This document shows, piece by piece, positions 1-64,000 of a stretch of DNA of 64,000 bases. A program made the position numbers and the translations under genes. The notes below the pieces were generated by a model. That model was given only the letters and a program-made list of their open reading frames with translations. It was not told the DNA's origin and searched no databases. Numbering within the stretch: position 1 is the first letter of the stretch; every line of letters starts with the position of its first letter. Source of the DNA: Desulfovibrio piger (lineage in GTDB: Bacteria; Desulfobacterota; Desulfovibrionia; Desulfovibrionales; Desulfovibrionaceae); contig NZ_OX636706.1 in the NCBI RefSeq assembly GCF_951793255.1, forward strand, positions 1,897,001 to 1,961,000. Direction: 5' to 3'.

Positions 1-239
1 TCGGCCAGATCCTGACGGCCGGCGGAGGTGTACTGCTCGATGGAGTCCTGACGCTGCTTGCCTTCCTTGATGATGAGGTCGAGCATCTCGGCATCGTCCA
101 GGGTGCCGCCGGGACGGCACAGGTCCACCAGGCGGTTCTTGACGGCGGTCTTGAGCAGGCGCAGGACGGTCAGACGCACGGCGTCCTTGGCCTTGTAGGC
201 CTGGACGTAATCTTTTTCGATAGTTTCAAACAGGCTCAT
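1..239 (-). CDS. YqeY-like (GatB/YqeY family) protein, 3' end cut by window edge
   Basis: The reading frame starts at an ATG read from 239 downward and runs off the left edge, giving about 79 N-terminal residues of a protein that normally has about 150. The visible part begins MSLFETIEKDYVQAYKAKD and continues with RLTVLRLLKTAVKNR and KEGKQRQDSIEQY, the usual opening of the YqeY family, which is related to the tail domain of the GatB amidotransferase subunit. Its cellular role is not firmly known. It lies directly downstream of rpsU on the same strand, a pairing common in bacteria, and a hairpin separates the two genes. The family call comes from motif recognition only. Confidence 0.8.
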   Translation of the reverse strand, partial: MSLFETIEKDYVQAYKAKDAVRLTVLRLLKTAVKNRLVDLCRPGGTLDDAEMLDLIIKEGKQRQDSIEQYTSAGRQDLA

Positions 240-270
240 GGCGTTGGGATGGGTAGGGGGTGAAAAGAGG

Positions 271-303
271 AACTGCGGAAGACCACGAGGGCCTTCCGCA
301 GTT
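271..303 (-). terminator. Hairpin between rpsU and the yqeY-like gene
   Basis: Two perfect 11-base arms (271-281 and 293-303, AACTGCGGAAG and its complement) enclose an 11-base loop. On the minus strand the stem is followed by CCTCTTTTC, so it may act as a weak terminator or attenuator that lowers expression of the yqeY-like gene relative to rpsU. Confidence 0.55.
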
Positions 304-329
304 CAAAGGTGACGTGCAAGGCCTGAGAA

Positions 330-533
330 CTAGGCCATGTTCATCTTTCTGATTTTCTTCATCAGGCGCTTACGGGCAGCAGCCTTCTTCTTCTTGCGCA
401 TCACGCTGGGCTTTTCGTAGTGCTGGCGCTTTTTCATTTCGGACAGCACACCGGCCTTTTCCACCTGCTTCTTGAAGCGGCGCAGCGCGATATCGAAGTT
501 GTAATCGTCTTCGTTCAGAAACACTCCGGGCAC
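330..533 (-). CDS. rpsU: 30S ribosomal protein S21
   Basis: A 67-residue basic protein of the small ribosomal subunit. It matches bacterial S21 along its whole length: [20 protein letters not shown], then the ELM-like [13 protein letters not shown] segment and a lysine/arginine-rich tail ending [13 protein letters not shown] at 533 followed by PGVF is chosen as the start because it lies about 11 bases after an AGGAGG ribosome-binding site and gives the usual S21 N-terminus. An earlier in-frame GTG at 542 sits almost on top of that site and is unlikely. S21 acts in translation initiation. The gene has an unusually hairpin-rich leader (560-611). Confidence 0.95.
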
Positions 534-559
534 GAATATCACCCCCTCCTGCGAGAGCT

Positions 560-611
560 CCGGCCAGGCCGGGCAATGACGCGGGCGTCATTCGACCTTG
601 TTTGCAAGGTC
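560..611 (-). promoter_or_regulatory. rpsU leader with consecutive stem-loops
   Basis: Reading the minus strand, perfect stems lie back to back: 594-611 (GACCTTG arms, 4-base loop), 575-592 (AATGAC arms, 6-base loop) and 560-572 (CCGG arms). They come just before the AGGAGG of rpsU. This could be a structured 5' UTR used for autoregulation or mRNA stability; no known ribosomal leader motif was recognised. Confidence 0.4.
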
Positions 612-620
612 AAGGACAGT

Positions 621-649
621 CTTGTAGTCCTGATGCCCAAAAAAGGCAA
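621..649 (-). promoter_or_regulatory. Candidate sigma-70 promoter for rpsU
   Basis: On the minus strand TTGCCT (649-644), a 17-base spacer and TACAAG (626-621). Transcription would start at about 614, immediately before the first leader stem-loop, which makes the placement attractive. Both hexamers are imperfect. Confidence 0.35.
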
Positions 650-727
650 GCATTTTTTTACAGGACACATAAAGGAGAGGGCAGCGGGCGCGGGCCCCTG
701 CCGGAAGGTGCCGAAAGGACGGAAAGG

Positions 728-1132
728 CTACTCGGCGTCGGAGTCGTCTTCTTCGCAGGCGTCAAAGACGCTTTCCTGCATGTCCAGCAGCAGCTCCACA
801 TAGCGGCGCAGGTTGCTGCGGAAGAGTTCCGGCGTGGCCAGGCCTTCCACACAGAAGCGGATCTCGAAGCATTCGTCTTCGATCTCGCCGATGTAGGCCT
901 TGGCGATCCGGTATTCGCGGGAGGCTTCGGAAGCGGCGCTGTAGAAGAGCTCCAGCTGATCCATGTCGTCCACTTCGAAGGCGCAGACCAGAGAGAAGAA
1001 GTCCTTGTCTTCCTCGTCGAGGATGAGGGAAAGGGAGATCTCGCCCGCGAGGAAGGAGATGTCGCCGTCTTCGTCGATCTCAGGCTGGAAGCCTTCTTCA
1101 GCCAGGGCATCGAAACAGAATTTCTTGTCCAT
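728..1132 (-). CDS. YbjN-domain-like protein
   Basis: A 134-residue, strongly acidic cytoplasmic protein starting MDKKFCFDALAEEGF and ending in an Asp/Glu-rich tail (CEEDDSDAE). The N-terminal pattern, an alpha-helix followed by DEDGDISFLAGEISLSLILD, then FFSLVCAFEV and a C-terminal helix pair, fits the YbjN family, which adopts a type III secretion chaperone-like fold. The molecular role of these proteins is poorly defined. The start at 1132 is preferred over an in-frame upstream start at 1192, whose extra 20 residues are proline/arginine-rich and unlike the family. It stands alone between rpsU and the HU gene, beyond the HU terminator. Confidence 0.65.
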   Translation of the reverse strand: MDKKFCFDALAEEGFQPEIDEDGDISFLAGEISLSLILDEEDKDFFSLVCAFEVDDMDQLELFYSAASEASREYRIAKAYIGEIEDECFEIRFCVEGLATPELFRSNLRRYVELLLDMQESVFDACEEDDSDAE

Positions 1133-1207
1133 TGGGGGGTGATCCTTTTCCCGGCGTGGCCGGGGTCGGGGCTTGGCGGTCCTGGGGACCATGAGGAGGC
1201 GGCGGAG

Positions 1208-1242
1208 AAAAGATAAAACAGGCGGGGCCTGTTTTATCTTTT
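1208..1242 (-). terminator. Intrinsic terminator of the HU gene, probably bidirectional
   Basis: A perfect 15-base stem (1208-1222 with 1228-1242; AAAAGATAAAACAGG and its complement) around a 5-base loop, with A and U tracts on both sides. It lies 18 bases past the HU stop codon on the minus strand. Confidence 0.85.
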
Positions 1243-1260
1243 CCGGAAAATGGGGGTCGG

Positions 1261-1533
1261 CTAGTCGAGGGCGTCCTTGAGCATCTTGCCGGGACGGAAT
1301 TTCACCATCTTGCAGGCGGGGATGGTCAGGGTCTCGCCGGTACGGGGGTTGCGGCCCTGGCGTTCCTTGCGGGTCTCCACCACGAAGGTGCCGAAACCGG
1401 TCAGGGTCAGCTTGTCGTCCTTGGCCAGGGATTCTTCCACAGAAGCCAGGAAGGCATTGAGCGCGCGTTCAGCAGCGGCTTTGGTCAGATTGGCCTTGGC
1501 GGCAATCTTTTCAACCAGGTCAGCCTTGGTCAT
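1261..1533 (-). CDS. HU family DNA-binding protein
   Basis: A 90-residue nucleoid-associated protein that binds and bends DNA as a dimer. It carries the complete family pattern: [11 protein letters not shown] at the N-terminus, then [21 protein letters not shown], which contains the beta-arm consensus with the intercalating proline (RNPRTGE), and a C-terminal [16 protein letters not shown] helix. Length is exactly that of HU-alpha/beta proteins. A GAGGAGGATA ribosome-binding site precedes the ATG at 1533. It lies downstream of rsmA on the same strand with about 95 bases between them and ends at a strong terminator. HU and IHF subunits share this fold; the absence of IHF-type extensions favours HU. 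Confidence 0.95.
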
Positions 1534-1629
1534 TGGGATATCCTCCTCATCTCGTCAGTGATACGCCATGTCCGCCGCGGGGCGGATCCCCTCTGGCGTG
1601 TTGTTTTTGTAAAACTACGTGTCAGGCAA

Positions 1630-2448
1630 TCAGTTTTTCAAGGGGTTGTCAAGCAAGGAAGCCCCGAAACGGCTGATATGCTGAAAGTCCGCCACAGTGA
1701 GCTGTTCCGGCCGCAGGGTGGGCGTGATGCCGGCCTGCTCGATGGCCGCGGACAGCCACGGGGCCAGCGGGCAGCGGCGGGCGATGCTGCCCAGCTGTTT
1801 GCGGCGCTGCTGGAAACAGACCTTGATGACCAGGGCCAGCAGATCCGGGCGCTCCGGGCGCTGGTCCGGGGGCAGGGGCTCGAAGGAGAGCACGGCGGAA
1901 TCCACCTTGGGCGGCGGGCTGAAGGCGCCGGGGCCCACGATGAACTCCATGCGCGGCCGGGCAAAACTCTGCACCCAGACCGACAGGGCCCCGTAATGGC
2001 CGTTGCCCGGCCCGGCGGCCAGGCGCTGGCCCACTTCCTTCTGGACCATGAAGGCCGCCCGCACCAGGCCCGTGGCGCGGGAGAACAGGTCCCACATCAT
2101 GGGCGAGGCCACGTTGTAGGGCAGGTTGCCGATGATCTTCCACGGATTGTCGGGCGTGATGCGGCTCCAGTCGAAGCGCAGGGCGTCCGTCAGCACGGCC
2201 TGGGTACGCGCCGCGCCCAGGCGCTGGCGCTCGGCGGCCCAGTGGCTGTCCTTTTCCAGCAGCACCAGCCGGGCATGGGGCTGGGCCTCGATGGCGCGGG
2301 TCAGGGCGCCGGGGCCGGGGCCGATCTCGATGACGTTGTCCGTGTCCTTGGGCAGCAGCAGGGAGGCGATGCGGTTGCAGATGCTCTCATGCCGCAAGAA
2401 GTGCTGGCCCAGACTTTTTTTGGCCTTGGGTTGGGTGCTTTCGTTCAT
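1630..2448 (-). CDS. rsmA: 16S rRNA (adenine1518/1519-N6)-dimethyltransferase
   Basis: A 272-residue SAM-dependent methyltransferase (KsgA) that dimethylates two adjacent adenines near the 3' end of 16S rRNA late in 30S assembly. Visible motifs are KKSLGQHFL at residues 10-18, the SAM-binding EIGPGPGALT at 41-50 and the catalytic NLPY at 108-111, followed by the family's C-terminal helical domain with RRKQLGS. Its ATG overlaps the stop codon of the upstream EF-G-like gene by one base (TGATG), so the two are translationally coupled. Pairing a ribosome maturation factor with an elongation factor is functionally coherent. Confidence 0.96.
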   Translation of the reverse strand: MNESTQPKAKKSLGQHFLRHESICNRIASLLLPKDTDNVIEIGPGPGALTRAIEAQPHARLVLLEKDSHWAAERQRLGAARTQAVLTDALRFDWSRITPDNPWKIIGNLPYNVASPMMWDLFSRATGLVRAAFMVQKEVGQRLAAGPGNGHYGALSVWVQSFARPRMEFIVGPGAFSPPPKVDSAVLSFEPLPPDQRPERPDLLALVIKVCFQQRRKQLGSIARRCPLAPWLSAAIEQAGITPTLRPEQLTVADFQHISRFGASLLDNPLKN

Positions 2449-4481
2449 CAGGGCAGGTCGAAGCGGTCAAAGGTGAGTACGAGCCCGGCCCGGCCCTGGG
2501 TGGCCGAGCGCAGGGAGGTCGAAAAACCGAAAAGTTTGCGCAGGGGCGCCAGTCCGCGCACATGCTTGAGCCCGGAGCGGTCCTCCAGGTCTTCCACACG
2601 TCCGCCGGCCGTGCCGAACAGGCTGATGGCCGCGCCCAGGAATTCGTCGGGCACGCTGATCTCCACTTTCATGAGCGGTTCCAGCGCCACGGGCGATGCC
2701 GCGGCCAGGGCCTCGCGCAGGGCCATGCCCGCGGCCATGTGGCAGCCGGGCACGGTGGTCTGGCCCTCGCGCCGTTCCACGGCGGTCAGGGTCACTTCCA
2801 TGTCCTCCACGGGATAGCCGGTCAGGGCACCGCTCTGCAAGGCATCGCGCACGCCTTCCAGGGCGGCGTCCAGCAGGGGCTTGGGCAGCAGCTTGCGCGC
2901 TTCGGCCTCGTCGGCGGGCAAAAAGTCGCCCACCAATACGCGGTTGCCCGTGCCGCGCGGCAGGGGACGCACATGCAGCTCCACATGGCCGAAGTGGTGC
3001 TCCTTGCCCAGCTCGCGGTCGAATTCGCCCTGGCCGTCGGCCTCCTTGCGCACGGTCTCGCGCAGGATGACCTGCGGATGTCCGGCCCGGGGCGAGATGC
3101 CGTATTCGCGGGACATGCGTTCCAGCAGCACATCCAGATGCAGTTCGCCCATGCCGGAGACCATGCGGCAGGCCGTTTCCTCGTCCATGCGCACTTCCAG
3201 CGTGGGGTCTTCGGCGGCGTAGCGTTCCAGGGCCTCGTCCAGCACCTTGCCTTCGTCGGCATTGCGCGGCTCCAGGGCCAGGGTGATGACCGGAGCGTAG
3301 GAGTCGATGGCTTCCAGGGCCAGCAGGCGGCTCTTGTGGCAATAGGTCTCGCCGGTGTGCGCGCCGCGCAGGCCCACGAGGGTCACGATCTCGCCGGTGG
3401 AGGCGCTTTCCAGCTGCTCGCGGCGGTCGGCATGCATGCGGTAGATGCGGCTGATGCGGTCCTCGGTCTTGCCGGCGGTATTGGTCAGGGCGTCGCCCTC
3501 GTGCAGGCTGCCTGCGTAGATGCGGGCAAAAGCCAGCTTGCGGCCGTTCTCCATGAGCACCTTGAAGATCAGCACCACGGCGGGCGCGGCGGCATCGGGA
3601 GGCACGGGCACCTCGTTGCCCTCGCTGTCGCGGCCTACGGGCGCGGGCACGTCCAGCGGCGAAGGCAGCAGGTCGCAGACGGCATCCAGCACGGGCTGTA
3701 CGCCGCTGTTGCGCAGGGCGGAGCCGCAGAACACCGGGGTCACGGCCCGGCTCAGGGTGGCCCGGCGCAGGGCGGCGCGCACATCGTCCAGGCTGTATTC
3801 CCCGCCCAGATACAGGTCGAGGAAGGGCGCGTCGGCCTCGGCCAGATGCTCCAGCAGGCTTTCCCGCCAGGGCTCGGCCACGGCGGTTTCCGCATCGCTC
3901 CAGGGGCGGCGGGTCACGGTGCGGCCCTGGTCGGCCTGGTCGAAGTCCAGATGCTCGCGGGCCAGCAGGTCCAGCACGCCGTCGAAGGCCTCGCCCTCTC
4001 CGTTGGGGATGGTCAGGGGCAGGGGATTGGCGCCCAGACGTTTTTTCATGCCTTCCAGCACATTGGCGAAATCAGCGCCCATCCGGTCCATCTTGTTGAT
4101 GAAGGCGATCTTGGGCACGCCAAAGCTCTCCGACTGCCGCCAGACCGTCTCGGACTGCGGCTCCACACCGGCCACGCCGCAGAACACGCCCACCGCACCG
4201 TCCAGCACGCGCAGGGAGCGCTCCACCTCGATGGTGAAGTCCACATGGCCGGGCGTGTCGATGAGGTTGATGGTGTGCTCGTTCCACTGGCAGGTGGTGC
4301 AGGCCGACATGATGGTGATGCCGCGCTCCTGCTCCTCGGGCATGTAGTCCATGGTGGCGGTGCCGTCATGGACTTCCCCCAGGCGGTGGATCTTGCGGCT
4401 GTAGTAGAGCATGCGCTCCGAGAGCGTGGTCTTGCCCGCGTCGATGTGGGCGATGATGCCGATATTGCGGATGTTTTTCAT
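2448..4481 (-). CDS. fusA: Elongation factor G paralogue (EF-G2-like)
   Basis: A 677-residue translational GTPase that drives ribosomal translocation or a related ribosome step. The G domain shows AHIDAGKTT (residues 11-19), the RGITI switch region near 53, DTPGH at 75-79 and NKMD at 129-132; domains II to V follow, with GCHMAAGMALREA and a final SLRSATQGRAG. It is shorter than housekeeping EF-G (about 690-700 residues) and has several non-standard stretches, for example REYGISPRAGHPQV, so it may be a second EF-G. The start is uncertain: 4481 gives the family N-terminus, whereas an ATG at 4595 has the better ribosome-binding site (AGGA) but adds 38 proline-rich residues of no recognised kind. 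It lies between the 4617 gene and rsmA. Confidence 0.85.
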   Translation of the reverse strand: MKNIRNIGIIAHIDAGKTTLSERMLYYSRKIHRLGEVHDGTATMDYMPEEQERGITIMSACTTCQWNEHTINLIDTPGHVDFTIEVERSLRVLDGAVGVFCGVAGVEPQSETVWRQSESFGVPKIAFINKMDRMGADFANVLEGMKKRLGANPLPLTIPNGEGEAFDGVLDLLAREHLDFDQADQGRTVTRRPWSDAETAVAEPWRESLLEHLAEADAPFLDLYLGGEYSLDDVRAALRRATLSRAVTPVFCGSALRNSGVQPVLDAVCDLLPSPLDVPAPVGRDSEGNEVPVPPDAAAPAVVLIFKVLMENGRKLAFARIYAGSLHEGDALTNTAGKTEDRISRIYRMHADRREQLESASTGEIVTLVGLRGAHTGETYCHKSRLLALEAIDSYAPVITLALEPRNADEGKVLDEALERYAAEDPTLEVRMDEETACRMVSGMGELHLDVLLERMSREYGISPRAGHPQVILRETVRKEADGQGEFDRELGKEHHFGHVELHVRPLPRGTGNRVLVGDFLPADEAEARKLLPKPLLDAALEGVRDALQSGALTGYPVEDMEVTLTAVERREGQTTVPGCHMAAGMALREALAAASPVALEPLMKVEISVPDEFLGAAISLFGTAGGRVEDLEDRSGLKHVRGLAPLRKLFGFSTSLRSATQGRAGLVLTFDRFDLP

Positions 4482-4616
4482 GGCAGTCTCGTCAACGTAT
4501 GGGCCGGGAAGTCCCGGCAGGATGGCGAAAGTATGCGCTTTCCCGCCGTTGCGCGCAAGCGGCGGGGCTGGTGGCGGCGATGGCGCCGCGGTCATCGTCT
4601 GTCCTGCCCGGGTGGT

Positions 4617-5507
4617 TTACAGCAGGCTGAAGGCCCGGCGACGGCAGCGGAAAAAGTCCGGCGTCAGGCCCGGGTGCAGCCAGAAGGCTTCGCAGCCGGG
4701 CGTGAGCAGCAGCTCCACCGGCCCCCCTTCGTCCTCCATGGCCAGGCGGGCGGCCTCGTCTTCCTCCAGCACGGCGGCGGGCAGGCAGGGACCGGGCAAA
4801 GGTCCGCCGTCCAGTACGGTTTGGGCGGCCTCGCCATGCAGGGCCTGTGCCGTACAGTCCGGGCCGTGGGCAAAGGCCAGCAGCTCTGCGTCCACGGCAG
4901 TGCCCTGCGGCAGCAGGAACAGGGGCAGGGCGTCTTCGCGCCAGATGCGTCCCGGCAGGTCGCCGCGTTCCGGCAGGGCGTCCCCGTCCAGACCGTGCAG
5001 CAGGACCACGCGGCACTGGGGCAGTTCGCGCGTCAGGCGCGTGAAATCAGCAGCCGGAAGGGCAAAGGCATCTTCCACACCGGCCAGCTCCAGGGTCACC
5101 AGCACTTCGGGCGTGGGCTCACCGCCAAGACAGAAAGCCCCTGTCAGCGGGACACCGGCCAGGATGGCGGGCATGAGGGCCGCCGCCAGACGGGCGGGCG
5201 AACGCAGCGAGGCCGGGAAGGCCACCAGGGCAAAGGGCGCCGGGCCGTCCGTAGCCGTCCGGCGGAATCCCCGGCGGGGGAAACGCTCGTCCCGGCAGGT
5301 CCGGCTGTCCATCTCTCCGGCGTGGGCCTGATGCAGGGCCAGCGCGGTCTTGATGGCGGCACGCAGATGTGCGGGCGTGTCCTCGTAAGCTGCGGCGCGC
5401 GGTTCGTCAGGTACCCGGAAGGCTTCCAGCCACTGGGGCCAGGCCGGGCCGCTGTCCTCTTCCGCGAAGATGTCCTCACAACCGGTGGGCATGCAGATGC
5501 TGTCCAT
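4617..5507 (-). CDS. Uncharacterised protein, faintly histidinol-dehydrogenase-like
   Basis: A 296-residue soluble protein of unknown function. There is no signal peptide or membrane segment. Residues about 45-150 (helix with HLRAAIKTALALHQAH, then FALVAFPASLRSPARLAAAL and EVLVTLELAGVEDAF) loosely recall the first half of histidinol dehydrogenase or other aldehyde dehydrogenase-like enzymes, but no catalytic or zinc-binding residues can be matched, so this is only a hint. The ATG at 5507 is served by a GGAG that overlaps the stop codon of the upstream carbamoyltransferase-like gene (TAGGAG, 8 bases apart), so the two are certainly co-transcribed. Conserved partnership with that pseudoenzyme would be the best clue to its role. 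Confidence 0.6.
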   Translation of the reverse strand: MDSICMPTGCEDIFAEEDSGPAWPQWLEAFRVPDEPRAAAYEDTPAHLRAAIKTALALHQAHAGEMDSRTCRDERFPRRGFRRTATDGPAPFALVAFPASLRSPARLAAALMPAILAGVPLTGAFCLGGEPTPEVLVTLELAGVEDAFALPAADFTRLTRELPQCRVVLLHGLDGDALPERGDLPGRIWREDALPLFLLPQGTAVDAELLAFAHGPDCTAQALHGEAAQTVLDGGPLPGPCLPAAVLEEDEAARLAMEDEGGPVELLLTPGCEAFWLHPGLTPDFFRCRRRAFSLL

Positions 5508-5515
5508 GAGGGCTC

Positions 5516-6382
5516 CTACAGGCTGTCACAGGCCAGGGCGTACAGGCGGGCCTCCATGAGGCGGCGGGCCGCCAGCCGTTCCGGCCAGAAGGCCGCGGCA
5601 CGGCGCAGGGCGGTATCCGAAGCCCGGTCGGCAGGCGCAAGGCCATGCCAGGAGAGCACGGCGGCGTCCTCGGCGGCCAGGGCCAGCAGCTCGTCCGTCA
5701 GGGGCCAGCCGCTGGTCAGGGGCGCGGCGGCGCACTGTTCCGGACCGTGGCCCATGTATACGGCATGGGCGCTCTCCAGCACCAGTTCGGGGTCGCGGCT
5801 CAAAAAGATCTTGGCGCCCGCGCGTAGGGCCATGTCCAGCAGGGAGTGATCGGGCTCGCCCCATTCGGGCAGGGCCATGAACAGTTCGAAGGGCGCGTAG
5901 ATGGCGGCCGTGATCAGATCGCAGGCCAGGCCGCACTGGGCACCGCCCAGCCAGGAGATGCGCAGGCTCTCCCAGTCCCCGTGCCGGGCGGCCAGCAGGG
6001 CAAGGTCGGCCAGGGCCTGGCCCGGCGCGCCCTTGTCGTTGCCCGCATTGACCACCGCTCCCGGCAGACCGGCGGCCAGACAGTCCAGAGCGCCGCCCTT
6101 GAGGCCGGCGGTCAGGCAGAGCCCGGCATGGGCGTAAAGCGGGGCCTGAAGGTCACAGGAAGCCATGTCCTGGGCCCAGAGCGCGGGCGGCAGCATGTCC
6201 ACGTCCATGCCCAGCTGACGGGCCGCGGCCGTGGCGGCCAGCACGTCCTGCGTGTCGGCGCCGTCAGCGGCCAGCAGCAGGGCCGTCTTGCCGGTCAGGG
6301 GGGCGGGCTGGCCCTCCATCTGCATCAGTTGCCAGAAGGTGGACTGTCCCAGGTCACGGATACGCAAGATCTGCCGGGCCAT
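5516..6382 (-). CDS. Carbamoyltransferase-fold protein lacking catalytic motifs
   Basis: A 288-residue protein that follows the ornithine carbamoyltransferase pattern from end to end: QILRIRDLGQSTFWQLM, PLTGKTALLL, VVNAGNDKG then GQALADLALLAARHG, a second-domain start ISWLGGAQCG and GAKIFLSRDPELVLESAHAV. The residues that make the enzyme work are gone. The carbamoyl-phosphate loop STRTR is replaced by GADTQ, the HPxQ motif by APGQ and the C-terminal HCLP by SWHGL. By family knowledge such a protein cannot catalyse the reaction, so it is probably a structural or regulatory pseudoenzyme. A clear AAGGAG precedes the ATG. It lies about 1.4 kb beyond argH on the same strand, where Desulfovibrio relatives may carry argF. 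Confidence 0.7.
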   Translation of the reverse strand: MARQILRIRDLGQSTFWQLMQMEGQPAPLTGKTALLLAADGADTQDVLAATAAARQLGMDVDMLPPALWAQDMASCDLQAPLYAHAGLCLTAGLKGGALDCLAAGLPGAVVNAGNDKGAPGQALADLALLAARHGDWESLRISWLGGAQCGLACDLITAAIYAPFELFMALPEWGEPDHSLLDMALRAGAKIFLSRDPELVLESAHAVYMGHGPEQCAAAPLTSGWPLTDELLALAAEDAAVLSWHGLAPADRASDTALRRAAAFWPERLAARRLMEARLYALACDSL

Positions 6383-7211
6383 GATAACTCCTTGTGCTGT
6401 ACTTGAAGGCGGCGAAAGGGTGGGACGAGGGGGAAGAGGGAAACCTTTTCCAAAAGGTTTCCCTCTTCCCCCTCGAGCTCCCCCATCACCCTTGCCAAAA
6501 CTTTTTATTCAGGTCCATGCGACTGTGTCGCAGCGCCCCGGGCAGTCATCCCGCTCCGGTCCCCCGGTGCTGTGGTAGGTGCACGGTGGAAGGGCGTGCG
6601 GCCCTGCCGTGTCGTCATGTCCGTGTCGGCTATGCATCGTGTTCCGGCCAAACAGCGCAAAGCTCTTTCCGGAAGGCTGCGGGCAACAGACTCGGAGCGG
6701 GCACGGGGCGGCGGAAGCGGGACAAGGGCTCGGGCCAGCCTTTCCGGCTTCCGGGGCATGACGGGCAGCCGCCCGGCACAGCGAACAGTCTGGACAAATC
6801 CTGCGCTATGGTCTGCCACAAATCAAGGAAATTTCTTTTTTTCTGGGCAGGGGCCTGTGGGCGGCGCCGGCATCCTTCATGGGCGAAGGGCGGTACGGGC
6901 ATATTTCCGCACAGCGGCAAGAACTCGATGGGCTGGTTCGGAGAGCGGGAGAAAAAAGGTCGTGGAGAGGGAAGAGGCCGGGCTGTAACGGTCGGGCGGT
7001 ATGGATCCGTAGACAGGCAGGGATGCCGCACCGGGCCGTGGCGCAAAAGGCTTCTGTCTTGCCTGACCTGCCCGGAAGGACCATACCGGAAGAGGGAGCC
7101 CCGGCCGTGTACAGCACCAACGCTTCACAGCGTCTCGGCATGTCCCGGGCCGACGGATCACTGCATGCTGTAACGATGGGGGACCGTGCCGTCGTTTGCA
7201 GAAAAATTTGT
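6383..7211. other. Long stretch without a convincing gene
   Basis: About 830 bases between the carbamoyltransferase-like gene and the hairpin downstream of the argH operon. Apart from one dispersed hairpin element (6417-6513) it contains only short, overlapping, compositionally poor reading frames on both strands with no plausible start signals. No tRNA, SRP RNA, 6S RNA or RNase P consensus was seen. It may be decayed coding sequence or hold an unrecognised RNA. Confidence 0.5.
6417..6513 (+). repeat. Dispersed hairpin element, copy a
   Basis: A perfect 24-base stem (6426-6449 with 6452-6475) with a 2-base CC centre, followed by the family tail CTCCCCCATCAC ... AAAACTTTTTATTCAGG. It is the only copy in the window that is not placed just after a gene in its own orientation; it lies upstream of the oppositely oriented gene ending at 6382. 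Confidence 0.8.
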
Positions 7212-7294
7212 CCTGGTAAAGCGCGCTGGGAGGGGGAGGGAGTTTGAGGGAGGGGGGACCTTCTCGCGCTGGCAGAAGGTCCCCCCTCCCTCAA
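7212..7294 (-). repeat. Dispersed hairpin element, copy b
   Basis: A perfect 21-base stem (7244-7264 with 7274-7294) with a 9-base loop that reads GCCAGCGCG on the minus strand. The tail that follows ends in AGCGCGCTTTACCAGG. It begins 18 bases after the stop codon of the 7312-7809 gene and is oriented with it, as a terminator would be, although no U-run follows the stem. Confidence 0.8.
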
Positions 7295-7311
7295 GAAACA
7301 GCCTTTTCTGC

Positions 7312-7805
7312 TCAGGGCCGGGGGCATTCGCGCCAGCGGGCATTGAGCAGGAAGTGGGCGTCGGTCTGGACGCCGGGATCCTTCATGGCCTTGGCGGCAA
7401 AGGCACCCCAGGGCAGGGTGGCGCAGTCTTTGGCGGCGCTGCGGGCGATATGCATGAGCTTGCCCTCGCGCTTGTGCTGGTCGAACAGGAGAACGGCGGC
7501 CACACAGGCGGCATCGAAGCGGCCCATGTCCAGCGATTTGTCGATCAGGGCCGCCAGACGGGCGTCCTTGCTGTCATGGGTGGCAAAACCCGTGGAAGCG
7601 TTGGTGATGGACTCACGCAGCAGCTTGCCTTCGGGGCCGGCTTCCAGGTCGATGTGGTAGGTCTGGGCCACGGCCACGAGACCGGGCTCCAGCGGCGGAA
7701 CCTCGGGCTTGCCCAGGTTGCGCCACAACCAGGTGCCCAGCACGGCTACGCCCATGACGGCGCAGAAGAGCAGGGGCACTTTCCAGCCGGTGGCTTTTTG
7801 CTGGC

Positions 7806-7809
<4 letters not shown>
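7312..7809 (-). CDS. Small single-pass membrane protein of unknown function
   Basis: A 165-residue protein. Residues about 10-28 ([19 protein letters not shown]) form one transmembrane or uncleaved signal-anchor segment, leaving about 135 residues outside the cytoplasmic membrane. The soluble part (residues 35-165) has no family pattern I recognise; it holds three cysteines and ends ARWRECPRP. Its ATG overlaps the argH stop codon in an ATGA arrangement, so it is translated as the last gene of an argG-argH operon, which may be merely positional. A dispersed hairpin element follows it directly. Confidence 0.75.
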
Positions 7810-9194
<1,385 letters not shown>

Positions 9195-9318
9195 GGAAAG
9201 ATCTCTCTGCCCCGGGAGGGGCCGGTGTATGCGCTGCGGCGCGCGATGACAGGGGGCCGGAAACGGCGGCGCCCCGTGCGGGATGCGGACGGGGCGGCCT
9301 TCCGGATGGAAAGAACGG

Positions 9319-9342
9319 GGCGGACGGGTCTCCCCGTCCGCC
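9319..9342 (-). terminator. GC-rich hairpin between argG and argH
   Basis: A perfect 10-base stem (9319-9328 with 9333-9342, GGCGGACGGG and its complement) with a 4-base loop, 12 bases after the argG stop codon and followed on the minus strand by CCGTTCTTTCC. It could terminate part of the transcripts or protect the argG 3' end from decay. Confidence 0.5.
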
Positions 9343-9353
9343 GTGAGGAAGAC

Positions 9354-10562
<1,209 letters not shown>

Positions 10563-10596
10563 CGTAAGGCCTCGTAAAAAAGATTGAGAGGGAAGC

Positions 10597-10625
10597 AGTA
10601 TTCTCCAAAAGCCCGTCCTTGGCAA
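10597..10625 (-). promoter_or_regulatory. Candidate promoter of argG-argH
   Basis: On the minus strand TTGCCA (10625-10620), a 17-base spacer and AATACT (10602-10597), about 35 bases upstream of the argG start. No ArgR-type operator was recognised. Confidence 0.35.
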
Positions 10626-10716
10626 GTGCGAAAGGGGGCAAAAGGCCCGCAGGCGCACGCTTTGGCCCTGGCCGTGCCCTTGGCCGGACATCCTGCCGGG
10701 AAGGGCAGGCAGCATC

Positions 10717-10745
10717 TTGACGAAGGCAGCGCAAGCGGATAGAAA
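10717..10745 (+). promoter_or_regulatory. Candidate promoter of carB-carA
   Basis: TTGACG (10717-10722), a 17-base spacer and TAGAAA (10740-10745), leaving a leader of roughly 105 bases before the carB start. A short stem (GCAGGG at 10812-10817 with CCCTGC at 10824-10829) followed by GATTTT lies in this leader and could be a weak attenuator. Confidence 0.45.
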
Positions 10746-10857
10746 AAAACGTTTTAACCGGATGTCTTCCGTGCAATGCGCCATGGGGCGGCAGGGGAGG
10801 CACCCGGAGGGGCAGGGCCGCACCCCTGCGATTTTCCCAACCATACAGGAACATCCA

Positions 10858-14100
<3,243 letters not shown>

Positions 14101-14103
14101 GAT

Positions 14104-15231
<1,128 letters not shown>

Positions 15232-15245
15232 GATCTGGCGGGATT

Positions 15246-15323
15246 TTTGAGGGGGGACCCCCTCGCCTAGCGCGAGAGGGGTTCCCCCCTCAAACTCCCC
15301 CCTCCCCAGCGCGCTTTATCAGG
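15246..15323 (+). repeat. Dispersed hairpin element, copy c
   Basis: Near-perfect arms (TTTGAGGGGGGACCCC side and its complement) enclose a CCTAGCGCG-type loop; the tail ends AGCGCGCTTTATCAGG, almost identical to copy b. It begins 14 bases after the carA stop and is oriented with carBA. Confidence 0.8.
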
Positions 15324-15332
15324 TATCTGTTT

Positions 15333-15369
15333 ACAGGACTCTTCCCGTTCGGAAGGGCCCTGTTTTTTT
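15333..15369 (+). terminator. Intrinsic terminator of carB-carA
   Basis: An interrupted stem formed by ACAGG, CTTCC, GGAAG and CCTGT is followed by seven T residues. It lies immediately downstream of dispersed element c. Confidence 0.75.
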
Positions 15370-15738
15370 ATGCTGCGGAGGAGTAGGGACAGGGCGTTGG
15401 TAACACGCAGGGATGCCCTGTGAACAGAAGAGCGAAGACCGGGCGTGCTACAGGAATGCTTTCCCAAAGGGCTATTAATGCAGGGCTGATGTGGGGCCAG
15501 CGCTCAGGCCGTACAAGAGGGATGCGTTGCCGTCAAAGGACGGACATCTGGGGAGGGTGAAGGAAAACTACTGCGATACCGGGCACTGACGTTTCGCTCA
15601 CGCTCTTGGTGCCAAGGTTCCGGCACAGGCTTGCCATCACCTGCGCACTTGGGCTATCGTCGTGATATCGGTCCGAATCTGCTGCAGGCAGGTCGGCCTT
15701 CAACTGTCCGCAAGGGCAACAGACCAAAGGAGTCTGGA
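15370..15738. other. Intergenic stretch without a recognised gene
   Basis: About 370 bases between the carA terminator and the next gene. No convincing reading frame or known riboswitch consensus was seen. Just before the next start, CAGAC (15720-15724) can pair with GTCTG (15732-15736), placing the ribosome-binding site AAGGA in the loop. Confidence 0.4.
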
Positions 15739-16161
15739 GTGAAAAAAGCCATCATGAGCCTTTGTCTGGCTGCGGCGCTTGTGTTCGGGGCTGCCGGCGT
15801 TCAGGCGGCAGATCAGGACAAGGGCAACAATCCCGTGCTGCAATTCACGGGCAGCGTGTGGCAGAAGAGCAGCCTGGACAACAAGCTGAGTTTCCTGTTC
15901 GGCATGGATACCGCCATCGCCACGGAATACTTCGTCAACAGCCGGGAAGCTGAACTGGCCGCCAAGAACGGCAAGATGCCTGTGTCCAACCTGTCCAAGT
16001 TCGAAAAGGGCTGGATGAAGGCGTTCAAGGACGTGAAGCGCACCACCATCGTGGAAGAAGTGGATGCCTGGTATGCGGCTCACCCTGACAGACTGGACCG
16101 TCCTGTCCTGGGTGTGCTGTGGTTTGAACTCGTCGAGCCGCGTCTTGCGGCCGCTCAATAA
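15739..16161 (+). CDS. Small periplasmic protein of unknown function
   Basis: A 140-residue protein that begins with a GTG at 15739, preceded at a good distance by AAGGAG. Residues 1-23 form a typical Sec signal peptide (KKAIMSLCLAAALVFGAAG, cleavage probably after VQA). The mature domain of about 117 residues has no cysteine and reads SSLDNKLSFLFGMDTAIATE ... WYAAHPDRLDRPVLGVLWFE. The helical pattern with a YxxxHPxxLDxPVL segment is seen in several small periplasmic families, but I cannot name one with confidence. It is followed 50 bases later by a small lipoprotein gene on the same strand, so both may serve the cell envelope. Confidence 0.75.
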   Translation: MKKAIMSLCLAAALVFGAAGVQAADQDKGNNPVLQFTGSVWQKSSLDNKLSFLFGMDTAIATEYFVNSREAELAAKNGKMPVSNLSKFEKGWMKAFKDVKRTTIVEEVDAWYAAHPDRLDRPVLGVLWFELVEPRLAAAQ

Positions 16162-16211
16162 CGGATCGTCCCTCACGAACTGATACGCTGCTGCGTATTG
16201 TGGAGACTTCT

Positions 16212-16466
16212 ATGAAAAAACTGTTTGCGATCATCTTGATGGCCGCCTTTATGGCGACGGGCGTCGCCTGCACCAATATGTCCCCCACCCAGCAGGGCGT
16301 GGCCAGCGGTGCCGCGCTGGGTACGCTGGGTGGTGCCGGCGTGGCCGCCATTTCCGGCGGTTCCGTGGGCTGGGGCGCTCTGGCTGGTGCCGGTATGGGT
16401 GCTCTGGCCGGTGGTATCGTAGGCAACCAGCAGGAAAAGAGCCGTTACCATCATCGCGGCTGGTAA
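16212..16466 (+). CDS. Small glycine-zipper lipoprotein
   Basis: An 84-residue protein with a lipoprotein signal peptide: MKKLFAIILMAAFMATGVAC, where Cys20 would be lipidated after the VAC lipobox. The mature part is a glycine/alanine-rich zipper (GAALGTLGGAGVAAISGG, GALAGAGMGALAGGIVG) ending in a short basic tail with two histidines. Glycine-zipper lipoproteins of this size (SlyB/YMGG type) sit in the outer membrane and help keep envelope integrity; the exact role here is inferred. The ATG at 16212 has a GGAG site seven bases upstream. A strong terminator follows, so this is the last gene of its unit. Confidence 0.8.
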   Translation: MKKLFAIILMAAFMATGVACTNMSPTQQGVASGAALGTLGGAGVAAISGGSVGWGALAGAGMGALAGGIVGNQQEKSRYHHRGW

Positions 16467-16493
16467 CCCCGCTTTTTTTGCTTTGTGACAGCG

Positions 16494-16521
16494 ACCGCTC
16501 CCTTCGGGGAGCGGTTTTTTT
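16494..16521 (+). terminator. Intrinsic terminator after the glycine-zipper lipoprotein
   Basis: ACCGCTCCC, loop TTCG, GGGAGCGGT and a run of seven T. The UUCG tetraloop makes this a very stable hairpin. Confidence 0.9.
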
Positions 16522-16740
16522 ATGGCCTTTATCCTGTTGCATTCCACGGTGCGAAAGGGAAAACCATCCGCCATGCGGATGGCCTTGATCCCCGGAGCAT
16601 CATTTTTCTGCATCTCCGGCAGAAGCCCCTCCTGTTCCTCGTGCGTTTCCATACGAAAGATGCCGGATGGACCTTCCCCGTATTTCCGGGGGACAGGGGC
16701 GTCGGGCACGGTCTGTCGCGTTACTTCATCCTGCCATAGA

Positions 16741-16826
16741 CCAGAGCAAAAGTTTTGGGGAGGGGATGGGGGAGTTTGAGGGGGAAGGGGGGGACTTTTT
16801 CCAAAAAGTCCCCCCCTTCCCCCTCA
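16741..16826 (-). repeat. Dispersed hairpin element, copy d
   Basis: A perfect 24-base stem (16777-16800 with 16803-16826) with a 2-base centre; on the minus strand it is followed by the tail CAAACTCCCCCATCCCC ... AAAACTTTTGCTCTGG. It starts 13 bases after the ubiX stop codon in the same orientation. The rest of the 16522-16839 gap shows no gene. Confidence 0.85.
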
Positions 16827-16839
16827 TCACATATTTGCT

Positions 16840-17418
16840 TCAGCACCTCTCATCCGAAGGACCCTGCCAGCGGCGGCACAACTGGTGGGACAACCCCAGC
16901 TGATCGAAGATGCGGCCGCAGAACTGGCCCATGAGCCCTTCGAGGGTATCCTCCCCGCTGTAGAAGGCGGGCATGAAGGGCATGATGACGGCTCCGGCCT
17001 CACTGGCCCAGAGCATGTTGCGCAGATGGATGCGGCTCAGGGGGCTTTCCCGGGGGACGAGGATCAGGGGGCGGCGCTCTTTGAGGGTCACGTCGGCGGC
17101 GCGGTGCAGCAGGTTGGTTCCGGCACCGGTGGCGATGCTGGCCAGGCTGCTCATGGAGCAGGGGCAGACCACCATGCCGTCGTGCTGCCAGGAGCCGCTG
17201 GCCGGGGCGGCTCCCAGACAGGCCGCATCATGGCTGACGTCGGCCAGGGCATGCAGGGCGGACGGGGCAAGGCCGCATTCCGCTTCCAGCACGGCATGGG
17301 CCCCGGGGGAAAGGATGAGGTGGCTTTCCACGTCGGGCAGGGCAGCCAGATGGCGCAGCAGACACAGGGCCAGGGGCATGCCGCTGGCACCGCTGACGCC
17401 TACGATGATTCGTTTCAT
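16840..17418 (-). CDS. ubiX: UbiX-family flavin prenyltransferase
   Basis: A 192-residue flavoenzyme that attaches a dimethylallyl group to FMN to make the prenylated-FMN cofactor of UbiD-type decarboxylases. Signatures visible are GVSGASG near the N-terminus, the CPCSMSSLASIATG stretch around residue 95 and the LVPRESPLSRIHLRNM segment. The start at 17418 follows an AGGAG site; sequence upstream in frame is not part of the family. No ubiD is in the window, but an LpdD-like gene at 46643-47140 belongs to the same biochemistry. The gene lies downstream of hysA beyond that operon's terminator and ends at a dispersed hairpin element. Confidence 0.93.
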   Translation of the reverse strand: MKRIIVGVSGASGMPLALCLLRHLAALPDVESHLILSPGAHAVLEAECGLAPSALHALADVSHDAACLGAAPASGSWQHDGMVVCPCSMSSLASIATGAGTNLLHRAADVTLKERRPLILVPRESPLSRIHLRNMLWASEAGAVIMPFMPAFYSGEDTLEGLMGQFCGRIFDQLGLSHQLCRRWQGPSDERC

Positions 17419-17545
17419 AAAAGCTCCTAGGCCGTACTCTCCCCGGAGGAGGGCCTCTGCCGCAGGCAGCGGAAGGGGTGCCCTTTGGCAGGATGGCATG
17501 AAAGCGGGAGCGGGGACGGAAAACTGAGGATACGGTGGGAGAGAG

Positions 17546-17584
17546 GAAAAGAAAAGTCCCCCCTGCCACACGGACAGGGGGGAC
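17546..17584 (-). terminator. Intrinsic terminator of the hysB-hysA operon
   Basis: On the minus strand GTCCCCCCTG, a 9-base loop, CAGGGGGGAC and then TTTTCTTTTCC. It lies 22 bases after the true hysA stop codon at 17607, which supports the selenocysteine read-through end of the gene. Confidence 0.88.
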
Positions 17585-17606
17585 AAAGCGACAAATCGCG
17601 CGGAAC

Positions 17607-19100
17607 CTAGCCCAGGTTCACGATGGATTCTTCGCCGGTCTCAGCGTGCAGCACGTGCACGGCACAGCCCAGTCACGGGTCGAAGGCGCGGATGGTGCGC
17701 CCAACATTGACGGGGTTGTTGATGTCCGGGACCTGCACACCGATGAGGGCTTCTTCCAGAGGACCACGGCGGCCCTTGTCGTCGCGGGGCGAGCAGTTCC
17801 ACAGAGTGGCGGAGATGATCTGGTAGCTGTCGATCTTCTGGTCCTTCACACGGATGTAGTGGACCAGAGAACCACGGGGCGCTTCGGTGCAGCCGTAGCC
17901 TTCGGCGCTCTGCGGGATCTCGAAGGGGGTGAAGGTCTCGCCGTCGGGCTTGACTTCCTTCAGCCAGCCTTCCACAGCATTGGCGATGAGCAGGGCTTCT
18001 TCGGCGCGGGCCACGTGACGGCCCATGATGGAGAAGACCTTGTCCCAGCCCAGGTCGCGGATGGTGCGGGCTTCGATGCCGAACTTTTCCTTCAGCATCT
18101 TCACGCCCACTTCGGACAGCGGCGCGTTGGCCACCCACATGCGGGCGGCGGGGCCCACTTCGATGACTTCGCCGTCGTAGCGGGGAGCCTTGACGAAGGA
18201 GTAGGCGTCCTTCTTGTCCAGGTTGGGGTTGGTCTCGGCGCCGGCAGCACCCTTGCCGGTGGTGGCGTCGTCGTACCAGGCGTACTTGAGGTCTTCGGTG
18301 ATCTTCTTGGGATCGAATTCCACGTCACGGCCATTGAGGAAGATACCGGCCTTGAGCAGGTGGGTCTTGCCGTCGTCGGTCATGGGGAACACGCCGAAGC
18401 AGGAGCAGCCGTGCACGCCCTGGCCCTGTTCGAACAGGTCCTTGTACACGGAGCCCACGATGTAGGTGATGGGCAGGTATTTTTCGACGATGAACTGGCG
18501 CACCTTCTTGAAGCGGGCCGCGTATTCCAGCAGGGCTTCCTTGGTGGGCATTTCAGTGGCACCGCCAGGCACGATGCCCTGCACATGGGGCATGCGGCCG
18601 CCGAAGAGGGCGACCATCTCGTGGGCGATGCGGCGCACTTCCAGGGCTTCCAGGTACTGGTCCACGCCCACCTTGTTGGCTTCGGGGGGCAGGCGCAGGT
18701 CGGGCTGGGCGAAACGCGGCACGAAGGGCGCGGTATCGGGGCCGGCCACGAAGTCCAGAGCGGCCAGATGGTAGAAGTGCAGGATGTGCGACTGCAGGTA
18801 GTTGGCGCCCAGGATCAGGTTACGGGTGATGCGGCCGTTGCCGGTCACCTTGATGTTGAAGGCGCTTTCCTGCGCCAGGGCGGAAGCCATGGCATGGGAG
18901 GTGGGGCACACGCCGCAGATGCGCTGCACGATCTGGGTGGAGTCACGCGGGTCGCGCCCTTTCAAAATCTGTTCAAAACCGCGGAACATCCCACCGGTGA
19001 GGTGGGCGTCCACAACCTTGCCGTTCTCCACCACCACTTGGGCCTTGAGATGGCCCTCGATTCTGGTGACGGGATCGATGGCGATAGTGGCCTTGGCCAT
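17607..19100 (-). CDS. hysA: [NiFeSe] hydrogenase large subunit, selenocysteine protein
   Basis: The catalytic subunit of a periplasmic uptake or bidirectional hydrogenase. Residues 1-475 carry the large-subunit pattern (IDPVTRIEGHLKAQ, RICGVCPTSHA with Cys62 and Cys65). Codon 476 is TGA (17675-17673), exactly where the first cysteine of the C-terminal DPCxxC nickel motif belongs. The frame continues for 21 more residues, LGCAVHVLHAETGEE then SIVNLG, to a TAG at 17609-17607. The second nickel ligand is Cys479, and the tail after AVH is the maturation peptide removed by an endopeptidase. The product is thus 497 residues with selenocysteine at position 476. A hairpin suited to a bacterial SECIS follows the TGA. 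The gene lacks its own signal and is exported with HysB. Confidence 0.95.
17645..17661 (-). promoter_or_regulatory. Candidate bacterial SECIS element in hysA mRNA
   Basis: Eleven bases after the UGA codon, CGTGC (17661-17657) pairs with GCACG (17649-17645) around a 7-base loop ACGTGCT containing the GU that SelB recognises in bacterial SECIS hairpins. Distance, stem size and loop fit the known geometry; SelB binding itself is inferred. Confidence 0.7.
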
Positions 19101-19147
19101 AAAGCTCTCCTTTGAACGTCAGAAAAAATGGAAAAGCCGGGCCGCTT

Positions 19148-20098
19148 CTAGTTGCTGTAGAAGGGGCTCTGTCCGTCGGGGAACGAGGGCTCGGTGCAGC
19201 CGATGCAGATGGCGTTGGCCACGCACCAGTTGACGCCGTTCCATTTACGTTCAAACGAGTCGCAGTACGCACCGGGGCCCTTGCAGCCCAGGTCGTAGCG
19301 GCAGCCGTCCTTCTCGGTGAAGGTGGCGGAGAACTTGCCTTCGTCGTACTTGCCCAGATAGGGGCAGTTCTCGTGCACGTTGCGACCGTAGAAAGGCAGC
19401 GGGCGGCCTTCGCTGTCCAGCAGGGAGACCACTTCGGCCAGCCCGGCTTCCAGGCCCTTTTCCTTGATCTTCTGGAGGGCCAGGGCGATGGTGCCCACGA
19501 TCCAGTCAGGCTGGGGCGGGCAGCCGGGGATGTTGACCACGGGGGTCTTGATGCCGGCCTGCTTGAGCATGGCACCGGTACCCATGGCTTCGGTCACGGA
19601 ACCCTTGGCAGCGGGGATGCCGCCGTAGGCAGCGCAGGTACCCAGGGCCAGCACGGCGGCGGCATCGGGAGCCAGCTTTTTGACCAGGTCGGCCATGGTG
19701 ATCTCGGTGTGGCCCTCTTCGGCCACCACGCAGTAGCGACCATCCTTGGCCAGCGGGATGGAACCTTCGATGGCCAGGAAGAACTTGCCCTTGAAGTTCT
19801 TGGCAATGTTCAGCATGTGGGTGTAGGCGTCGTGGCCTTCACCACCCATGACGGTAGGATGGTACTCGAGGCTGATGATCTTCAGCAGCACATCAGCGAT
19901 GGAGGGGTTGACGTTGTTCAGCAGCGACACTGAACAACCGGTACAGCCCTGTCCCTGCAGCCAGATGACAGGGGGGCGCTCGCCAGTCAACGTGCCGGCC
20001 AGGGCTTCGCGAACCGCAGGATGGAACATCTGCGCAACGCCGAAACCCGCCACTGTGCCGGTGCACAGTTTGACGAAATCACGCCTGTTGAGACTCAT
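19148..20098 (-). CDS. hysB: [NiFeSe] hydrogenase small subunit
   Basis: A 316-residue electron-transfer subunit that passes electrons between the nickel site and periplasmic cytochrome c3. It starts with a Tat signal (RRDFVK at residues 5-10, hydrophobic stretch, cleavage near residue 34). Cluster ligands are visible: GCTGCS with Cys52 and Cys55, GTCAAYGG, IPGCPPQPDW, and the C-terminal set CRYDLGCKG, WCV and CIGC. The cysteine in WCV (Cys292) replaces the proline of ordinary [NiFe] enzymes and indicates a third [4Fe-4S] cluster, as in the [NiFeSe] class. An AGGAGG site precedes the ATG. It lies 47 bases upstream of hysA and is surely co-transcribed. Confidence 0.96.
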   Translation of the reverse strand: MSLNRRDFVKLCTGTVAGFGVAQMFHPAVREALAGTLTGERPPVIWLQGQGCTGCSVSLLNNVNPSIADVLLKIISLEYHPTVMGGEGHDAYTHMLNIAKNFKGKFFLAIEGSIPLAKDGRYCVVAEEGHTEITMADLVKKLAPDAAAVLALGTCAAYGGIPAAKGSVTEAMGTGAMLKQAGIKTPVVNIPGCPPQPDWIVGTIALALQKIKEKGLEAGLAEVVSLLDSEGRPLPFYGRNVHENCPYLGKYDEGKFSATFTEKDGCRYDLGCKGPGAYCDSFERKWNGVNWCVANAICIGCTEPSFPDGQSPFYSN

Positions 20099-20187
20099 GC
20101 ATGCCTCCTCATGTTGGCGTAGTGAAAAAAAACGGCAGTCGGGTTATGCCAAACGACATAAGTAATATGGATGTACCAAGGCCGGAA

Positions 20188-20208
20188 GATTGTGTCAACG
20201 TAACAATC
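20188..20208 (-). promoter_or_regulatory. Inverted repeat overlapping a candidate hysB promoter
   Basis: GATTGT (20188-20193) and ACAATC (20203-20208) form a perfect inverted repeat with a 9-base spacer. On the minus strand it contains TTGACA (20198-20193), followed after 17 bases by TACATC (20175-20170). A repressor bound here would cover the -35 box. The factor is unknown. Confidence 0.4.
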
Positions 20209-20269
20209 CGAAGAAACAGGCTTAGGACAAGGGATTCCGAGCTCTTTGCTTGTTTTTTTGACGGACCTT

Positions 20270-21139
20270 TCAGCAGCTGAAGATACGCAGTCCGGCGTAG
20301 CCCACGACGTGTCCCGTATCGTGCGAAACAGCGGCGGACGTTTCGTGCATGACCAGGGTTGCGCGCACTGCCGCATCGGGCGCCCAGGCGTGCAGGGCAT
20401 AGAATGCCAGAGCCAGCGGCGCGGCCCCGCACATGCTGATGCCCTCCCGGGCTACGGTGGCCAGCAGGGCGTCGGCATCGCCTTTGAGGGCGGCGTCCAG
20501 GGCCAGGTCGTCCTTGCGCAGGGTGGTCCGCTGGTCTTCGTAGTGGTTCATGTCCGAGCTGACCAGCAGCAGGGGGCGCTGGCCGTCGCGGCTCCGGCAG
20601 CGCTCCAGGACCCGGGCCAGGCGCTGTCCGGCCGTGCGCAGCACAGGGGCCTGGCCGGTGCCCACACAGACAGGCACCACATGCAGGGGCGCATCGCCCG
20701 CGCAGACCTGGAGGAAGGGCAGCAGGACCTCGATGCTGTGTTCCCGCACATGCCCCATGACATCAGCGCTGAAATCCTCGTCGGCCTCGCAGAGCAGGCG
20801 GGCCATCTCACCGTCCACGGGCACGGGGCCCAGCGGGGTCTGCCAGGCACCGGCGGGCCAGACGGACAGGGGCGTGCCCAGGCCGGTATGGTTGGGGCAA
20901 AGCAGGAAGACCGTGCGCGGCAAGCGCACGTGGGCCAGAGTGGCGCCGATGACCCGGCCGCTGTAGACGTGCCCGGCATGGGGGAGCATGAGGCCCGCCA
21001 GATGGGCCGCATCCCCGGCGGCAAGGGCCGAAGCGGGCAGGGCCGCCCCCTGTTTCAGGAACGACTCCACTTCGGCGCGCAGGTCGGCCGGGACATCAGT
21101 ATAAAAACGGCCTGCGACAGCGGGCTGACGAAGATGCAT
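20270..21139 (-). CDS. amrB: MEMO-family protein (AmmeMemoRadiSam system protein B)
   Basis: A 289-residue soluble protein of the MEMO1 family, which shares the fold of non-haem iron class III dioxygenases such as LigB. Typical features are RQPAVAGRFYTDVPADL at the start, LMLPHAGHVYSG with the metal-ligand-like histidine, LLCPNHTGLGTPLS, REHSIEVLLPFLQ, LLVSSDMNHYE and the C-terminal GHVVGYAGLRIF. In many prokaryotes it occurs with an AMMECR1 protein and a radical SAM enzyme (AmmeMemoRadiSam system), but neither partner is next to it here. The start at 21139 (MHLRQPAV) gives the family N-terminus; an upstream in-frame start adds 20 unrelated residues. It lies upstream of hysB on the same strand, with 171 bases between. 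Confidence 0.9.
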   Translation of the reverse strand: MHLRQPAVAGRFYTDVPADLRAEVESFLKQGAALPASALAAGDAAHLAGLMLPHAGHVYSGRVIGATLAHVRLPRTVFLLCPNHTGLGTPLSVWPAGAWQTPLGPVPVDGEMARLLCEADEDFSADVMGHVREHSIEVLLPFLQVCAGDAPLHVVPVCVGTGQAPVLRTAGQRLARVLERCRSRDGQRPLLLVSSDMNHYEDQRTTLRKDDLALDAALKGDADALLATVAREGISMCGAAPLALAFYALHAWAPDAAVRATLVMHETSAAVSHDTGHVVGYAGLRIFSC

Positions 21140-21382
21140 GGCGGTATCCTCCCGAAAAAGATCTTGAACTGGAAGGAGCATAGCGCCGGCGGCGGACAAA
21201 GACCAGCAAGACCGGAGCAGCTTTTCCGGCGGAAAAGGGCAGGGGAGGGAAGATGGCGGCGAAGGCGGGGGAGGGCCTGCAAGGCTGTGTCAGCTGCTTT
21301 CCCCAAGAGACTTTTCGCCTCAGGGATGTAGGCGTGCCTCGTCCATCAGATTTTGGCGATGCAGGCAGTGAGCGGGCATAAG

Positions 21383-21413
21383 AAAGGCACCTTTGCATCT
21401 CAAAGGTGCCTTT
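21383..21413 (-). terminator. Intrinsic terminator, probably bidirectional
   Basis: Perfect 13-base arms (AAAGGCACCTTTG and its complement) with a 5-base loop; on the minus strand followed by CTTATG. It lies about 70 bases past the second-frame end (21486) of the membrane-protein gene upstream. The remaining 21140-21382 stretch shows no gene. Confidence 0.7.
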
Positions 21414-21485
21414 CCGCATCATTTGTATTGTATGGAAGTTTTCGCTTCCCTGCGACTTGTTCCTGAAAAGGGAATCACAGGCCCA

Positions 21486-21949
21486 TCAGACAGGCCATTG
21501 GCATGGCATCAATAAGGGTATCCCCATATGTCCTGGCAATAGGGCGCAGGATAAAAGAGAGGTGAGCAAGGTCAGGAGCAACATTCCTTTGGTAAGCCCG
21601 GTCGGCAGCGTCAGCAGTTTGTTATAAGAGCAGCCGTGAGCCACAACATGCTCAGACAAACATGCGCAAGCAGCAATGCACGTTTGAGAGCCCATCGACA
21701 CACACAAAGCCATATTCCAGACAAAAACCAAACGATCAGGCAGACAAGGTGAAGCAAGTAAAGACTTTCCGAGGCATAGTACCACAGTCGAGCCACGGGC
21801 CCTTCACCACCCCACAAGCAAGCGTATTTCTCCGGTGCGGTTTTGATGTCCCAGACTTCACTCACCCATACTATGGTCATGAAGCCACAAAACAGCAGCC
21901 ATATAAATTCCCATGAAAAAATCTTTATGGATGCTAACTTATTGTTCAT
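21486..21949 (-). pseudogene. Polytopic membrane protein, probably frameshifted
   Basis: The first frame (21949 to 21611) encodes 112 residues starting MNNKLASIKIFSWEFIWLLF, with three hydrophobic segments and many tryptophans, and stops right after AALITNC. Read one frame over, the same strand continues without a stop from about 21625 to 21486 as KLLTLPTGLTKGMLLLTLL ... PCQWPV, which is again hydrophobic and looks like the natural fourth segment. Loss or gain of one base in the AACAAAC tract near 21617 would join the two, giving about 154 residues. No good ribosome-binding site precedes the ATG. The region is AT-richer than its surroundings, suggesting acquired DNA. I do not recognise a family. 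Confidence 0.45.
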
Positions 21950-22293
21950 TGTGATTTTTTAAGGAGATATACGTTCACGATATGTAGTTTTACGATGGTC
22001 TCTAAAAGGCTTGTCGGCTGCTTTCATGGCATAGATGGGAACGATACACGCACAAGCTCCAGGGATATCTTCGCTCATGATAAGTCCGGGAACAGGAGAC
22101 ATACGATAACCGACGTTTGGGGGATTAGTTTCGTCCTGTCCTGGGTCCTGAGCAGGGGACAGTCCTGTGCGTCATTGGGGAGGGGATGGGCCACGCCTCG
22201 TGCTGCCCGAAAGCAGGAGCAGGCCGTGACCGTTGCGACAGGGCATCTGCGGGCATCGACAGCAGCGCTACGGGGAGCCCTTCCTCCGATCCG
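21950..22293. other. AT-richer intergenic stretch
   Basis: About 340 bases between the membrane-protein gene and the pyrC terminator. A plus-strand AAGGAG at 21961 is followed only by an ATG-TAG pair; other frames have poor composition. Nothing convincing was seen. Confidence 0.4.
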
Positions 22294-22341
22294 AAAAAAA
22301 GTGCCATGCCCGTCGGCACGGACACCGTTCGGGCATGGCAC
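22294..22341 (-). terminator. Intrinsic terminator of pyrB-pyrC
   Basis: On the minus strand a perfect 12-base stem (GTGCCATGCCCG at 22301-22312 as its second arm's complement, with 22330-22341) with a 17-base loop is followed by seven T. It lies 28 bases after the pyrC stop. Confidence 0.9.
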
Positions 22342-22368
22342 AAAGTTACAAGGGCTTTTCCCTGTTTT

Positions 22369-23631
22369 TTAGAACAGCTGCACGCCGCCCAGCCAGTGAT
22401 GGCAGACGCGGCCCTGCATCTCCCGGCCCAGGAAGGGAGTGTTGTAGCTCTTGGAGTACAGGGTCTCGCGGCTGACGGTCCACTTTTCTTCGGGATCGAA
22501 GAGGAAGAAGTCGGCCGGATCACCGGGCTCGAAGCGGTTGAGGGGCAGATTGAAGATCTCGGCCGGGCGCACGCTCCAGAGGCGGTGCAGGTCGGCCTCG
22601 CTGATGACGCCCTCGCGCACCAGCTGCCAGGTCAGGGTCAGGGCCAGATCCATGCCGGTGAAGCCGCAGGGGGCCTCGTCCAGGGTACGCTCCTTTTCAT
22701 GGGCGGCGTGGGGGGCGTGGTCGGTGGCCAGGATGTCGATGGTGCCGTCCTTGATGGCCCGGCGCAGGGCCTCGCGGTCTTCGGGGCGGCGCAGCGGCGG
22801 GCTGACCTTGGCGTTGGTGTTGTAGCCGTCCAGCGCGGATTCATCCAGCGTCAGGTAGTGGGGGCAGGTCTCGGCCGTGACCTTGACGCCGCGGGCCTTG
22901 CCCCAGGCGATGATGTCCACGGTCAGGGCGCTGGAGACGTGGGCGATGTGCACGGGCAGGTTCAGGTATTCGGCCAGCATGATGTCGCGGGCGGCCTGCA
23001 CGGCCTCGCCCACCGGGGGCTGGCCCTTGACGCCCAGGCTGCCGCTGAGGGGACCTTCGTTCATGACCCAGCCGCGGGCCAGGGTGCTGTCCTCACAGTG
23101 ATCGATGAAGGTCAGGCCCAGGTCGGCGCCGTATTCCATGACGCGGCGCAGCAGTTCGGTGCCGGGCATGGGACGGCCGTCATTGGAGATGGCCACGCAA
23201 CCGGCGTCCTTGAGCTCCTGCAGGGGGGCCATCTCTTCACCGGCCAGGCCCACGGTGGCGGCGGCGATGGGGCAGAGGCGCGGACCGTGGGGATGGGTCT
23301 GGGCGGCACGGTCCAGCATGAAACGGGTGACGCTGGCGTTGTCGTTGACGGGCTTGGTGTTGGCCATGCACATGACCGAACCGAAACCGCCGCGGGCGGC
23401 GGCTTCCAGGCCGGTGTTGATGTCTTCCTTGTATTCGAAGCCGGGCTCGCGCAGGTGGACGTGGGCGTCCACCATGCTGGGCATGAGGATCAGGCCGCGG
23501 GCGTCCACGATCTGGCTGCCTTCGGGCGCGGCGTGATGGCCGGCGGGGGTCATGGTCACGATCTTGCCGTCCCGCACCAGCAGGTCAACGGGGGCGTCCA
23601 GGTGACGGGCGTTCTTGATGCACAGGGTCAT
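22369..23631 (-). CDS. pyrC: Dihydroorotase (class I)
   Basis: A 420-residue zinc amidohydrolase that cyclises carbamoyl aspartate to dihydroorotate, the third step of pyrimidine synthesis. Metal ligands and substrate contacts are evident: DAHVHLREPG with His57 and His59, MANTKPVND, the CEDS stretch, HIAHVSS and ATDHAPH with the catalytic aspartate. Length and motif spacing are those of the class I enzymes that often pair with aspartate carbamoyltransferase. Its ATG follows the pyrB TAA with no gap (TAAATG), so translation of the pair is coupled. A strong terminator follows. Confidence 0.97.
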   Translation of the reverse strand: MTLCIKNARHLDAPVDLLVRDGKIVTMTPAGHHAAPEGSQIVDARGLILMPSMVDAHVHLREPGFEYKEDINTGLEAAARGGFGSVMCMANTKPVNDNASVTRFMLDRAAQTHPHGPRLCPIAAATVGLAGEEMAPLQELKDAGCVAISNDGRPMPGTELLRRVMEYGADLGLTFIDHCEDSTLARGWVMNEGPLSGSLGVKGQPPVGEAVQAARDIMLAEYLNLPVHIAHVSSALTVDIIAWGKARGVKVTAETCPHYLTLDESALDGYNTNAKVSPPLRRPEDREALRRAIKDGTIDILATDHAPHAAHEKERTLDEAPCGFTGMDLALTLTWQLVREGVISEADLHRLWSVRPAEIFNLPLNRFEPGDPADFFLFDPEEKWTVSRETLYSKSYNTPFLGREMQGRVCHHWLGGVQLF

Positions 23632-24585
23632 TTAGCAACCTCCATCGTTACGGGTGGCCAGCAGGTAGAGGACGGCCATGCGGGTGGCCACACCGGACGC
23701 CACCTGATCGAGGACCAGGCTGCGCGGGTCGTCGGCCACGTCGTTGGAAATCTCCAGCCCGCGGTTCATGGGGCCGGGATGCAGGACCTTCACGCCGGGG
23801 TGGGTGAGTTCCAGATGACGTTCGGTCAGGCAGAAGCGGCGGGAATATTCGGCCAGGTCGGGCAGCAGGCCTGCCTGCTGGCGTTCCAGCTGCAGGCGCA
23901 GGCACATGACGGCGTCGGTATCGCGCACGGCCTGGTTGAGGTCGCCGTACACGTCCACGGGCCAGGATTCCACACCGGCGGGCAGCAGGGTGCGCGGCGC
24001 GCACAGGCGCACCTTGGCGCCCAGCATGGTGAGCAGGTGCACGTTGGAGCGGGCCACGCGGCTGTGGGCGATGTCGCCCAGGATGAGCACCTGCTTGCCG
24101 GCAAAGGCATCGCCCCAGACCTGCCGCAGGGCGAAGCTGTCCAGCAGGGCCTGGGTGGGATGGGCATGCCAGCCGTCACCGCCGTTGACGATGCCGCAGG
24201 AGACACGCTCGGCCAGGAACTGGGCCGCGCCGCTGCTGGGATGACGGATGACGATGACGTCAGGCCCCATGGCCTGCAGGGTCAGGGCCGTGTCCTTGAG
24301 GCTCTCGCCCTTGTTGAGGCTGGAACCGGACTTGGCCAGGGAGTAGGTGTCGGCGGAAAGGCGCTTGCCGGCCACATCGAAAGACGTCTTGGTGCGGGTG
24401 CTGTTCTCTACGAAGAAGAGCACCACGGTCTTGCCCTTGAGGGTAGGCACCTTTTTGACGGGTCTCAGGTTGATTTCCTGGAAACTGGCGGCCACGTTCA
24501 GCAGGTGACGCACGTCCTGTGCGTCGAGCTGGGTGACGTCCAGCAGGTCTTTGTGCGGCCAGCGGTACGTAGTATCTGTAGTCAT
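23632..24585 (-). CDS. pyrB: Aspartate carbamoyltransferase, catalytic subunit
   Basis: A 317-residue enzyme that condenses carbamoyl phosphate and aspartate, the committed step of pyrimidine synthesis. The carbamoyl-phosphate loop [10 protein letters not shown] (residues 61-70) and the HPTQALLDS motif (142-150) are intact, in clear contrast to the pseudoenzyme at 5516-6382. C-terminal HPGPMNRG binds aspartate. No pyrI regulatory subunit follows; pyrC does. The gene starts 20 bases downstream of a U-run terminator that belongs to its own leader, so expression is likely set by attenuation. Confidence 0.97.
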
Positions 24586-24605
24586 GGCGTCGTGGGGTTG
24601 CAGGA

Positions 24606-24713
24606 TTAAAAAAAAGCCCGCTCAACGGCGGGACAAAAGAAAAACCGGGCAGAACCCCTGCGAACGGCGTTCACAGGGCGCAGATCACCGCGGTACGTTG
24701 CCAGACATTTCAT
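24606..24713 (-). CDS. Putative pyrB leader peptide
   Basis: A 35-codon frame too short for ordinary gene calling. It starts with ATG at 24713, encodes [10 protein letters not shown] and, near its end, [16 protein letters not shown], and its TAA (24608-24606) is formed by the end of the terminator's own U-run. The end resembles the E. coli pyrBI leader peptide, whose tail reads GAFFCPGVRR. In E. coli a ribosome that follows polymerase closely through the U-rich pause opens the terminator when UTP is scarce. Here the FFFC codons are the U-rich tract directly before the stem. Only a weak AGG precedes the ATG; a TTTACA-N17-TAGGTT promoter match (24749-24721) would start transcription almost at the ATG, so promoter and start remain open. 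Confidence 0.5.
24608..24632 (-). terminator. Attenuator in the pyrB leader
   Basis: On the minus strand CCCGC (24632-24628), loop CGTTGA, GCGGG (24621-24617), then C and eight T. It lies between the intergenic promoter region and pyrB, with no upstream gene to terminate, so it must act on pyrBC itself. A second hairpin (24656-24678, ten pairs including one U-G) and a U-rich tract lie just before it. Confidence 0.75.
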
Positions 24714-24761
24714 GGGGGCAAACCTAGACGCTGCCGGGCGCTTTGTAAAGCAAAAAGTCAG

Positions 24762-24790
24762 TTGACGCTTTGGGGGGCTTTGTCTACTTT
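24762..24790 (+). promoter_or_regulatory. Candidate promoter of the TauE/SafE gene
   Basis: TTGACG (24762-24767), a 17-base spacer and TACTTT (24785-24790), followed by a leader of about 150 bases with several GC-rich self-complementary stretches. Confidence 0.5.
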
Positions 24791-24944
24791 CTTGAGGTAT
24801 TGCGCCGGACCAGCGGCAGGTGTCCGGTGCCTGTCCCGGGGGCGTGACGGGGCCCGTGGCCCCACGCCTTTTTGTTTTTTCTGCCGTTTCGTACCGCGAT
24901 CGCGCCTCCGGGCACGACCTGCGCTGCCATGGAGGAAGGTCGTC

Positions 24945-25742
24945 ATGCTCGTTTCAATCCTTGTCTATTTGTGCTGCGGCGCCGTGGCCGGTGTGCTTGC
25001 CGGTCTGCTGGGCGTGGGCGGCGGTATCGTCATCGTGCCCATGATGGTGGCGGTCTTTCCCAGTCAGGGCATCCCGGCCGAATATGTGCAGCAGATAGCC
25101 CTGGGCACCTCGCTGGCCAGCATCATGATCACGTCCATCGCCAGCAGCCGGGCCCACCACAAACGCGGCGCCGTCCACTGGGACATCTTCCGCAACATCA
25201 CGCCCGGCATCCTGCTGGGCACCTTCCTGGGCGGTCTGGTGGCCACCCACATGCCGACCCTGTTCCTGAAGGTCTTCTTCATCTGCTTCCTGGGCTTTGT
25301 GTCCCTGCAGATGCTGTCCAACTACCGTCCCCCGGCCAGTCGTGAGATGCCCGGCGCCCTGGGCACCGCCGGTGTGGGCGGCGTCATCGGCCTCATCTCC
25401 AGTTTCGTGGGTATCGGCGGCGGGACGCTCTCCGTGCCGTTCATGAGCTTCTGCAACGTGCCTCTGCATCACGCCGTGGGCACCTCGGCCGCCATCGGCT
25501 TCCCCATCGCCGTGGCCGGTACGCTGGGCTATATCGTGGGCGGCTGGAATGCCCCCGGCCTGCCCGCCGGCTGTGTGGGCTTCGTGAACCTGATGGCCTT
25601 TTTCGGCATCGCTGCCGCCAGCTTCATGACGGCCCCCATCGGTGCCAGGCTTTCCCACTCCCTGCCCACGGCCAAGCTCAAGAAGGGCTTTGCCGTCTTC
25701 CTCATCATCGTGGCCCTGCGCATGCTGGTGGGCCTGTTCTAG
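24945..25742 (+). CDS. TauE/SafE-family membrane transporter
   Basis: A 265-residue, strongly hydrophobic inner-membrane protein with about eight predicted transmembrane segments. The family is an internal duplication, and both halves show the hallmark glycine motif: AGLLGVGGGIVIVPMM near residue 20 and SSFVGIGGGTLSVPFM in the middle. Members export sulfite, sulfoacetate or other sulfur-containing anions; in a sulfate reducer a role in sulfur-anion or sulfonate transport is plausible but the substrate cannot be read from sequence. The ATG at 24945 follows GGAGG by nine bases. It is divergent from pyrB and may form a unit with the YitT-family gene 170 bases downstream. Confidence 0.88.
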   Translation: MLVSILVYLCCGAVAGVLAGLLGVGGGIVIVPMMVAVFPSQGIPAEYVQQIALGTSLASIMITSIASSRAHHKRGAVHWDIFRNITPGILLGTFLGGLVATHMPTLFLKVFFICFLGFVSLQMLSNYRPPASREMPGALGTAGVGGVIGLISSFVGIGGGTLSVPFMSFCNVPLHHAVGTSAAIGFPIAVAGTLGYIVGGWNAPGLPAGCVGFVNLMAFFGIAAASFMTAPIGARLSHSLPTAKLKKGFAVFLIIVALRMLVGLF

Positions 25743-25913
25743 GATCATCCCCGGGCGGACCGGGACCGTCACCGTTTCGGGGCCTCGCGTCCCTGCCGAG
25801 GCCGTCGTGCTCTTTTGCGGAGCGCGGCGGCCTTGGACGGAACGGGCCTGTCCGTCCTTGTTTCAAGGCTGGCACGCGGCCTTCCACCGTAACCATTTCG
25901 AATCGGGAGACCC

Positions 25914-26777
25914 ATGAAGCTGAAAACATACAATAACAGGCTCGCTGAGTCCGTCTGGTGGAACCTGCTCTGGCTGACCATCGGCGCCTTTTTCGTCACC
26001 GTATGCGTCAAGAGCGTCGTGGCTTCGCACGCCATGCTGGCGGGCGGTGTCCTGGGCATGGCCCTGCTGGTGTTCTACAATACCGGCCTGCTGACGCCCC
26101 TGATCTGGTATCTGGTGCTCTCCATCCCCATCTGGGTCTGGGGCTGGTTCTTCGTGGGGCGCCGCTTCTTGCTCTATACGGCCTACGGCACCATCTGCAC
26201 CACCATCTTCGGCATGTTCGTGGACTTCCAGATCCCCATCAACAACGAGGTCTACGCCGCCGTGGTGGCCGGGGTGCTGCACGGCACCGGCGTGGGCATG
26301 ATGCTGCGCACCCTGGGCAGCGGCGGCGGTACGGACATCATCGCCGTGGCCCTGAAACAGCGCTGGAACATCCCCATCGGGCAGTTCAGCTTTGCGGTCA
26401 ACATCTGCATCTTCCTGGTGGGCGCGTTCAGCCTGTCGCTGGACATCATCATCGCGTCCACCATCATGATGTTCATCTCGGCCAATACGCTGGAGTATGT
26501 GGTGGGCCTGTTCAACCACCGCAAGCTGGTGATGATCATTTCCGAGAAGGGCGAGGAGGTCAGCGAGGCCATCCTGGCCAGCGAGCGCTTCGGCGTGACC
26601 CTGATCCGGGGCAAGGGCGCCTATTCCGGCGGCGACAGGGAGATCCTGCTCACCGTCACCAACAACGTGGCCCTCAAGCGTCTGGAAAACCTGGTCTTCA
26701 TGGTGGACCCCAAGGCCCTGTTCGTGGTGGAGAACACCTTTTACGTGTCCGGCGGACAATTCTCGCGCCGGAATTGA
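25914..26777 (+). CDS. YitT-family membrane protein with C-terminal DUF2179 domain
   Basis: A 287-residue protein with five or six transmembrane segments in residues about 15-190, including VYAAVVAGVLHGTGVGMMLR and the conserved GSGGGTDIIAVALKQRW, followed by a cytoplasmic domain of about 80 residues (KLVMIISEKGEEVSEAIL to FVVENTFYVSGGQF) typical of DUF2179. The function of YitT proteins is unknown; the soluble domain resembles ligand-binding regulatory domains. It precedes the amidohydrolase gene by only six bases and so shares its transcript. Confidence 0.88.
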   Translation: MKLKTYNNRLAESVWWNLLWLTIGAFFVTVCVKSVVASHAMLAGGVLGMALLVFYNTGLLTPLIWYLVLSIPIWVWGWFFVGRRFLLYTAYGTICTTIFGMFVDFQIPINNEVYAAVVAGVLHGTGVGMMLRTLGSGGGTDIIAVALKQRWNIPIGQFSFAVNICIFLVGAFSLSLDIIIASTIMMFISANTLEYVVGLFNHRKLVMIISEKGEEVSEAILASERFGVTLIRGKGAYSGGDREILLTVTNNVALKRLENLVFMVDPKALFVVENTFYVSGGQFSRRN

Positions 26778-26783
26778 TGCCCT

Positions 26784-27986
26784 ATGCTGCAAGAACATGA
26801 CGACCGGCTCCGCATCATCCGCGCCCGGACCATCCTGGATATGCTCGGGGAGCGCCCCGCCACGGGCCGCGACCTTTTCCGCCCCCTCAAGGGCCTGGAC
26901 AATGCGGCGCTGCTGGTACGCGGCGGCCGCGTCCTGGACGTGCTGCCCTGGAAGAGCGTGCGCGTGCCTGCCGGGACCCCGGTGACGGACATGGGCGACG
27001 TGACCCTGATGCCCGGCAGCATCAATGCCCACTGCCATCTGCAATTGTCGCATACGGCGGGCCGGACGTTGTTCGGCGCGGGCTTCACGGCCTGGCTGCG
27101 CAGCCTCATCGCCCTGTTGCGCGAAGAGCATGACGGCACGGCCCTGATCGGGGCCTGCCGGGACATGGCCGCGGCGGGCACGGCCCATGTGGGCGATTAT
27201 GCCGGGGACGGCCTGCTGGCGGTGGATGCCGCCGTGCGGGCGGAAGGCATGGGCGTGACCCATTTTTGCGAGTGGTTCGGCGGCCAGGCCCCCTTCATCG
27301 ACGACGGGCGTCCCTGGCCGCCGCGCTGCCGTGCCCTGCTGGAAGGCCGGCCGGAAGTGGCCGGGCGCTGTGCTCCGGCCGGGCACGCCCTGTATTCCAC
27401 GGATGCCCGCGTGTTGCAGGATGCGCGGCAGTGGTGCCGTCTGAAGGGGTGTCCCTTCGCCCTGCATCTGGCGGAATCCGAGGACGAGACGCGCCTGCTG
27501 CTTGACGGCGAGGGCCCCCTGTGGGACTGCTACCGGGGCATGGTGCTGCCGGAAGACTGGGCCGTGCCGCATCTGCGACCTGTGGCCTATGCCCGGCGTC
27601 TCGATCTGCTGGGCCCGGGCACGCTGGCCGTGCACGGCGTGCAGCTGGAGCCCGCCGAAGTGACGGCCCTGGCCGCCAGCGGCAGCGCCCTGTGCCTGTG
27701 CCCCCGTTCCAACGAATATCTGGCCGTGGGCACGGCGCCCGTGGCCGCGCTGCTGGAGTCCGGCCTGCTGTGCTGTCTGGGCACGGACGGCCTCAGCTCC
27801 AACACGGATCTGGATGTGCGTCAGGAAGCTGTTTTTTTGCGCGAAAGGCTGGACGTTGCCCCGCAGGCCCTGATACGGTGCCTCACTGTGAACGGGGCCG
27901 CCGCACTGGGCCTTGCCGGATACGGGCGTCTCGAACCCGGGAGCAGGGCCGTTTTCAGTGTGCTGCCTGAAAGCCTCTCCATCTGA
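26784..27986 (+). CDS. Amidohydrolase, deaminase type
   Basis: A 400-residue metal-dependent hydrolase of the cytosine deaminase/TrzN branch. The metal-binding HCHLQLS (His83 and His85), the HLAESEDE segment, HGVQL and GTDGLSSNTDLD with the catalytic aspartate are all present. The HCHLQLS ... GAGFTAWLRSLI opening recalls enzymes annotated as aminodeoxyfutalosine deaminase in the futalosine route to menaquinone, which is a reasonable but unproven guess for this organism; guanine or methylthioadenosine deaminase activities are alternatives. It follows the YitT gene by six bases. The C-terminus (YGRLEPGSRAVFSVLPE) is complete. Confidence 0.75.
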   Translation: MLQEHDDRLRIIRARTILDMLGERPATGRDLFRPLKGLDNAALLVRGGRVLDVLPWKSVRVPAGTPVTDMGDVTLMPGSINAHCHLQLSHTAGRTLFGAGFTAWLRSLIALLREEHDGTALIGACRDMAAAGTAHVGDYAGDGLLAVDAAVRAEGMGVTHFCEWFGGQAPFIDDGRPWPPRCRALLEGRPEVAGRCAPAGHALYSTDARVLQDARQWCRLKGCPFALHLAESEDETRLLLDGEGPLWDCYRGMVLPEDWAVPHLRPVAYARRLDLLGPGTLAVHGVQLEPAEVTALAASGSALCLCPRSNEYLAVGTAPVAALLESGLLCCLGTDGLSSNTDLDVRQEAVFLRERLDVAPQALIRCLTVNGAAALGLAGYGRLEPGSRAVFSVLPESLSI

Positions 27987-28081
27987 TCCCATGCTATTTC
28001 GGCCGGTATGTCTCCGGCCTTCCACGACAGTTGTCCTTCATATTCACCGAATCATCAGAACGAGCAATAACGGGAAAGGTT

Positions 28082-28420
28082 ATGAGCGAAGCAATCCTTG
28101 ACTGGAAGGAAGCCATGGCGCGCGTGGATACCACGCGCGGGCTCTATGTGAAGCTGCTGCGAAACTTCATCGAGACGGAACGGGACACCCCCGTCAGGGT
28201 CTCGGTAGCGCTGAAGAACTGTCAGCAGGAAGAAGCCCGCGCCATGGTCCATGCCACGCGTGAAGCTGCCGCCGAACTGGGCGGCAAGGCGCTGGCGGCG
28301 GTCGCGCTGGAGCTTGAGATGGCCATCAAGGCCGGTGCGGACACCACGGTGGCCCTGCACCGTTTCGACAGCATCACCACGGATACCCTGGTGGCCATGG
28401 CCACGGTGGCCGCACAATAA
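28082..28420 (+). CDS. Hpt-like phosphotransfer domain protein
   Basis: A 112-residue, all-helical protein. Its opening DWKEAMARVDTTRGLYVKLL and the helix EEARAMVHATREAAAELGGK match the histidine phosphotransfer (Hpt) domain of phosphorelays, with His57 as the candidate phosphorylation site. The usual HSLKG context is altered to HATRE, so phosphotransfer activity is uncertain and it might instead be a degenerate binding domain. No kinase or response regulator gene adjoins it. The start at 28082 follows GGGAAAGG at good distance. A terminator separates it from livJ. Confidence 0.7.
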   Translation: MSEAILDWKEAMARVDTTRGLYVKLLRNFIETERDTPVRVSVALKNCQQEEARAMVHATREAAAELGGKALAAVALELEMAIKAGADTTVALHRFDSITTDTLVAMATVAAQ

Positions 28421-28507
28421 ACAGATGTTTTTCCGCCCGTCCCCCGCATCCCTGATGCCGGGAGGGGCAAAAAAGTCCTTTTTTTTCCATCGTTGCAACT
28501 GTCGTGG

Positions 28508-28557
28508 AAGGCCCTTTCCGCCCCGGACGGGGAAAGAGGAAAGGGCTTTTTCTTTTG
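28508..28557 (+). terminator. Intrinsic terminator after the Hpt-like gene
   Basis: GCCCTTTCC (from 28511) pairs with GGAAAGGGC (28538-28546) around an inner GC-rich hairpin, followed by TTTTTCTTTT. Confidence 0.85.
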
Positions 28558-28614
28558 TACGTTTTGGGATATGCTGTCCGCTTACAACAACTCGTACCTT
28601 TGGGAGAGTACCTT

Positions 28615-29730
28615 ATGAAAAAGCTCGGGCTTTTGCTGGGAGTGGTAGCCTTGCTTGTGCCTTCGCTGGTTCTGGCGGGCGACATCAAGATCGGTCTGAT
28701 GTGTCCGTTGACGGGCAAATGGGCCTCCGAAGGGCAGGACATGAAAAATATCGTGAGCCTGCTCGTGGATGAAACCAATGCCAAGGGCGGCATCAACGGC
28801 AGCAAGGTGGAACTGGTGGTGGAAGACGACGCCGGTGACCCGCGCACCGCTGCCCTGGCGGCCCAGAAGCTGGCTTCCGCCGGTGTGGTGGCCGTCATCG
28901 GCACCTACGGCTCCGCCGTGACCGAAGCCACCCAGAACATCCTGGCCGAATCCGAGCTGGTGCAGATCGGTACCGGCTCCACCAGCGTGCGCCTGACCGA
29001 GAAGGGCCTGCCGCTCTTCTTCCGCACCTGCCCGCGTGACGACGCCCAGGGCAAGGCCGCTGCCGCCGCCATCATCAAGGCCGGCTACAAGAAGGTGGCC
29101 CTGCTGCACGACAACTCCTCCTATGCCAAGGGCCTGGCCGAAGAAAGCCAGGCGGCCCTGGAAAAAGCCGGTGTGAAGATCATCTTCTACGATGCCCTGA
29201 CCCCCGGCGAACGTGACTACACCGCCATCCTGACCAAGCTGAAGGCCGCCAACCCCGACCTGATCTTCTTCACCGGCTACTACCCCGAAACGGGCATGCT
29301 GCTGCGCCAGAAGAAGGAAATGGGCTGGGACGTGCCCATGATGGGCGGTGACGCCGCCAACCATCAGGACCTGGTCAAGATCGCCGGTCCCGAAGCCGCT
29401 GCCGGTTACGTCTTCGTGAGCCCGCCGCTGCCGCAGGACATGGATACCGACGAGGCCAAGAACTTCCTGAAGGCCTTCAAGGACCGTTACAAGACCGTGC
29501 CCGTCTCCGTGTGGGCCGTGCTGGCCGGTGACGCCTACAAGGTGCTCGAGGCCGCCATCGCCAAGGGCAACGACGATCCCGAAAAGATCGCCGAATGGCT
29601 CAAGCAGCTCAAGGAACTGCCCACTCTGTCCGGCAAGATGGGCTTTGACGAAAAGGGCGACCGTGTGGGTGATTTCTACCGCATCTACAAGGTGAACAAC
29701 GCAGGCAAGTTCGAGCTCCAGGCTCGATAG
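28615..29730 (+). CDS. livJ: Branched-chain amino acid ABC transporter, substrate-binding protein
   Basis: A 371-residue periplasmic binding protein of the Leu/Ile/Val type. Residues 1-21 are a clear Sec signal peptide (MKKLGLLLGVVALLVPSLVLA). The mature protein starts GDIKIGLMCPLTGKWASEGQ and contains GGINGSKVELVVEDDAGDP and VVAVIGTYGSAVTEA, the usual Peripla_BP_6 pattern. Ligand could be branched-chain or other amino acids or amides; this cannot be resolved. A GGGAG site precedes the ATG. It heads a five-gene operon, livJHMGF, and lies downstream of a strong terminator, so it should have its own promoter in the short gap. Confidence 0.93.
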   Translation: MKKLGLLLGVVALLVPSLVLAGDIKIGLMCPLTGKWASEGQDMKNIVSLLVDETNAKGGINGSKVELVVEDDAGDPRTAALAAQKLASAGVVAVIGTYGSAVTEATQNILAESELVQIGTGSTSVRLTEKGLPLFFRTCPRDDAQGKAAAAAIIKAGYKKVALLHDNSSYAKGLAEESQAALEKAGVKIIFYDALTPGERDYTAILTKLKAANPDLIFFTGYYPETGMLLRQKKEMGWDVPMMGGDAANHQDLVKIAGPEAAAGYVFVSPPLPQDMDTDEAKNFLKAFKDRYKTVPVSVWAVLAGDAYKVLEAAIAKGNDDPEKIAEWLKQLKELPTLSGKMGFDEKGDRVGDFYRIYKVNNAGKFELQAR

Positions 29731-29805
29731 AAAAGTCATCCGAAGCGGGGCGGCGGGCAGTGAACGCCGCCCCGCAAACTGCGCCGTGGGGCGCATGACC
29801 GAGAC

Positions 29806-30711
29806 ATGGAACAGTTTTTTCAACAACTTTTGAACGGCCTTGCCGTGGGCGGCATCTACGCGCTGGTGGCCCTGGGCTACACCATGGTCTATGGCGTGCT
29901 CAAGCTCATCAACTTCGCGCATGGCGACCTGTTCACCATCGGCGCCTATCTGGGCCTGACCCTGCTGGTGAGCTGCAACCTGGCGGGCATGCTGCCGCCG
30001 GTGGTGGCCGTGCTGGCGGTCTTCATCATGGTGGGCATCATGGTGGCCATCATCGGCTGCCTGCTGGAGCGCGCCGCCTATCGCCCCCTGCGCAAGGCCG
30101 GGCGCCTTTCGGCCGTGGTGTCCGCCCTGGGCGCTTCCATCTTTTTCCAGAACGCCGTCATGCTGGTCTACGGCGCGCGCTTCTACGTTTATCCCGACTG
30201 GCTGCGACCGGACTTCACCGTTGACCTTTTCGGCATCGCCGTCCCCGGCGTGCGCCTGATGGTCATCGCGGCCAGCGTTATCCTGATGCTGGCCCTGTGG
30301 GCCTTCATCCAGCGCACCCGTATCGGCGCGGCCGTGCGTGCCGTGGCCATCGACCAGGGCGCTGCCCGCCTCATGGGCATCAACGTGGACCGCATCATCT
30401 CCCTGGTCTTCTTCATCGGTCCCGGCCTGGGCGGCGCAGCCGGCCTCATGGTGGGCATCTACTACGGCCAGATCGACTTCACCATGGGCTGGTCCTACGG
30501 CCTCAAGGCCTTCACCGCCGCCATCCTGGGCGGTATCGGCAACATCCCCGGCGCCATGATCGGCGGCCTGCTGCTGGGCGTCATCGAAGCCCTGGCCGCC
30601 GGCTACATCGCCATCGCCTGGAAGGATGCCATCGCCTTCACGGTGCTGATCCTCATCCTGATCATCCGTCCCACGGGCATCCTGGGCGAAAGGACGGCCG
30701 ACAAGCTATGA
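29806..30711 (+). CDS. livH: Branched-chain amino acid ABC transporter, permease LivH
   Basis: A 301-residue inner-membrane permease with about eight hydrophobic segments. It opens with the LivH signature GLAVGGIYALVALGYTMVYG ... INFAHGDLFTIGAY and has the conserved cytoplasmic loop RTRIGAAVRAVAIDQGAARLMGI-like segment and GGIGNIPGAMIGGLLLGVIE near the end. It pairs with LivM to form the membrane channel. Its stop codon overlaps the livM start (ATGA). Confidence 0.95.
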   Translation: MEQFFQQLLNGLAVGGIYALVALGYTMVYGVLKLINFAHGDLFTIGAYLGLTLLVSCNLAGMLPPVVAVLAVFIMVGIMVAIIGCLLERAAYRPLRKAGRLSAVVSALGASIFFQNAVMLVYGARFYVYPDWLRPDFTVDLFGIAVPGVRLMVIAASVILMLALWAFIQRTRIGAAVRAVAIDQGAARLMGINVDRIISLVFFIGPGLGGAAGLMVGIYYGQIDFTMGWSYGLKAFTAAILGGIGNIPGAMIGGLLLGVIEALAAGYIAIAWKDAIAFTVLILILIIRPTGILGERTADKL

Positions 30712-31736
30712 ACCGCACCATCGTCATCGTCGCGCTGGCGGCGGCCCTGCTGGTCCTGCCGCTGTTCACCAATCCCTACTGGACGGACGTGTGCGTCAGC
30801 ATCGGCCTGTATGCCCTGCTGGCCCTTTCGCTCAACGTCATCCTGGGACAGGCCGGCATCTTCCACATGGGGCATGCCGCCTTCTTCGCCGTAGGGGCCT
30901 ACAGCACGGCCATCCTGAACACCATGTACCACTGGCCCATCTTCCTGACCATGCCGGTGGCAGGCTGTGCGGCGGCCCTGTTCGCCCTGGTGGTGGCGCG
31001 GCCCATCATCCACCTGCGCGGTGACTATCTGCTCATCGTGACCATCGGTATCGTGGAGATCGTGCGCATCGCGCTCATCAACGACGTGGGCGGTCTGACC
31101 GGCGGTTCCAACGGCATCTTCGGCATCAGCCGTCCCGTGTTCTTCGGTTTCCGCATCTTCAAGCCCCTGCATTTCTATTATCTGGTCTGGGGCATGGTGG
31201 GCGTCAGCCTGCTGCTGTTCTACGGCCTGTGGCGTTCGCGCATCGGCCGCGCCCTCAACTGCATCAAGGAAGATGACGTGGCCGCCGAAGGCTGCGGCAT
31301 CAACGTGACCCACTACAAGCTCATGGCCTTCGTGCTGGGCGCGTTCTGGGCCGGTATGGCCGGCACCCTCTATGCCGCCAAGATGACCACCATCGCGCCG
31401 GAATCCTTCAACTTCATGGAATCCGTCATCATCTTCGCCGTGGTCATCCTCTCGGGCGGCAGCCAGCTGGGCGTGCTGGTGAGCGCCTTCCTGTTCATCG
31501 GCCTGCCCGAGCTGCTGCGCGAGTTCTCCGGTGCGCGCATGCTCATTTTCGGCCTGGCCATGATGCTGATGATGATCTGGCGTCCCCAGGGCCTCATGCC
31601 GCCCAAGAGCCGCCGTTACGGCGTGGCGGCGCTGCTGGAGGCCATCAAGGTCCGTGCCTGTGCCGCCGCTGACGGCAACGCGGTCCGCCTGGCGGACGAT
31701 GCCCGCACTGCCGAGAAGGAAGGAGGCCGCGCATGA
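30708..31736 (+). CDS. livM: Branched-chain amino acid ABC transporter, permease LivM
   Basis: A 342-residue inner-membrane permease. Family features are LNVILGQAGIFHMGHAAFFA near residue 45, RGDYLLIVTIGIVEIVRI, the coupling loop SRIGRALNCIKEDDVAAE and the C-terminal GGSQLGVLVSAFLFIGLPE. The final 25 residues (RACAADGNAVRLADD region) are a hydrophilic extension. It overlaps livH by 4 bases at its start and livG by 4 bases at its end, so translation of the operon is coupled. Confidence 0.95.
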   Translation: MNRTIVIVALAAALLVLPLFTNPYWTDVCVSIGLYALLALSLNVILGQAGIFHMGHAAFFAVGAYSTAILNTMYHWPIFLTMPVAGCAAALFALVVARPIIHLRGDYLLIVTIGIVEIVRIALINDVGGLTGGSNGIFGISRPVFFGFRIFKPLHFYYLVWGMVGVSLLLFYGLWRSRIGRALNCIKEDDVAAEGCGINVTHYKLMAFVLGAFWAGMAGTLYAAKMTTIAPESFNFMESVIIFAVVILSGGSQLGVLVSAFLFIGLPELLREFSGARMLIFGLAMMLMMIWRPQGLMPPKSRRYGVAALLEAIKVRACAAADGNAVRLADDARTAEKEGGRA

Positions 31737-32506
31737 GCCTGCTGCAACTGCATGAGATCAGCAAGATCTTCGGTGGCCTGATCGCCATCAACGAGCTGTC
31801 CTTCTCGGTGGAGCAGGGCAGCGTGGTGGGCCTCATCGGTCCCAACGGGGCGGGCAAGACCACGGTCTTCAACTGCATCACGGGCAACTACAAGCCCGAA
31901 CACGGCCGCATCACCTTCGGCGGCCAGGACATCACCGGCAAGCGCCCGCACAATATCGTGGAGATGGGCATTGCCCGTACCTTCCAGAGCATCCGTCTGT
32001 TCGGCAAGCTGCCCGCGCTGGAGAACGTGCTGGCGGGCCGTCACTGCCGCCTGAAATCCGGCTTTTTGTCCTCCATGCTGCACACGCCCTGGCAGCGCCG
32101 CGAGGAAAAGGCCGCTGTGGAACGCTGCATGGAAGAGCTGGAGTTCGTGGGCCTGGCCGATCATTACGCCGAGGCCGCCAACAGTCTTTCCTACGGCAAC
32201 CAGCGCCTGCTGGAGATCGCCCGCGCCCTGGCCTCCGACCCCCGGCTGCTGATCCTGGACGAGCCCGCGGGCGGCATGAACGACCAGGAGACCGTGGCCC
32301 TGGTGGATACCATCGCGGCCATCCGTGACCGTGGCATCACCGTGCTGCTCATCGAGCACGACATGCGCCTGGTCATGCAGATCTGTGAACACCTTGTGGT
32401 GCTGGAAAACGGCACCCTCATCGCCCAGGGCACGCCCGACCATGTCCGCAACCATCCTGCGGTCATCGAGGCCTATCTGGGTTCCGACGATTCCGAGACG
32501 TGGTAA
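31733..32506 (+). CDS. livG: Branched-chain amino acid ABC transporter, ATPase LivG
   Basis: A 257-residue ABC ATPase. Walker A is GPNGAGKTT at residues 36-44, the signature region is the degenerate LSYGNQRLLEIARAL typical of LivG, and Walker B with the catalytic glutamate is LLILDEPAGG. The FQSIRLF motif after GIARTF is also characteristic. It works with LivF as a heterodimer on the cytoplasmic side. Confidence 0.96.
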   Translation: MSLLQLHEISKIFGGLIAINELSFSVEQGSVVGLIGPNGAGKTTVFNCITGNYKPEHGRITFGGQDITGKRPHNIVEMGIARTFQSIRLFGKLPALENVLAGRHCRLKSGFLSSMLHTPWQRREEKAAVERCMEELEFVGLADHYAEAANSLSYGNQRLLEIARALASDPRLLILDEPAGGMNDQETVALVDTIAAIRDRGITVLLIEHDMRLVMQICEHLVVLENGTLIAQGTPDHVRNHPAVIEAYLGSDDSETW

Positions 32507-32507
32507 T

Positions 32508-33218
<711 letters not shown>

Positions 33219-33242
33219 CCGTCTGCCCGACACATGCGATAA

Positions 33243-33275
33243 AAAAGAGCCCCTGCCTGATGCGGGGGCTCTTTT
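33243..33275 (+). terminator. Intrinsic terminator of livJHMGF
   Basis: A perfect 14-base stem (AAAAGAGCCCCTGC and its complement) with a 5-base loop and flanking A and T tracts; it may also serve the convergent aldo/keto reductase gene. The rest of the 33276-33522 gap shows no gene. Confidence 0.88.
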
Positions 33276-33522
33276 GCGTTATGGGCTCAGCAGTGGCGGA
33301 AGCCGTACAGCAGGAGCAGGAAAGAATATGCTGCTGGCGGTTCAGTTGGCGGACAGTTTGGGTGCCAGGATGACAGCGGCCCGTGCGGCAGAAGGGCGTC
33401 TCGCACGGTGCCCATGATCCGCGCGCTGGACGAGCATGTCCGCCTGCCCTGTGTCCTTTCTTGCTTATTGTTCCTCCCGGTCTGCCATGCAGGTCGGCCG
33501 CAACGGGAACATCCCTCCGGCC

Positions 33523-34677
<1,155 letters not shown>

Positions 34678-34876
34678 TCAGCATCTGGCTGTGATCCCTG
34701 TATAGGCAGAGCACACGAAGGAAGAAAGAAACGATCTTTGCAATTAGTTGCCTGTTTTTGGCGATGCCGGCAGATCCGGCCGGATGCGGCACGATGCTGT
34801 CATTCCACCATCGCCGTTCGTCGGCGATGAGGAGCCGCATCCCGCCAAAGAAAGGTTTTACGGCATGGTGCGTAGA

Positions 34877-34912
34877 GAAAGGGGCGCTTTTTCCAAAGCG
34901 CCCCTTCCCCCA
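34877..34912 (-). terminator. Hairpin after the HI0933-type gene (reduced dispersed element, copy g)
   Basis: Perfect 12-base arms (34879-34890 with 34895-34906) around TTCC, preceded on the minus strand by GGGGGAAGGGG like the stems of the dispersed family but without the conserved tail. It lies about 20 bases after the stop codon of the 34929-36203 gene. Confidence 0.55.
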
Positions 34913-34928
34913 TAAAAAAGAAAAATGC

Positions 34929-36203
34929 CTACTTACCCGCGAACAGGGCCAGGGCCCGCCCGGCGGCCATGCCGCTGGCCCAGGCCCAGTGCAGGTTGTA
35001 GCCGCCCAGCAGGCCGGTGACATCAAGCAGCTCGCCCACGATCCAGAGGTTTTCCCGCACCGTGCTTTGCAGGCTGTAGGGATCCACCTGCCGGGTGTCC
35101 ACACCGCCGCGGCAGGCCTCGGCTTTTTTCAGCCCGGCGAGACCGGCGGGGACGGTACGGAAATCATGGATGCGGGCACAGATCTGCTGCCGGGCGGCGC
35201 GGGAAAGTTCGGCTATCTTTCGGCCCGCAGTCTCCGGCGGCAGCAGGGCGTCCACCAGACGCTGGGGCAGCAGGCGGCGCAGCAGTCCGCGCGGTGTCTG
35301 CTTGCCCTGGCCGGGGCCGTCCAGCAGGGCGGCCAGATCGCTGCCGGGCAAAAAGTCCAGGGCAACTTCCTGTCCCGGCCGCCAGAACAGGGAGGCCTTG
35401 AGGCTGGCCGGGCCGCTGATGCCGTCGTGGGTGAAGAGCAGGTCGTCCTGCCAGACGGGATCCGCGGCCAGCGAAGGGGAAAGTCCGGTCTGCGGCAGGC
35501 CGATGCGCACCGGCAGGCTGATGCCCGCCAGATTGTCGTCCAGCCAGCCGGGGGCCATGCGGAAGGGGGCCAGCGCCGGAGCATGCTCCACAAGGTGGTG
35601 CCCCAGTGCCTGGGCCAGCCGGAACCCGCTGCCCGTGGCTCCGCATTGCGGCCAGGCGGGACTGCCCAGGGCCAGCACCAGGCGGCGGCAGCGCCAGAGG
35701 CCCTGCGAGGTGCCGACCTCGAAGCCCGCACCATCGGGCAGGGGCACCACGTCATGTACGTCGGTCTGGCAGTGGAGGGCACAGCCCTGACGGCGGCAAT
35801 CCTGCACCAGGGCATCCAGCAAACGTTTGGCCGGGACAGTCAGGAACAGCTGGCCGTGGGCGCGTTCTTCCACGGGCAGGCCCCAGCCATGCACCAGGCG
35901 CTCCATGTCCTGCGGGGTGAAGGCATCTAGTGCGGGCTCGCAGAAGGAAGGATCGGCGCAGGCATAGTGATGGGCCGCCAGACGGCGGTTGGTGAAGTTG
36001 GCCTTGCCGCCGCCGCTGATGCACAGCTTGCGGCCGGGGGAGGGGGCACGTTCCAGCAGGGCCACGTCCAGGCCGTGGGCCGAGGCTTCGCGGGCGCACA
36101 TGAGGCCCGCCGCGCCTGCCCCCAGGATGAGGACGTCCGTTTTCCGGGGAGCGGCGTTTGACAGGGCCTTTCTGACAGGTCTAGGATGAAAGTTTGCTTG
36201 CAT
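34929..36203 (-). CDS. HI0933-family FAD-dependent oxidoreductase
   Basis: A 424-residue flavoprotein of the YhiN/HI0933 family. The dinucleotide-binding motif [15 protein letters not shown] is at residues 23-37, followed by the family's hallmark [16 protein letters not shown], the inserted domain with [12 protein letters not shown], and a C-terminal [10 protein letters not shown] ... [13 protein letters not shown] and [12 protein letters not shown]. Substrates of this family are unknown; members are sometimes called NAD(P)/FAD-dependent or 'BaiN-like' reductases. It is divergent from the YheT-type hydrolase with only about 30 bases between the starts, so the first 20 residues may be mis-assigned and an internal start is possible. 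Confidence 0.9.
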
Positions 36204-36232
36204 CCCACCGTTCTTACACGAGGCCTGCCGTC

Positions 36233-37210
36233 ATGCCAATACTGCCCAGCCGCTACCGCGCGCCGCTCTGGCTGCGCAATGCCCATGTCAACACCATCTG
36301 GTCCGCCAAATGCCGCCGTATGGACTTTCCCGATGCGGCACAGGCCGCCCGCTGCCGAAGGGTACGTCTGGATACGCCGGACGGGGATTTTCTGGATGTG
36401 GATGTCTACACGCCCCCGCCGGGCCTGCCGGAACGCGGGGTGGCCATCCTGTCGCACGGTCTGGAAGGCCACAGCCGTCGCCGGTACATCCTGGGACTGG
36501 CGCGCGTGCTGCTGGAAGAAGGGTTCCGGGTGCTGGCCTGGAACATGCGCGGCTGCTCCGGCGAGCCCAACCGGACCGACCGCCTGTACCATATGGGCGT
36601 GACGGTCGATCTGGCTACGGTGGTGCGTTACGCCGAGCAGTGGGATCTGCCCATCCTGCTGGCCGGGTTCAGCATGGGCGGCAACCAGACCTGCATGTAT
36701 CTGGCCAGGGAGCAGGTCTCGCCGCTGGTGCGTGCGGCGGCGGTCGTCTCCGTGCCCTGCGATCTGGTGGGCGCGGCCAAAGTCATGGACGGGCCCGGCT
36801 GCCGCATCTATTTGCGCTATTTCCTGCGGACCATGTGTCCCAAGGTACGTGAAAAAGCGGCCCGGTTCCCCAATTACCCTTCGGTGGAGGGCATCGAGAA
36901 GTTCCGTACCTTCGCGGAATTCGACGGCCGCTTCACCGCGCCCCTCTACGGCTATGCCAGCGCCCAGGATTACTGGCGCGAGAACAGCTCGCTGCCCTGG
37001 CTGCCGTCCATCCAGACGCCGCTCTATATGCTGATGGCCAAAGACGATCCCTTCTGCTCGCCTTCCTGCTATCCCGTGGATATGGCGGCCAAAAGCGGGA
37101 CCCTGCATCTGGAAGTGGCCTCGCACGGCGGGCATGTGGGCTTTGCCCAGCCCGGCAGGGACTATTACAGCGAAGAACGCATACGCGATTTCGTACGCTC
37201 ACTGTGGTGA
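36233..37210 (+). CDS. YheT-type alpha/beta hydrolase
   Basis: A 325-residue hydrolase. It carries the YheT pattern: [16 protein letters not shown] near the N-terminus, then [35 protein letters not shown], the nucleophile elbow GFSMGGNQT and a C-terminal ASHGGHVGF with the catalytic histidine. Members have been described as putative hydrolases or carboxylesterases; no substrate can be named. The start at 36233 has a GAGG site; an upstream in-frame start at 36194 would overlap the divergent gene. A dispersed hairpin element begins about 20 bases after the stop codon. Confidence 0.88.
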
Positions 37211-37230
37211 GTCGGGGGAGTGGATAGATG

Positions 37231-37316
37231 GTTTTGAGGGGGAAGGGCCCTTTTTCTGGCGGAAAAAAGGGCCCTTCCCCCTCAAACTCCCCCATCCCCC
37301 AAAAACCGCTCGTATG
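37231..37316 (+). repeat. Dispersed hairpin element, copy e
   Basis: Near-perfect arms of about 25 bases (GAGGGGGAAGGGCCC side 37232-37256, complement to 37285) enclose a TCTGGCGG-type loop, followed by the tail CTCAAACTCCCCCATCCCC then CAAAAACCGC. It follows the YheT-type gene in the same orientation. Confidence 0.8.
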
Positions 37317-37725
37317 GTCTTTTGACAGTGACGCGTGATGCGGCGGGCAGCCTTTGCTGCCGGTCCCCCGATGTATGGGGAGATGGACGCGGGGAGATCC
37401 TTTGAAAGGATGTTTGCGTCAGAGGCGGTGTAGCCGGAGTATGGCCGGGGGAAAGCTGGAAGTTGCCCGGGAAGGGCGATGAGCTGGGCTCTTTGCCTTT
37501 TGCCGTACTCTTGGCGGAGCCTTCGTTTTTTCCCTGCAGTGGGGCAGGACGCGTTTTCAAGTAGATATTTTTCCGGACGCGCGGAGGCGTGTTCGCGGCC
37601 ATACGACCAGCCGTTTTTTTGCACCGTAGGCGGCTTGCGGCCCTAGCTTTTTTATTGTCGTTTTTGTGGTGTGCCGGGGGACTGTGAGCGAAGGGAGACC
37701 GTTGCGCATCCGTAGCCTCCATCTT
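37317..37725. other. Intergenic stretch without a recognised gene
   Basis: About 410 bases between dispersed elements e and f. Short frames here have low-complexity, basic translations and no ribosome-binding sites. Nothing further was seen. Confidence 0.45.
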
Positions 37726-37812
37726 CCTGAATAACGCGCGTTTGGGGAAGGGGTGGGGCTTGGGGAGGGGGAACCCCTTTGTGCGCCAGCCAAAGGGGGT
37801 CCTCCTCCCCAA
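37726..37812 (-). repeat. Dispersed hairpin element, copy f
   Basis: Near-perfect 21-22-base arms (about 37760-37781 with 37791-37812) enclose a loop reading GCTGGCGCA on the minus strand; the tail ends GCGCGTTATTCAGG. It begins nine bases after the hrpB stop codon and is oriented with hrpB. Confidence 0.8.
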
Positions 37813-37820
37813 AAAACGAC

Positions 37821-40406
37821 CTATTTGCCGCGGGCCAGCTGGCGGTTGGTGCGGGCCGTGGCCTGGGCGGCCAGCGGGTCATCGGGCCAGGGATGGCGCG
37901 GATAGCGGCCGCGCATCTCGGCACGCACCTGCGGGTAGCCGTTGCGCCAGAAGTGGCCGAGGTCACGCGTGATCTGCAGGGGGCGCCCGGCGGGCGAGAG
38001 CAGATGCAGGGTCAGCGGCACGCGCCCGTCGGCGATGTGGGGCGTATCCTCGCAGCCGAAGAATTCCTGCAGCTTGGCGGCCACGAAGGGTCCGCCTTCG
38101 GCATCATACACGATGGGATGGGATCTGCCGGAAGGGGCCTGCCATTGTGCGGGGGCCAGCTGTTCGAGTCGTCGCGGCAGGGGGTAGGGCAGCAGACAGC
38201 GCAGGGCATCGGCCAGCCGGGCAGCGGAGAGCTGGCGCAGGTCGGTGCAGGTGCCCAGATGGGGCGCCAGCCAGTTTTCCAGCTCGTCCAGCAGCCAGGT
38301 ATCGGAGAGATCGGGCCAGGGATCGCCCCATGTCTGGTGCAGCAGGCGCACACGGGCCAGCCATTGGCGCGCGGGCTCGTCCCAGGGCAGGACACGCAGC
38401 CCCTGGTCGCGGATGAAGGCACACAGGGCCAGGGCGCAGGCGTCGCCATCGGGACGGGGCAGCGGGGCATCGTCCAGCAGCAGGGCCCCCAGACGGCGAC
38501 GGCGGCGGGCATTGACCTGGCCTTCCGGGCTGACGTTCAGGTCTTCGCTTTCGGTGATCTCTGACCGGAAAAGTTTTTCCAGCACGTCCTGCTCCAGCGC
38601 TGCGGCCAGACGGATGCGGCCGCGCGTGCCTGCATCCACGGCGGCCACGGCCAGCATGTCCTGCCGGGCCAGACTGTCCGTCAGGGGCAGGACGGCAGCC
38701 TTGCCGTTGCGCATGAGGTACTGGGCCATGCCGTTGTTCTCGCCGCTGCGCAGGGCCACCCGCTCGGGATAGGCCAGGGCAACGACCTCGCCCAGATGGG
38801 GCAGCTGTTGCCGTGCCGTGCGCAGCAGGGAAGCCCCGGAGGCATCGGAACCGTTGCCGGTGGAGATGTCCGCCAGTCGTGCCATACGTTCCGCCCACTG
38901 GCGCAGACGGCGGAAGGCTCCGTGGCCGTCGCCGGGCGCGCAGAAGCGGTCCAGGCGCAGCGCCAGCGAGGCGTCCGCCAGCGGCAGGGGATCGCGCTCA
39001 TCCAGCAGGGAAGCCACACAGGCGGCCAGAGCGCCGTATCCGTGTTCCCGGGCGCGCAGCAGCAGACAGGCCAGCCGGGGCGGCAGGGGCAGTTTTACCA
39101 GCTGCCGGCCCAGGGGCGTGGGCAGCAGTTCCTCCGTGCCGGGCTCGATGGCTCCCAGCCCGGCCAGCTGTTCCCGGGCCACGGCCAGATGGGCCTTGGG
39201 GGGCAGGTCCAGCCAGGGCAGGTCTTCGGGCCTGCGTGCGCCCCAGACGGCCAGTTGCAGGCAGAACGGCGCAAGGTCCGCATCCAGGATCTCCGGCCGC
39301 TGCTGGGGGCGGAAGCCGTGTTCTTCGGCCTGCTGCCACAGGCGGCAGCAGATGCCGGGCTCCAGACGCCCGGCGCGACCGGCCCGCTGCCGGGCCCCGG
39401 CCAGCGAGACGCGCACGGTCTCCAGGCGGGAAAGACCGCTGGCCGGATCAAAACGGCTCTCGCGGGAAAGGCCTGCGTCCACCACCAGGCGGATGCCTTC
39501 GATGGTCAGGGAGGTCTCGGCGATGGCCGTGGCCAGGACGACCTTGCGCTCGCCTGCGGTCGCCGGGGCGATGGCCGCATCCTGTTCCTGCGGACTCAGC
39601 ATCCCGTAAAGAGGGTAGAGGCGGGTATCGGCGGGCAGGCGTCCTTCCAGCAGCTCGGCCACACGGCGGATCTCGCCCGTGCCGGGCAGGAAGGCCAGCA
39701 GGCTGCCGGATTCCTGACGCATGAGGGCCGCGATGACATCGGCCATGTGCGGCCACAGGGCCTGGGGGCCGCTGTGGGCCGCGGCGGGCGGCAGCGGCAG
39801 ATAGCGTTCTTCCACGGGGAACTGGCGGCCCTCGCAGGCGATGACCGGCGCATCCTCCAGCAGGGCGGCCACCTTGTGGCTGTCCAGCGTGGCGGACATG
39901 ACCAGCAGGCGCAGGTCGGGCCGGAGCACGGCCCGGCTCTCCAGACAGAGGGCCAGCCCCATGTCGGCATGCAGGGAACGCTCGTGGAATTCGTCGAAGA
40001 TGACGCAGCCCACGCCGGAGAGCTCGGGATCGGCCAGGAGGCGGCGGGTCAGCACCCCTTCGGTGATGATCTCCAGCCGGGTCCGAGCCGAGACGGCGCT
40101 TTCCTGCCGCATGCGGTAGCCCACGGTCTGGCCCACGTCCTCGCCCAGCAGGCGGGCGGCGTAACGCGCCAGGGCCCGGGCAGCCACCCGGCGCGGCTCC
40201 AGCAGCAGGATCTTCCTGCCCTCCAGCCAGGGGGCCTCCAGCAGCCACAGGGGCACGCGGCTGCTTTTCCCGGCGCCGGGAGGGGCGCTCAGGACGGCAT
40301 TGCCGTGTTCCAGGGCGCCGGCAAGTTCCGCACGGACGGCATCCACAGGAGCGGAAGGAAGATCGGGGCAACGGTAAGGCCGGGCAGCGGCGGAGGAATC
40401 TTTCAT
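37821..40406 (-). CDS. hrpB: ATP-dependent helicase HrpB
   Basis: An 861-residue DEAH-like RNA helicase. Motifs in order are Walker A APPGAGKSS (41-49), the LEPRRVAARALA motif Ia, DEFH (138-141) in place of DEAH, MSATLDS (motif III), and QRAGRAGRLEPG (motif VI), followed by the HA2-like and HrpB C-terminal domains (GRSHPIVYDAEGGPFVAAKL, then TRDLGHFWRNGYPQVRAEMR). The role of HrpB is little known; links to rRNA processing and to mRNA handling have been reported for relatives. The start at 40406 gives the family N-terminus; the frame stays open far upstream, antisense to the next gene, and those residues are not coding. Confidence 0.93.
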   Translation of the reverse strand: MKDSSAAARPYRCPDLPSAPVDAVRAELAGALEHGNAVLSAPPGAGKSSRVPLWLLEAPWLEGRKILLLEPRRVAARALARYAARLLGEDVGQTVGYRMRQESAVSARTRLEIITEGVLTRRLLADPELSGVGCVIFDEFHERSLHADMGLALCLESRAVLRPDLRLLVMSATLDSHKVAALLEDAPVIACEGRQFPVEERYLPLPPAAAHSGPQALWPHMADVIAALMRQESGSLLAFLPGTGEIRRVAELLEGRLPADTRLYPLYGMLSPQEQDAAIAPATAGERKVVLATAIAETSLTIEGIRLVVDAGLSRESRFDPASGLSRLETVRVSLAGARQRAGRAGRLEPGICCRLWQQAEEHGFRPQQRPEILDADLAPFCLQLAVWGARRPEDLPWLDLPPKAHLAVAREQLAGLGAIEPGTEELLPTPLGRQLVKLPLPPRLACLLLRAREHGYGALAACVASLLDERDPLPLADASLALRLDRFCAPGDGHGAFRRLRQWAERMARLADISTGNGSDASGASLLRTARQQLPHLGEVVALAYPERVALRSGENNGMAQYLMRNGKAAVLPLTDSLARQDMLAVAAVDAGTRGRIRLAAALEQDVLEKLFRSEITESEDLNVSPEGQVNARRRRRLGALLLDDAPLPRPDGDACALALCAFIRDQGLRVLPWDEPARQWLARVRLLHQTWGDPWPDLSDTWLLDELENWLAPHLGTCTDLRQLSAARLADALRCLLPYPLPRRLEQLAPAQWQAPSGRSHPIVYDAEGGPFVAAKLQEFFGCEDTPHIADGRVPLTLHLLSPAGRPLQITRDLGHFWRNGYPQVRAEMRGRYPRHPWPDDPLAAQATARTNRQLARGK

Positions 40407-40461
40407 GACGGTCGCGCGGAAGGGAAGATGCATCCCTGTTTTTTTACTGGAAATTGATGGC

Positions 40462-40483
40462 CTGTCAGTGTATTGACAGTGTA
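40462..40483. promoter_or_regulatory. Repeat motif between hrpB and the sigma-54 activator gene
   Basis: CTGTCA (40462-40467) and TGACAG (40474-40479) form an inverted repeat with a 6-base spacer; the same stretch also holds a direct repeat CAGTGTA-N4-CAGTGTA (40466-40483). It is a candidate operator for one or both divergent genes. Confidence 0.35.
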
Positions 40484-40508
40484 AAGGCCATGAACGTGGA
40501 GAATATGC

Positions 40509-41579
40509 ATGGAGCTCAAGAGCAACGGAATCATCGGGCAAAGCGCCAGCCTGGCCGGTGTGTTCAAGATCCTGGGCAAAGTGGCGCCCACGGACAGCAC
40601 TGTGCTTGTAACCGGGGAATCGGGAACAGGCAAGGAATTGCTGGTGCGGGCCCTGCATGCTGCCAGCCCCAGGGCTGACAGACCCTTCGTGCCCGTCAAC
40701 TGCGGCGCCATCCCCCGTGATCTTCTGGAAAGCGAACTTTTCGGCCATGAAAAGGGAGCCTTCACGCACGCCCTGCGTTCCCGCCCCGGCCGTTTCGAAC
40801 TGGCGGACGGGGGCACCATCTTCCTGGACGAGATAGGCGAGATGGAGCCCGGCTTGCAGGTCAAGATCCTGCGCGTGCTGCAGGAAAAGGAAATAGAACG
40901 CGTGGGCGGCACGGGCTGCCGCAAGGTGGACGTGCGCATCGTGGCGGCCACCAACCGGGATCTGGAAGCCGCCGTGGCCGCGGGCACCTTCCGCGAAGAT
41001 CTTTATTACCGCCTCAACGTCATCCCCATCCATCTGCCGCCCCTGCGCGAACGGGGGCAGGACGTCCTGCTGCTGGCCCGGCATTTTCTGGGCCGCTTCT
41101 GCCGCAAGAAGGAAAGGCCCCCGCTGGAGCTTTCGCCCGTCGTGCAGCGCGTCCTTCTGGCCTATGCCTGGCCTGGTAATGTCCGCGAACTGGAAAACGT
41201 CATGGAGCGCCTGAGCGTGCTGGTCGACGGGCATGTCGTGGCCCCGGAGGATCTGCCGGCGCGTCTGCTCCAGAGCGTGGGGGATATTGCCTTGTTGCCG
41301 GAAGTGGAGGAATATGCCCCTGAGGCTGACGTCCTTTCCGGTGCCGGGAACGGGGAGCCCGCTGCGGCTGCCTCCAGTCCTTCCTCTGGTTTCGTCTGGC
41401 CGGATCTCCAGACTCTGGAGGCCCGGGGGATGGGACTGAAAGAATTCCTGGATGCCGTGGAGATGCACCTGATCGAAGAGGCCCTGCAGCGGACCGACGG
41501 AGTGAAGAACCAGGCTGCGGAGCTTTTGGGCATCAAGCGGACGACCCTCATCGAAAAGTTGAAGAAAAAAGGCCTGTAG
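40509..41579 (+). CDS. Sigma-54-dependent transcriptional activator without sensory domain
   Basis: A 356-residue AAA+ activator that remodels the sigma-54 RNA polymerase. Walker A GESGTGKE is at residues 36-43, Walker B GTIFLDEIG at 102-110, the arginine-finger region FREDLYYRLNV follows, and a Fis-type helix-turn-helix (NQAAELLGIKRTTLIEKLKK) ends the protein. There is no receiver or PAS domain, so control must come from a partner protein or from its own expression, as for PspF. The sigma-54 contact loop reads GAFTHA at 83-88 instead of the usual GAFTGA. A 60-residue alanine/serine linker separates AAA+ and Fis domains. No -24/-12 promoter was found nearby to indicate the target. Confidence 0.92.
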   Translation: MELKSNGIIGQSASLAGVFKILGKVAPTDSTVLVTGESGTGKELLVRALHAASPRADRPFVPVNCGAIPRDLLESELFGHEKGAFTHALRSRPGRFELADGGTIFLDEIGEMEPGLQVKILRVLQEKEIERVGGTGCRKVDVRIVAATNRDLEAAVAAGTFREDLYYRLNVIPIHLPPLRERGQDVLLLARHFLGRFCRKKERPPLELSPVVQRVLLAYAWPGNVRELENVMERLSVLVDGHVVAPEDLPARLLQSVGDIALLPEVEEYAPEADVLSGAGNGEPAAAASSPSSGFVWPDLQTLEARGMGLKEFLDAVEMHLIEEALQRTDGVKNQAAELLGIKRTTLIEKLKKKGL

Positions 41580-41653
41580 CCGGAACGCCCGGCGGCTTTT
41601 GACTGCGGGCATGCCCGCAGGTTTGCCTGCCCTTGCGGCAGGAGGAGGCTATC

Positions 41654-42415
41654 ATGAACATGAAAATGGCAAGTATCCTTTGTCTGGTCATCATGCTGGC
41701 CGGCTGTGTGGCCGGGCAGCAGCGCGGTCTGGTGGGCGATACCTATGTTTCGTCTTCCCAGCCCGCTCTTGCCCTCAAAGCCCGTGACCTGCCCCTGATG
41801 GGCAGCATGACGGGTGCCTCGCGCCTGACCAGTTCCGGCGCCATGGGAGGGCTTTTGGTGGACAGCTGGGTCACGGTCTACGGCAAGGGCGACGGCGCGT
41901 CGCCTCTGGCCATCGTGGCTCACGGCGAAGTCCCCAACGGCTGGTACTGGGACGGCATCATGCGCCATCCGTTCAGCATCAACGAAGGGGTGGAGACCAT
42001 CGGCGGCGTGGGCTTCCAGGCCTGCACCTATGTCACCAGCGAAAAGCGTGATGCCTTCCTGCCCCTGGAAGACCCCGAGGGGGCCCGCATCCTCGCGCAG
42101 GACGGCCAGCCGCCCCGTCGCTGGCTGGCGCGCATGTTCGCCAACCGCTTCAATTTCGACAGTGACAAGATCGTACTGGAATACCGTGAGCCCCTGCCCG
42201 AGGACATCACCTCCATCACGGCCCTGCCTCTGGGGCGCGCCGACTATATCGCCGCATTCGAGCAGCGTGCCCGTGAAGCCTTCATGGTCGAGACCGCGGC
42301 TGTCCCTGCTGCAGGCATCATGCCGCAGCGCAACATCGGCGCATTGCAGTGGCGTTACATGGATGAAACGTTCTGGGGAACGGTCTCTCCCTATGACCGT
42401 GTGGACTGGCGTTAA
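41654..42415 (+). CDS. Lipoprotein, DUF4851-like
   Basis: A 253-residue lipoprotein. The signal MNMKMASILCLVIMLAGC carries a lipobox LAGC with Cys18. The mature domain (GLVGDTYVSSSQPALALKAR ... NGWYWDGIMRHPFSINEG ... LARMFANRFNFDSDKIVLEY) resembles DUF4851, a family I associate with Desulfovibrio; that assignment is from memory. No catalytic motif is apparent; the conserved aromatic residues suggest a beta-rich binding or structural domain. The ATG at 41654 follows AGGAGG. The gene lies 75 bases downstream of the sigma-54 activator. Confidence 0.75.
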   Translation: MNMKMASILCLVIMLAGCVAGQQRGLVGDTYVSSSQPALALKARDLPLMGSMTGASRLTSSGAMGGLLVDSWVTVYGKGDGASPLAIVAHGEVPNGWYWDGIMRHPFSINEGVETIGGVGFQACTYVTSEKRDAFLPLEDPEGARILAQDGQPPRRWLARMFANRFNFDSDKIVLEYREPLPEDITSITALPLGRADYIAAFEQRAREAFMVETAAVPAAGIMPQRNIGALQWRYMDETFWGTVSPYDRVDWR

Positions 42416-42443
42416 CCCATCCTGGCGAAAAATATACGATTTT

Positions 42444-42469
42444 GCGTTTCGTCTTTGTTGACGAAACGC
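42444..42469 (+). promoter_or_regulatory. Perfect inverted repeat upstream of the Ros/MucR-type gene
   Basis: GCGTTTCGTC (42444-42453) and GACGAAACGC (42460-42469) with a 6-base spacer. The right arm overlaps a possible -35 box TTGACG (42458-42463). It is a candidate operator, perhaps for autoregulation. No U-run follows, so a terminator is less likely. Confidence 0.5.
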
Positions 42470-42561
42470 TGTCGTCTATTGTACTCAGTAAAAGTTGTTG
42501 AAATTGGCGCAACGAGGGGAATGCAATTCCACTGTTGCAGGCTATACGCATGAGGTACACC

Positions 42562-42960
42562 ATGGATGATTATTTGAAAGAAGCACTGGAAATTGCCAGG
42601 GCGCAGGCCAGCGTGCGCGTCATGTCGGAAGAAGAAATCACTTCGTTTATCCAGAAAGTGGCTGCCGGTATCCGTACCGTCGCCGAGGGCGAAATGCCTG
42701 TGGAGCTGGATTCCGCCGACATGCAGCAGGATGCCCGCAAGTCCATCAAGGAAAAGTCTGTAACGTGTCTTGAATGCGGCAAGACTTTCAAGATCCTCAC
42801 CAAGCGCCATCTGGCCATGCACGGCATGGATGCCGCGGCCTATCGCGAAAAGTGGGGCTTCAAGAAAGATACGCCTCTGGTGTGCAAGGCGCTGCAGCGC
42901 GAGCGTCGCCGCAAAATGAAAGACATGAAGCTGTGGGAAAAGCGTCGCAAGGCCCAATAG
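42562..42960 (+). CDS. Ros/MucR-type zinc-finger transcriptional regulator
   Basis: A 132-residue DNA-binding protein. The single C2H2-like finger is SVTCLECGKTFKILTKRHLAMHGM, with Cys69, Cys72, His83 and His87, followed by the family's AAAYREKWGFKKDTPLVCKA and a basic tail (RRRKMKDMKLWEKRRKA). Ros and MucR proteins regulate exopolysaccharide, motility and surface genes in alphaproteobacteria; relatives are common in Desulfovibrio. The N-terminal 65 residues are acidic and helical and may mediate oligomerisation. The start at 42562 has GAGG seven bases upstream, better than in-frame starts at 42535 and 42550. A perfect inverted repeat lies upstream and a terminator follows directly. It could plausibly control the large adhesin, but that is speculation. 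Confidence 0.85.
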   Translation: MDDYLKEALEIARAQASVRVMSEEEITSFIQKVAAGIRTVAEGEMPVELDSADMQQDARKSIKEKSVTCLECGKTFKILTKRHLAMHGMDAAAYREKWGFKKDTPLVCKALQRERRRKMKDMKLWEKRRKAQ

Positions 42961-42968
42961 CACAAACA

Positions 42969-42995
42969 CCCGCCGCCCGGCGGGTTTTTTCTTTT
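42969..42995 (+). terminator. Intrinsic terminator after the Ros/MucR-type gene
   Basis: CCCGCC, loop GCCC, GGCGGG and a TTTTTTCTTTT run, eight bases after the stop codon. Confidence 0.9.
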
Positions 42996-42996
42996 A

Positions 42997-43037
42997 CCGG
43001 AAGGGCATATGCTGCCTTGGTACAGCATATGCCTTCC
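42997..43037 (+). promoter_or_regulatory. Palindrome upstream of the biotin operon
   Basis: CCGGAAGGGCATATGCTG (42997-43014) pairs with CAGCATATGCCTTCCGG (43023-43039 region) with a single extra G, around an 8-base spacer. It lies about 85 bases before bioB and after the preceding terminator. It is a candidate operator or mRNA leader structure for bioB-bioDA; it does not match the BirA consensus that I know. Confidence 0.5.
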
Positions 43038-43120
43038 GGGGGAGCATGACGCTCCCACCTCTCCGGACAGGCATCGACTCTGTCCCCTTCGTCCCAAGCA
43101 TTCCCCCAAGGATCCATCGC

Positions 43121-44068
43121 ATGAACCATCCTGTTTTTCCCGTACCCGCCACGCCCGCTGAAGCGGTCCGTCTTCTTGATGCGCCGCTGGAGGCCCTGCT
43201 GGACAGCGCCGCTGCCCTGCGCGAGCGGCATCACGGCAAGCGCATCAGCCTGTGCGCCATCATCAATGCCCGCAGCGGCGATTGCGGCATGGACTGCCGT
43301 TTCTGTTCCCAGAGCAGCCACAACCACACGCCCATCGCCCATTTCCCCTTTCTGGAGGCCACCGAACTGCGTGAACGCATCCTGCGGCTGGCTGTCTGGC
43401 CCGTGCGCCGTATCGGCATCGTGACCAGCGGAGGGGCCCTGGAAGAGCAGGAACTGCATTGCCTGCTGGCTGTGGTGCGTGACCTGCCGGAAGACGTGCG
43501 TCGCCGGGTCTGCACCTCGCTGGGGAGGTTGCCGGAAAAACATCTGCGCGAACTGGAACAGGCCGGTGTGCGCCGCTATCATCATAATCTGGAGACATCG
43601 CGTGCCTATTATCCCCGCATCTGTTCCACACAGCTCTGGGACCAGCGTCGGGATACGGTGCTGCGTGCGCAGGCAACGGGCCTTTCGGTCTGCGCCGGCG
43701 GGCTGTTCGGCCTGGGCGAGAGCTGGGAGGACAGGATGGACTTTGCCTTCAGCCTGCGGGAGCTGGGCGTGCGCCATGTGCCCATGAATTTTCTGCATCC
43801 CCATCCGCAGACGCCGCTGGCCGCACAGCCCCTGCTGGAACCGGAGGAGGCCCTGCGCATCATCGCCCTGTTCCGGCACATCCTGCCCGAAGCCAGCCTG
43901 CGCATCTGCGGCGGACGGCCCGAGACCTTGCGGGAGCGCCAGGGCGACATGTTCCGGGCCGGGGCCGATGCCCTGATGACCGGTGACTACCTGACCACGC
44001 AGGGCATGGGCGTGGAAGAGGACATCCGCATGATCGAAGCCGCGGGGCTGGAGGTGGCACGTCCATGA
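43121..44068 (+). CDS. bioB: Biotin synthase
   Basis: A 315-residue radical SAM enzyme that inserts sulfur into dethiobiotin. The [4Fe-4S] motif is CGMDCRFC with Cys55, Cys59 and Cys62, within INARSGDCGMDCRFCSQSS. The HNLETS stretch (residues about 175-180) and MNFLHPHPQTPL are typical, and RICGGRPETLR corresponds to the RxxxGR segment near the [2Fe-2S] cluster. The start at 43121 is chosen for the family N-terminus; an upstream in-frame start adds 25 unrelated residues. Its stop codon overlaps the bioDA start (ATGA). Confidence 0.95.
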   Translation: MNHPVFPVPATPAEAVRLLDAPLEALLDSAAALRERHHGKRISLCAIINARSGDCGMDCRFCSQSSHNHTPIAHFPFLEATELRERILRLAVWPVRRIGIVTSGGALEEQELHCLLAVVRDLPEDVRRRVCTSLGRLPEKHLRELEQAGVRRYHHNLETSRAYYPRICSTQLWDQRRDTVLRAQATGLSVCAGGLFGLGESWEDRMDFAFSLRELGVRHVPMNFLHPHPQTPLAAQPLLEPEEALRIIALFRHILPEASLRICGGRPETLRERQGDMFRAGADALMTGDYLTTQGMGVEEDIRMIEAAGLEVARP

Positions 44069-46191
44069 GTGCAGGAAAGATGACAGCGGGTCTCCCCGGC
44101 GACAGGGGCCCCGTACAGGGATTTTTCGTGACCGGCACCGGGACGGACATGGGCAAGACCGCGTTCACGGCGGCCTTGCTGCGGGCCCTGCGTGGCCGGG
44201 GCGTGGCGGCCCAGGCCCTCAAGCCCGTCCAGACCGGTGTGCGGCCGGAGCAGCTGGCGACCTCCGCTCTGGCCGACGGCGTGGCCTACGCGCGCGCCGT
44301 GGCCGACCTGCCGATCTTGCCCCCGGCGCCTGCGGCGACCCTGCACTGTTTCCGTCTGCCCGCCTCGCCGCATCTGGCGGCAGGGGAAGAAGGGCAGCGC
44401 CTGACGGTGGCCGGGCTGGCCGAGGATGTCCGGGCCCACTGGCAGGAGACGGAGACCTCCCTGCTGCTGGTGGAAGGTGCGGGCGGCATGGCTGTCCCCA
44501 TCAATGAGGAAGAAGACACGCTGGATTTCATGGCGGCCCTGGATCTGCCTGTCCTGCTGGTGGGCAGCAACTGTCTGGGCGCGCTCAACCATGTGTTGCT
44601 CTCCCTGCAGGCCCTGCGCCTGAAGGGACTGCGCCCGGCGGCGGTGGTCCTGATGGCGCCGGAAGAGCCGGAAGGCCTGAGCGCCGGGGAACGGCATGAC
44701 CGGGAACGGGTGCTGGCCGACAATCCTGAATTTTTGCGTCGCCGTCTGGCGGCCTGGGGCGAGGATGCGCCTGTGGTCGTCCTGCCCCGTGTGGCCCGGC
44801 TGGATGCGGCGGGCTGGCAGGAGCTGGCCGATGCCTGCGCCGTGCTGCTGCCTGCGCTGTCCCGGCATGTGCCGCCCCTGACAGGACAGGCGGCAGCCGT
44901 GGGCAACGAAGAGCCCCTGCCGCTGCGGGACAGGCGCATCCTTTGGCATCCGTACACGTCCGTGGTGGATCCTTTGCCGGTCTTCGCGGCCGCGCGCAGC
45001 CACCACAACCGCATCGTGCTGGACGACGGCCGGGAGCTGGTGGACGGCATGTCCTCGTGGTGGACGGCCATCCACGGCTACAACCATCCGCGTCTGGTGG
45101 CTGCGGCCCAGCGGCAGGCCGGGAGGATGCCGCATGTGATGTTCGGCGGTCTGACCCATGCGCCTGCCGTGGAGCTGGGCGAACGCCTTTTGACCATGCT
45201 GCCGCAGGGCCTGGCGCGCGTCTTTCTGGCGGATTCCGGCTCCGTGTCGGTGGAAGTGGCTTTGAAGATGGCCCTGCAATACCAGCAGGGCATCGGCCAG
45301 AAGCAGCGCACCTGCTTCCTCACGCCCCGGGGCGGTTATCACGGCGATACCACCGGCGCCATGTCGGTGTGCGATCCCGTGACCGGAATGCACTGCCTGT
45401 TCACGCATATGCTGCCGCGCCAGATCTTCATGGAGCGGCCTTCCTGCCGTTTCGACCAGCCTTTCGATCCGGCCAGCCTGGATGACGCCCGCCGCATCTT
45501 CGCGGAGCAGGGCGAGCGCATCGCGGCGGTCATCCTTGAGCCGCTGGTGCAGGGCGCGGGCGGCATGTGGTTCTATCATCCCGACTATTTGCGCGGCATG
45601 GCCCGCCTGTGCCGTGAGCACGGGGCCCTGCTGGTCTTCGACGAGATCGCCACGGGCTTTGGCCGTACCGGGACGCTGTTCGCCGCGGAGCGGGCCGGTG
45701 TCTGCCCGGACATCCTGTGCTGCGGCAAGGCCCTGACCGGCGGCGTCATGACGCTGGCCGCCACGGCCTGCACGGAAGAAGTGGCCCAGGGCATCTGCCG
45801 GGACGGCATGGTCTTCATGCACGGGCCCACGTTCATGGGCAATGCCCTGGCCTGTGCCGTGGCCTGCGCCAGCCTGGACATCCTGGCTGAAGGGCGTTGG
45901 CAGGAGCAGGTGGCCATGCTGGAAACGGCCCTGACAGCGGGCCTGGCTCCCTGCCGGGAACTGCCGCAGGTGGAAGATGTGCGTGTGCTGGGCAGCATCG
46001 GCGTGATGGAGACCACCCGGCCGGTGAACATGGCCGCCATGCAGGACTTTTTCGTGCGGCGGGGCGTCTGGATACGGCCCTTCAACCGTTTGGTCTATGT
46101 GATGCCGCCCTATGTGAGCCCCCGCGAGGACGTGGAGCGCCTCTGCGCGGCCATGCACGATGTGCTGTCCCTGCCCGGCATGCTGGCGTAG
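44065..46191 (+). CDS. bioDA: Fused dethiobiotin synthetase / DAPA aminotransferase
   Basis: A 708-residue bifunctional protein covering two successive steps of biotin synthesis. Residues 1 to about 235 are dethiobiotin synthetase: GTGTDMGKT (24-32) binds ATP, KPVQTG follows and VEGAGGMAVPI is the third family motif. Residues about 290-708 are 7,8-diaminopelargonate aminotransferase: WHPYTSVVDPLP, DGMSSWWTAIHGYNHP, GGYHGDTTGAMSV, the FDEIATGFGRTG segment and the PLP lysine in CCGKALTGG (Lys555). No stop or restart lies between the domains. The domain order D-A is the same as in the plant and fungal BIO3-BIO1 proteins, whereas most bacteria have two genes. It overlaps bioB by 4 bases; the early genes bioF, bioC and bioH are not in the window. 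Confidence 0.94.
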   Translation: MSAGKMTAGLPGDRGPVQGFFVTGTGTDMGKTAFTAALLRALRGRGVAAQALKPVQTGVRPEQLATSALADGVAYARAVADLPILPPAPAATLHCFRLPASPHLAAGEEGQRLTVAGLAEDVRAHWQETETSLLLVEGAGGMAVPINEEEDTLDFMAALDLPVLLVGSNCLGALNHVLLSLQALRLKGLRPAAVVLMAPEEPEGLSAGERHDRERVLADNPEFLRRRLAAWGEDAPVVVLPRVARLDAAGWQELADACAVLLPALSRHVPPLTGQAAAVGNEEPLPLRDRRILWHPYTSVVDPLPVFAAARSHHNRIVLDDGRELVDGMSSWWTAIHGYNHPRLVAAAQRQAGRMPHVMFGGLTHAPAVELGERLLTMLPQGLARVFLADSGSVSVEVALKMALQYQQGIGQKQRTCFLTPRGGYHGDTTGAMSVCDPVTGMHCLFTHMLPRQIFMERPSCRFDQPFDPASLDDARRIFAEQGERIAAVILEPLVQGAGGMWFYHPDYLRGMARLCREHGALLVFDEIATGFGRTGTLFAAERAGVCPDILCCGKALTGGVMTLAATACTEEVAQGICRDGMVFMHGPTFMGNALACAVACASLDILAEGRWQEQVAMLETALTAGLAPCRELPQVEDVRVLGSIGVMETTRPVNMAAMQDFFVRRGVWIRPFNRLVYVMPPYVSPREDVERLCAAMHDVLSLPGMLA

Positions 46192-46228
46192 GGCAGGGGA
46201 GTTCTTGCGAAAACATATCCTGATGATG

Positions 46229-46267
46229 GCAAAGGCCCCGTCTGCCGATGGCAGGCGGGGCCTTTGC
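46229..46267 (+). terminator. Hairpin terminator of bioB-bioDA
   Basis: GCAAAGGCCCCG and its complement form a 12-base stem around an inner hairpin (TCTGCC/GGCAG-like). A short T stretch (CCTTTGC) is within the right arm. Confidence 0.7.
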
Positions 46268-46434
46268 GGAATGACGCGTGGGGAAAGGGCCTGAGGGGCG
46301 AGGGGCCCATCTCGTGTACCGGCAATAGGCTCAAGGGGCCGTAGGGGCCGGGCCGTTGCGCCACAGGGAACTGCGGGCATCAAGAGCCGCGCGCCCGGAG
46401 GAAAGCTCTCCTTCCCTCAAAAATATCTTTTCCG

Positions 46435-46665
46435 TTACTTTTTCTCACCTTCGGGGGCGGCCCCCGCACCGGCCAGCAGGCCTATCTGGCCGCGGAAGAT
46501 GACCTTGGTGGCCGTCTCGTCGGCCAGTTCGGCCACGTCCATGAATTTTTCCAGCAGCTCCAGCAGATAGTAGCGGTCGTTTTCGCAGCCGTCCTTGAAA
46601 TCGGTCTCCAGCTCGCCGGAGCGCATGTAGTTCTCGAATTCTTCAAGATCTTTCACTGTCAGCAT
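46435..46665 (-). CDS. Small acidic protein of unknown function
   Basis: A 76-residue, mostly helical and acidic protein: MLTVKDLEEFENYMRSGELE then CENDRYYLLELLEKFMDVAE and TKVIFRGQIGLLAGAGAAPE. No family is recognised. A good AGGAG site precedes the ATG at 46665, which supports it being real. It overlaps the 3' end of the LpdD-like gene by 23 bases and is surely co-transcribed with it, so it may serve the same enzyme system, perhaps as a small accessory subunit. No terminator is obvious beyond its stop codon. Confidence 0.65.
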   Translation of the reverse strand: MLTVKDLEEFENYMRSGELETDFKDGCENDRYYLLELLEKFMDVAELADETATKVIFRGQIGLLAGAGAAPEGEKK

Positions 46666-47140
46666 GGTCGTTCTCCTGTAGCCTCCGGAGACGGCGCAGG
46701 CCGCAGGCTCCCAGCATGCGGGCCAGGGCCAGTACCGTGTCGATCTCCTCGCGGCTGATATGGTCATAGTGGATGCCCGCGCTGACACATACCGTGGCCT
46801 TCAGCGCACGGCAATAGTCCCGGGCCAGCGGCAGGGCGGCCTTGTCGTCGTGGTGCCCTGTACGGCGCAGGACATGCAGGCGCACGCCATCTTCCGTCCC
46901 GGAAGAGGCGGTGTCGGACATGACGCCCGGTCGTGACCTGCCCCCGGCGGTGTGGGCGGACATGGCTTCCGGGACGTCCGGGGGCAGGGCGTTTGCGGGC
47001 TCGGCCAGGATCACGGCACCGATATGGGCATCACCGCCGGTCAGCAGCAATTGCCAGTCCTGCCCGGCGGGCAGCAGGCGCAGTTCCAGGGCCAGCCGGC
47101 CGTGCGTGCAGCGCAAAAGAAAGGGCTGGGATCTTTCCAT
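46643..47140 (-). CDS. LpdD-like protein (prenylated-flavin decarboxylase accessory)
   Basis: A 165-residue protein. TGGDAHIGAVILAEP (about residues 34-48) and a C-terminal RRTGHHDDKAALPLARDYC followed by VCVSAGIHYDHISREEID match, by memory, the LpdD family: small proteins encoded with UbiD-type gallate or hydroxybenzoate decarboxylases and thought to help handle prenylated FMN. The UbiX-like prenyltransferase at 16840-17418 fits with such a system in this genome, though no UbiD is in the window. The start is uncertain: MERSQPF at 47140 is chosen; the frame is open up to 47269 but that stretch overlaps the fhs promoter and start. Divergent from fhs. Confidence 0.5.
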   Translation of the reverse strand: MERSQPFLLRCTHGRLALELRLLPAGQDWQLLLTGGDAHIGAVILAEPANALPPDVPEAMSAHTAGGRSRPGVMSDTASSGTEDGVRLHVLRRTGHHDDKAALPLARDYCRALKATVCVSAGIHYDHISREEIDTVLALARMLGACGLRRLRRLQENDHADSERS

Positions 47141-47194
47141 CCGCAAAGCATGCTGCAGATGGCATGCAAAGGCAAGCCGGAGGCAGGCATTTGC

Positions 47195-47223
47195 TTGACC
47201 CAAAGCCCTGTAAAAGGATAAGT
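47195..47223 (+). promoter_or_regulatory. Candidate promoter of fhs
   Basis: TTGACC (47195-47200), a 17-base spacer and ATAAGT (47218-47223), about 27 bases before the fhs start codon. Confidence 0.4.
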
Positions 47224-47249
47224 AACAGGCAAACAAAAAAGGAGAAGCC

Positions 47250-49025
47250 ATGGCTCTTGATCCCACCAAGCACCCTGACTGGCAGATCGCCCAGGATGCC
47301 GAAAAATCTATGAAAACTGTGGAAACCCTGGCTGCCGAGCTGGGGCTTGAGAAGGACGAGCTGCTGCCTTACGGCCACTACATGGGCAAGATCGAGCAAC
47401 AGGCGGTGCTGCGCCGTCTGGCTGACAGGCCCAATGGCAAATATGTGGACGTGACCGCCATCACGCCGACCCCGCTGGGCGAAGGCAAGTCCACCACTAC
47501 CATCGGTCTGGTGCAGGGCCTCTCCAAGCGTGGTGTCAAAACCACGGCGGCCATCCGCCAGCCTTCGGGCGGCCCCACCATGGGCATGAAGGGCTCCGCT
47601 GCGGGCGGCGGTCTGGCCCAGTGCATCCCGCTGACCCCGTATTCCCTGAATTTCACCGGCGACATCCACGCCATCACCTCGGCCCACAACCTGGCCATGG
47701 TGGCCCTGACCTCGCGCATGCAGCACGAGCGCAACTATGACGACGAAAAGCTGGAACGCCTGTCCGGCATGCGCCGCCTCAACATCGATCCCACCCGCGT
47801 GGGCATGGGCTGGGCCATGGACTTCTGCTGTCAGGCCCTGCGCAACGTCATCATCGGCATCGAAGGCGACGGCCGCCGCAACGACGGTTTCATGATGCGT
47901 TCGCGCTTCGACATCACGGCCGCCTCGGAGATCATGTCCATCATGTCCCTGGCCCGCGACCTGCCCGACCTGCGCAAGCGTCTGTCGCGCGTGGTGCTGG
48001 CTTTTGACCGCGCCGGCAACCCCGTGACCACCGCCGACCTGGAAGTGGACGGCGCCATGATGGCCTGGCTGCTGGAAGCCAGCAAACCCAACCTGATCCA
48101 GACCATCGAAGGCCAGCCCGTGCTGGTGCACGCCGGTCCCTTCGGCAACATCGCCCTGGGCCAGAGCTCCATCATCGCCGACCGCGTGGCCCTCAAGCTC
48201 AGCGACATCCATGTGACGGAATCCGGCTTCGGTTCCGAGATCGGTTACGAAAAGTTCTGGAACGTCAAGTGTCACATGAGCGGCCTCAAGCCCGATGCCG
48301 CCGTCATCGTGGCCACGGTGCGCGCCCTCAAGAACCACGGCGGCGCCCAGCCGCCCATGCCCGGCCGTCCGCTGCCCGAACCCTACACCCGCGAAGACGT
48401 GGGCCTGGTGGAAGCCGGCTGCGTGAACCTGCTGCGCCACATCGGCATCGTGCGCCGTTCCGGCGTGTCGCCCGTGGTCTGCATCAACGCCTTTGCCACC
48501 GACAGCAAGAACGAGATCGCCGCCATCCGCCGCATCTGTGAAGAAGCCGGTGCGCGCGTGGCCCTGTCCGAGCATTGGCTCAAGGGCGGCGACGGTGCCC
48601 TTGAACTGGCCGATGCCGTCATGGACGCCTGCAACGAGCCCAACAACTTCGCTCCCCTGTACGACTGGTCCATGCCCTTCGAGCAGCGCATCGAGACCAT
48701 CGCCAAGGAAGTCTACGGCGCCGACGGCGTGGAATTCTCCTCGCTGGCCAAGCAGCGCATCAAGGAACTGCAGGCCCGTCCCGACGCCGAAGAACTGGGC
48801 ATCTGCATGGTCAAGACCCAGTACTCCCTGTCCGACAATCCGGCCCTCAAGGGTGCGCCCACGGGCTGGCGCCTGCATGTGCGCGACTGCCTGTTCTACG
48901 GCGGTGCGGGCCTGGTGGTGCCGGTGGCCGGCGACATCAGCCTCATGCCCGGTACGGGTTCGCGTCCTGCCTTCCGCAATGTGGACGTGGATCTGGAATC
49001 CGGCCAGGTGACCGGCCTGTTCTAG
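47250..49025 (+). CDS. fhs: Formate-tetrahydrofolate ligase
   Basis: A 591-residue ATP-dependent enzyme that makes 10-formyltetrahydrofolate from formate, linking formate to one-carbon metabolism. The phosphate-binding loop TPTPLGEGKSTTT is at residues 72-84, followed by RQPSGGPTMGMKGSAAGGG and LNFTGDIHAITSAHNL, all characteristic. The C-terminal region ends GTGSRPAFRNVDVDLESGQV ... TGLF. Length is slightly above the usual 555-560 because of an N-terminal extension of about 30 residues. An AAGGAG site precedes the ATG and a terminator follows. It stands alone as a single-gene unit. Confidence 0.97.
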   Translation: MALDPTKHPDWQIAQDAEKSMKTVETLAAELGLEKDELLPYGHYMGKIEQQAVLRRLADRPNGKYVDVTAITPTPLGEGKSTTTIGLVQGLSKRGVKTTAAIRQPSGGPTMGMKGSAAGGGLAQCIPLTPYSLNFTGDIHAITSAHNLAMVALTSRMQHERNYDDEKLERLSGMRRLNIDPTRVGMGWAMDFCCQALRNVIIGIEGDGRRNDGFMMRSRFDITAASEIMSIMSLARDLPDLRKRLSRVVLAFDRAGNPVTTADLEVDGAMMAWLLEASKPNLIQTIEGQPVLVHAGPFGNIALGQSSIIADRVALKLSDIHVTESGFGSEIGYEKFWNVKCHMSGLKPDAAVIVATVRALKNHGGAQPPMPGRPLPEPYTREDVGLVEAGCVNLLRHIGIVRRSGVSPVVCINAFATDSKNEIAAIRRICEEAGARVALSEHWLKGGDGALELADAVMDACNEPNNFAPLYDWSMPFEQRIETIAKEVYGADGVEFSSLAKQRIKELQARPDAEELGICMVKTQYSLSDNPALKGAPTGWRLHVRDCLFYGGAGLVVPVAGDISLMPGTGSRPAFRNVDVDLESGQVTGLF

Positions 49026-49056
49026 GCCTTTTCTGACGGCATAACGCTGTGATACG

Positions 49057-49098
49057 GGGAGACCTTCCTGCCCTCGGGGCCGGGAGGTCTCCTTTTTC
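49057..49098 (+). terminator. Intrinsic terminator of fhs
   Basis: GGGGAGACCTTCC pairs with GGGAGGTCTCC around a GC-rich loop, followed by TTTTTC. Confidence 0.85.
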
Positions 49099-49168
49099 AT
49101 GCCATGCACCGGCGGAGGGGCGGGAGCCGACAGCCCTGCGGACGATCCGTGCCCTCAGGCGGCGGATA

Positions 49169-49198
49169 TTGACATCTTTATCGAAAAAATAGTATTTA
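49169..49198 (+). promoter_or_regulatory. Candidate sigma-70 promoter of the giant adhesin gene
   Basis: A perfect -35 TTGACA (49169-49174), 18-base AT-rich spacer and TATTTA (49193-49198), leaving a 5' UTR of about 260 bases before the start codon. This region is markedly AT-richer than the surroundings. The rest of the 49099-49463 gap shows no gene. Confidence 0.55.
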
Positions 49199-49463
49199 TT
49201 TTCATCTGGCCGTCATTGATGGATGGCCGCAGCGTTCCTGCCTGATTCCAGGGATTTGCGTCACCGTGTTCCTTACCGGGGCAACGTATGTGCAATCATC
49301 TGGCGTGGCAGGATTTTTTTATGCCTTCCCCCTGTCTGACGCCGGACGCTCCCCGAGCGTGCCTTGCAAAGCCGAGCCCTGTCCCGAGCCCTTTCGGTAC
49401 GGGGCTTTTGACGTTTTCATATTTTTTTGACAGATCACACGATTTTTTATCCGGGGGTCCCTC

Positions 49464-52400
49464 ATGGCCGATATCCGTCTTGCCAAGCCTGTTGCTGGTA
49501 CCACACAGACCGTCCCCAGCGCTCCTGACGGGCGCTTCATCTTCGATTTTCCTGCGGATGCGGCGACGCTGACCCGCAATGGCGACGATCTTGTCCTGAG
49601 CTTTGAAGATGGGTCTTCCATCCGGTTGCAGGGCTTCTACACCACGTATTCCAAGGAAGATATGCCCTCCTTCCAGGTGGAAGGGGTGGAGAGCAGCGGG
49701 CAGGATTTCTTCGCGGCCCTTGGCGAAGACCTGATGCCCGCCGCCGGTCCTGCCGCCGGCAGCAGCGCCTCGCGCGGCGGCCGCTATAACGAATACGGCG
49801 GCAGCGACCTGCTGGACGGCATCGATCATCTGGGGCGTCTGGACATCGGTTTTGGCGATGGCGTGGAGTGGGCCGACGATCAGGTCGGCGGCTGGACGCA
49901 CCAGAACCTCGATCCCGAGATCAGCGGCATCATCGCTGTGGACGGTAACGACATGACCCTGGTGGAATCCGGTGTGGAGACCGACGGGAGCCAGAAGATC
50001 CAGGGCAATGTCTTCACCCCCGGTGTGCCTGTCGTCGTGGGGCAGGTGATGGCCAGCGATCCTGACGGCGGGCGGCTGTCCTACAGCTTTGCCGACGGCA
50101 GCAACCGCATCGTCACCGAGTATGGCGTCATCACCATCGATGCCGACACCGGTGTCATCACCTATACCCTGAACAACGATGACCCCGATGCCGACAGCCT
50201 GGCCCTGGGCGAGACCGTGCGTCAGGACTTCACCGTGCGCGTGGAGGACGGGCAGGGCGGTAAGGCCGAGGCCTCGTTCTCCGTGACCATCAAGGGGACC
50301 AACGACCAGCCTGAGGTCACGCTGGATGCGGATTCCGAGCTGGGGCTCATCGAGAGCGGCGTGGGGCGTACCGATGACGGTCAGGTGGTGACTGCTCCGG
50401 GTACGGAGGAAGAGAACCAGGCCTACGACGGTTCGCACGCTGATGACAAGGGCACGCAGCATCTGGAAGGCAAGGTGACCGGCGCAGACGTGGATGCCGG
50501 GCACAAGCTGTGGTTCGGTGCCGTGGCCGGTGACAAGAGCCAGGACGGCAGCTGGGAAGGGGCGCAGAGCCCTGACGCAGACATCTTTCTGGGCAAGGAT
50601 GCCACGGATGGCGACGTGGAGAGCAGCGAGCCCGTGGAAGGGAGCTTCGGCCATCTGGTCCTGAACAGCGACGGCACCTGGACCTATACCCTGAAGGGCG
50701 AGGGCGAAGCCGTGCAGGGGACGGCCAGCCTTGACGGCGAGACCTTCGATATTTCCTCCATCGATGCCCTGCCGGAAGGGGCCACCATCACGGATACCTT
50801 CACCATCTATGTGAAGGATGAGCACGGCGCCTGGAATCTGGAGACCGTGACCATCACCATCACGGGCAGCAATGATGCTCCGTCGCTGACCGTGGGAGAC
50901 CCGGACGGCCTGCTGTATGAGTCCGGTGTGGGCCGGGATACGACGACCTCCGATCACCGCCCCTTCGACAAGCCCGGACAGCCCGAAGAGAACAACCCCT
51001 ACGACAATGATGCCGCAGGGACCGCTTCTGTCACGGGCAGCATCAACGCTGCGGACGTGGATCATGGCGACATCCTGCACTTTGCCGTGGCGGACGGTAC
51101 CGGCGTGACGACGCCCGAAGGCCTGGGATTGACCACAGGCAGCCAGACCAGCGTCACGGCCCAGGGGCATTACGGCCAGCTGGTCGTGACGGAAACGGCC
51201 AACGGCACGGCCTCCTATACCTACACGCTGCACGGGAACAGTGACGGTATACCGCTGACCTTCCCGGTCACGGTGAACGGGACGACCTACGCCGGCCTGG
51301 AAGAACTCAAGCAGGGGCTGGACTGGGACTTCGACGGTCAGCCGACGCTGGACAACCTGCCGGAAGGGGCCACGGTCTCGGAAAGCTTCACCATCTTCGT
51401 GCAGGACGACAAGGGCGCCTGGCAGCAGCAGGAGGTCTCGTTCACCATCACCGGTACCAACGACCAGCCTGAGGTCACGCTGGATGCGGATTCCGAGCTG
51501 GGGCTCATCGAGAGCGGCGTGGGGCGTACCGATGACGGTCAGGTGGTGACTGCTCCGGGGACGGAGGAAGAGAACCAGGCCTACGACGGCTCGCACGCCG
51601 ATGACAAGGGCACGCAGCAGCTGGAAGGCAAGGTGACCGGCGCAGACGTGGATGCCGGGCACAAGCTGTGGTTCGGTGCCGTGGCCGGTGACAAGAGCCA
51701 GGACGGCAGCTGGGAAGGGGCGCAGAGCCCTGACGCAGACATCTTTCTGGGCAAGGATGCCACGGATGGCGACGTGGAGAGCAGCGAGCCCGTGGAAGGG
51801 AGCTTCGGCCATCTGGTCCTGAACAGCGACGGCACCTGGACCTATACCCTGAAGGGCGAGGGAGAAGCCGTGCAGGGGACGGCCAGCCTTGACGGCGAGA
51901 CCTTTGACATCTCCTCCATCGATGCCCTGCCGGAAGGGGCCACCATCACGGATACCTTCACCATCTATGTGAAGGACGAGCACGGCGCCTGGAATCTGGA
52001 GACCGTGACCATCACCATCACGGGCAGCAATGACGCTCCGTCGCTGACCGTGGGCGACCCGGACGGCCTGCTGTATGAGGCCGGTGTGGGCCGGGATACG
52101 ACGACGCCCGATCACAGCCCCTTCGACAAGCCCGGACAGCCCGAAGAGAACAACCCCTACGACAATGATGCCGCAGGGACCGCTTCTGTCACGGGCAGCA
52201 TCAACGCTGCGGACGTGGATCATGGCGACATCCTGCACTTTGCCGTGGCGGACGGTACCGGCATGACGGCGCCCGAAGGCCTGGAGCTGACCGCGGGCAG
52301 CCAGACCAGCGTCACGGCCCAGGGGCATTACGGCCAGCTGGTCGTGACGGAAACGGCCAACGGCACGGCCTCCTATACCTACACGCTGCACGGGAACAGC

Positions 52401-55400
52401 GACGGTATACCGCTGTCCTTCCCGGTCACGGTGAACGGGACGACCTACGCCGGCCTGGAAGAACTCAAGCAGGGGCTGGACTGGGACTTCGACGGTCAGC
52501 CGACGCTGGACAACCTGCCGGAAGGGGCCACGGTCTCGGAAAGCTTCACCATCTTCGTGCAGGACGACAAGGGCGCCTGGCAGCAGCAGGAGGTCTCGTT
52601 CACCATCACCGGTACCAACGACCAGCCTGAGGTCACGCTGGATGCGGATTCCGAGCTGGGGCTTATCGAGAGCGGCGTGGGGCGTACCGATGACGGTCAG
52701 GTGGTGACTGCTCCGGGTACGGAGGAAGAAAACCAGGCCTACGACGGCTCGCACGCCGATGACAAGGGCGCGCAGCAGCTGGAAGGCAAGGTGACCGGCG
52801 CGGACGTGGATGCCGGGCACAAGCTGTGGTTCGGTGCCGTGGCCGGTGACAAGAGCCAGGACGGCAGCTGGGAAGGGGCGCAGAGCCCTGACGCAGACAT
52901 CTTTCTGGGCAAGGATGCCACGGATGGCGACGTGGAGAGCAGCGAGCCCGTGGAAGGGAGCTTCGGCCATCTGCAGCTGAACAGCGACGGTACCTGGACC
53001 TATACCCTGAAGGGCGAGGGAGAAGCCGTGCAGGGGACGGCCAGCCTTGACGGCGAGACCTTCGATATTTCCTCCATCGATGCCCTGCCGGAAGGGGCCA
53101 CCATCACGGATACCTTCACCATCTATGTGAAGGACGAGCACGGCGCCTGGAATCTGGAGACCGTGACCATCACCATCACGGGCAGCAATGACAAGCCGTC
53201 GCTGGAGATCCGGGATGGCAACGGACAGATCCTCACGGACGGTGCGGTGCTTGAGACCATAGAGAGCGACCCCGCTGGTGCCGATGACGCCACGAGCTGG
53301 CCCCAGCTTTCCGGATCGTTCGATATCCGGGACGTCGATGCCGATGCGGGCAGTGACCAGACCATCCTTATTGCCGGCGGTACCCATACGGATGGAGATG
53401 TGGAGCATGCGACCTCTCCTGCCGCAGGGCATGAGCCGCAGCCGGGGCATATCGGCTCTGAAGGCGGCACCCAGGCCATTTTCACGACCGACTACGGTAC
53501 TCTGACCGTCAATCCTGACGGCAGCTGGACCTATGTGGTCAACAGCGGGAGCGAGCTCGTCCAGCAGCTCGATCCCGAGCACCCCCATTTCGAGACCTTT
53601 GAGATCACCGTGGTGGATGAGCATGGTGCTTACGACACCAGGGAGATCGTCATCAAGGTGGAAGGCTCGAGCGCGTTCCCTGTCATCACGGACAAGGATG
53701 ATCTCGTCTTCAAGGAAGAAGGCGTCTACCATGACGGCAGTGACGGCAATACGCCGACAGAGGCGGGGGATGTCGTCGACGGGCAGGGCAATGTCATCCC
53801 CGGCCATCACCAGACAGAGAGCCTTTCTGGCCGGGTCGATGCCACGGACATTGACCTTGGCGACCAGGGGAATCTCTCCTTCCGTGTGGATGCCGCGGAT
53901 GCCCAGCTGAAAACGGACGGTACGCCTGCCGTGACCCAGCCGGAGGCGCCCAAGCAGGTCTCCACTTCGCCGAACGGCGATACCGTCTATGAATCCGGCT
54001 ACGGTACGCTGACCTTCCATGCAGACGGTACCTATACCTATGAGCTCAAGTCCGGCGCTTTTGATGCGGACGGCAATGCCGTCAACAAGCTGGCCCAGGG
54101 CGAGGTGCTGACCGAGACCTTTACCGTCACGGTCAGGGATACCTTCGGCAAGGAAGTTTCCACCGACATCACCATCACCATCCACGGGACCAACGACAAG
54201 CCCCGTCTGGAGCTGGGTGACGGTTCTGATGGCGGCGCGCTGCACGTCACGGAAAGCGGCGTGGGCCGTCATGATGACGGTGCCGTGGTCGATGGACCGG
54301 ATGACGAGCTCGTTGACGCGCCCAGCAAGGACGGGACGGCTGCTGACGAGATCGGCAGGTATGACGGTGCGCTCACGGACAGCGACAAGGCCACGGGCAA
54401 GGATGCCGACCACGGCGCGGAACTCGTCTACGGTGTGGAGGCCGGCAAGGCCGAATCCCCTGATGGCGTCGACTTTACCACTGACGGCGGCGATGTCTCC
54501 GTCCGGGGGCAGTACGGCAGCCTGACCATCGGAGCGGACGGCAGCTATTCCTACACGCTGGACGAGAGCAGCGATTTTACGGCCGGTGACGGGACGCAGT
54601 ACGACAGGCTCGACTACCTCAATGAAGGCGAGACGCTGACGGAGACCTTCACCATCTTCGTCAGGGACGAGCATGGCGCCTGGGCCAGCAAGGAAGTGAC
54701 GGTCACGGTGACCGGCACCAATGACCGGCCGACGCTGGACGTCCTTGACGGCAAAAAGTTCTTCGATGCCTCCGGCAAGGAAATAGCGGTGGCGGACGAC
54801 CGCCTGCATGCCTACGGCACGGCCGATAGTGCGGCCAATGCCGTGGTCAGGCTCTCCGGCCGTGTGCAGGCCTCGGATGACGACCGGGAAAACGGCGCGG
54901 GGCAGGAAACCACGGACGGAGACAACCACGGATTGCAGTTCTCCTTGCAGGGCACGGGCTATGATCCGGCGCTGACCTCCTCCTCGGTGTGGAAGGACTC
55001 CAGCGGCCATGATCTGGGGACCGGCCCTGTGGAGGTCTCCCGGAGTGGTGACGGCGGGTACGTTGCCACCACGGAGTACGGGACCCTGACCCTGGACCAG
55101 TACGGGAACTATACCTATGAGCTCCACGAGGGCGATGATGACGTCACGGCACTGGGCAAGGGCGAGAGCGTGACCGAGACCTTTGTGGTCCGCGTCGTGG
55201 ACGACAGGGGGGCCTGGTCGGAAAAGACCATCACCATCACCATCGAAGGCACGGACGACAAGCCTGCGCTCTCGGACGATACGGAATCTGCGCTGGATGT
55301 GTATGAAGCTGGCGTTTGGGGCAGCAAGCGGGGAGCAACAGACCCTGATGGTACGTTTACCGGCGGGAATACAGGTTCGCAGGAAATAACTGTCTCCTTC

Positions 55401-58400
55401 GACAAGCAGGATGCCAACGATACGCACAGCCTGGTCATTGGTGAGGGGCTGTCTTTGGGGATCAAGCAGCCTTTGGATGTGACATCTCCAGATGGGACGA
55501 CTGTGGTGAACGCCACCTACACCATCACCCAGACCGCTGACGGCATCTACACGCTGCAAGCTACCATCCCCGGCGTCAATAACGGTAAGATCATCACGCT
55601 GGGCACGCTCAAACTGCAGCAAGACGGCACGGATGATGAGCTGACTTATACCTTTACCCCGAATCAGAATGGCCTGAACGGTCTGCCGCAGGACATGGAC
55701 CTGAGCATCGATATCCCGCTCCAGGTCGAGGACCAGAACGGCAACCGTTCTGACGGCGAACATACGGCCACCATCAATATCCACGGCACCAACGACCGTC
55801 CGACCATCGAGGTCACGCGACCGGCGCCAGAGGACGTCTACGCTGACGGGGTGGGCCGTGAGGACGACGGGAGCGCGGTCGCGACGCCAGGCAAGACGGA
55901 GCTCAATCCCGAAGAAAATGTGCCCTATGGGTCCAGGCCCGTGGAAGGGCAGCTTACGGCCAGCGATGTCGATGCCGGAGATACGACTTTCTCCTATTTC
56001 GTGGACAAAGTGGGCGGGATAAGCAATCCGGCACTGACGGCCACGGTGGGGGATGGCAGAACTACGGTGACCCTTTCCCTCAACGAGGTGGCCGTAGCCG
56101 AACTGACGCTCGATCCTGCGACGGGAAAGTATTCCTTGAGCCTGCTGGATACGGATGAAGCCCGGGCGGCACTGGCGCCGTATGGCGAGGATGTGAAGTT
56201 CGACTTTACGGTCTACTTCAATGTTCGTGACGAGCATGGCTCCACGGCGCAGACGTCGGCTTCGCAGAAGTTTTCCATCCACGGTACCAATGATGCGCCG
56301 GAGATCAAGGACGCCTCGGACCTGGGCCTGGATGAGGGCATGGTTTCTGTTGCCGGGCAGGTCAGCGCCGAAGATGCCGACGCGGGGCACAAGCTCACCT
56401 ACGGCCTGCTGTCGGATCCTGCTTTTGGGAGCCTGAACGGGGCTGATCCCGAAAGCGTCGGCATGACGACGTCGCTCAGCAATGAGTTCGGCACCCTCAA
56501 GATCGATCCCGCCACCGGCAAGTATACCTTCTATCTGGATGCGGAAAGCGAAGCGGTCATCAGCCTGCCGGAAGGAGAGAAAAAAGAGCTGACCTTCCAT
56601 GTGGCCGTGCGTGACGACAAGGGCGCCTGGGATGTGAAGGACATCACCGTCACCATCACCGGCAAGGACACGGCCACGGTCTTCGTGGGCGACGCGGCAG
56701 TGGTCCCGGTGGTGGAAGCCGGCGTCGTGCCCGACATGCATCCCGGGACGGAGAACCAATCCGAGGACGGGAGTCCTGTCGCGTCTGGCAAGCTGGAAGC
56801 CAAGGATTATGACACGGTGGACGGCAGGCCGAATGAGGTGGAATACTCCATCAACACGACGGAGAACGGGCAGATGCCCACCACCTCTGCCTTCAGCAAG
56901 CTGGGGCCCGAGATCCAGGATGCCATCAGCCAGCAGTTCCCGGAGGAAGCCTGGGGCGCGGATGCCGACATCCAGATCATGCAGGGACAGTACGGCACGC
57001 TCTATCTCAACACGTCTACCGGCCAGTATTTCTACCAGCTGGACAACGGCAGTGACGCGACCAATGCCCTGAAGCGCGGAGAGATCCGGTATGATGATTT
57101 CTCCATCCATGCCCAGGGGACGGGGAAGGGCGATACTCAGGGAGCCGACCAGCCGCTGAAGGTCGCCGTCAAGGGCAGCAACGATGCCCCGGAAGTGACG
57201 GGCGTCACGGTGGATGAGGGGCAGACAGGGCTGGAGGTCTCGGATGACGGCTTTACGGTCACAGGCATCGTGGAGGACGGTGGCACCAAGACCGTCACGG
57301 GCCAGATAGGCGCTACGGACGTGGACAGCCCTGACGGCAGTACGGCAGGCGAGGAGGGGAGCGTCCTCAAGTACCTGATCAAGGTCACGGGTGAAGATGG
57401 CTCCGTGCGCTACGTGGGCGCGCAATCCGGCGAATACGGCTATCTGAAGCTGAACGAGAAGACCGGTGAATACACCTTTGTCTTCAACAACAAGGCCGCG
57501 CAGCATCTGGGGGAGGGCGATATCGGTAAAGCCTCGTTCACCGTGGTGGTGCTTGATGAATACAATGCCATCTCGGAAGAAAAGGAACTGACCTTCGAGA
57601 TCACGGGGAAGGATGATGCTCCCCGTATCTCCGGCAGCGCGGTGTCCATCACGGAGGATACCGGAAACTCCGTCAACATCCAGCCGGTCACGATCACGGA
57701 CCCTGATACCGGGGATGAACAGCATATCACGAGCATCGCTTCCCGGGGCGGGGAGCCTGTTGATCTGACAACAGGCGACGGTCCCTGGAAGACCGAGGGT
57801 GAGTACGGGACCCTGACCGTCACACGCAATGGAGACGGCAGCCTGTCCTACACCTATCAGCTGACTGAAGAAGGCCGTAACAAGCTGCAATATCTGAACG
57901 AGGATGGCGCCCATACGTCCGTGCAGGAAAACTTTACGGTCACGGGCGATTCCGGCGGACAGAGCGTCACAGGCGGCATCACCGTCACCATCAACGGGAT
58001 GAACGATGCTCCGACCCTGGAGCTCAGGGCTCCTGACGGGCAGGCCGTTTCGGCAGAACATCCTGTCAAGGTCAAGGACTGGAACCCTGTGAAGGGCACG
58101 GCCGCCGGTCATGATGTGGACGATGCCGAGGGGGATCTGCGCTACAGCGTGGATGATGCTGATTCGGCTACTGCGGCCCAGGACGGTCTGCAGACCATCA
58201 AGGGAGAATTCGGCTACCTGACCATCGATGCCCAGACCGGTAAGTACACCTATGTGGTGGACCCGTTCAGTGAAGAATACCAAAAGCTCCAGACCGGGGC
58301 GCAGGGCAAGGAACACTTCACCATCACGGTGACGGACCCGTATGGCGCGACCGACACGAAGGAGATCGTCTTTGATGTGACCAAGGTGGAAGGCGGCACG

Positions 58401-61400
58401 AGCCCCGGCTCGATAAAGCTCCAGCTCCAGGAACCGGGAGGTCCGACGTATGTCACAGAAGACGGTGGCAGCTACGAGGTCATCCTGCCGCCGTCCGTGG
58501 CAAGTGGCTTCACGGAGCTGAAGGATAGCGAGGGCAAGCCCGTGAAGGTCGATGCCGATGACATCTGGCTGGTGGACAACAAGGGGCAGTCCGGCATCGT
58601 GGCCGGCGACAGGACCCATGTGGTCCGGACAGACTACGGTTCGCTGATCCTGGAAAAGGGCGACGATGGCCAGTGGGGCTACCGTTTCGTGCTCAACAAC
58701 AGCAGCGATATCGTCCAGAGCCTGGACGAAGGCGATAGCATCGAGAAGACCTTCTATGTTTCGGCGGGCACGAACCAGGTCCCCATCCATGTGACCATCA
58801 CAGGCATCAATGACCGGCCGGTCATCGAGTCGGTCGGGCATCTGAGCATCGAAGATACGGGCGGGATCGTGACCGGCAGGGTCACGACCACGGACCCCGA
58901 TGCCGGCGATGTGGGCAGCAATGAAGCCGGGGAAGGCAGCGGGCAGACCCTTTCCTATGCGGTCTCGGAGGGATCAGGCATCACCCTGACTCCCACGAGT
59001 GGTCAGGAAAAGGGCGCCCCCGGCACCTATACGCTCACCAAGGATGGTACCGACTGGGGCGAGTTCACGCTGAACAAGGACGGCAGCTACTCCTTCAAGC
59101 CCAGTGCCGAAGCTGAAAAGCTGCTGGCCGGAGAGAATGCGAACTTTAACCTGACCATTACTGTGGACGACGGCAGTGATGCTCCCAACAGCAGCACGGG
59201 GGAAAATCTCCACATCACCATCACGGGTACCAACGAAGCCCCTGTGATCAAGGGCGGTAAGCTCACGCTTGAGGCCACGGAAGATACCGCCATCACGGTC
59301 GGGGACAAGCTCGACGTCTCGGACGACCGCGTAAATGAAGGCAATCTGAGCTATTCCGTGGCTGCCGGTGAGGGTGCGGCAAGCAGCAACGCCGGCAATA
59401 TGGCTGCCGGGCAGTACGGTACCCTTTTCATCAATGCGGACGGTACCTACAGCTATCAGCTCAACAACCAGATGCAGGCAGTACAGGAACTGGGAGAAGA
59501 CAGCGAGCTCCTGAAGGAGACCTTCACCATCTTCGTCAAGGACCAGGACGGTGCGGAGGTGGCAAAGACCGTCACCGTCACCATCAACGGCACCAACGAT
59601 GCTCCTGTGCTTTCGCTGGATACGCCGGTACTGACCATCAAGGAGGGCAGCACCGCCGAGGTCGGCGGCACAGCCTCCGCCACGGACGTGGATAAGGGCG
59701 ATACGCTGAGCTATGCCCTGAAGGATGGGACGCTCTCGGAAGAAACGGGCAAATATGTCTGCAAGACCGACTACGGTACCTTCTCTATCGCCCCGGTGAC
59801 CGGCGAGTACCGCTTCGTGCTGGATAACAGTCTGGATGCGGTAAAGAATCTGCGTCCCACGGATGTGGTGGATGCCAAGGTCACCGTGGTGGTGGATGAC
59901 GGCCACGGCGGCGTCACCGAAAAGGAACTCACGGTCCACATCAAGGGCAGCGACAGCGTGCCGGAGATAACCGACGAGGGGAGCCTGGCGATCGATGTGG
60001 CGGAAGAGCCGGAATCCACGGCGGAGAAGGACATCGCAGCCGAAGGCTGGGACCACGGCCCGGACGGGACCCATGACGATCCTCTGCATTACGCGGCACA
60101 AGGCGCCCAGCCTGTGACCATCGACGGCCAGGTCTGGCAGATGGTCACGGGAAAGTACGGAACTCTGTACCTTGATCCCAAGACCGGCAAGTACAGGTAT
60201 GAGCTGACGGAGGACATGAACCATCTGGCGGATGGTGAGACCGCGACCGAGAGCTTCGGCAAGATCACCATCGCCGACAGCACCGGCAACAAGATCACCG
60301 AAACCATCACCGTCACCATCAAGGGCAGCAATGATGCCCCCGAGATCGCGGTCTCGCAGCCTTCCGGTGCCCTGGCCGGGACCGTGCCCATCACGGACGT
60401 GGATGCCAGCGATACGCACAGCGTGACCTTTGAAGGTTTGTGTGCGGATGCGGCAGGCACCCCCCTGTCGGTGGATCTGGCAACGCTGGAACAGGAAGGC
60501 GGCACGACGACAGTGGATGTCTATGATGCGGACGGCACACTGATCGGGAAGCTGGAGCTGGTGTACGCCAAGGGAACGGGGACGGACGACTCGCTGGCCT
60601 ATACCTTCACGCCTGATGAGGGCTATCTGAACAGCCTGCCCGTGAACGGATCACAGGACATCGACTTCAGCATCACGGTGTCTGATACGCATGATGGTAC
60701 GGACACGACGGACGGCCTGCAGTTCAGCGTCAGCAACGTGAACGATGCGCCTGTCATCGACGAGGCCCTGTCGCAGGGCCCGGCGGAAGGCAGCAATACG
60801 GGCACGCTGGCCTTTACGGACGCGGACGTCCGGGATACGCACAGCGTGACCTTTGACGGGCTGCAGGATGCGAACGGTCATGCCCTGACGGTGGACAACG
60901 TGGAAGGCCTGACCGGGGACAGGGAAGTGCCCGTTTATCGTGACGGTCTGCAGATCGGCACGCTGACCCTGAGCTATGCGGACGGCAAGCTGAGCTACAC
61001 GCTCTCGACCGAAGGCTTTGAAGACAACCTGCCCGTGGGCGAAAGCAGTATCGGCTTCGACCTCACGGTGACGGATGCCCAGGGCTCGTCGGACCAGCTG
61101 GGCGGCCTGCAGTTCGGCGTCAGCAACGTGAACGATGCGCCTGTCATCGACGAGCCCCTGTCGCAGGGCCCGGCGGAAGGCAGCAATACGGGCACGCTGG
61201 CCTTTACGGACGCGGACGTCCGGGATGTGCACAGCGTGACCTTTGACGGGCTGCAGGATGCGAACGGTCATGCCCTGACGGTGGACAACGTGGAAGGCCT
61301 GACCGGGGACAGGGAAGTGCCCGTTTATCATGACGGCCTGCAGGTCGGCACGCTGACCCTGAGCTATGCGGACGGCAAGCTGAGCTACACGCTCTCGACC

Positions 61401-62531
61401 GAAGGCTTTGAAAACAACCTGCCCGTGGGTGAGAGCAGCATCGGCTTTGACCTCACGGTGACGGATGCCCAGGGCTCCTCCGACACGGCAGAGAATCTGC
61501 AATTCCGTGTGACCGGTAACGGCACGACGGGCGGCGGCATTCCTGCTGGCGAAGATGATGCGGCCCTGCGGGCCCAGAGCGAACGCCAGCGCCTGGCTGC
61601 GGAAGAATCCGGTCTTTTGACGGCGGCGGCCTCCTTCGTTGCCGGCATCACGCCGGAATCGGCCGATCCGGAGACCTTCCTTCAGGACACTGTCCCGGCA
61701 CAGGAGAACGGCCCCGAAGCTCTTGTGGCGGAAGAGATCCCGCTGCCGCAGGATGAGACCGTGCTGCAGGAGGAAATGACGGATCTGCCGGATGCGGATG
61801 TGCCGGTATCGGAGACGCCGCTTGCCGATGATTTGCTTGCGGAGCCCCTGCTGTTCGCCGGGCTGGAAAACGCGGATGAAATGCCGGAGCCCGTGGAGAT
61901 GCTGCGGTTCGAAACGGCGGAGGATATGCTTCCGGCAGAGGATGCCGATCCTGCTACGGCTGCGACGCCTCCCGCCTTCAGCGGAGAGGATGCCGGGGAC
62001 GGTGGGCTGCTCCTACCCGAAGGTGTGGAAGGCCTCTTCGGCACGGACGGGAACGACTACCTGCGCGGCGGCGAGGGCAGTGATGCCATCTTCGGCGGTG
62101 CCGGAAACGACATCATCGTCTACGACCAGCAGGATTATCTGGTCAGCGGCGGCAGCGGCATCGACTTCATGGTCTCTGACGATACGAGCCTGACGCTGGA
62201 CGGGCTGCTGAGCAATACCAGCAGCGACAAGCCTCTCGTCAGCGGCATCGAGGTGCTGCTGAAGGGCGAGGATGCCCTGAGCCTGACCAGCATCAATGAT
62301 CTGGCCGACAGGTACGGCATCACGCTGGGGGTCAACGAGGCCGGAGAAGAGACACTCCAGCTGGATGACCGCTGGACGAAGCAGGATGATGGCAGCTATG
62401 ATTTCAACGGCGGGGCCGAAGCCGATGGCGGCCTGACGCTGGAAACCAGTCTGACACCGGTGGAGACCGGCGATCCGGCCAGCGAGGCCGTACAGCAGCA
62501 GGTCTTTACCCTGGAACACAGCAACGGTTAA
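49464..62531 (+). CDS. Giant RTX adhesin, LapA/BapA-like, type I secreted
   Basis: A 4355-residue acidic surface protein. Residues 1-90 (MADIRLAKPVAGTTQTV, FIFDFPADAATLTRNGDDLV) look like the N-terminal retention module that holds LapA-type adhesins in the outer-membrane TolC pore. Two adjacent PAAG sites follow at 92-99, the form of di-alanine site cut by LapG-type periplasmic proteases. About 24 Ig-like/VCBS repeats, most ending in a TGTNDxP or TGSNDxP motif, fill residues 140 to 4010. An acidic, proline-rich linker follows (about 4020-4185), then a short RTX block (GTDGNDYLRGGEGSDAIF and GGAGNDIIV, from about 4193) and a C-terminal type I secretion signal region. Residues 279-1245 are a near-identical tandem repeat. 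No secretion or LapD/LapG genes lie in the window. Likely role: cell attachment and biofilm. Confidence 0.9.
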   Translation: MADIRLAKPVAGTTQTVPSAPDGRFIFDFPADAATLTRNGDDLVLSFEDGSSIRLQGFYTTYSKEDMPSFQVEGVESSGQDFFAALGEDLMPAAGPAAGSSASRGGRYNEYGGSDLLDGIDHLGRLDIGFGDGVEWADDQVGGWTHQNLDPEISGIIAVDGNDMTLVESGVETDGSQKIQGNVFTPGVPVVVGQVMASDPDGGRLSYSFADGSNRIVTEYGVITIDADTGVITYTLNNDDPDADSLALGETVRQDFTVRVEDGQGGKAEASFSVTIKGTNDQPEVTLDADSELGLIESGVGRTDDGQVVTAPGTEEENQAYDGSHADDKGTQHLEGKVTGADVDAGHKLWFGAVAGDKSQDGSWEGAQSPDADIFLGKDATDGDVESSEPVEGSFGHLVLNSDGTWTYTLKGEGEAVQGTASLDGETFDISSIDALPEGATITDTFTIYVKDEHGAWNLETVTITITGSNDAPSLTVGDPDGLLYESGVGRDTTTSDHRPFDKPGQPEENNPYDNDAAGTASVTGSINAADVDHGDILHFAVADGTGVTTPEGLGLTTGSQTSVTAQGHYGQLVVTETANGTASYTYTLHGNSDGIPLTFPVTVNGTTYAGLEELKQGLDWDFDGQPTLDNLPEGATVSESFTIFVQDDKGAWQQQEVSFTITGTNDQPEVTLDADSELGLIESGVGRTDDGQVVTAPGTEEENQAYDGSHADDKGTQQLEGKVTGADVDAGHKLWFGAVAGDKSQDGSWEGAQSPDADIFLGKDATDGDVESSEPVEGSFGHLVLNSDGTWTYTLKGEGEAVQGTASLDGETFDISSIDALPEGATITDTFTIYVKDEHGAWNLETVTITITGSNDAPSLTVGDPDGLLYEAGVGRDTTTPDHSPFDKPGQPEENNPYDNDAAGTASVTGSINAADVDHGDILHFAVADGTGMTAPEGLELTAGSQTSVTAQGHYGQLVVTETANGTASYTYTLHGNSDGIPLSFPVTVNGTTYAGLEELKQGLDWDFDGQPTLDNLPEGATVSESFTIFVQDDKGAWQQQEVSFTITGTNDQPEVTLDADSELGLIESGVGRTDDGQVVTAPGTEEENQAYDGSHADDKGAQQLEGKVTGADVDAGHKLWFGAVAGDKSQDGSWEGAQSPDADIFLGKDATDGDVESSEPVEGSFGHLQLNSDGTWTYTLKGEGEAVQGTASLDGETFDISSIDALPEGATITDTFTIYVKDEHGAWNLETVTITITGSNDKPSLEIRDGNGQILTDGAVLETIESDPAGADDATSWPQLSGSFDIRDVDADAGSDQTILIAGGTHTDGDVEHATSPAAGHEPQPGHIGSEGGTQAIFTTDYGTLTVNPDGSWTYVVNSGSELVQQLDPEHPHFETFEITVVDEHGAYDTREIVIKVEGSSAFPVITDKDDLVFKEEGVYHDGSDGNTPTEAGDVVDGQGNVIPGHHQTESLSGRVDATDIDLGDQGNLSFRVDAADAQLKTDGTPAVTQPEAPKQVSTSPNGDTVYESGYGTLTFHADGTYTYELKSGAFDADGNAVNKLAQGEVLTETFTVTVRDTFGKEVSTDITITIHGTNDKPRLELGDGSDGGALHVTESGVGRHDDGAVVDGPDDELVDAPSKDGTAADEIGRYDGALTDSDKATGKDADHGAELVYGVEAGKAESPDGVDFTTDGGDVSVRGQYGSLTIGADGSYSYTLDESSDFTAGDGTQYDRLDYLNEGETLTETFTIFVRDEHGAWASKEVTVTVTGTNDRPTLDVLDGKKFFDASGKEIAVADDRLHAYGTADSAANAVVRLSGRVQASDDDRENGAGQETTDGDNHGLQFSLQGTGYDPALTSSSVWKDSSGHDLGTGPVEVSRSGDGGYVATTEYGTLTLDQYGNYTYELHEGDDDVTALGKGESVTETFVVRVVDDRGAWSEKTITITIEGTDDKPALSDDTESALDVYEAGVWGSKRGATDPDGTFTGGNTGSQEITVSFDKQDANDTHSLVIGEGLSLGIKQPLDVTSPDGTTVVNATYTITQTADGIYTLQATIPGVNNGKIITLGTLKLQQDGTDDELTYTFTPNQNGLNGLPQDMDLSIDIPLQVEDQNGNRSDGEHTATINIHGTNDRPTIEVTRPAPEDVYADGVGREDDGSAVATPGKTELNPEENVPYGSRPVEGQLTASDVDAGDTTFSYFVDKVGGISNPALTATVGDGRTTVTLSLNEVAVAELTLDPATGKYSLSLLDTDEARAALAPYGEDVKFDFTVYFNVRDEHGSTAQTSASQKFSIHGTNDAPEIKDASDLGLDEGMVSVAGQVSAEDADAGHKLTYGLLSDPAFGSLNGADPESVGMTTSLSNEFGTLKIDPATGKYTFYLDAESEAVISLPEGEKKELTFHVAVRDDKGAWDVKDITVTITGKDTATVFVGDAAVVPVVEAGVVPDMHPGTENQSEDGSPVASGKLEAKDYDTVDGRPNEVEYSINTTENGQMPTTSAFSKLGPEIQDAISQQFPEEAWGADADIQIMQGQYGTLYLNTSTGQYFYQLDNGSDATNALKRGEIRYDDFSIHAQGTGKGDTQGADQPLKVAVKGSNDAPEVTGVTVDEGQTGLEVSDDGFTVTGIVEDGGTKTVTGQIGATDVDSPDGSTAGEEGSVLKYLIKVTGEDGSVRYVGAQSGEYGYLKLNEKTGEYTFVFNNKAAQHLGEGDIGKASFTVVVLDEYNAISEEKELTFEITGKDDAPRISGSAVSITEDTGNSVNIQPVTITDPDTGDEQHITSIASRGGEPVDLTTGDGPWKTEGEYGTLTVTRNGDGSLSYTYQLTEEGRNKLQYLNEDGAHTSVQENFTVTGDSGGQSVTGGITVTINGMNDAPTLELRAPDGQAVSAEHPVKVKDWNPVKGTAAGHDVDDAEGDLRYSVDDADSATAAQDGLQTIKGEFGYLTIDAQTGKYTYVVDPFSEEYQKLQTGAQGKEHFTITVTDPYGATDTKEIVFDVTKVEGGTSPGSIKLQLQEPGGPTYVTEDGGSYEVILPPSVASGFTELKDSEGKPVKVDADDIWLVDNKGQSGIVAGDRTHVVRTDYGSLILEKGDDGQWGYRFVLNNSSDIVQSLDEGDSIEKTFYVSAGTNQVPIHVTITGINDRPVIESVGHLSIEDTGGIVTGRVTTTDPDAGDVGSNEAGEGSGQTLSYAVSEGSGITLTPTSGQEKGAPGTYTLTKDGTDWGEFTLNKDGSYSFKPSAEAEKLLAGENANFNLTITVDDGSDAPNSSTGENLHITITGTNEAPVIKGGKLTLEATEDTAITVGDKLDVSDDRVNEGNLSYSVAAGEGAASSNAGNMAAGQYGTLFINADGTYSYQLNNQMQAVQELGEDSELLKETFTIFVKDQDGAEVAKTVTVTINGTNDAPVLSLDTPVLTIKEGSTAEVGGTASATDVDKGDTLSYALKDGTLSEETGKYVCKTDYGTFSIAPVTGEYRFVLDNSLDAVKNLRPTDVVDAKVTVVVDDGHGGVTEKELTVHIKGSDSVPEITDEGSLAIDVAEEPESTAEKDIAAEGWDHGPDGTHDDPLHYAAQGAQPVTIDGQVWQMVTGKYGTLYLDPKTGKYRYELTEDMNHLADGETATESFGKITIADSTGNKITETITVTIKGSNDAPEIAVSQPSGALAGTVPITDVDASDTHSVTFEGLCADAAGTPLSVDLATLEQEGGTTTVDVYDADGTLIGKLELVYAKGTGTDDSLAYTFTPDEGYLNSLPVNGSQDIDFSITVSDTHDGTDTTDGLQFSVSNVNDAPVIDEALSQGPAEGSNTGTLAFTDADVRDTHSVTFDGLQDANGHALTVDNVEGLTGDREVPVYRDGLQIGTLTLSYADGKLSYTLSTEGFEDNLPVGESSIGFDLTVTDAQGSSDQLGGLQFGVSNVNDAPVIDEPLSQGPAEGSNTGTLAFTDADVRDVHSVTFDGLQDANGHALTVDNVEGLTGDREVPVYHDGLQVGTLTLSYADGKLSYTLSTEGFENNLPVGESSIGFDLTVTDAQGSSDTAENLQFRVTGNGTTGGGIPAGEDDAALRAQSERQRLAAEESGLLTAAASFVAGITPESADPETFLQDTVPAQENGPEALVAEEIPLPQDETVLQEEMTDLPDADVPVSETPLADDLLAEPLLFAGLENADEMPEPVEMLRFETAEDMLPAEDADPATAATPPAFSGEDAGDGGLLLPEGVEGLFGTDGNDYLRGGEGSDAIFGGAGNDIIVYDQQDYLVSGGSGIDFMVSDDTSLTLDGLLSNTSSDKPLVSGIEVLLKGEDALSLTSINDLADRYGITLGVNEAGEETLQLDDRWTKQDDGSYDFNGGAEADGGLTLETSLTPVETGDPASEAVQQQVFTLEHSNG
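49737..49760 (+). other. Codons for tandem PAAG motifs (predicted LapG-type cleavage sites)
   Basis: Residues 92-99 of the adhesin read PAAGPAAG, two copies of the [T/A/P]AAG di-alanine motif placed just after the retention module, close to where TAAG lies in LapA (about residue 107). Either or both could be the release site. Confidence 0.6.
50298..51455 (+). repeat. Adhesin tandem repeat, unit 1 (1158 bp)
   Basis: One 386-codon unit made of two different Ig-like domains (A: QPEVTLDADSELGLIESGVG; B: APSLTVGDPDGLLYESGVG). The start of each unit, ACCAACGACCAGCC, recurs at 50298, 51456 and 52614, exactly 1158 bases apart. Confidence 0.95.
51456..52613 (+). repeat. Adhesin tandem repeat, unit 2 (1158 bp)
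   Basis: Nearly identical to unit 1; the few amino-acid changes are mostly in the B domain, for example TTTSDHRPF to TTTPDHSPF and GVTTPEGLGL to GMTAPEGLEL. Confidence 0.95.
52614..53191 (+). repeat. Adhesin tandem repeat, partial unit 3 (A domain only)
   Basis: Matches the A domain of units 1 and 2 up to GSND, after which the sequence switches to an unrelated Ig-like domain (KPSLEIRDGNG). Confidence 0.93.
60714..61103 (+). repeat. Adhesin C-terminal tandem repeat, unit 1 (390 bp)
   Basis: A 130-codon unit (NVNDAPVIDEALSQGPAEGS through VTDAQGSSD) repeated at a period of exactly 390 bases; the string CAGCAACGTGAACG occurs at 60731 and 61121. Confidence 0.93.
61104..61479 (+). repeat. Adhesin C-terminal tandem repeat, unit 2
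   Basis: Second copy of the 390-bp unit, differing at a handful of residues (for example RDTHSV to RDVHSV and VYRDGLQIG to VYHDGLQVG), ending where the coding sequence turns into TAENLQFRV. Confidence 0.92.
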
Positions 62532-62543
62532 CCTTGCATACAC

Positions 62544-62575
62544 GGCGGGGCGGTCTGAAGGCCGTCCCGCCTTTT
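62544..62575 (+). terminator. Intrinsic terminator of the adhesin gene
   Basis: GGCGGG-GCGGTC, loop TGAA, GGCCGTCCCGCC and four T, 12 bases after the stop codon. Confidence 0.8.
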
Positions 62576-62597
62576 GGCAGCATCCGCGGGAGCTTCC

Positions 62598-63734
62598 ATG
62601 CGCATCCTGTTCGTCAACCACACCTTCCCGGGGGATCTGGGCCCGTTGCTGGCAGCTTTTGCCGCGCAGCCGGGGCATGAGATCCTTTTTGCCTCCTGCC
62701 GGGGCAGACGGGATTTCAGTGTGCCCGGGGTGCGGCATGTGGTCCTTTCCCCCTCCCGCTCCCGGCGTCTTGCGGGGGATGGGGCGGGCGCATCCCTGGA
62801 CAGGGCCGTGGAGATGGGACGACAGGCTCTGCAGGCCTTCCGTCTGCTGCGGCAAAGCGGTTTTGTGCCGGATATGGTGTTGCTTTCTTCCGCACTGGAG
62901 CAGGGGCTGTTCCTCAGGGATGCCTTTCCTGATGCCTTTGTGGCCTGCTTTGCGGAAAGCTTGCCGTCCGACGGGCTTGCCGGGGACGGTAAAGGGCTTG
63001 TCCGCCACTTGCTGCAATGCCGCCAGATGCAGCAGAGCGATCTGGTCATCAGGCTGACGGCAGAAGCGGAAAACCGCGATCAGGAACAGCGGGGCGTCGT
63101 GAGCTTGCCGTATCCTGTAGATACGGACTATTTTTCTCCCCTCACTCCAAACGGGGCATCCGGCCCGCAAGCCGGAACCCGGATTCTGTGCGCTGCCCGG
63201 GACGCGGCGGATGTCTGGCAGATGCTGCGCCTGGCGGAAGTCCTGCTGGCGCAGTGCCCGGGCTGCCGTCTGGTGCTGCTGTGCGAAAGCGCGGCAGGGC
63301 GGGAATCGCTGGCGGAGCTTGGCCTCTCCCTGCCGACGGGGATCGAGGTCCCGGAGCGCCTCTCCCTGCAGGCCTATCGGGATCTGCTCCGCACGGCGGC
63401 CGTCATCACGGCCCCGGCGGCAGCGTGCCTTTCCGCGCCGGTGCTGCTGGAAGCCATGAGCTGCGGCGTGGTGCCGGTACTGGCGGGCGATGCGCCGCAC
63501 TGGCCCCTGTTGCAGGAGGGCGGGGGAGGCCTCTGGTGCGGGGCGGCGGATCTGGTCCCCACACTGGCGGGCATACTGGCGCAACCGCACCAGCTGGCGG
63601 AGTTGTCCCTTGCCGCCCGCCGGACCGTGGAGCGGCATTTCCGGCGGCAGGATGTCATCCCCGGGCAGCTGGCCTTGCTGCATCAAGCACGGGCCGCGTG
63701 GCTGCGAAAAAAGCAGGGCGGTACGACGGCCTGA
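62598..63734 (+). CDS. Glycosyltransferase, GT4-like (GT-B fold)
   Basis: A 378-residue predicted sugar transferase. The N-terminal MRILFVNHTFPGDLGPLLAA and the C-terminal Rossmann domain (RILCAARDAADVWQMLRLAE, CRLVLLCESAAG, LLEAMSCGVVPVLAGDAP with the nucleotide-sugar-binding glutamate in the APVLLEAMSCG context) fit the GT-B fold. No signal or membrane segment is present. Sugar donor and acceptor are unknown. It lies only 67 bases after the giant adhesin, with a terminator in between, so it may glycosylate the adhesin or contribute to surface polysaccharide; that link is positional. A GGGAG site precedes the start at 62598. Confidence 0.8.
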   Translation: MRILFVNHTFPGDLGPLLAAFAAQPGHEILFASCRGRRDFSVPGVRHVVLSPSRSRRLAGDGAGASLDRAVEMGRQALQAFRLLRQSGFVPDMVLLSSALEQGLFLRDAFPDAFVACFAESLPSDGLAGDGKGLVRHLLQCRQMQQSDLVIRLTAEAENRDQEQRGVVSLPYPVDTDYFSPLTPNGASGPQAGTRILCAARDAADVWQMLRLAEVLLAQCPGCRLVLLCESAAGRESLAELGLSLPTGIEVPERLSLQAYRDLLRTAAVITAPAAACLSAPVLLEAMSCGVVPVLAGDAPHWPLLQEGGGGLWCGAADLVPTLAGILAQPHQLAELSLAARRTVERHFRRQDVIPGQLALLHQARAAWLRKKQGGTTA

Positions 63735-63845
63735 TGCGGCGACGCGCAAGGCTGACGGCCGGCAGGAGACAGTCATTTTTTTGCCCGCTCTCCCGGAAGG
63801 GATACGACGACCGCAGAGACGATCATCACGGGTCATGACAGATAT

Positions 63846-63886
63846 AAAAAGACCGGCGCCCATGCTGCGGGCCACCGGTCTTTTTT
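63846..63886 (+). terminator. Intrinsic terminator after the glycosyltransferase
   Basis: AAAAAGACCGG pairs with CCGGTCTTTTT around an 18-base GC-rich loop; the T-run has six residues. It is about 110 bases past the stop codon. The remaining bases to 64000 show no gene. Confidence 0.85.
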
Positions 63887-64000
63887 GCATTTTCAGAGGC
63901 AGGACATCATGCGGAGGGCCTGCCTTTTATGGGCGTTTTTTTTAGGAGGGATGTCCGTCTTCCATGCCTTTTGGGGCGACGATCCCGGAAGAGATTCTTG

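Follow-up and report, generated by a model that had tools for sequence, protein, structure and literature searches.

What does an intrinsic terminator control when it stands directly in front of pyrB and serves no gene upstream of it? The question is raised by the window, i.e., the whole stretch of 64,000 nucleotides analyzed here, the pyrB of which is a 100% match to that of D. piger ATCC 29098, so that the genome belongs to the Desulfovibrio piger group. A sequence-only reading of this DNA had proposed a transcription attenuator of the pyrBI type, with a leader peptide, in front of pyrBC. Ribosome-coupled pyr attenuation, known best from enterobacteria, is the textbook case of transcription–translation coupling. 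In the literature library searched, nothing relevant on pyr regulation in Desulfovibrio, including D. piger, turned up. Based on a comparison across the genus, we propose that the locus probably carries a ribosome-coupled transcription attenuator of pyrBC, which resembles pyrBI control, would respond to UTP, and is predicted to have a leaderless start.

The pyrC gene abuts pyrB directly on the minus strand, the two forming a pyrBC operon (Table 1). Within positions 24606-24749 of the same strand, the -35 and -10 elements, an ATG, a hairpin, a T-rich tract, and the terminator follow one another in this order, and then comes pyrB, with its ATG 22 nt past the end of the T8 (24608). The terminator had been described as a stem with eight U lying between the intergenic region and pyrB, without an upstream gene to serve, and both points hold: stem and T8 are present, the nearest neighbor, a TauE-like membrane protein gene (24945-25742, plus strand), is divergent, and the minus strand has no gene directly upstream. 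The leader of that divergent gene (24762-24881, plus strand) has features of its own, namely TTGACG-17-TACTTT, which resembles a promoter, and a strong hairpin, GGCGTGACGGGGCCCGTGGCCCCACGCC-TTTTTGTTTTTT, which looks like a terminator and among 30 loci checked occurs in the two D. piger loci only.

Table 1. Features of the pyrBC locus, in positions of the window.
Feature	Position	Strand	Evidence and remarks
-35 element, TTTACA	24744..24749	-	in the genus usually inside the larger block CTTTACAAA; matching spacing upstream of pyrB in 59 genus genomes
-10 element, TAGGTT	24721..24726	-	17 nt behind the -35 here, 17-18 nt in every match; TAnnnT in most of 59 genomes
Leader ORF, 35 codons + TAA, predicted leaderless	24606..24713	-	runs through the T-rich tract and terminator stem into the U-run
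10-bp hairpin, CCCTGTGAAC-GCC-GTTCGCAGGG, strong, possible pause hairpin	24656..24678	-	predicted fold of the window leader; precedes the tract of the next row
T-rich tract, TTTTTCTTTT, candidate site of UTP-sensitive pausing	24635..24644	-	adjoins the stem; leader T runs longer than shuffled
Intrinsic terminator (attenuator)	24608..24632	-	stem 24632-24617, CCCGC-CGTTGA-GCGGG, then C and T8 (U8) at 24615-24608
pyrB, aspartate carbamoyltransferase catalytic chain	23632..24585	-	NCBIfam NF002032, 380 bits (cut-off 263)
pyrC, dihydroorotase	22369..23631	-	TIGR00857, 382 bits (cut-off 279)

The promoter, which had been called unclear, becomes clear after the genus comparison. We looked for pyrB in 79 genomes of the same genus and read 70 upstream regions, with a promoter search that imposed no requirement for an ATG. 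The pattern TTTACA (once TTGACA)-17/18-TAnnnn was found upstream of pyrB in 59 of the 70 genomes, with the first ATG after the -10 element at 6, 7, and 8 nt in 28, 17, and 12 genomes, respectively. In the window, 7 nt separate the -10 element (24726-24721) from the ATG at 24713. Transcription starts normally at approximately 7 nt past the -10 element, which makes the A of the leader ATG the predicted first nucleotide and 24713, or a position within 1-2 nt of it, the predicted transcription start; the promoter spacing predicts a transcript that begins at the start codon in 57/59 of the genomes with the promoter. This geometry points to a leaderless leader frame, with its ATG at about +1. The strong ribosome-binding site that had been missed is indeed absent, but this would be no weak point of the proposal, since the ATG coincides with the predicted start site of a leaderless frame. 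Elsewhere in the genome, leaderless-type genes with these promoters gave few matches (4 and 5, compared with 2 and 0 in the controls), and none of the other TTTACA matches inspected was recognized as a similar attenuator. At one further locus (L207, G000:C1:1070800-1072400), the gene behind a TTTACA-17-TATATT-ATG spacing encodes a putative YheO-like regulator (a name given by eye) and could be leaderless.

The 35-codon frame read from 24713 was confirmed, with its TAA at 24606 lying inside the U-run just before pyrB. Across the genus, the leader ATG was picked by promoter score alone, ignoring whether the frame behind it was open. A terminator was detected in 55 leaders, and in 54 of these no stop interrupts the ATG frame before the terminator stem, compared with 13 and 23 leaders for the other two frames. 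When the pyrB upstream regions of Desulfovibrio are compared, along the lines that had been proposed, the leader frame proves to be conserved also among the 28 leaders that share <70% identity. Of these, 27 have an open frame 0, as against 7 and 15 for the +1 and +2 frames and 13.7 expected from shuffles (P = 1.6e-8), although the species behind these frame counts are related and the counts thus partly dependent. A harsher single-linkage grouping yielded 14 clusters, of which 13 are open in the ATG frame, compared with 3 and 5 in the others and 7.5 expected. The exception is the leader of genome G074, which stops after 5 codons, 16 nt short of the stem. Of the leader stops, 18 lie within the hairpin, 11 in the U-run, 3 in the gap between the U-run and pyrB, 20 at the pyrB start (many of them ATGA overlaps), 2 beyond it, and 1 before the stem. 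At one locus (L035, genome G022), the leader frame apparently continues into the pyrB frame and meets no stop on the way, so that leader and PyrB could form one protein (judged by eye).

The frame is kept, and its peptide is not. Between close leader pairs, 98 changes are synonymous and 185 nonsynonymous, and the three codon positions contribute about equally (102, 92, and 91), counts that are descriptive because the close pairs overlap. Thus, of the codon-level constraint that had been anticipated, the part concerning an open frame was borne out, but no sign of purifying selection on the peptide was seen, all codon positions changing about equally. Besides, indels in the T runs are compensated, as in genome G003, where paired +1/-1 indels preserve the frame, and in genome G047 the leader frame has shifted such that, instead of stopping in the hairpin, it stays open past the terminator as far as the pyrB start. 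An amino-acid attenuator was also considered and is not supported, as the peptides of the different species have no cognate codon run in common, and only Phe, encoded by the T tract, recurs in some of them.

The terminator stem is kept across the genus with pairs that change on both sides. At the pair level above the G-C pair, for instance, we counted U-G 13 times, U-A 7 times, and C-G 6 times, with one mismatch only; the pairs were counted from the detected arms because the MAFFT alignment misplaced these short arms. The fold energy of the whole leader is ordinary (z -1.1 to -1.4), and for this reason we do not claim a special RNA fold. An Rfam scan of the region gave nothing above threshold, and its best match, anti-hemB (20 bits, cut-off 49.5), was taken as chance.

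Considering the kept frame, the unconserved peptide, the compensated indels, and the covarying terminator pairs, selection appears to act on translation up to or into the terminator as such, and not on the peptide. A frame kept across the genus without its peptide further suggests that a ribosome trailing RNA polymerase most likely decides pyrBC expression. We propose the following scheme. Transcription would begin at or beside the A of the ATG at 24713, so that the start codon would stand at the very front of the leader mRNA, where a ribosome could load on the bare 5' end with no need for a Shine-Dalgarno sequence, translating approximately 27 codons up to the terminator. With plentiful UTP, the polymerase would outrun the ribosome, the hairpin at 24632-24617 would form, and transcription would end before pyrB. 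When UTP is short, the polymerase would hesitate in the T-rich tract that immediately precedes the hairpin, allowing the ribosome to catch up and to cover the 5' arm of the hairpin, upon which the polymerase would continue into pyrBC.

Of these steps, the identity of the signal bears on the T-rich tract. The T runs in the genus leaders are longer than in shuffles (4.11 vs 2.99, z 6.5); A runs show some excess in length as well (z 4.0), and C and G runs show none. Over the 8 nt that immediately precede the stem, T is the commonest nucleotide of the genus leaders (109 of 224, with 71 C, 27 G, and 17 A). The longer-than-chance T runs fit UTP-dependent pausing, and we infer UTP to be the likely, but unproven, signal. 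Support for UTP-specific pausing is unequal across lineages because five genomes (G063, G019, G007, G032, and G052) have no leader T run longer than 3. Attenuation coupled to translation could also operate with a different signal, the terminator then reporting the general speed of translation or transcription, e.g., in the stringent response or through overall NTP levels. Such a reading would fit a frame and a terminator that are better conserved than the T-rich tract, the several lineages without a long T run, and the lack of a shared codon run that would suggest an amino-acid signal; however, the T runs above chance, the dominance of T beside the stem genus-wide, and the fact that the regulated genes make UTP precursors argue against it, and we consider it unlikely.

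A second alternative, to which we give a similarly low probability, concerns the use of the leader ORF, which could mainly deliver ribosomes to a pyrB lacking a Shine-Dalgarno sequence, by termination and reinitiation (translational coupling), with the terminator being secondary. The pyrB of the window tested negative for a Shine-Dalgarno sequence (region 24586-24605). In the genus, pyrB has one in 13/55 of the leader-bearing genomes (42/55 being without) compared with 13/15 of the members that do not carry the leader (Fisher p 1e-5, uncorrected for relatedness), and this rarity where the leader is present speaks for coupling, as does the leader stop overlapping or abutting the pyrB start in 20/55. 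On the other hand, 18 leader stops lie inside the hairpin, tens of nucleotides upstream of pyrB and thus at a poor distance for coupling, and the terminator is kept with covariation. Coupling is also compatible with attenuation, and both may operate.

A third alternative is control by PyrR: PyrR with UMP or UTP would bind the leader RNA and favor the terminator, as in Bacillus. The presence of pyrR, for which a check had been suggested, was confirmed in the genome of the window (222 bits, cut-off 138), and PyrR is encoded in 69/79 of the genus genomes. With a terminator before the pyr genes and PyrR in the genome, the locus resembles the Bacillus pyr operons with PyrR-dependent attenuation (RF00515), but this leader is without RF00515 and has instead a kept open frame. 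No known PyrR RNA element reaches threshold in the genome of the window (best match 26.9 vs 54 bits, away from pyrB), the Rfam scan of the region reports none in the leader, and the interior of the leader, unlike its frame, is free to vary from species to species, contrary to what a sequence-specific RNA target would predict. We thus regard PyrR-controlled attenuation as distinctly improbable. That the frame lies by chance across an ordinary terminator or a noncoding leader is very hard to believe. An open short frame is a common thing in G+C-rich DNA (13.7/28 expected), but here 27/28 leaders are open in a single frame (P = 1.6e-8), with the ATG placement fixed in 57/59 genomes.

The ribosome-coupled attenuator that we favor has a close counterpart in E. 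coli, where low UTP pauses the polymerase and the coupled trailing ribosome blocks the terminator (PMC10135430), and where pyrBI in addition relies on reiterative transcription at its start, which is UTP-dependent (PMC6245113). In E. coli K-12, pyrL is likewise a leader ORF that runs through a T-rich tract and the terminator to the start of pyrB, which is the regulated gene, with a comparable distance from ATG to stem (90 nt vs 81 nt here), a comparable T content (33% vs 31%), a terminator with T8, and a stop 3 nt before pyrB. In contrast, pyrL has a 5' UTR and a Shine-Dalgarno sequence (GGAGG), whereas the ATG here is at the predicted +1; its main T-rich tract lies approximately 28 nt before the stem instead of beside it; the predicted start here has no T run for reiterative transcription; the downstream gene is pyrI there and pyrC here; and the peptide is unrelated. 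The predicted leaderless ATG would thus make the Desulfovibrio leader a variant of the E. coli arrangement. The sequence-only reading had also seen a pyrL-like tail (GAFFCPGVRR) in the leader peptide. BLASTP aligns only 8 residues (17.3 bits) and the tail varies among relatives, so that we reject homology with pyrL, and the FFCP resemblance is a coincidence because the leader peptide is not conserved. What stands of the pyrBI-type attenuation originally proposed before pyrBC is the leader frame, the terminator, and the coupling to translation, for which the frame conservation, the compensated indels, the covarying terminator, and the T runs argue; the pyrL-like tail does not stand.

Two further systems are comparable in part. 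In Sinorhizobium meliloti, the trpL transcript (rnTrpL) has the start codon of its leader ORF at the 5' end and extends as far as the attenuator (PMC7298713), and thus a leaderless leader peptide lies within an attenuator, as predicted here; however, its signal is tryptophan, read through stalling at Trp codons and an antiterminator, and no cognate codon run is present in the Desulfovibrio leader. The cysteine-rich small ORFs of mycobacteria, in which leaderless translation is widespread, have been suggested to regulate operons (PMC4633059). They are similarly small upstream ORFs in a leaderless setting, proposed as attenuators, but with clusters of cysteine codons and a conserved peptide, unlike the unconserved peptide in front of pyrimidine genes reported here.

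Among 40 genomes from other genera of the family, none has the promoter with an ATG at 6-8 nt, and 7/40 gave weak promoter matches. Mapped on a tree of pyrB from 56 named loci, the leader label clusters strongly (7 changes vs 18 for shuffles), a pattern compatible with an early gain within Desulfovibrio sensu stricto followed by later losses; a single gain is unproven by the tree. Candidatus D. intestinavium (G011/L138) has lost both the terminator and the ATG placement. In several other genera, pyrB lies directly behind the end of an amidohydrolase-like gene (judged by eye), and a comparable gene in the window stands apart (26784-27986). Two loci of genus g32 (L196 and L197) have TTTACA-17-TAATGT and then a terminator in a short leader before pyrB, with no leader ATG, which is possibly a different attenuator design. 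The Desulfovibrio case is likely independent of the enterobacterial one. A broader hypothesis, which we put forward tentatively and hold to be possible rather than probable, is that of a genus-wide UTP-sensing attenuator that arose in Desulfovibrio independently of E. coli pyrL, in which a ribosome loaded at the 5' AUG of the leaderless ORF would both block the terminator and translate the Shine-Dalgarno-free pyrB, with PyrR also present.

The conservation of this leader over dozens of species, with a peptide that is free to change, provides natural data on what such an attenuator requires, i.e., the placement of the start, the frame, the distance, and the terminator. The predicted leaderless start also poses the question of whether ribosomes that load at the 5' end can catch the polymerase within approximately 80 nt. 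Overall, these results are relevant to how gut sulfate reducers, D. piger among them, control their genes.
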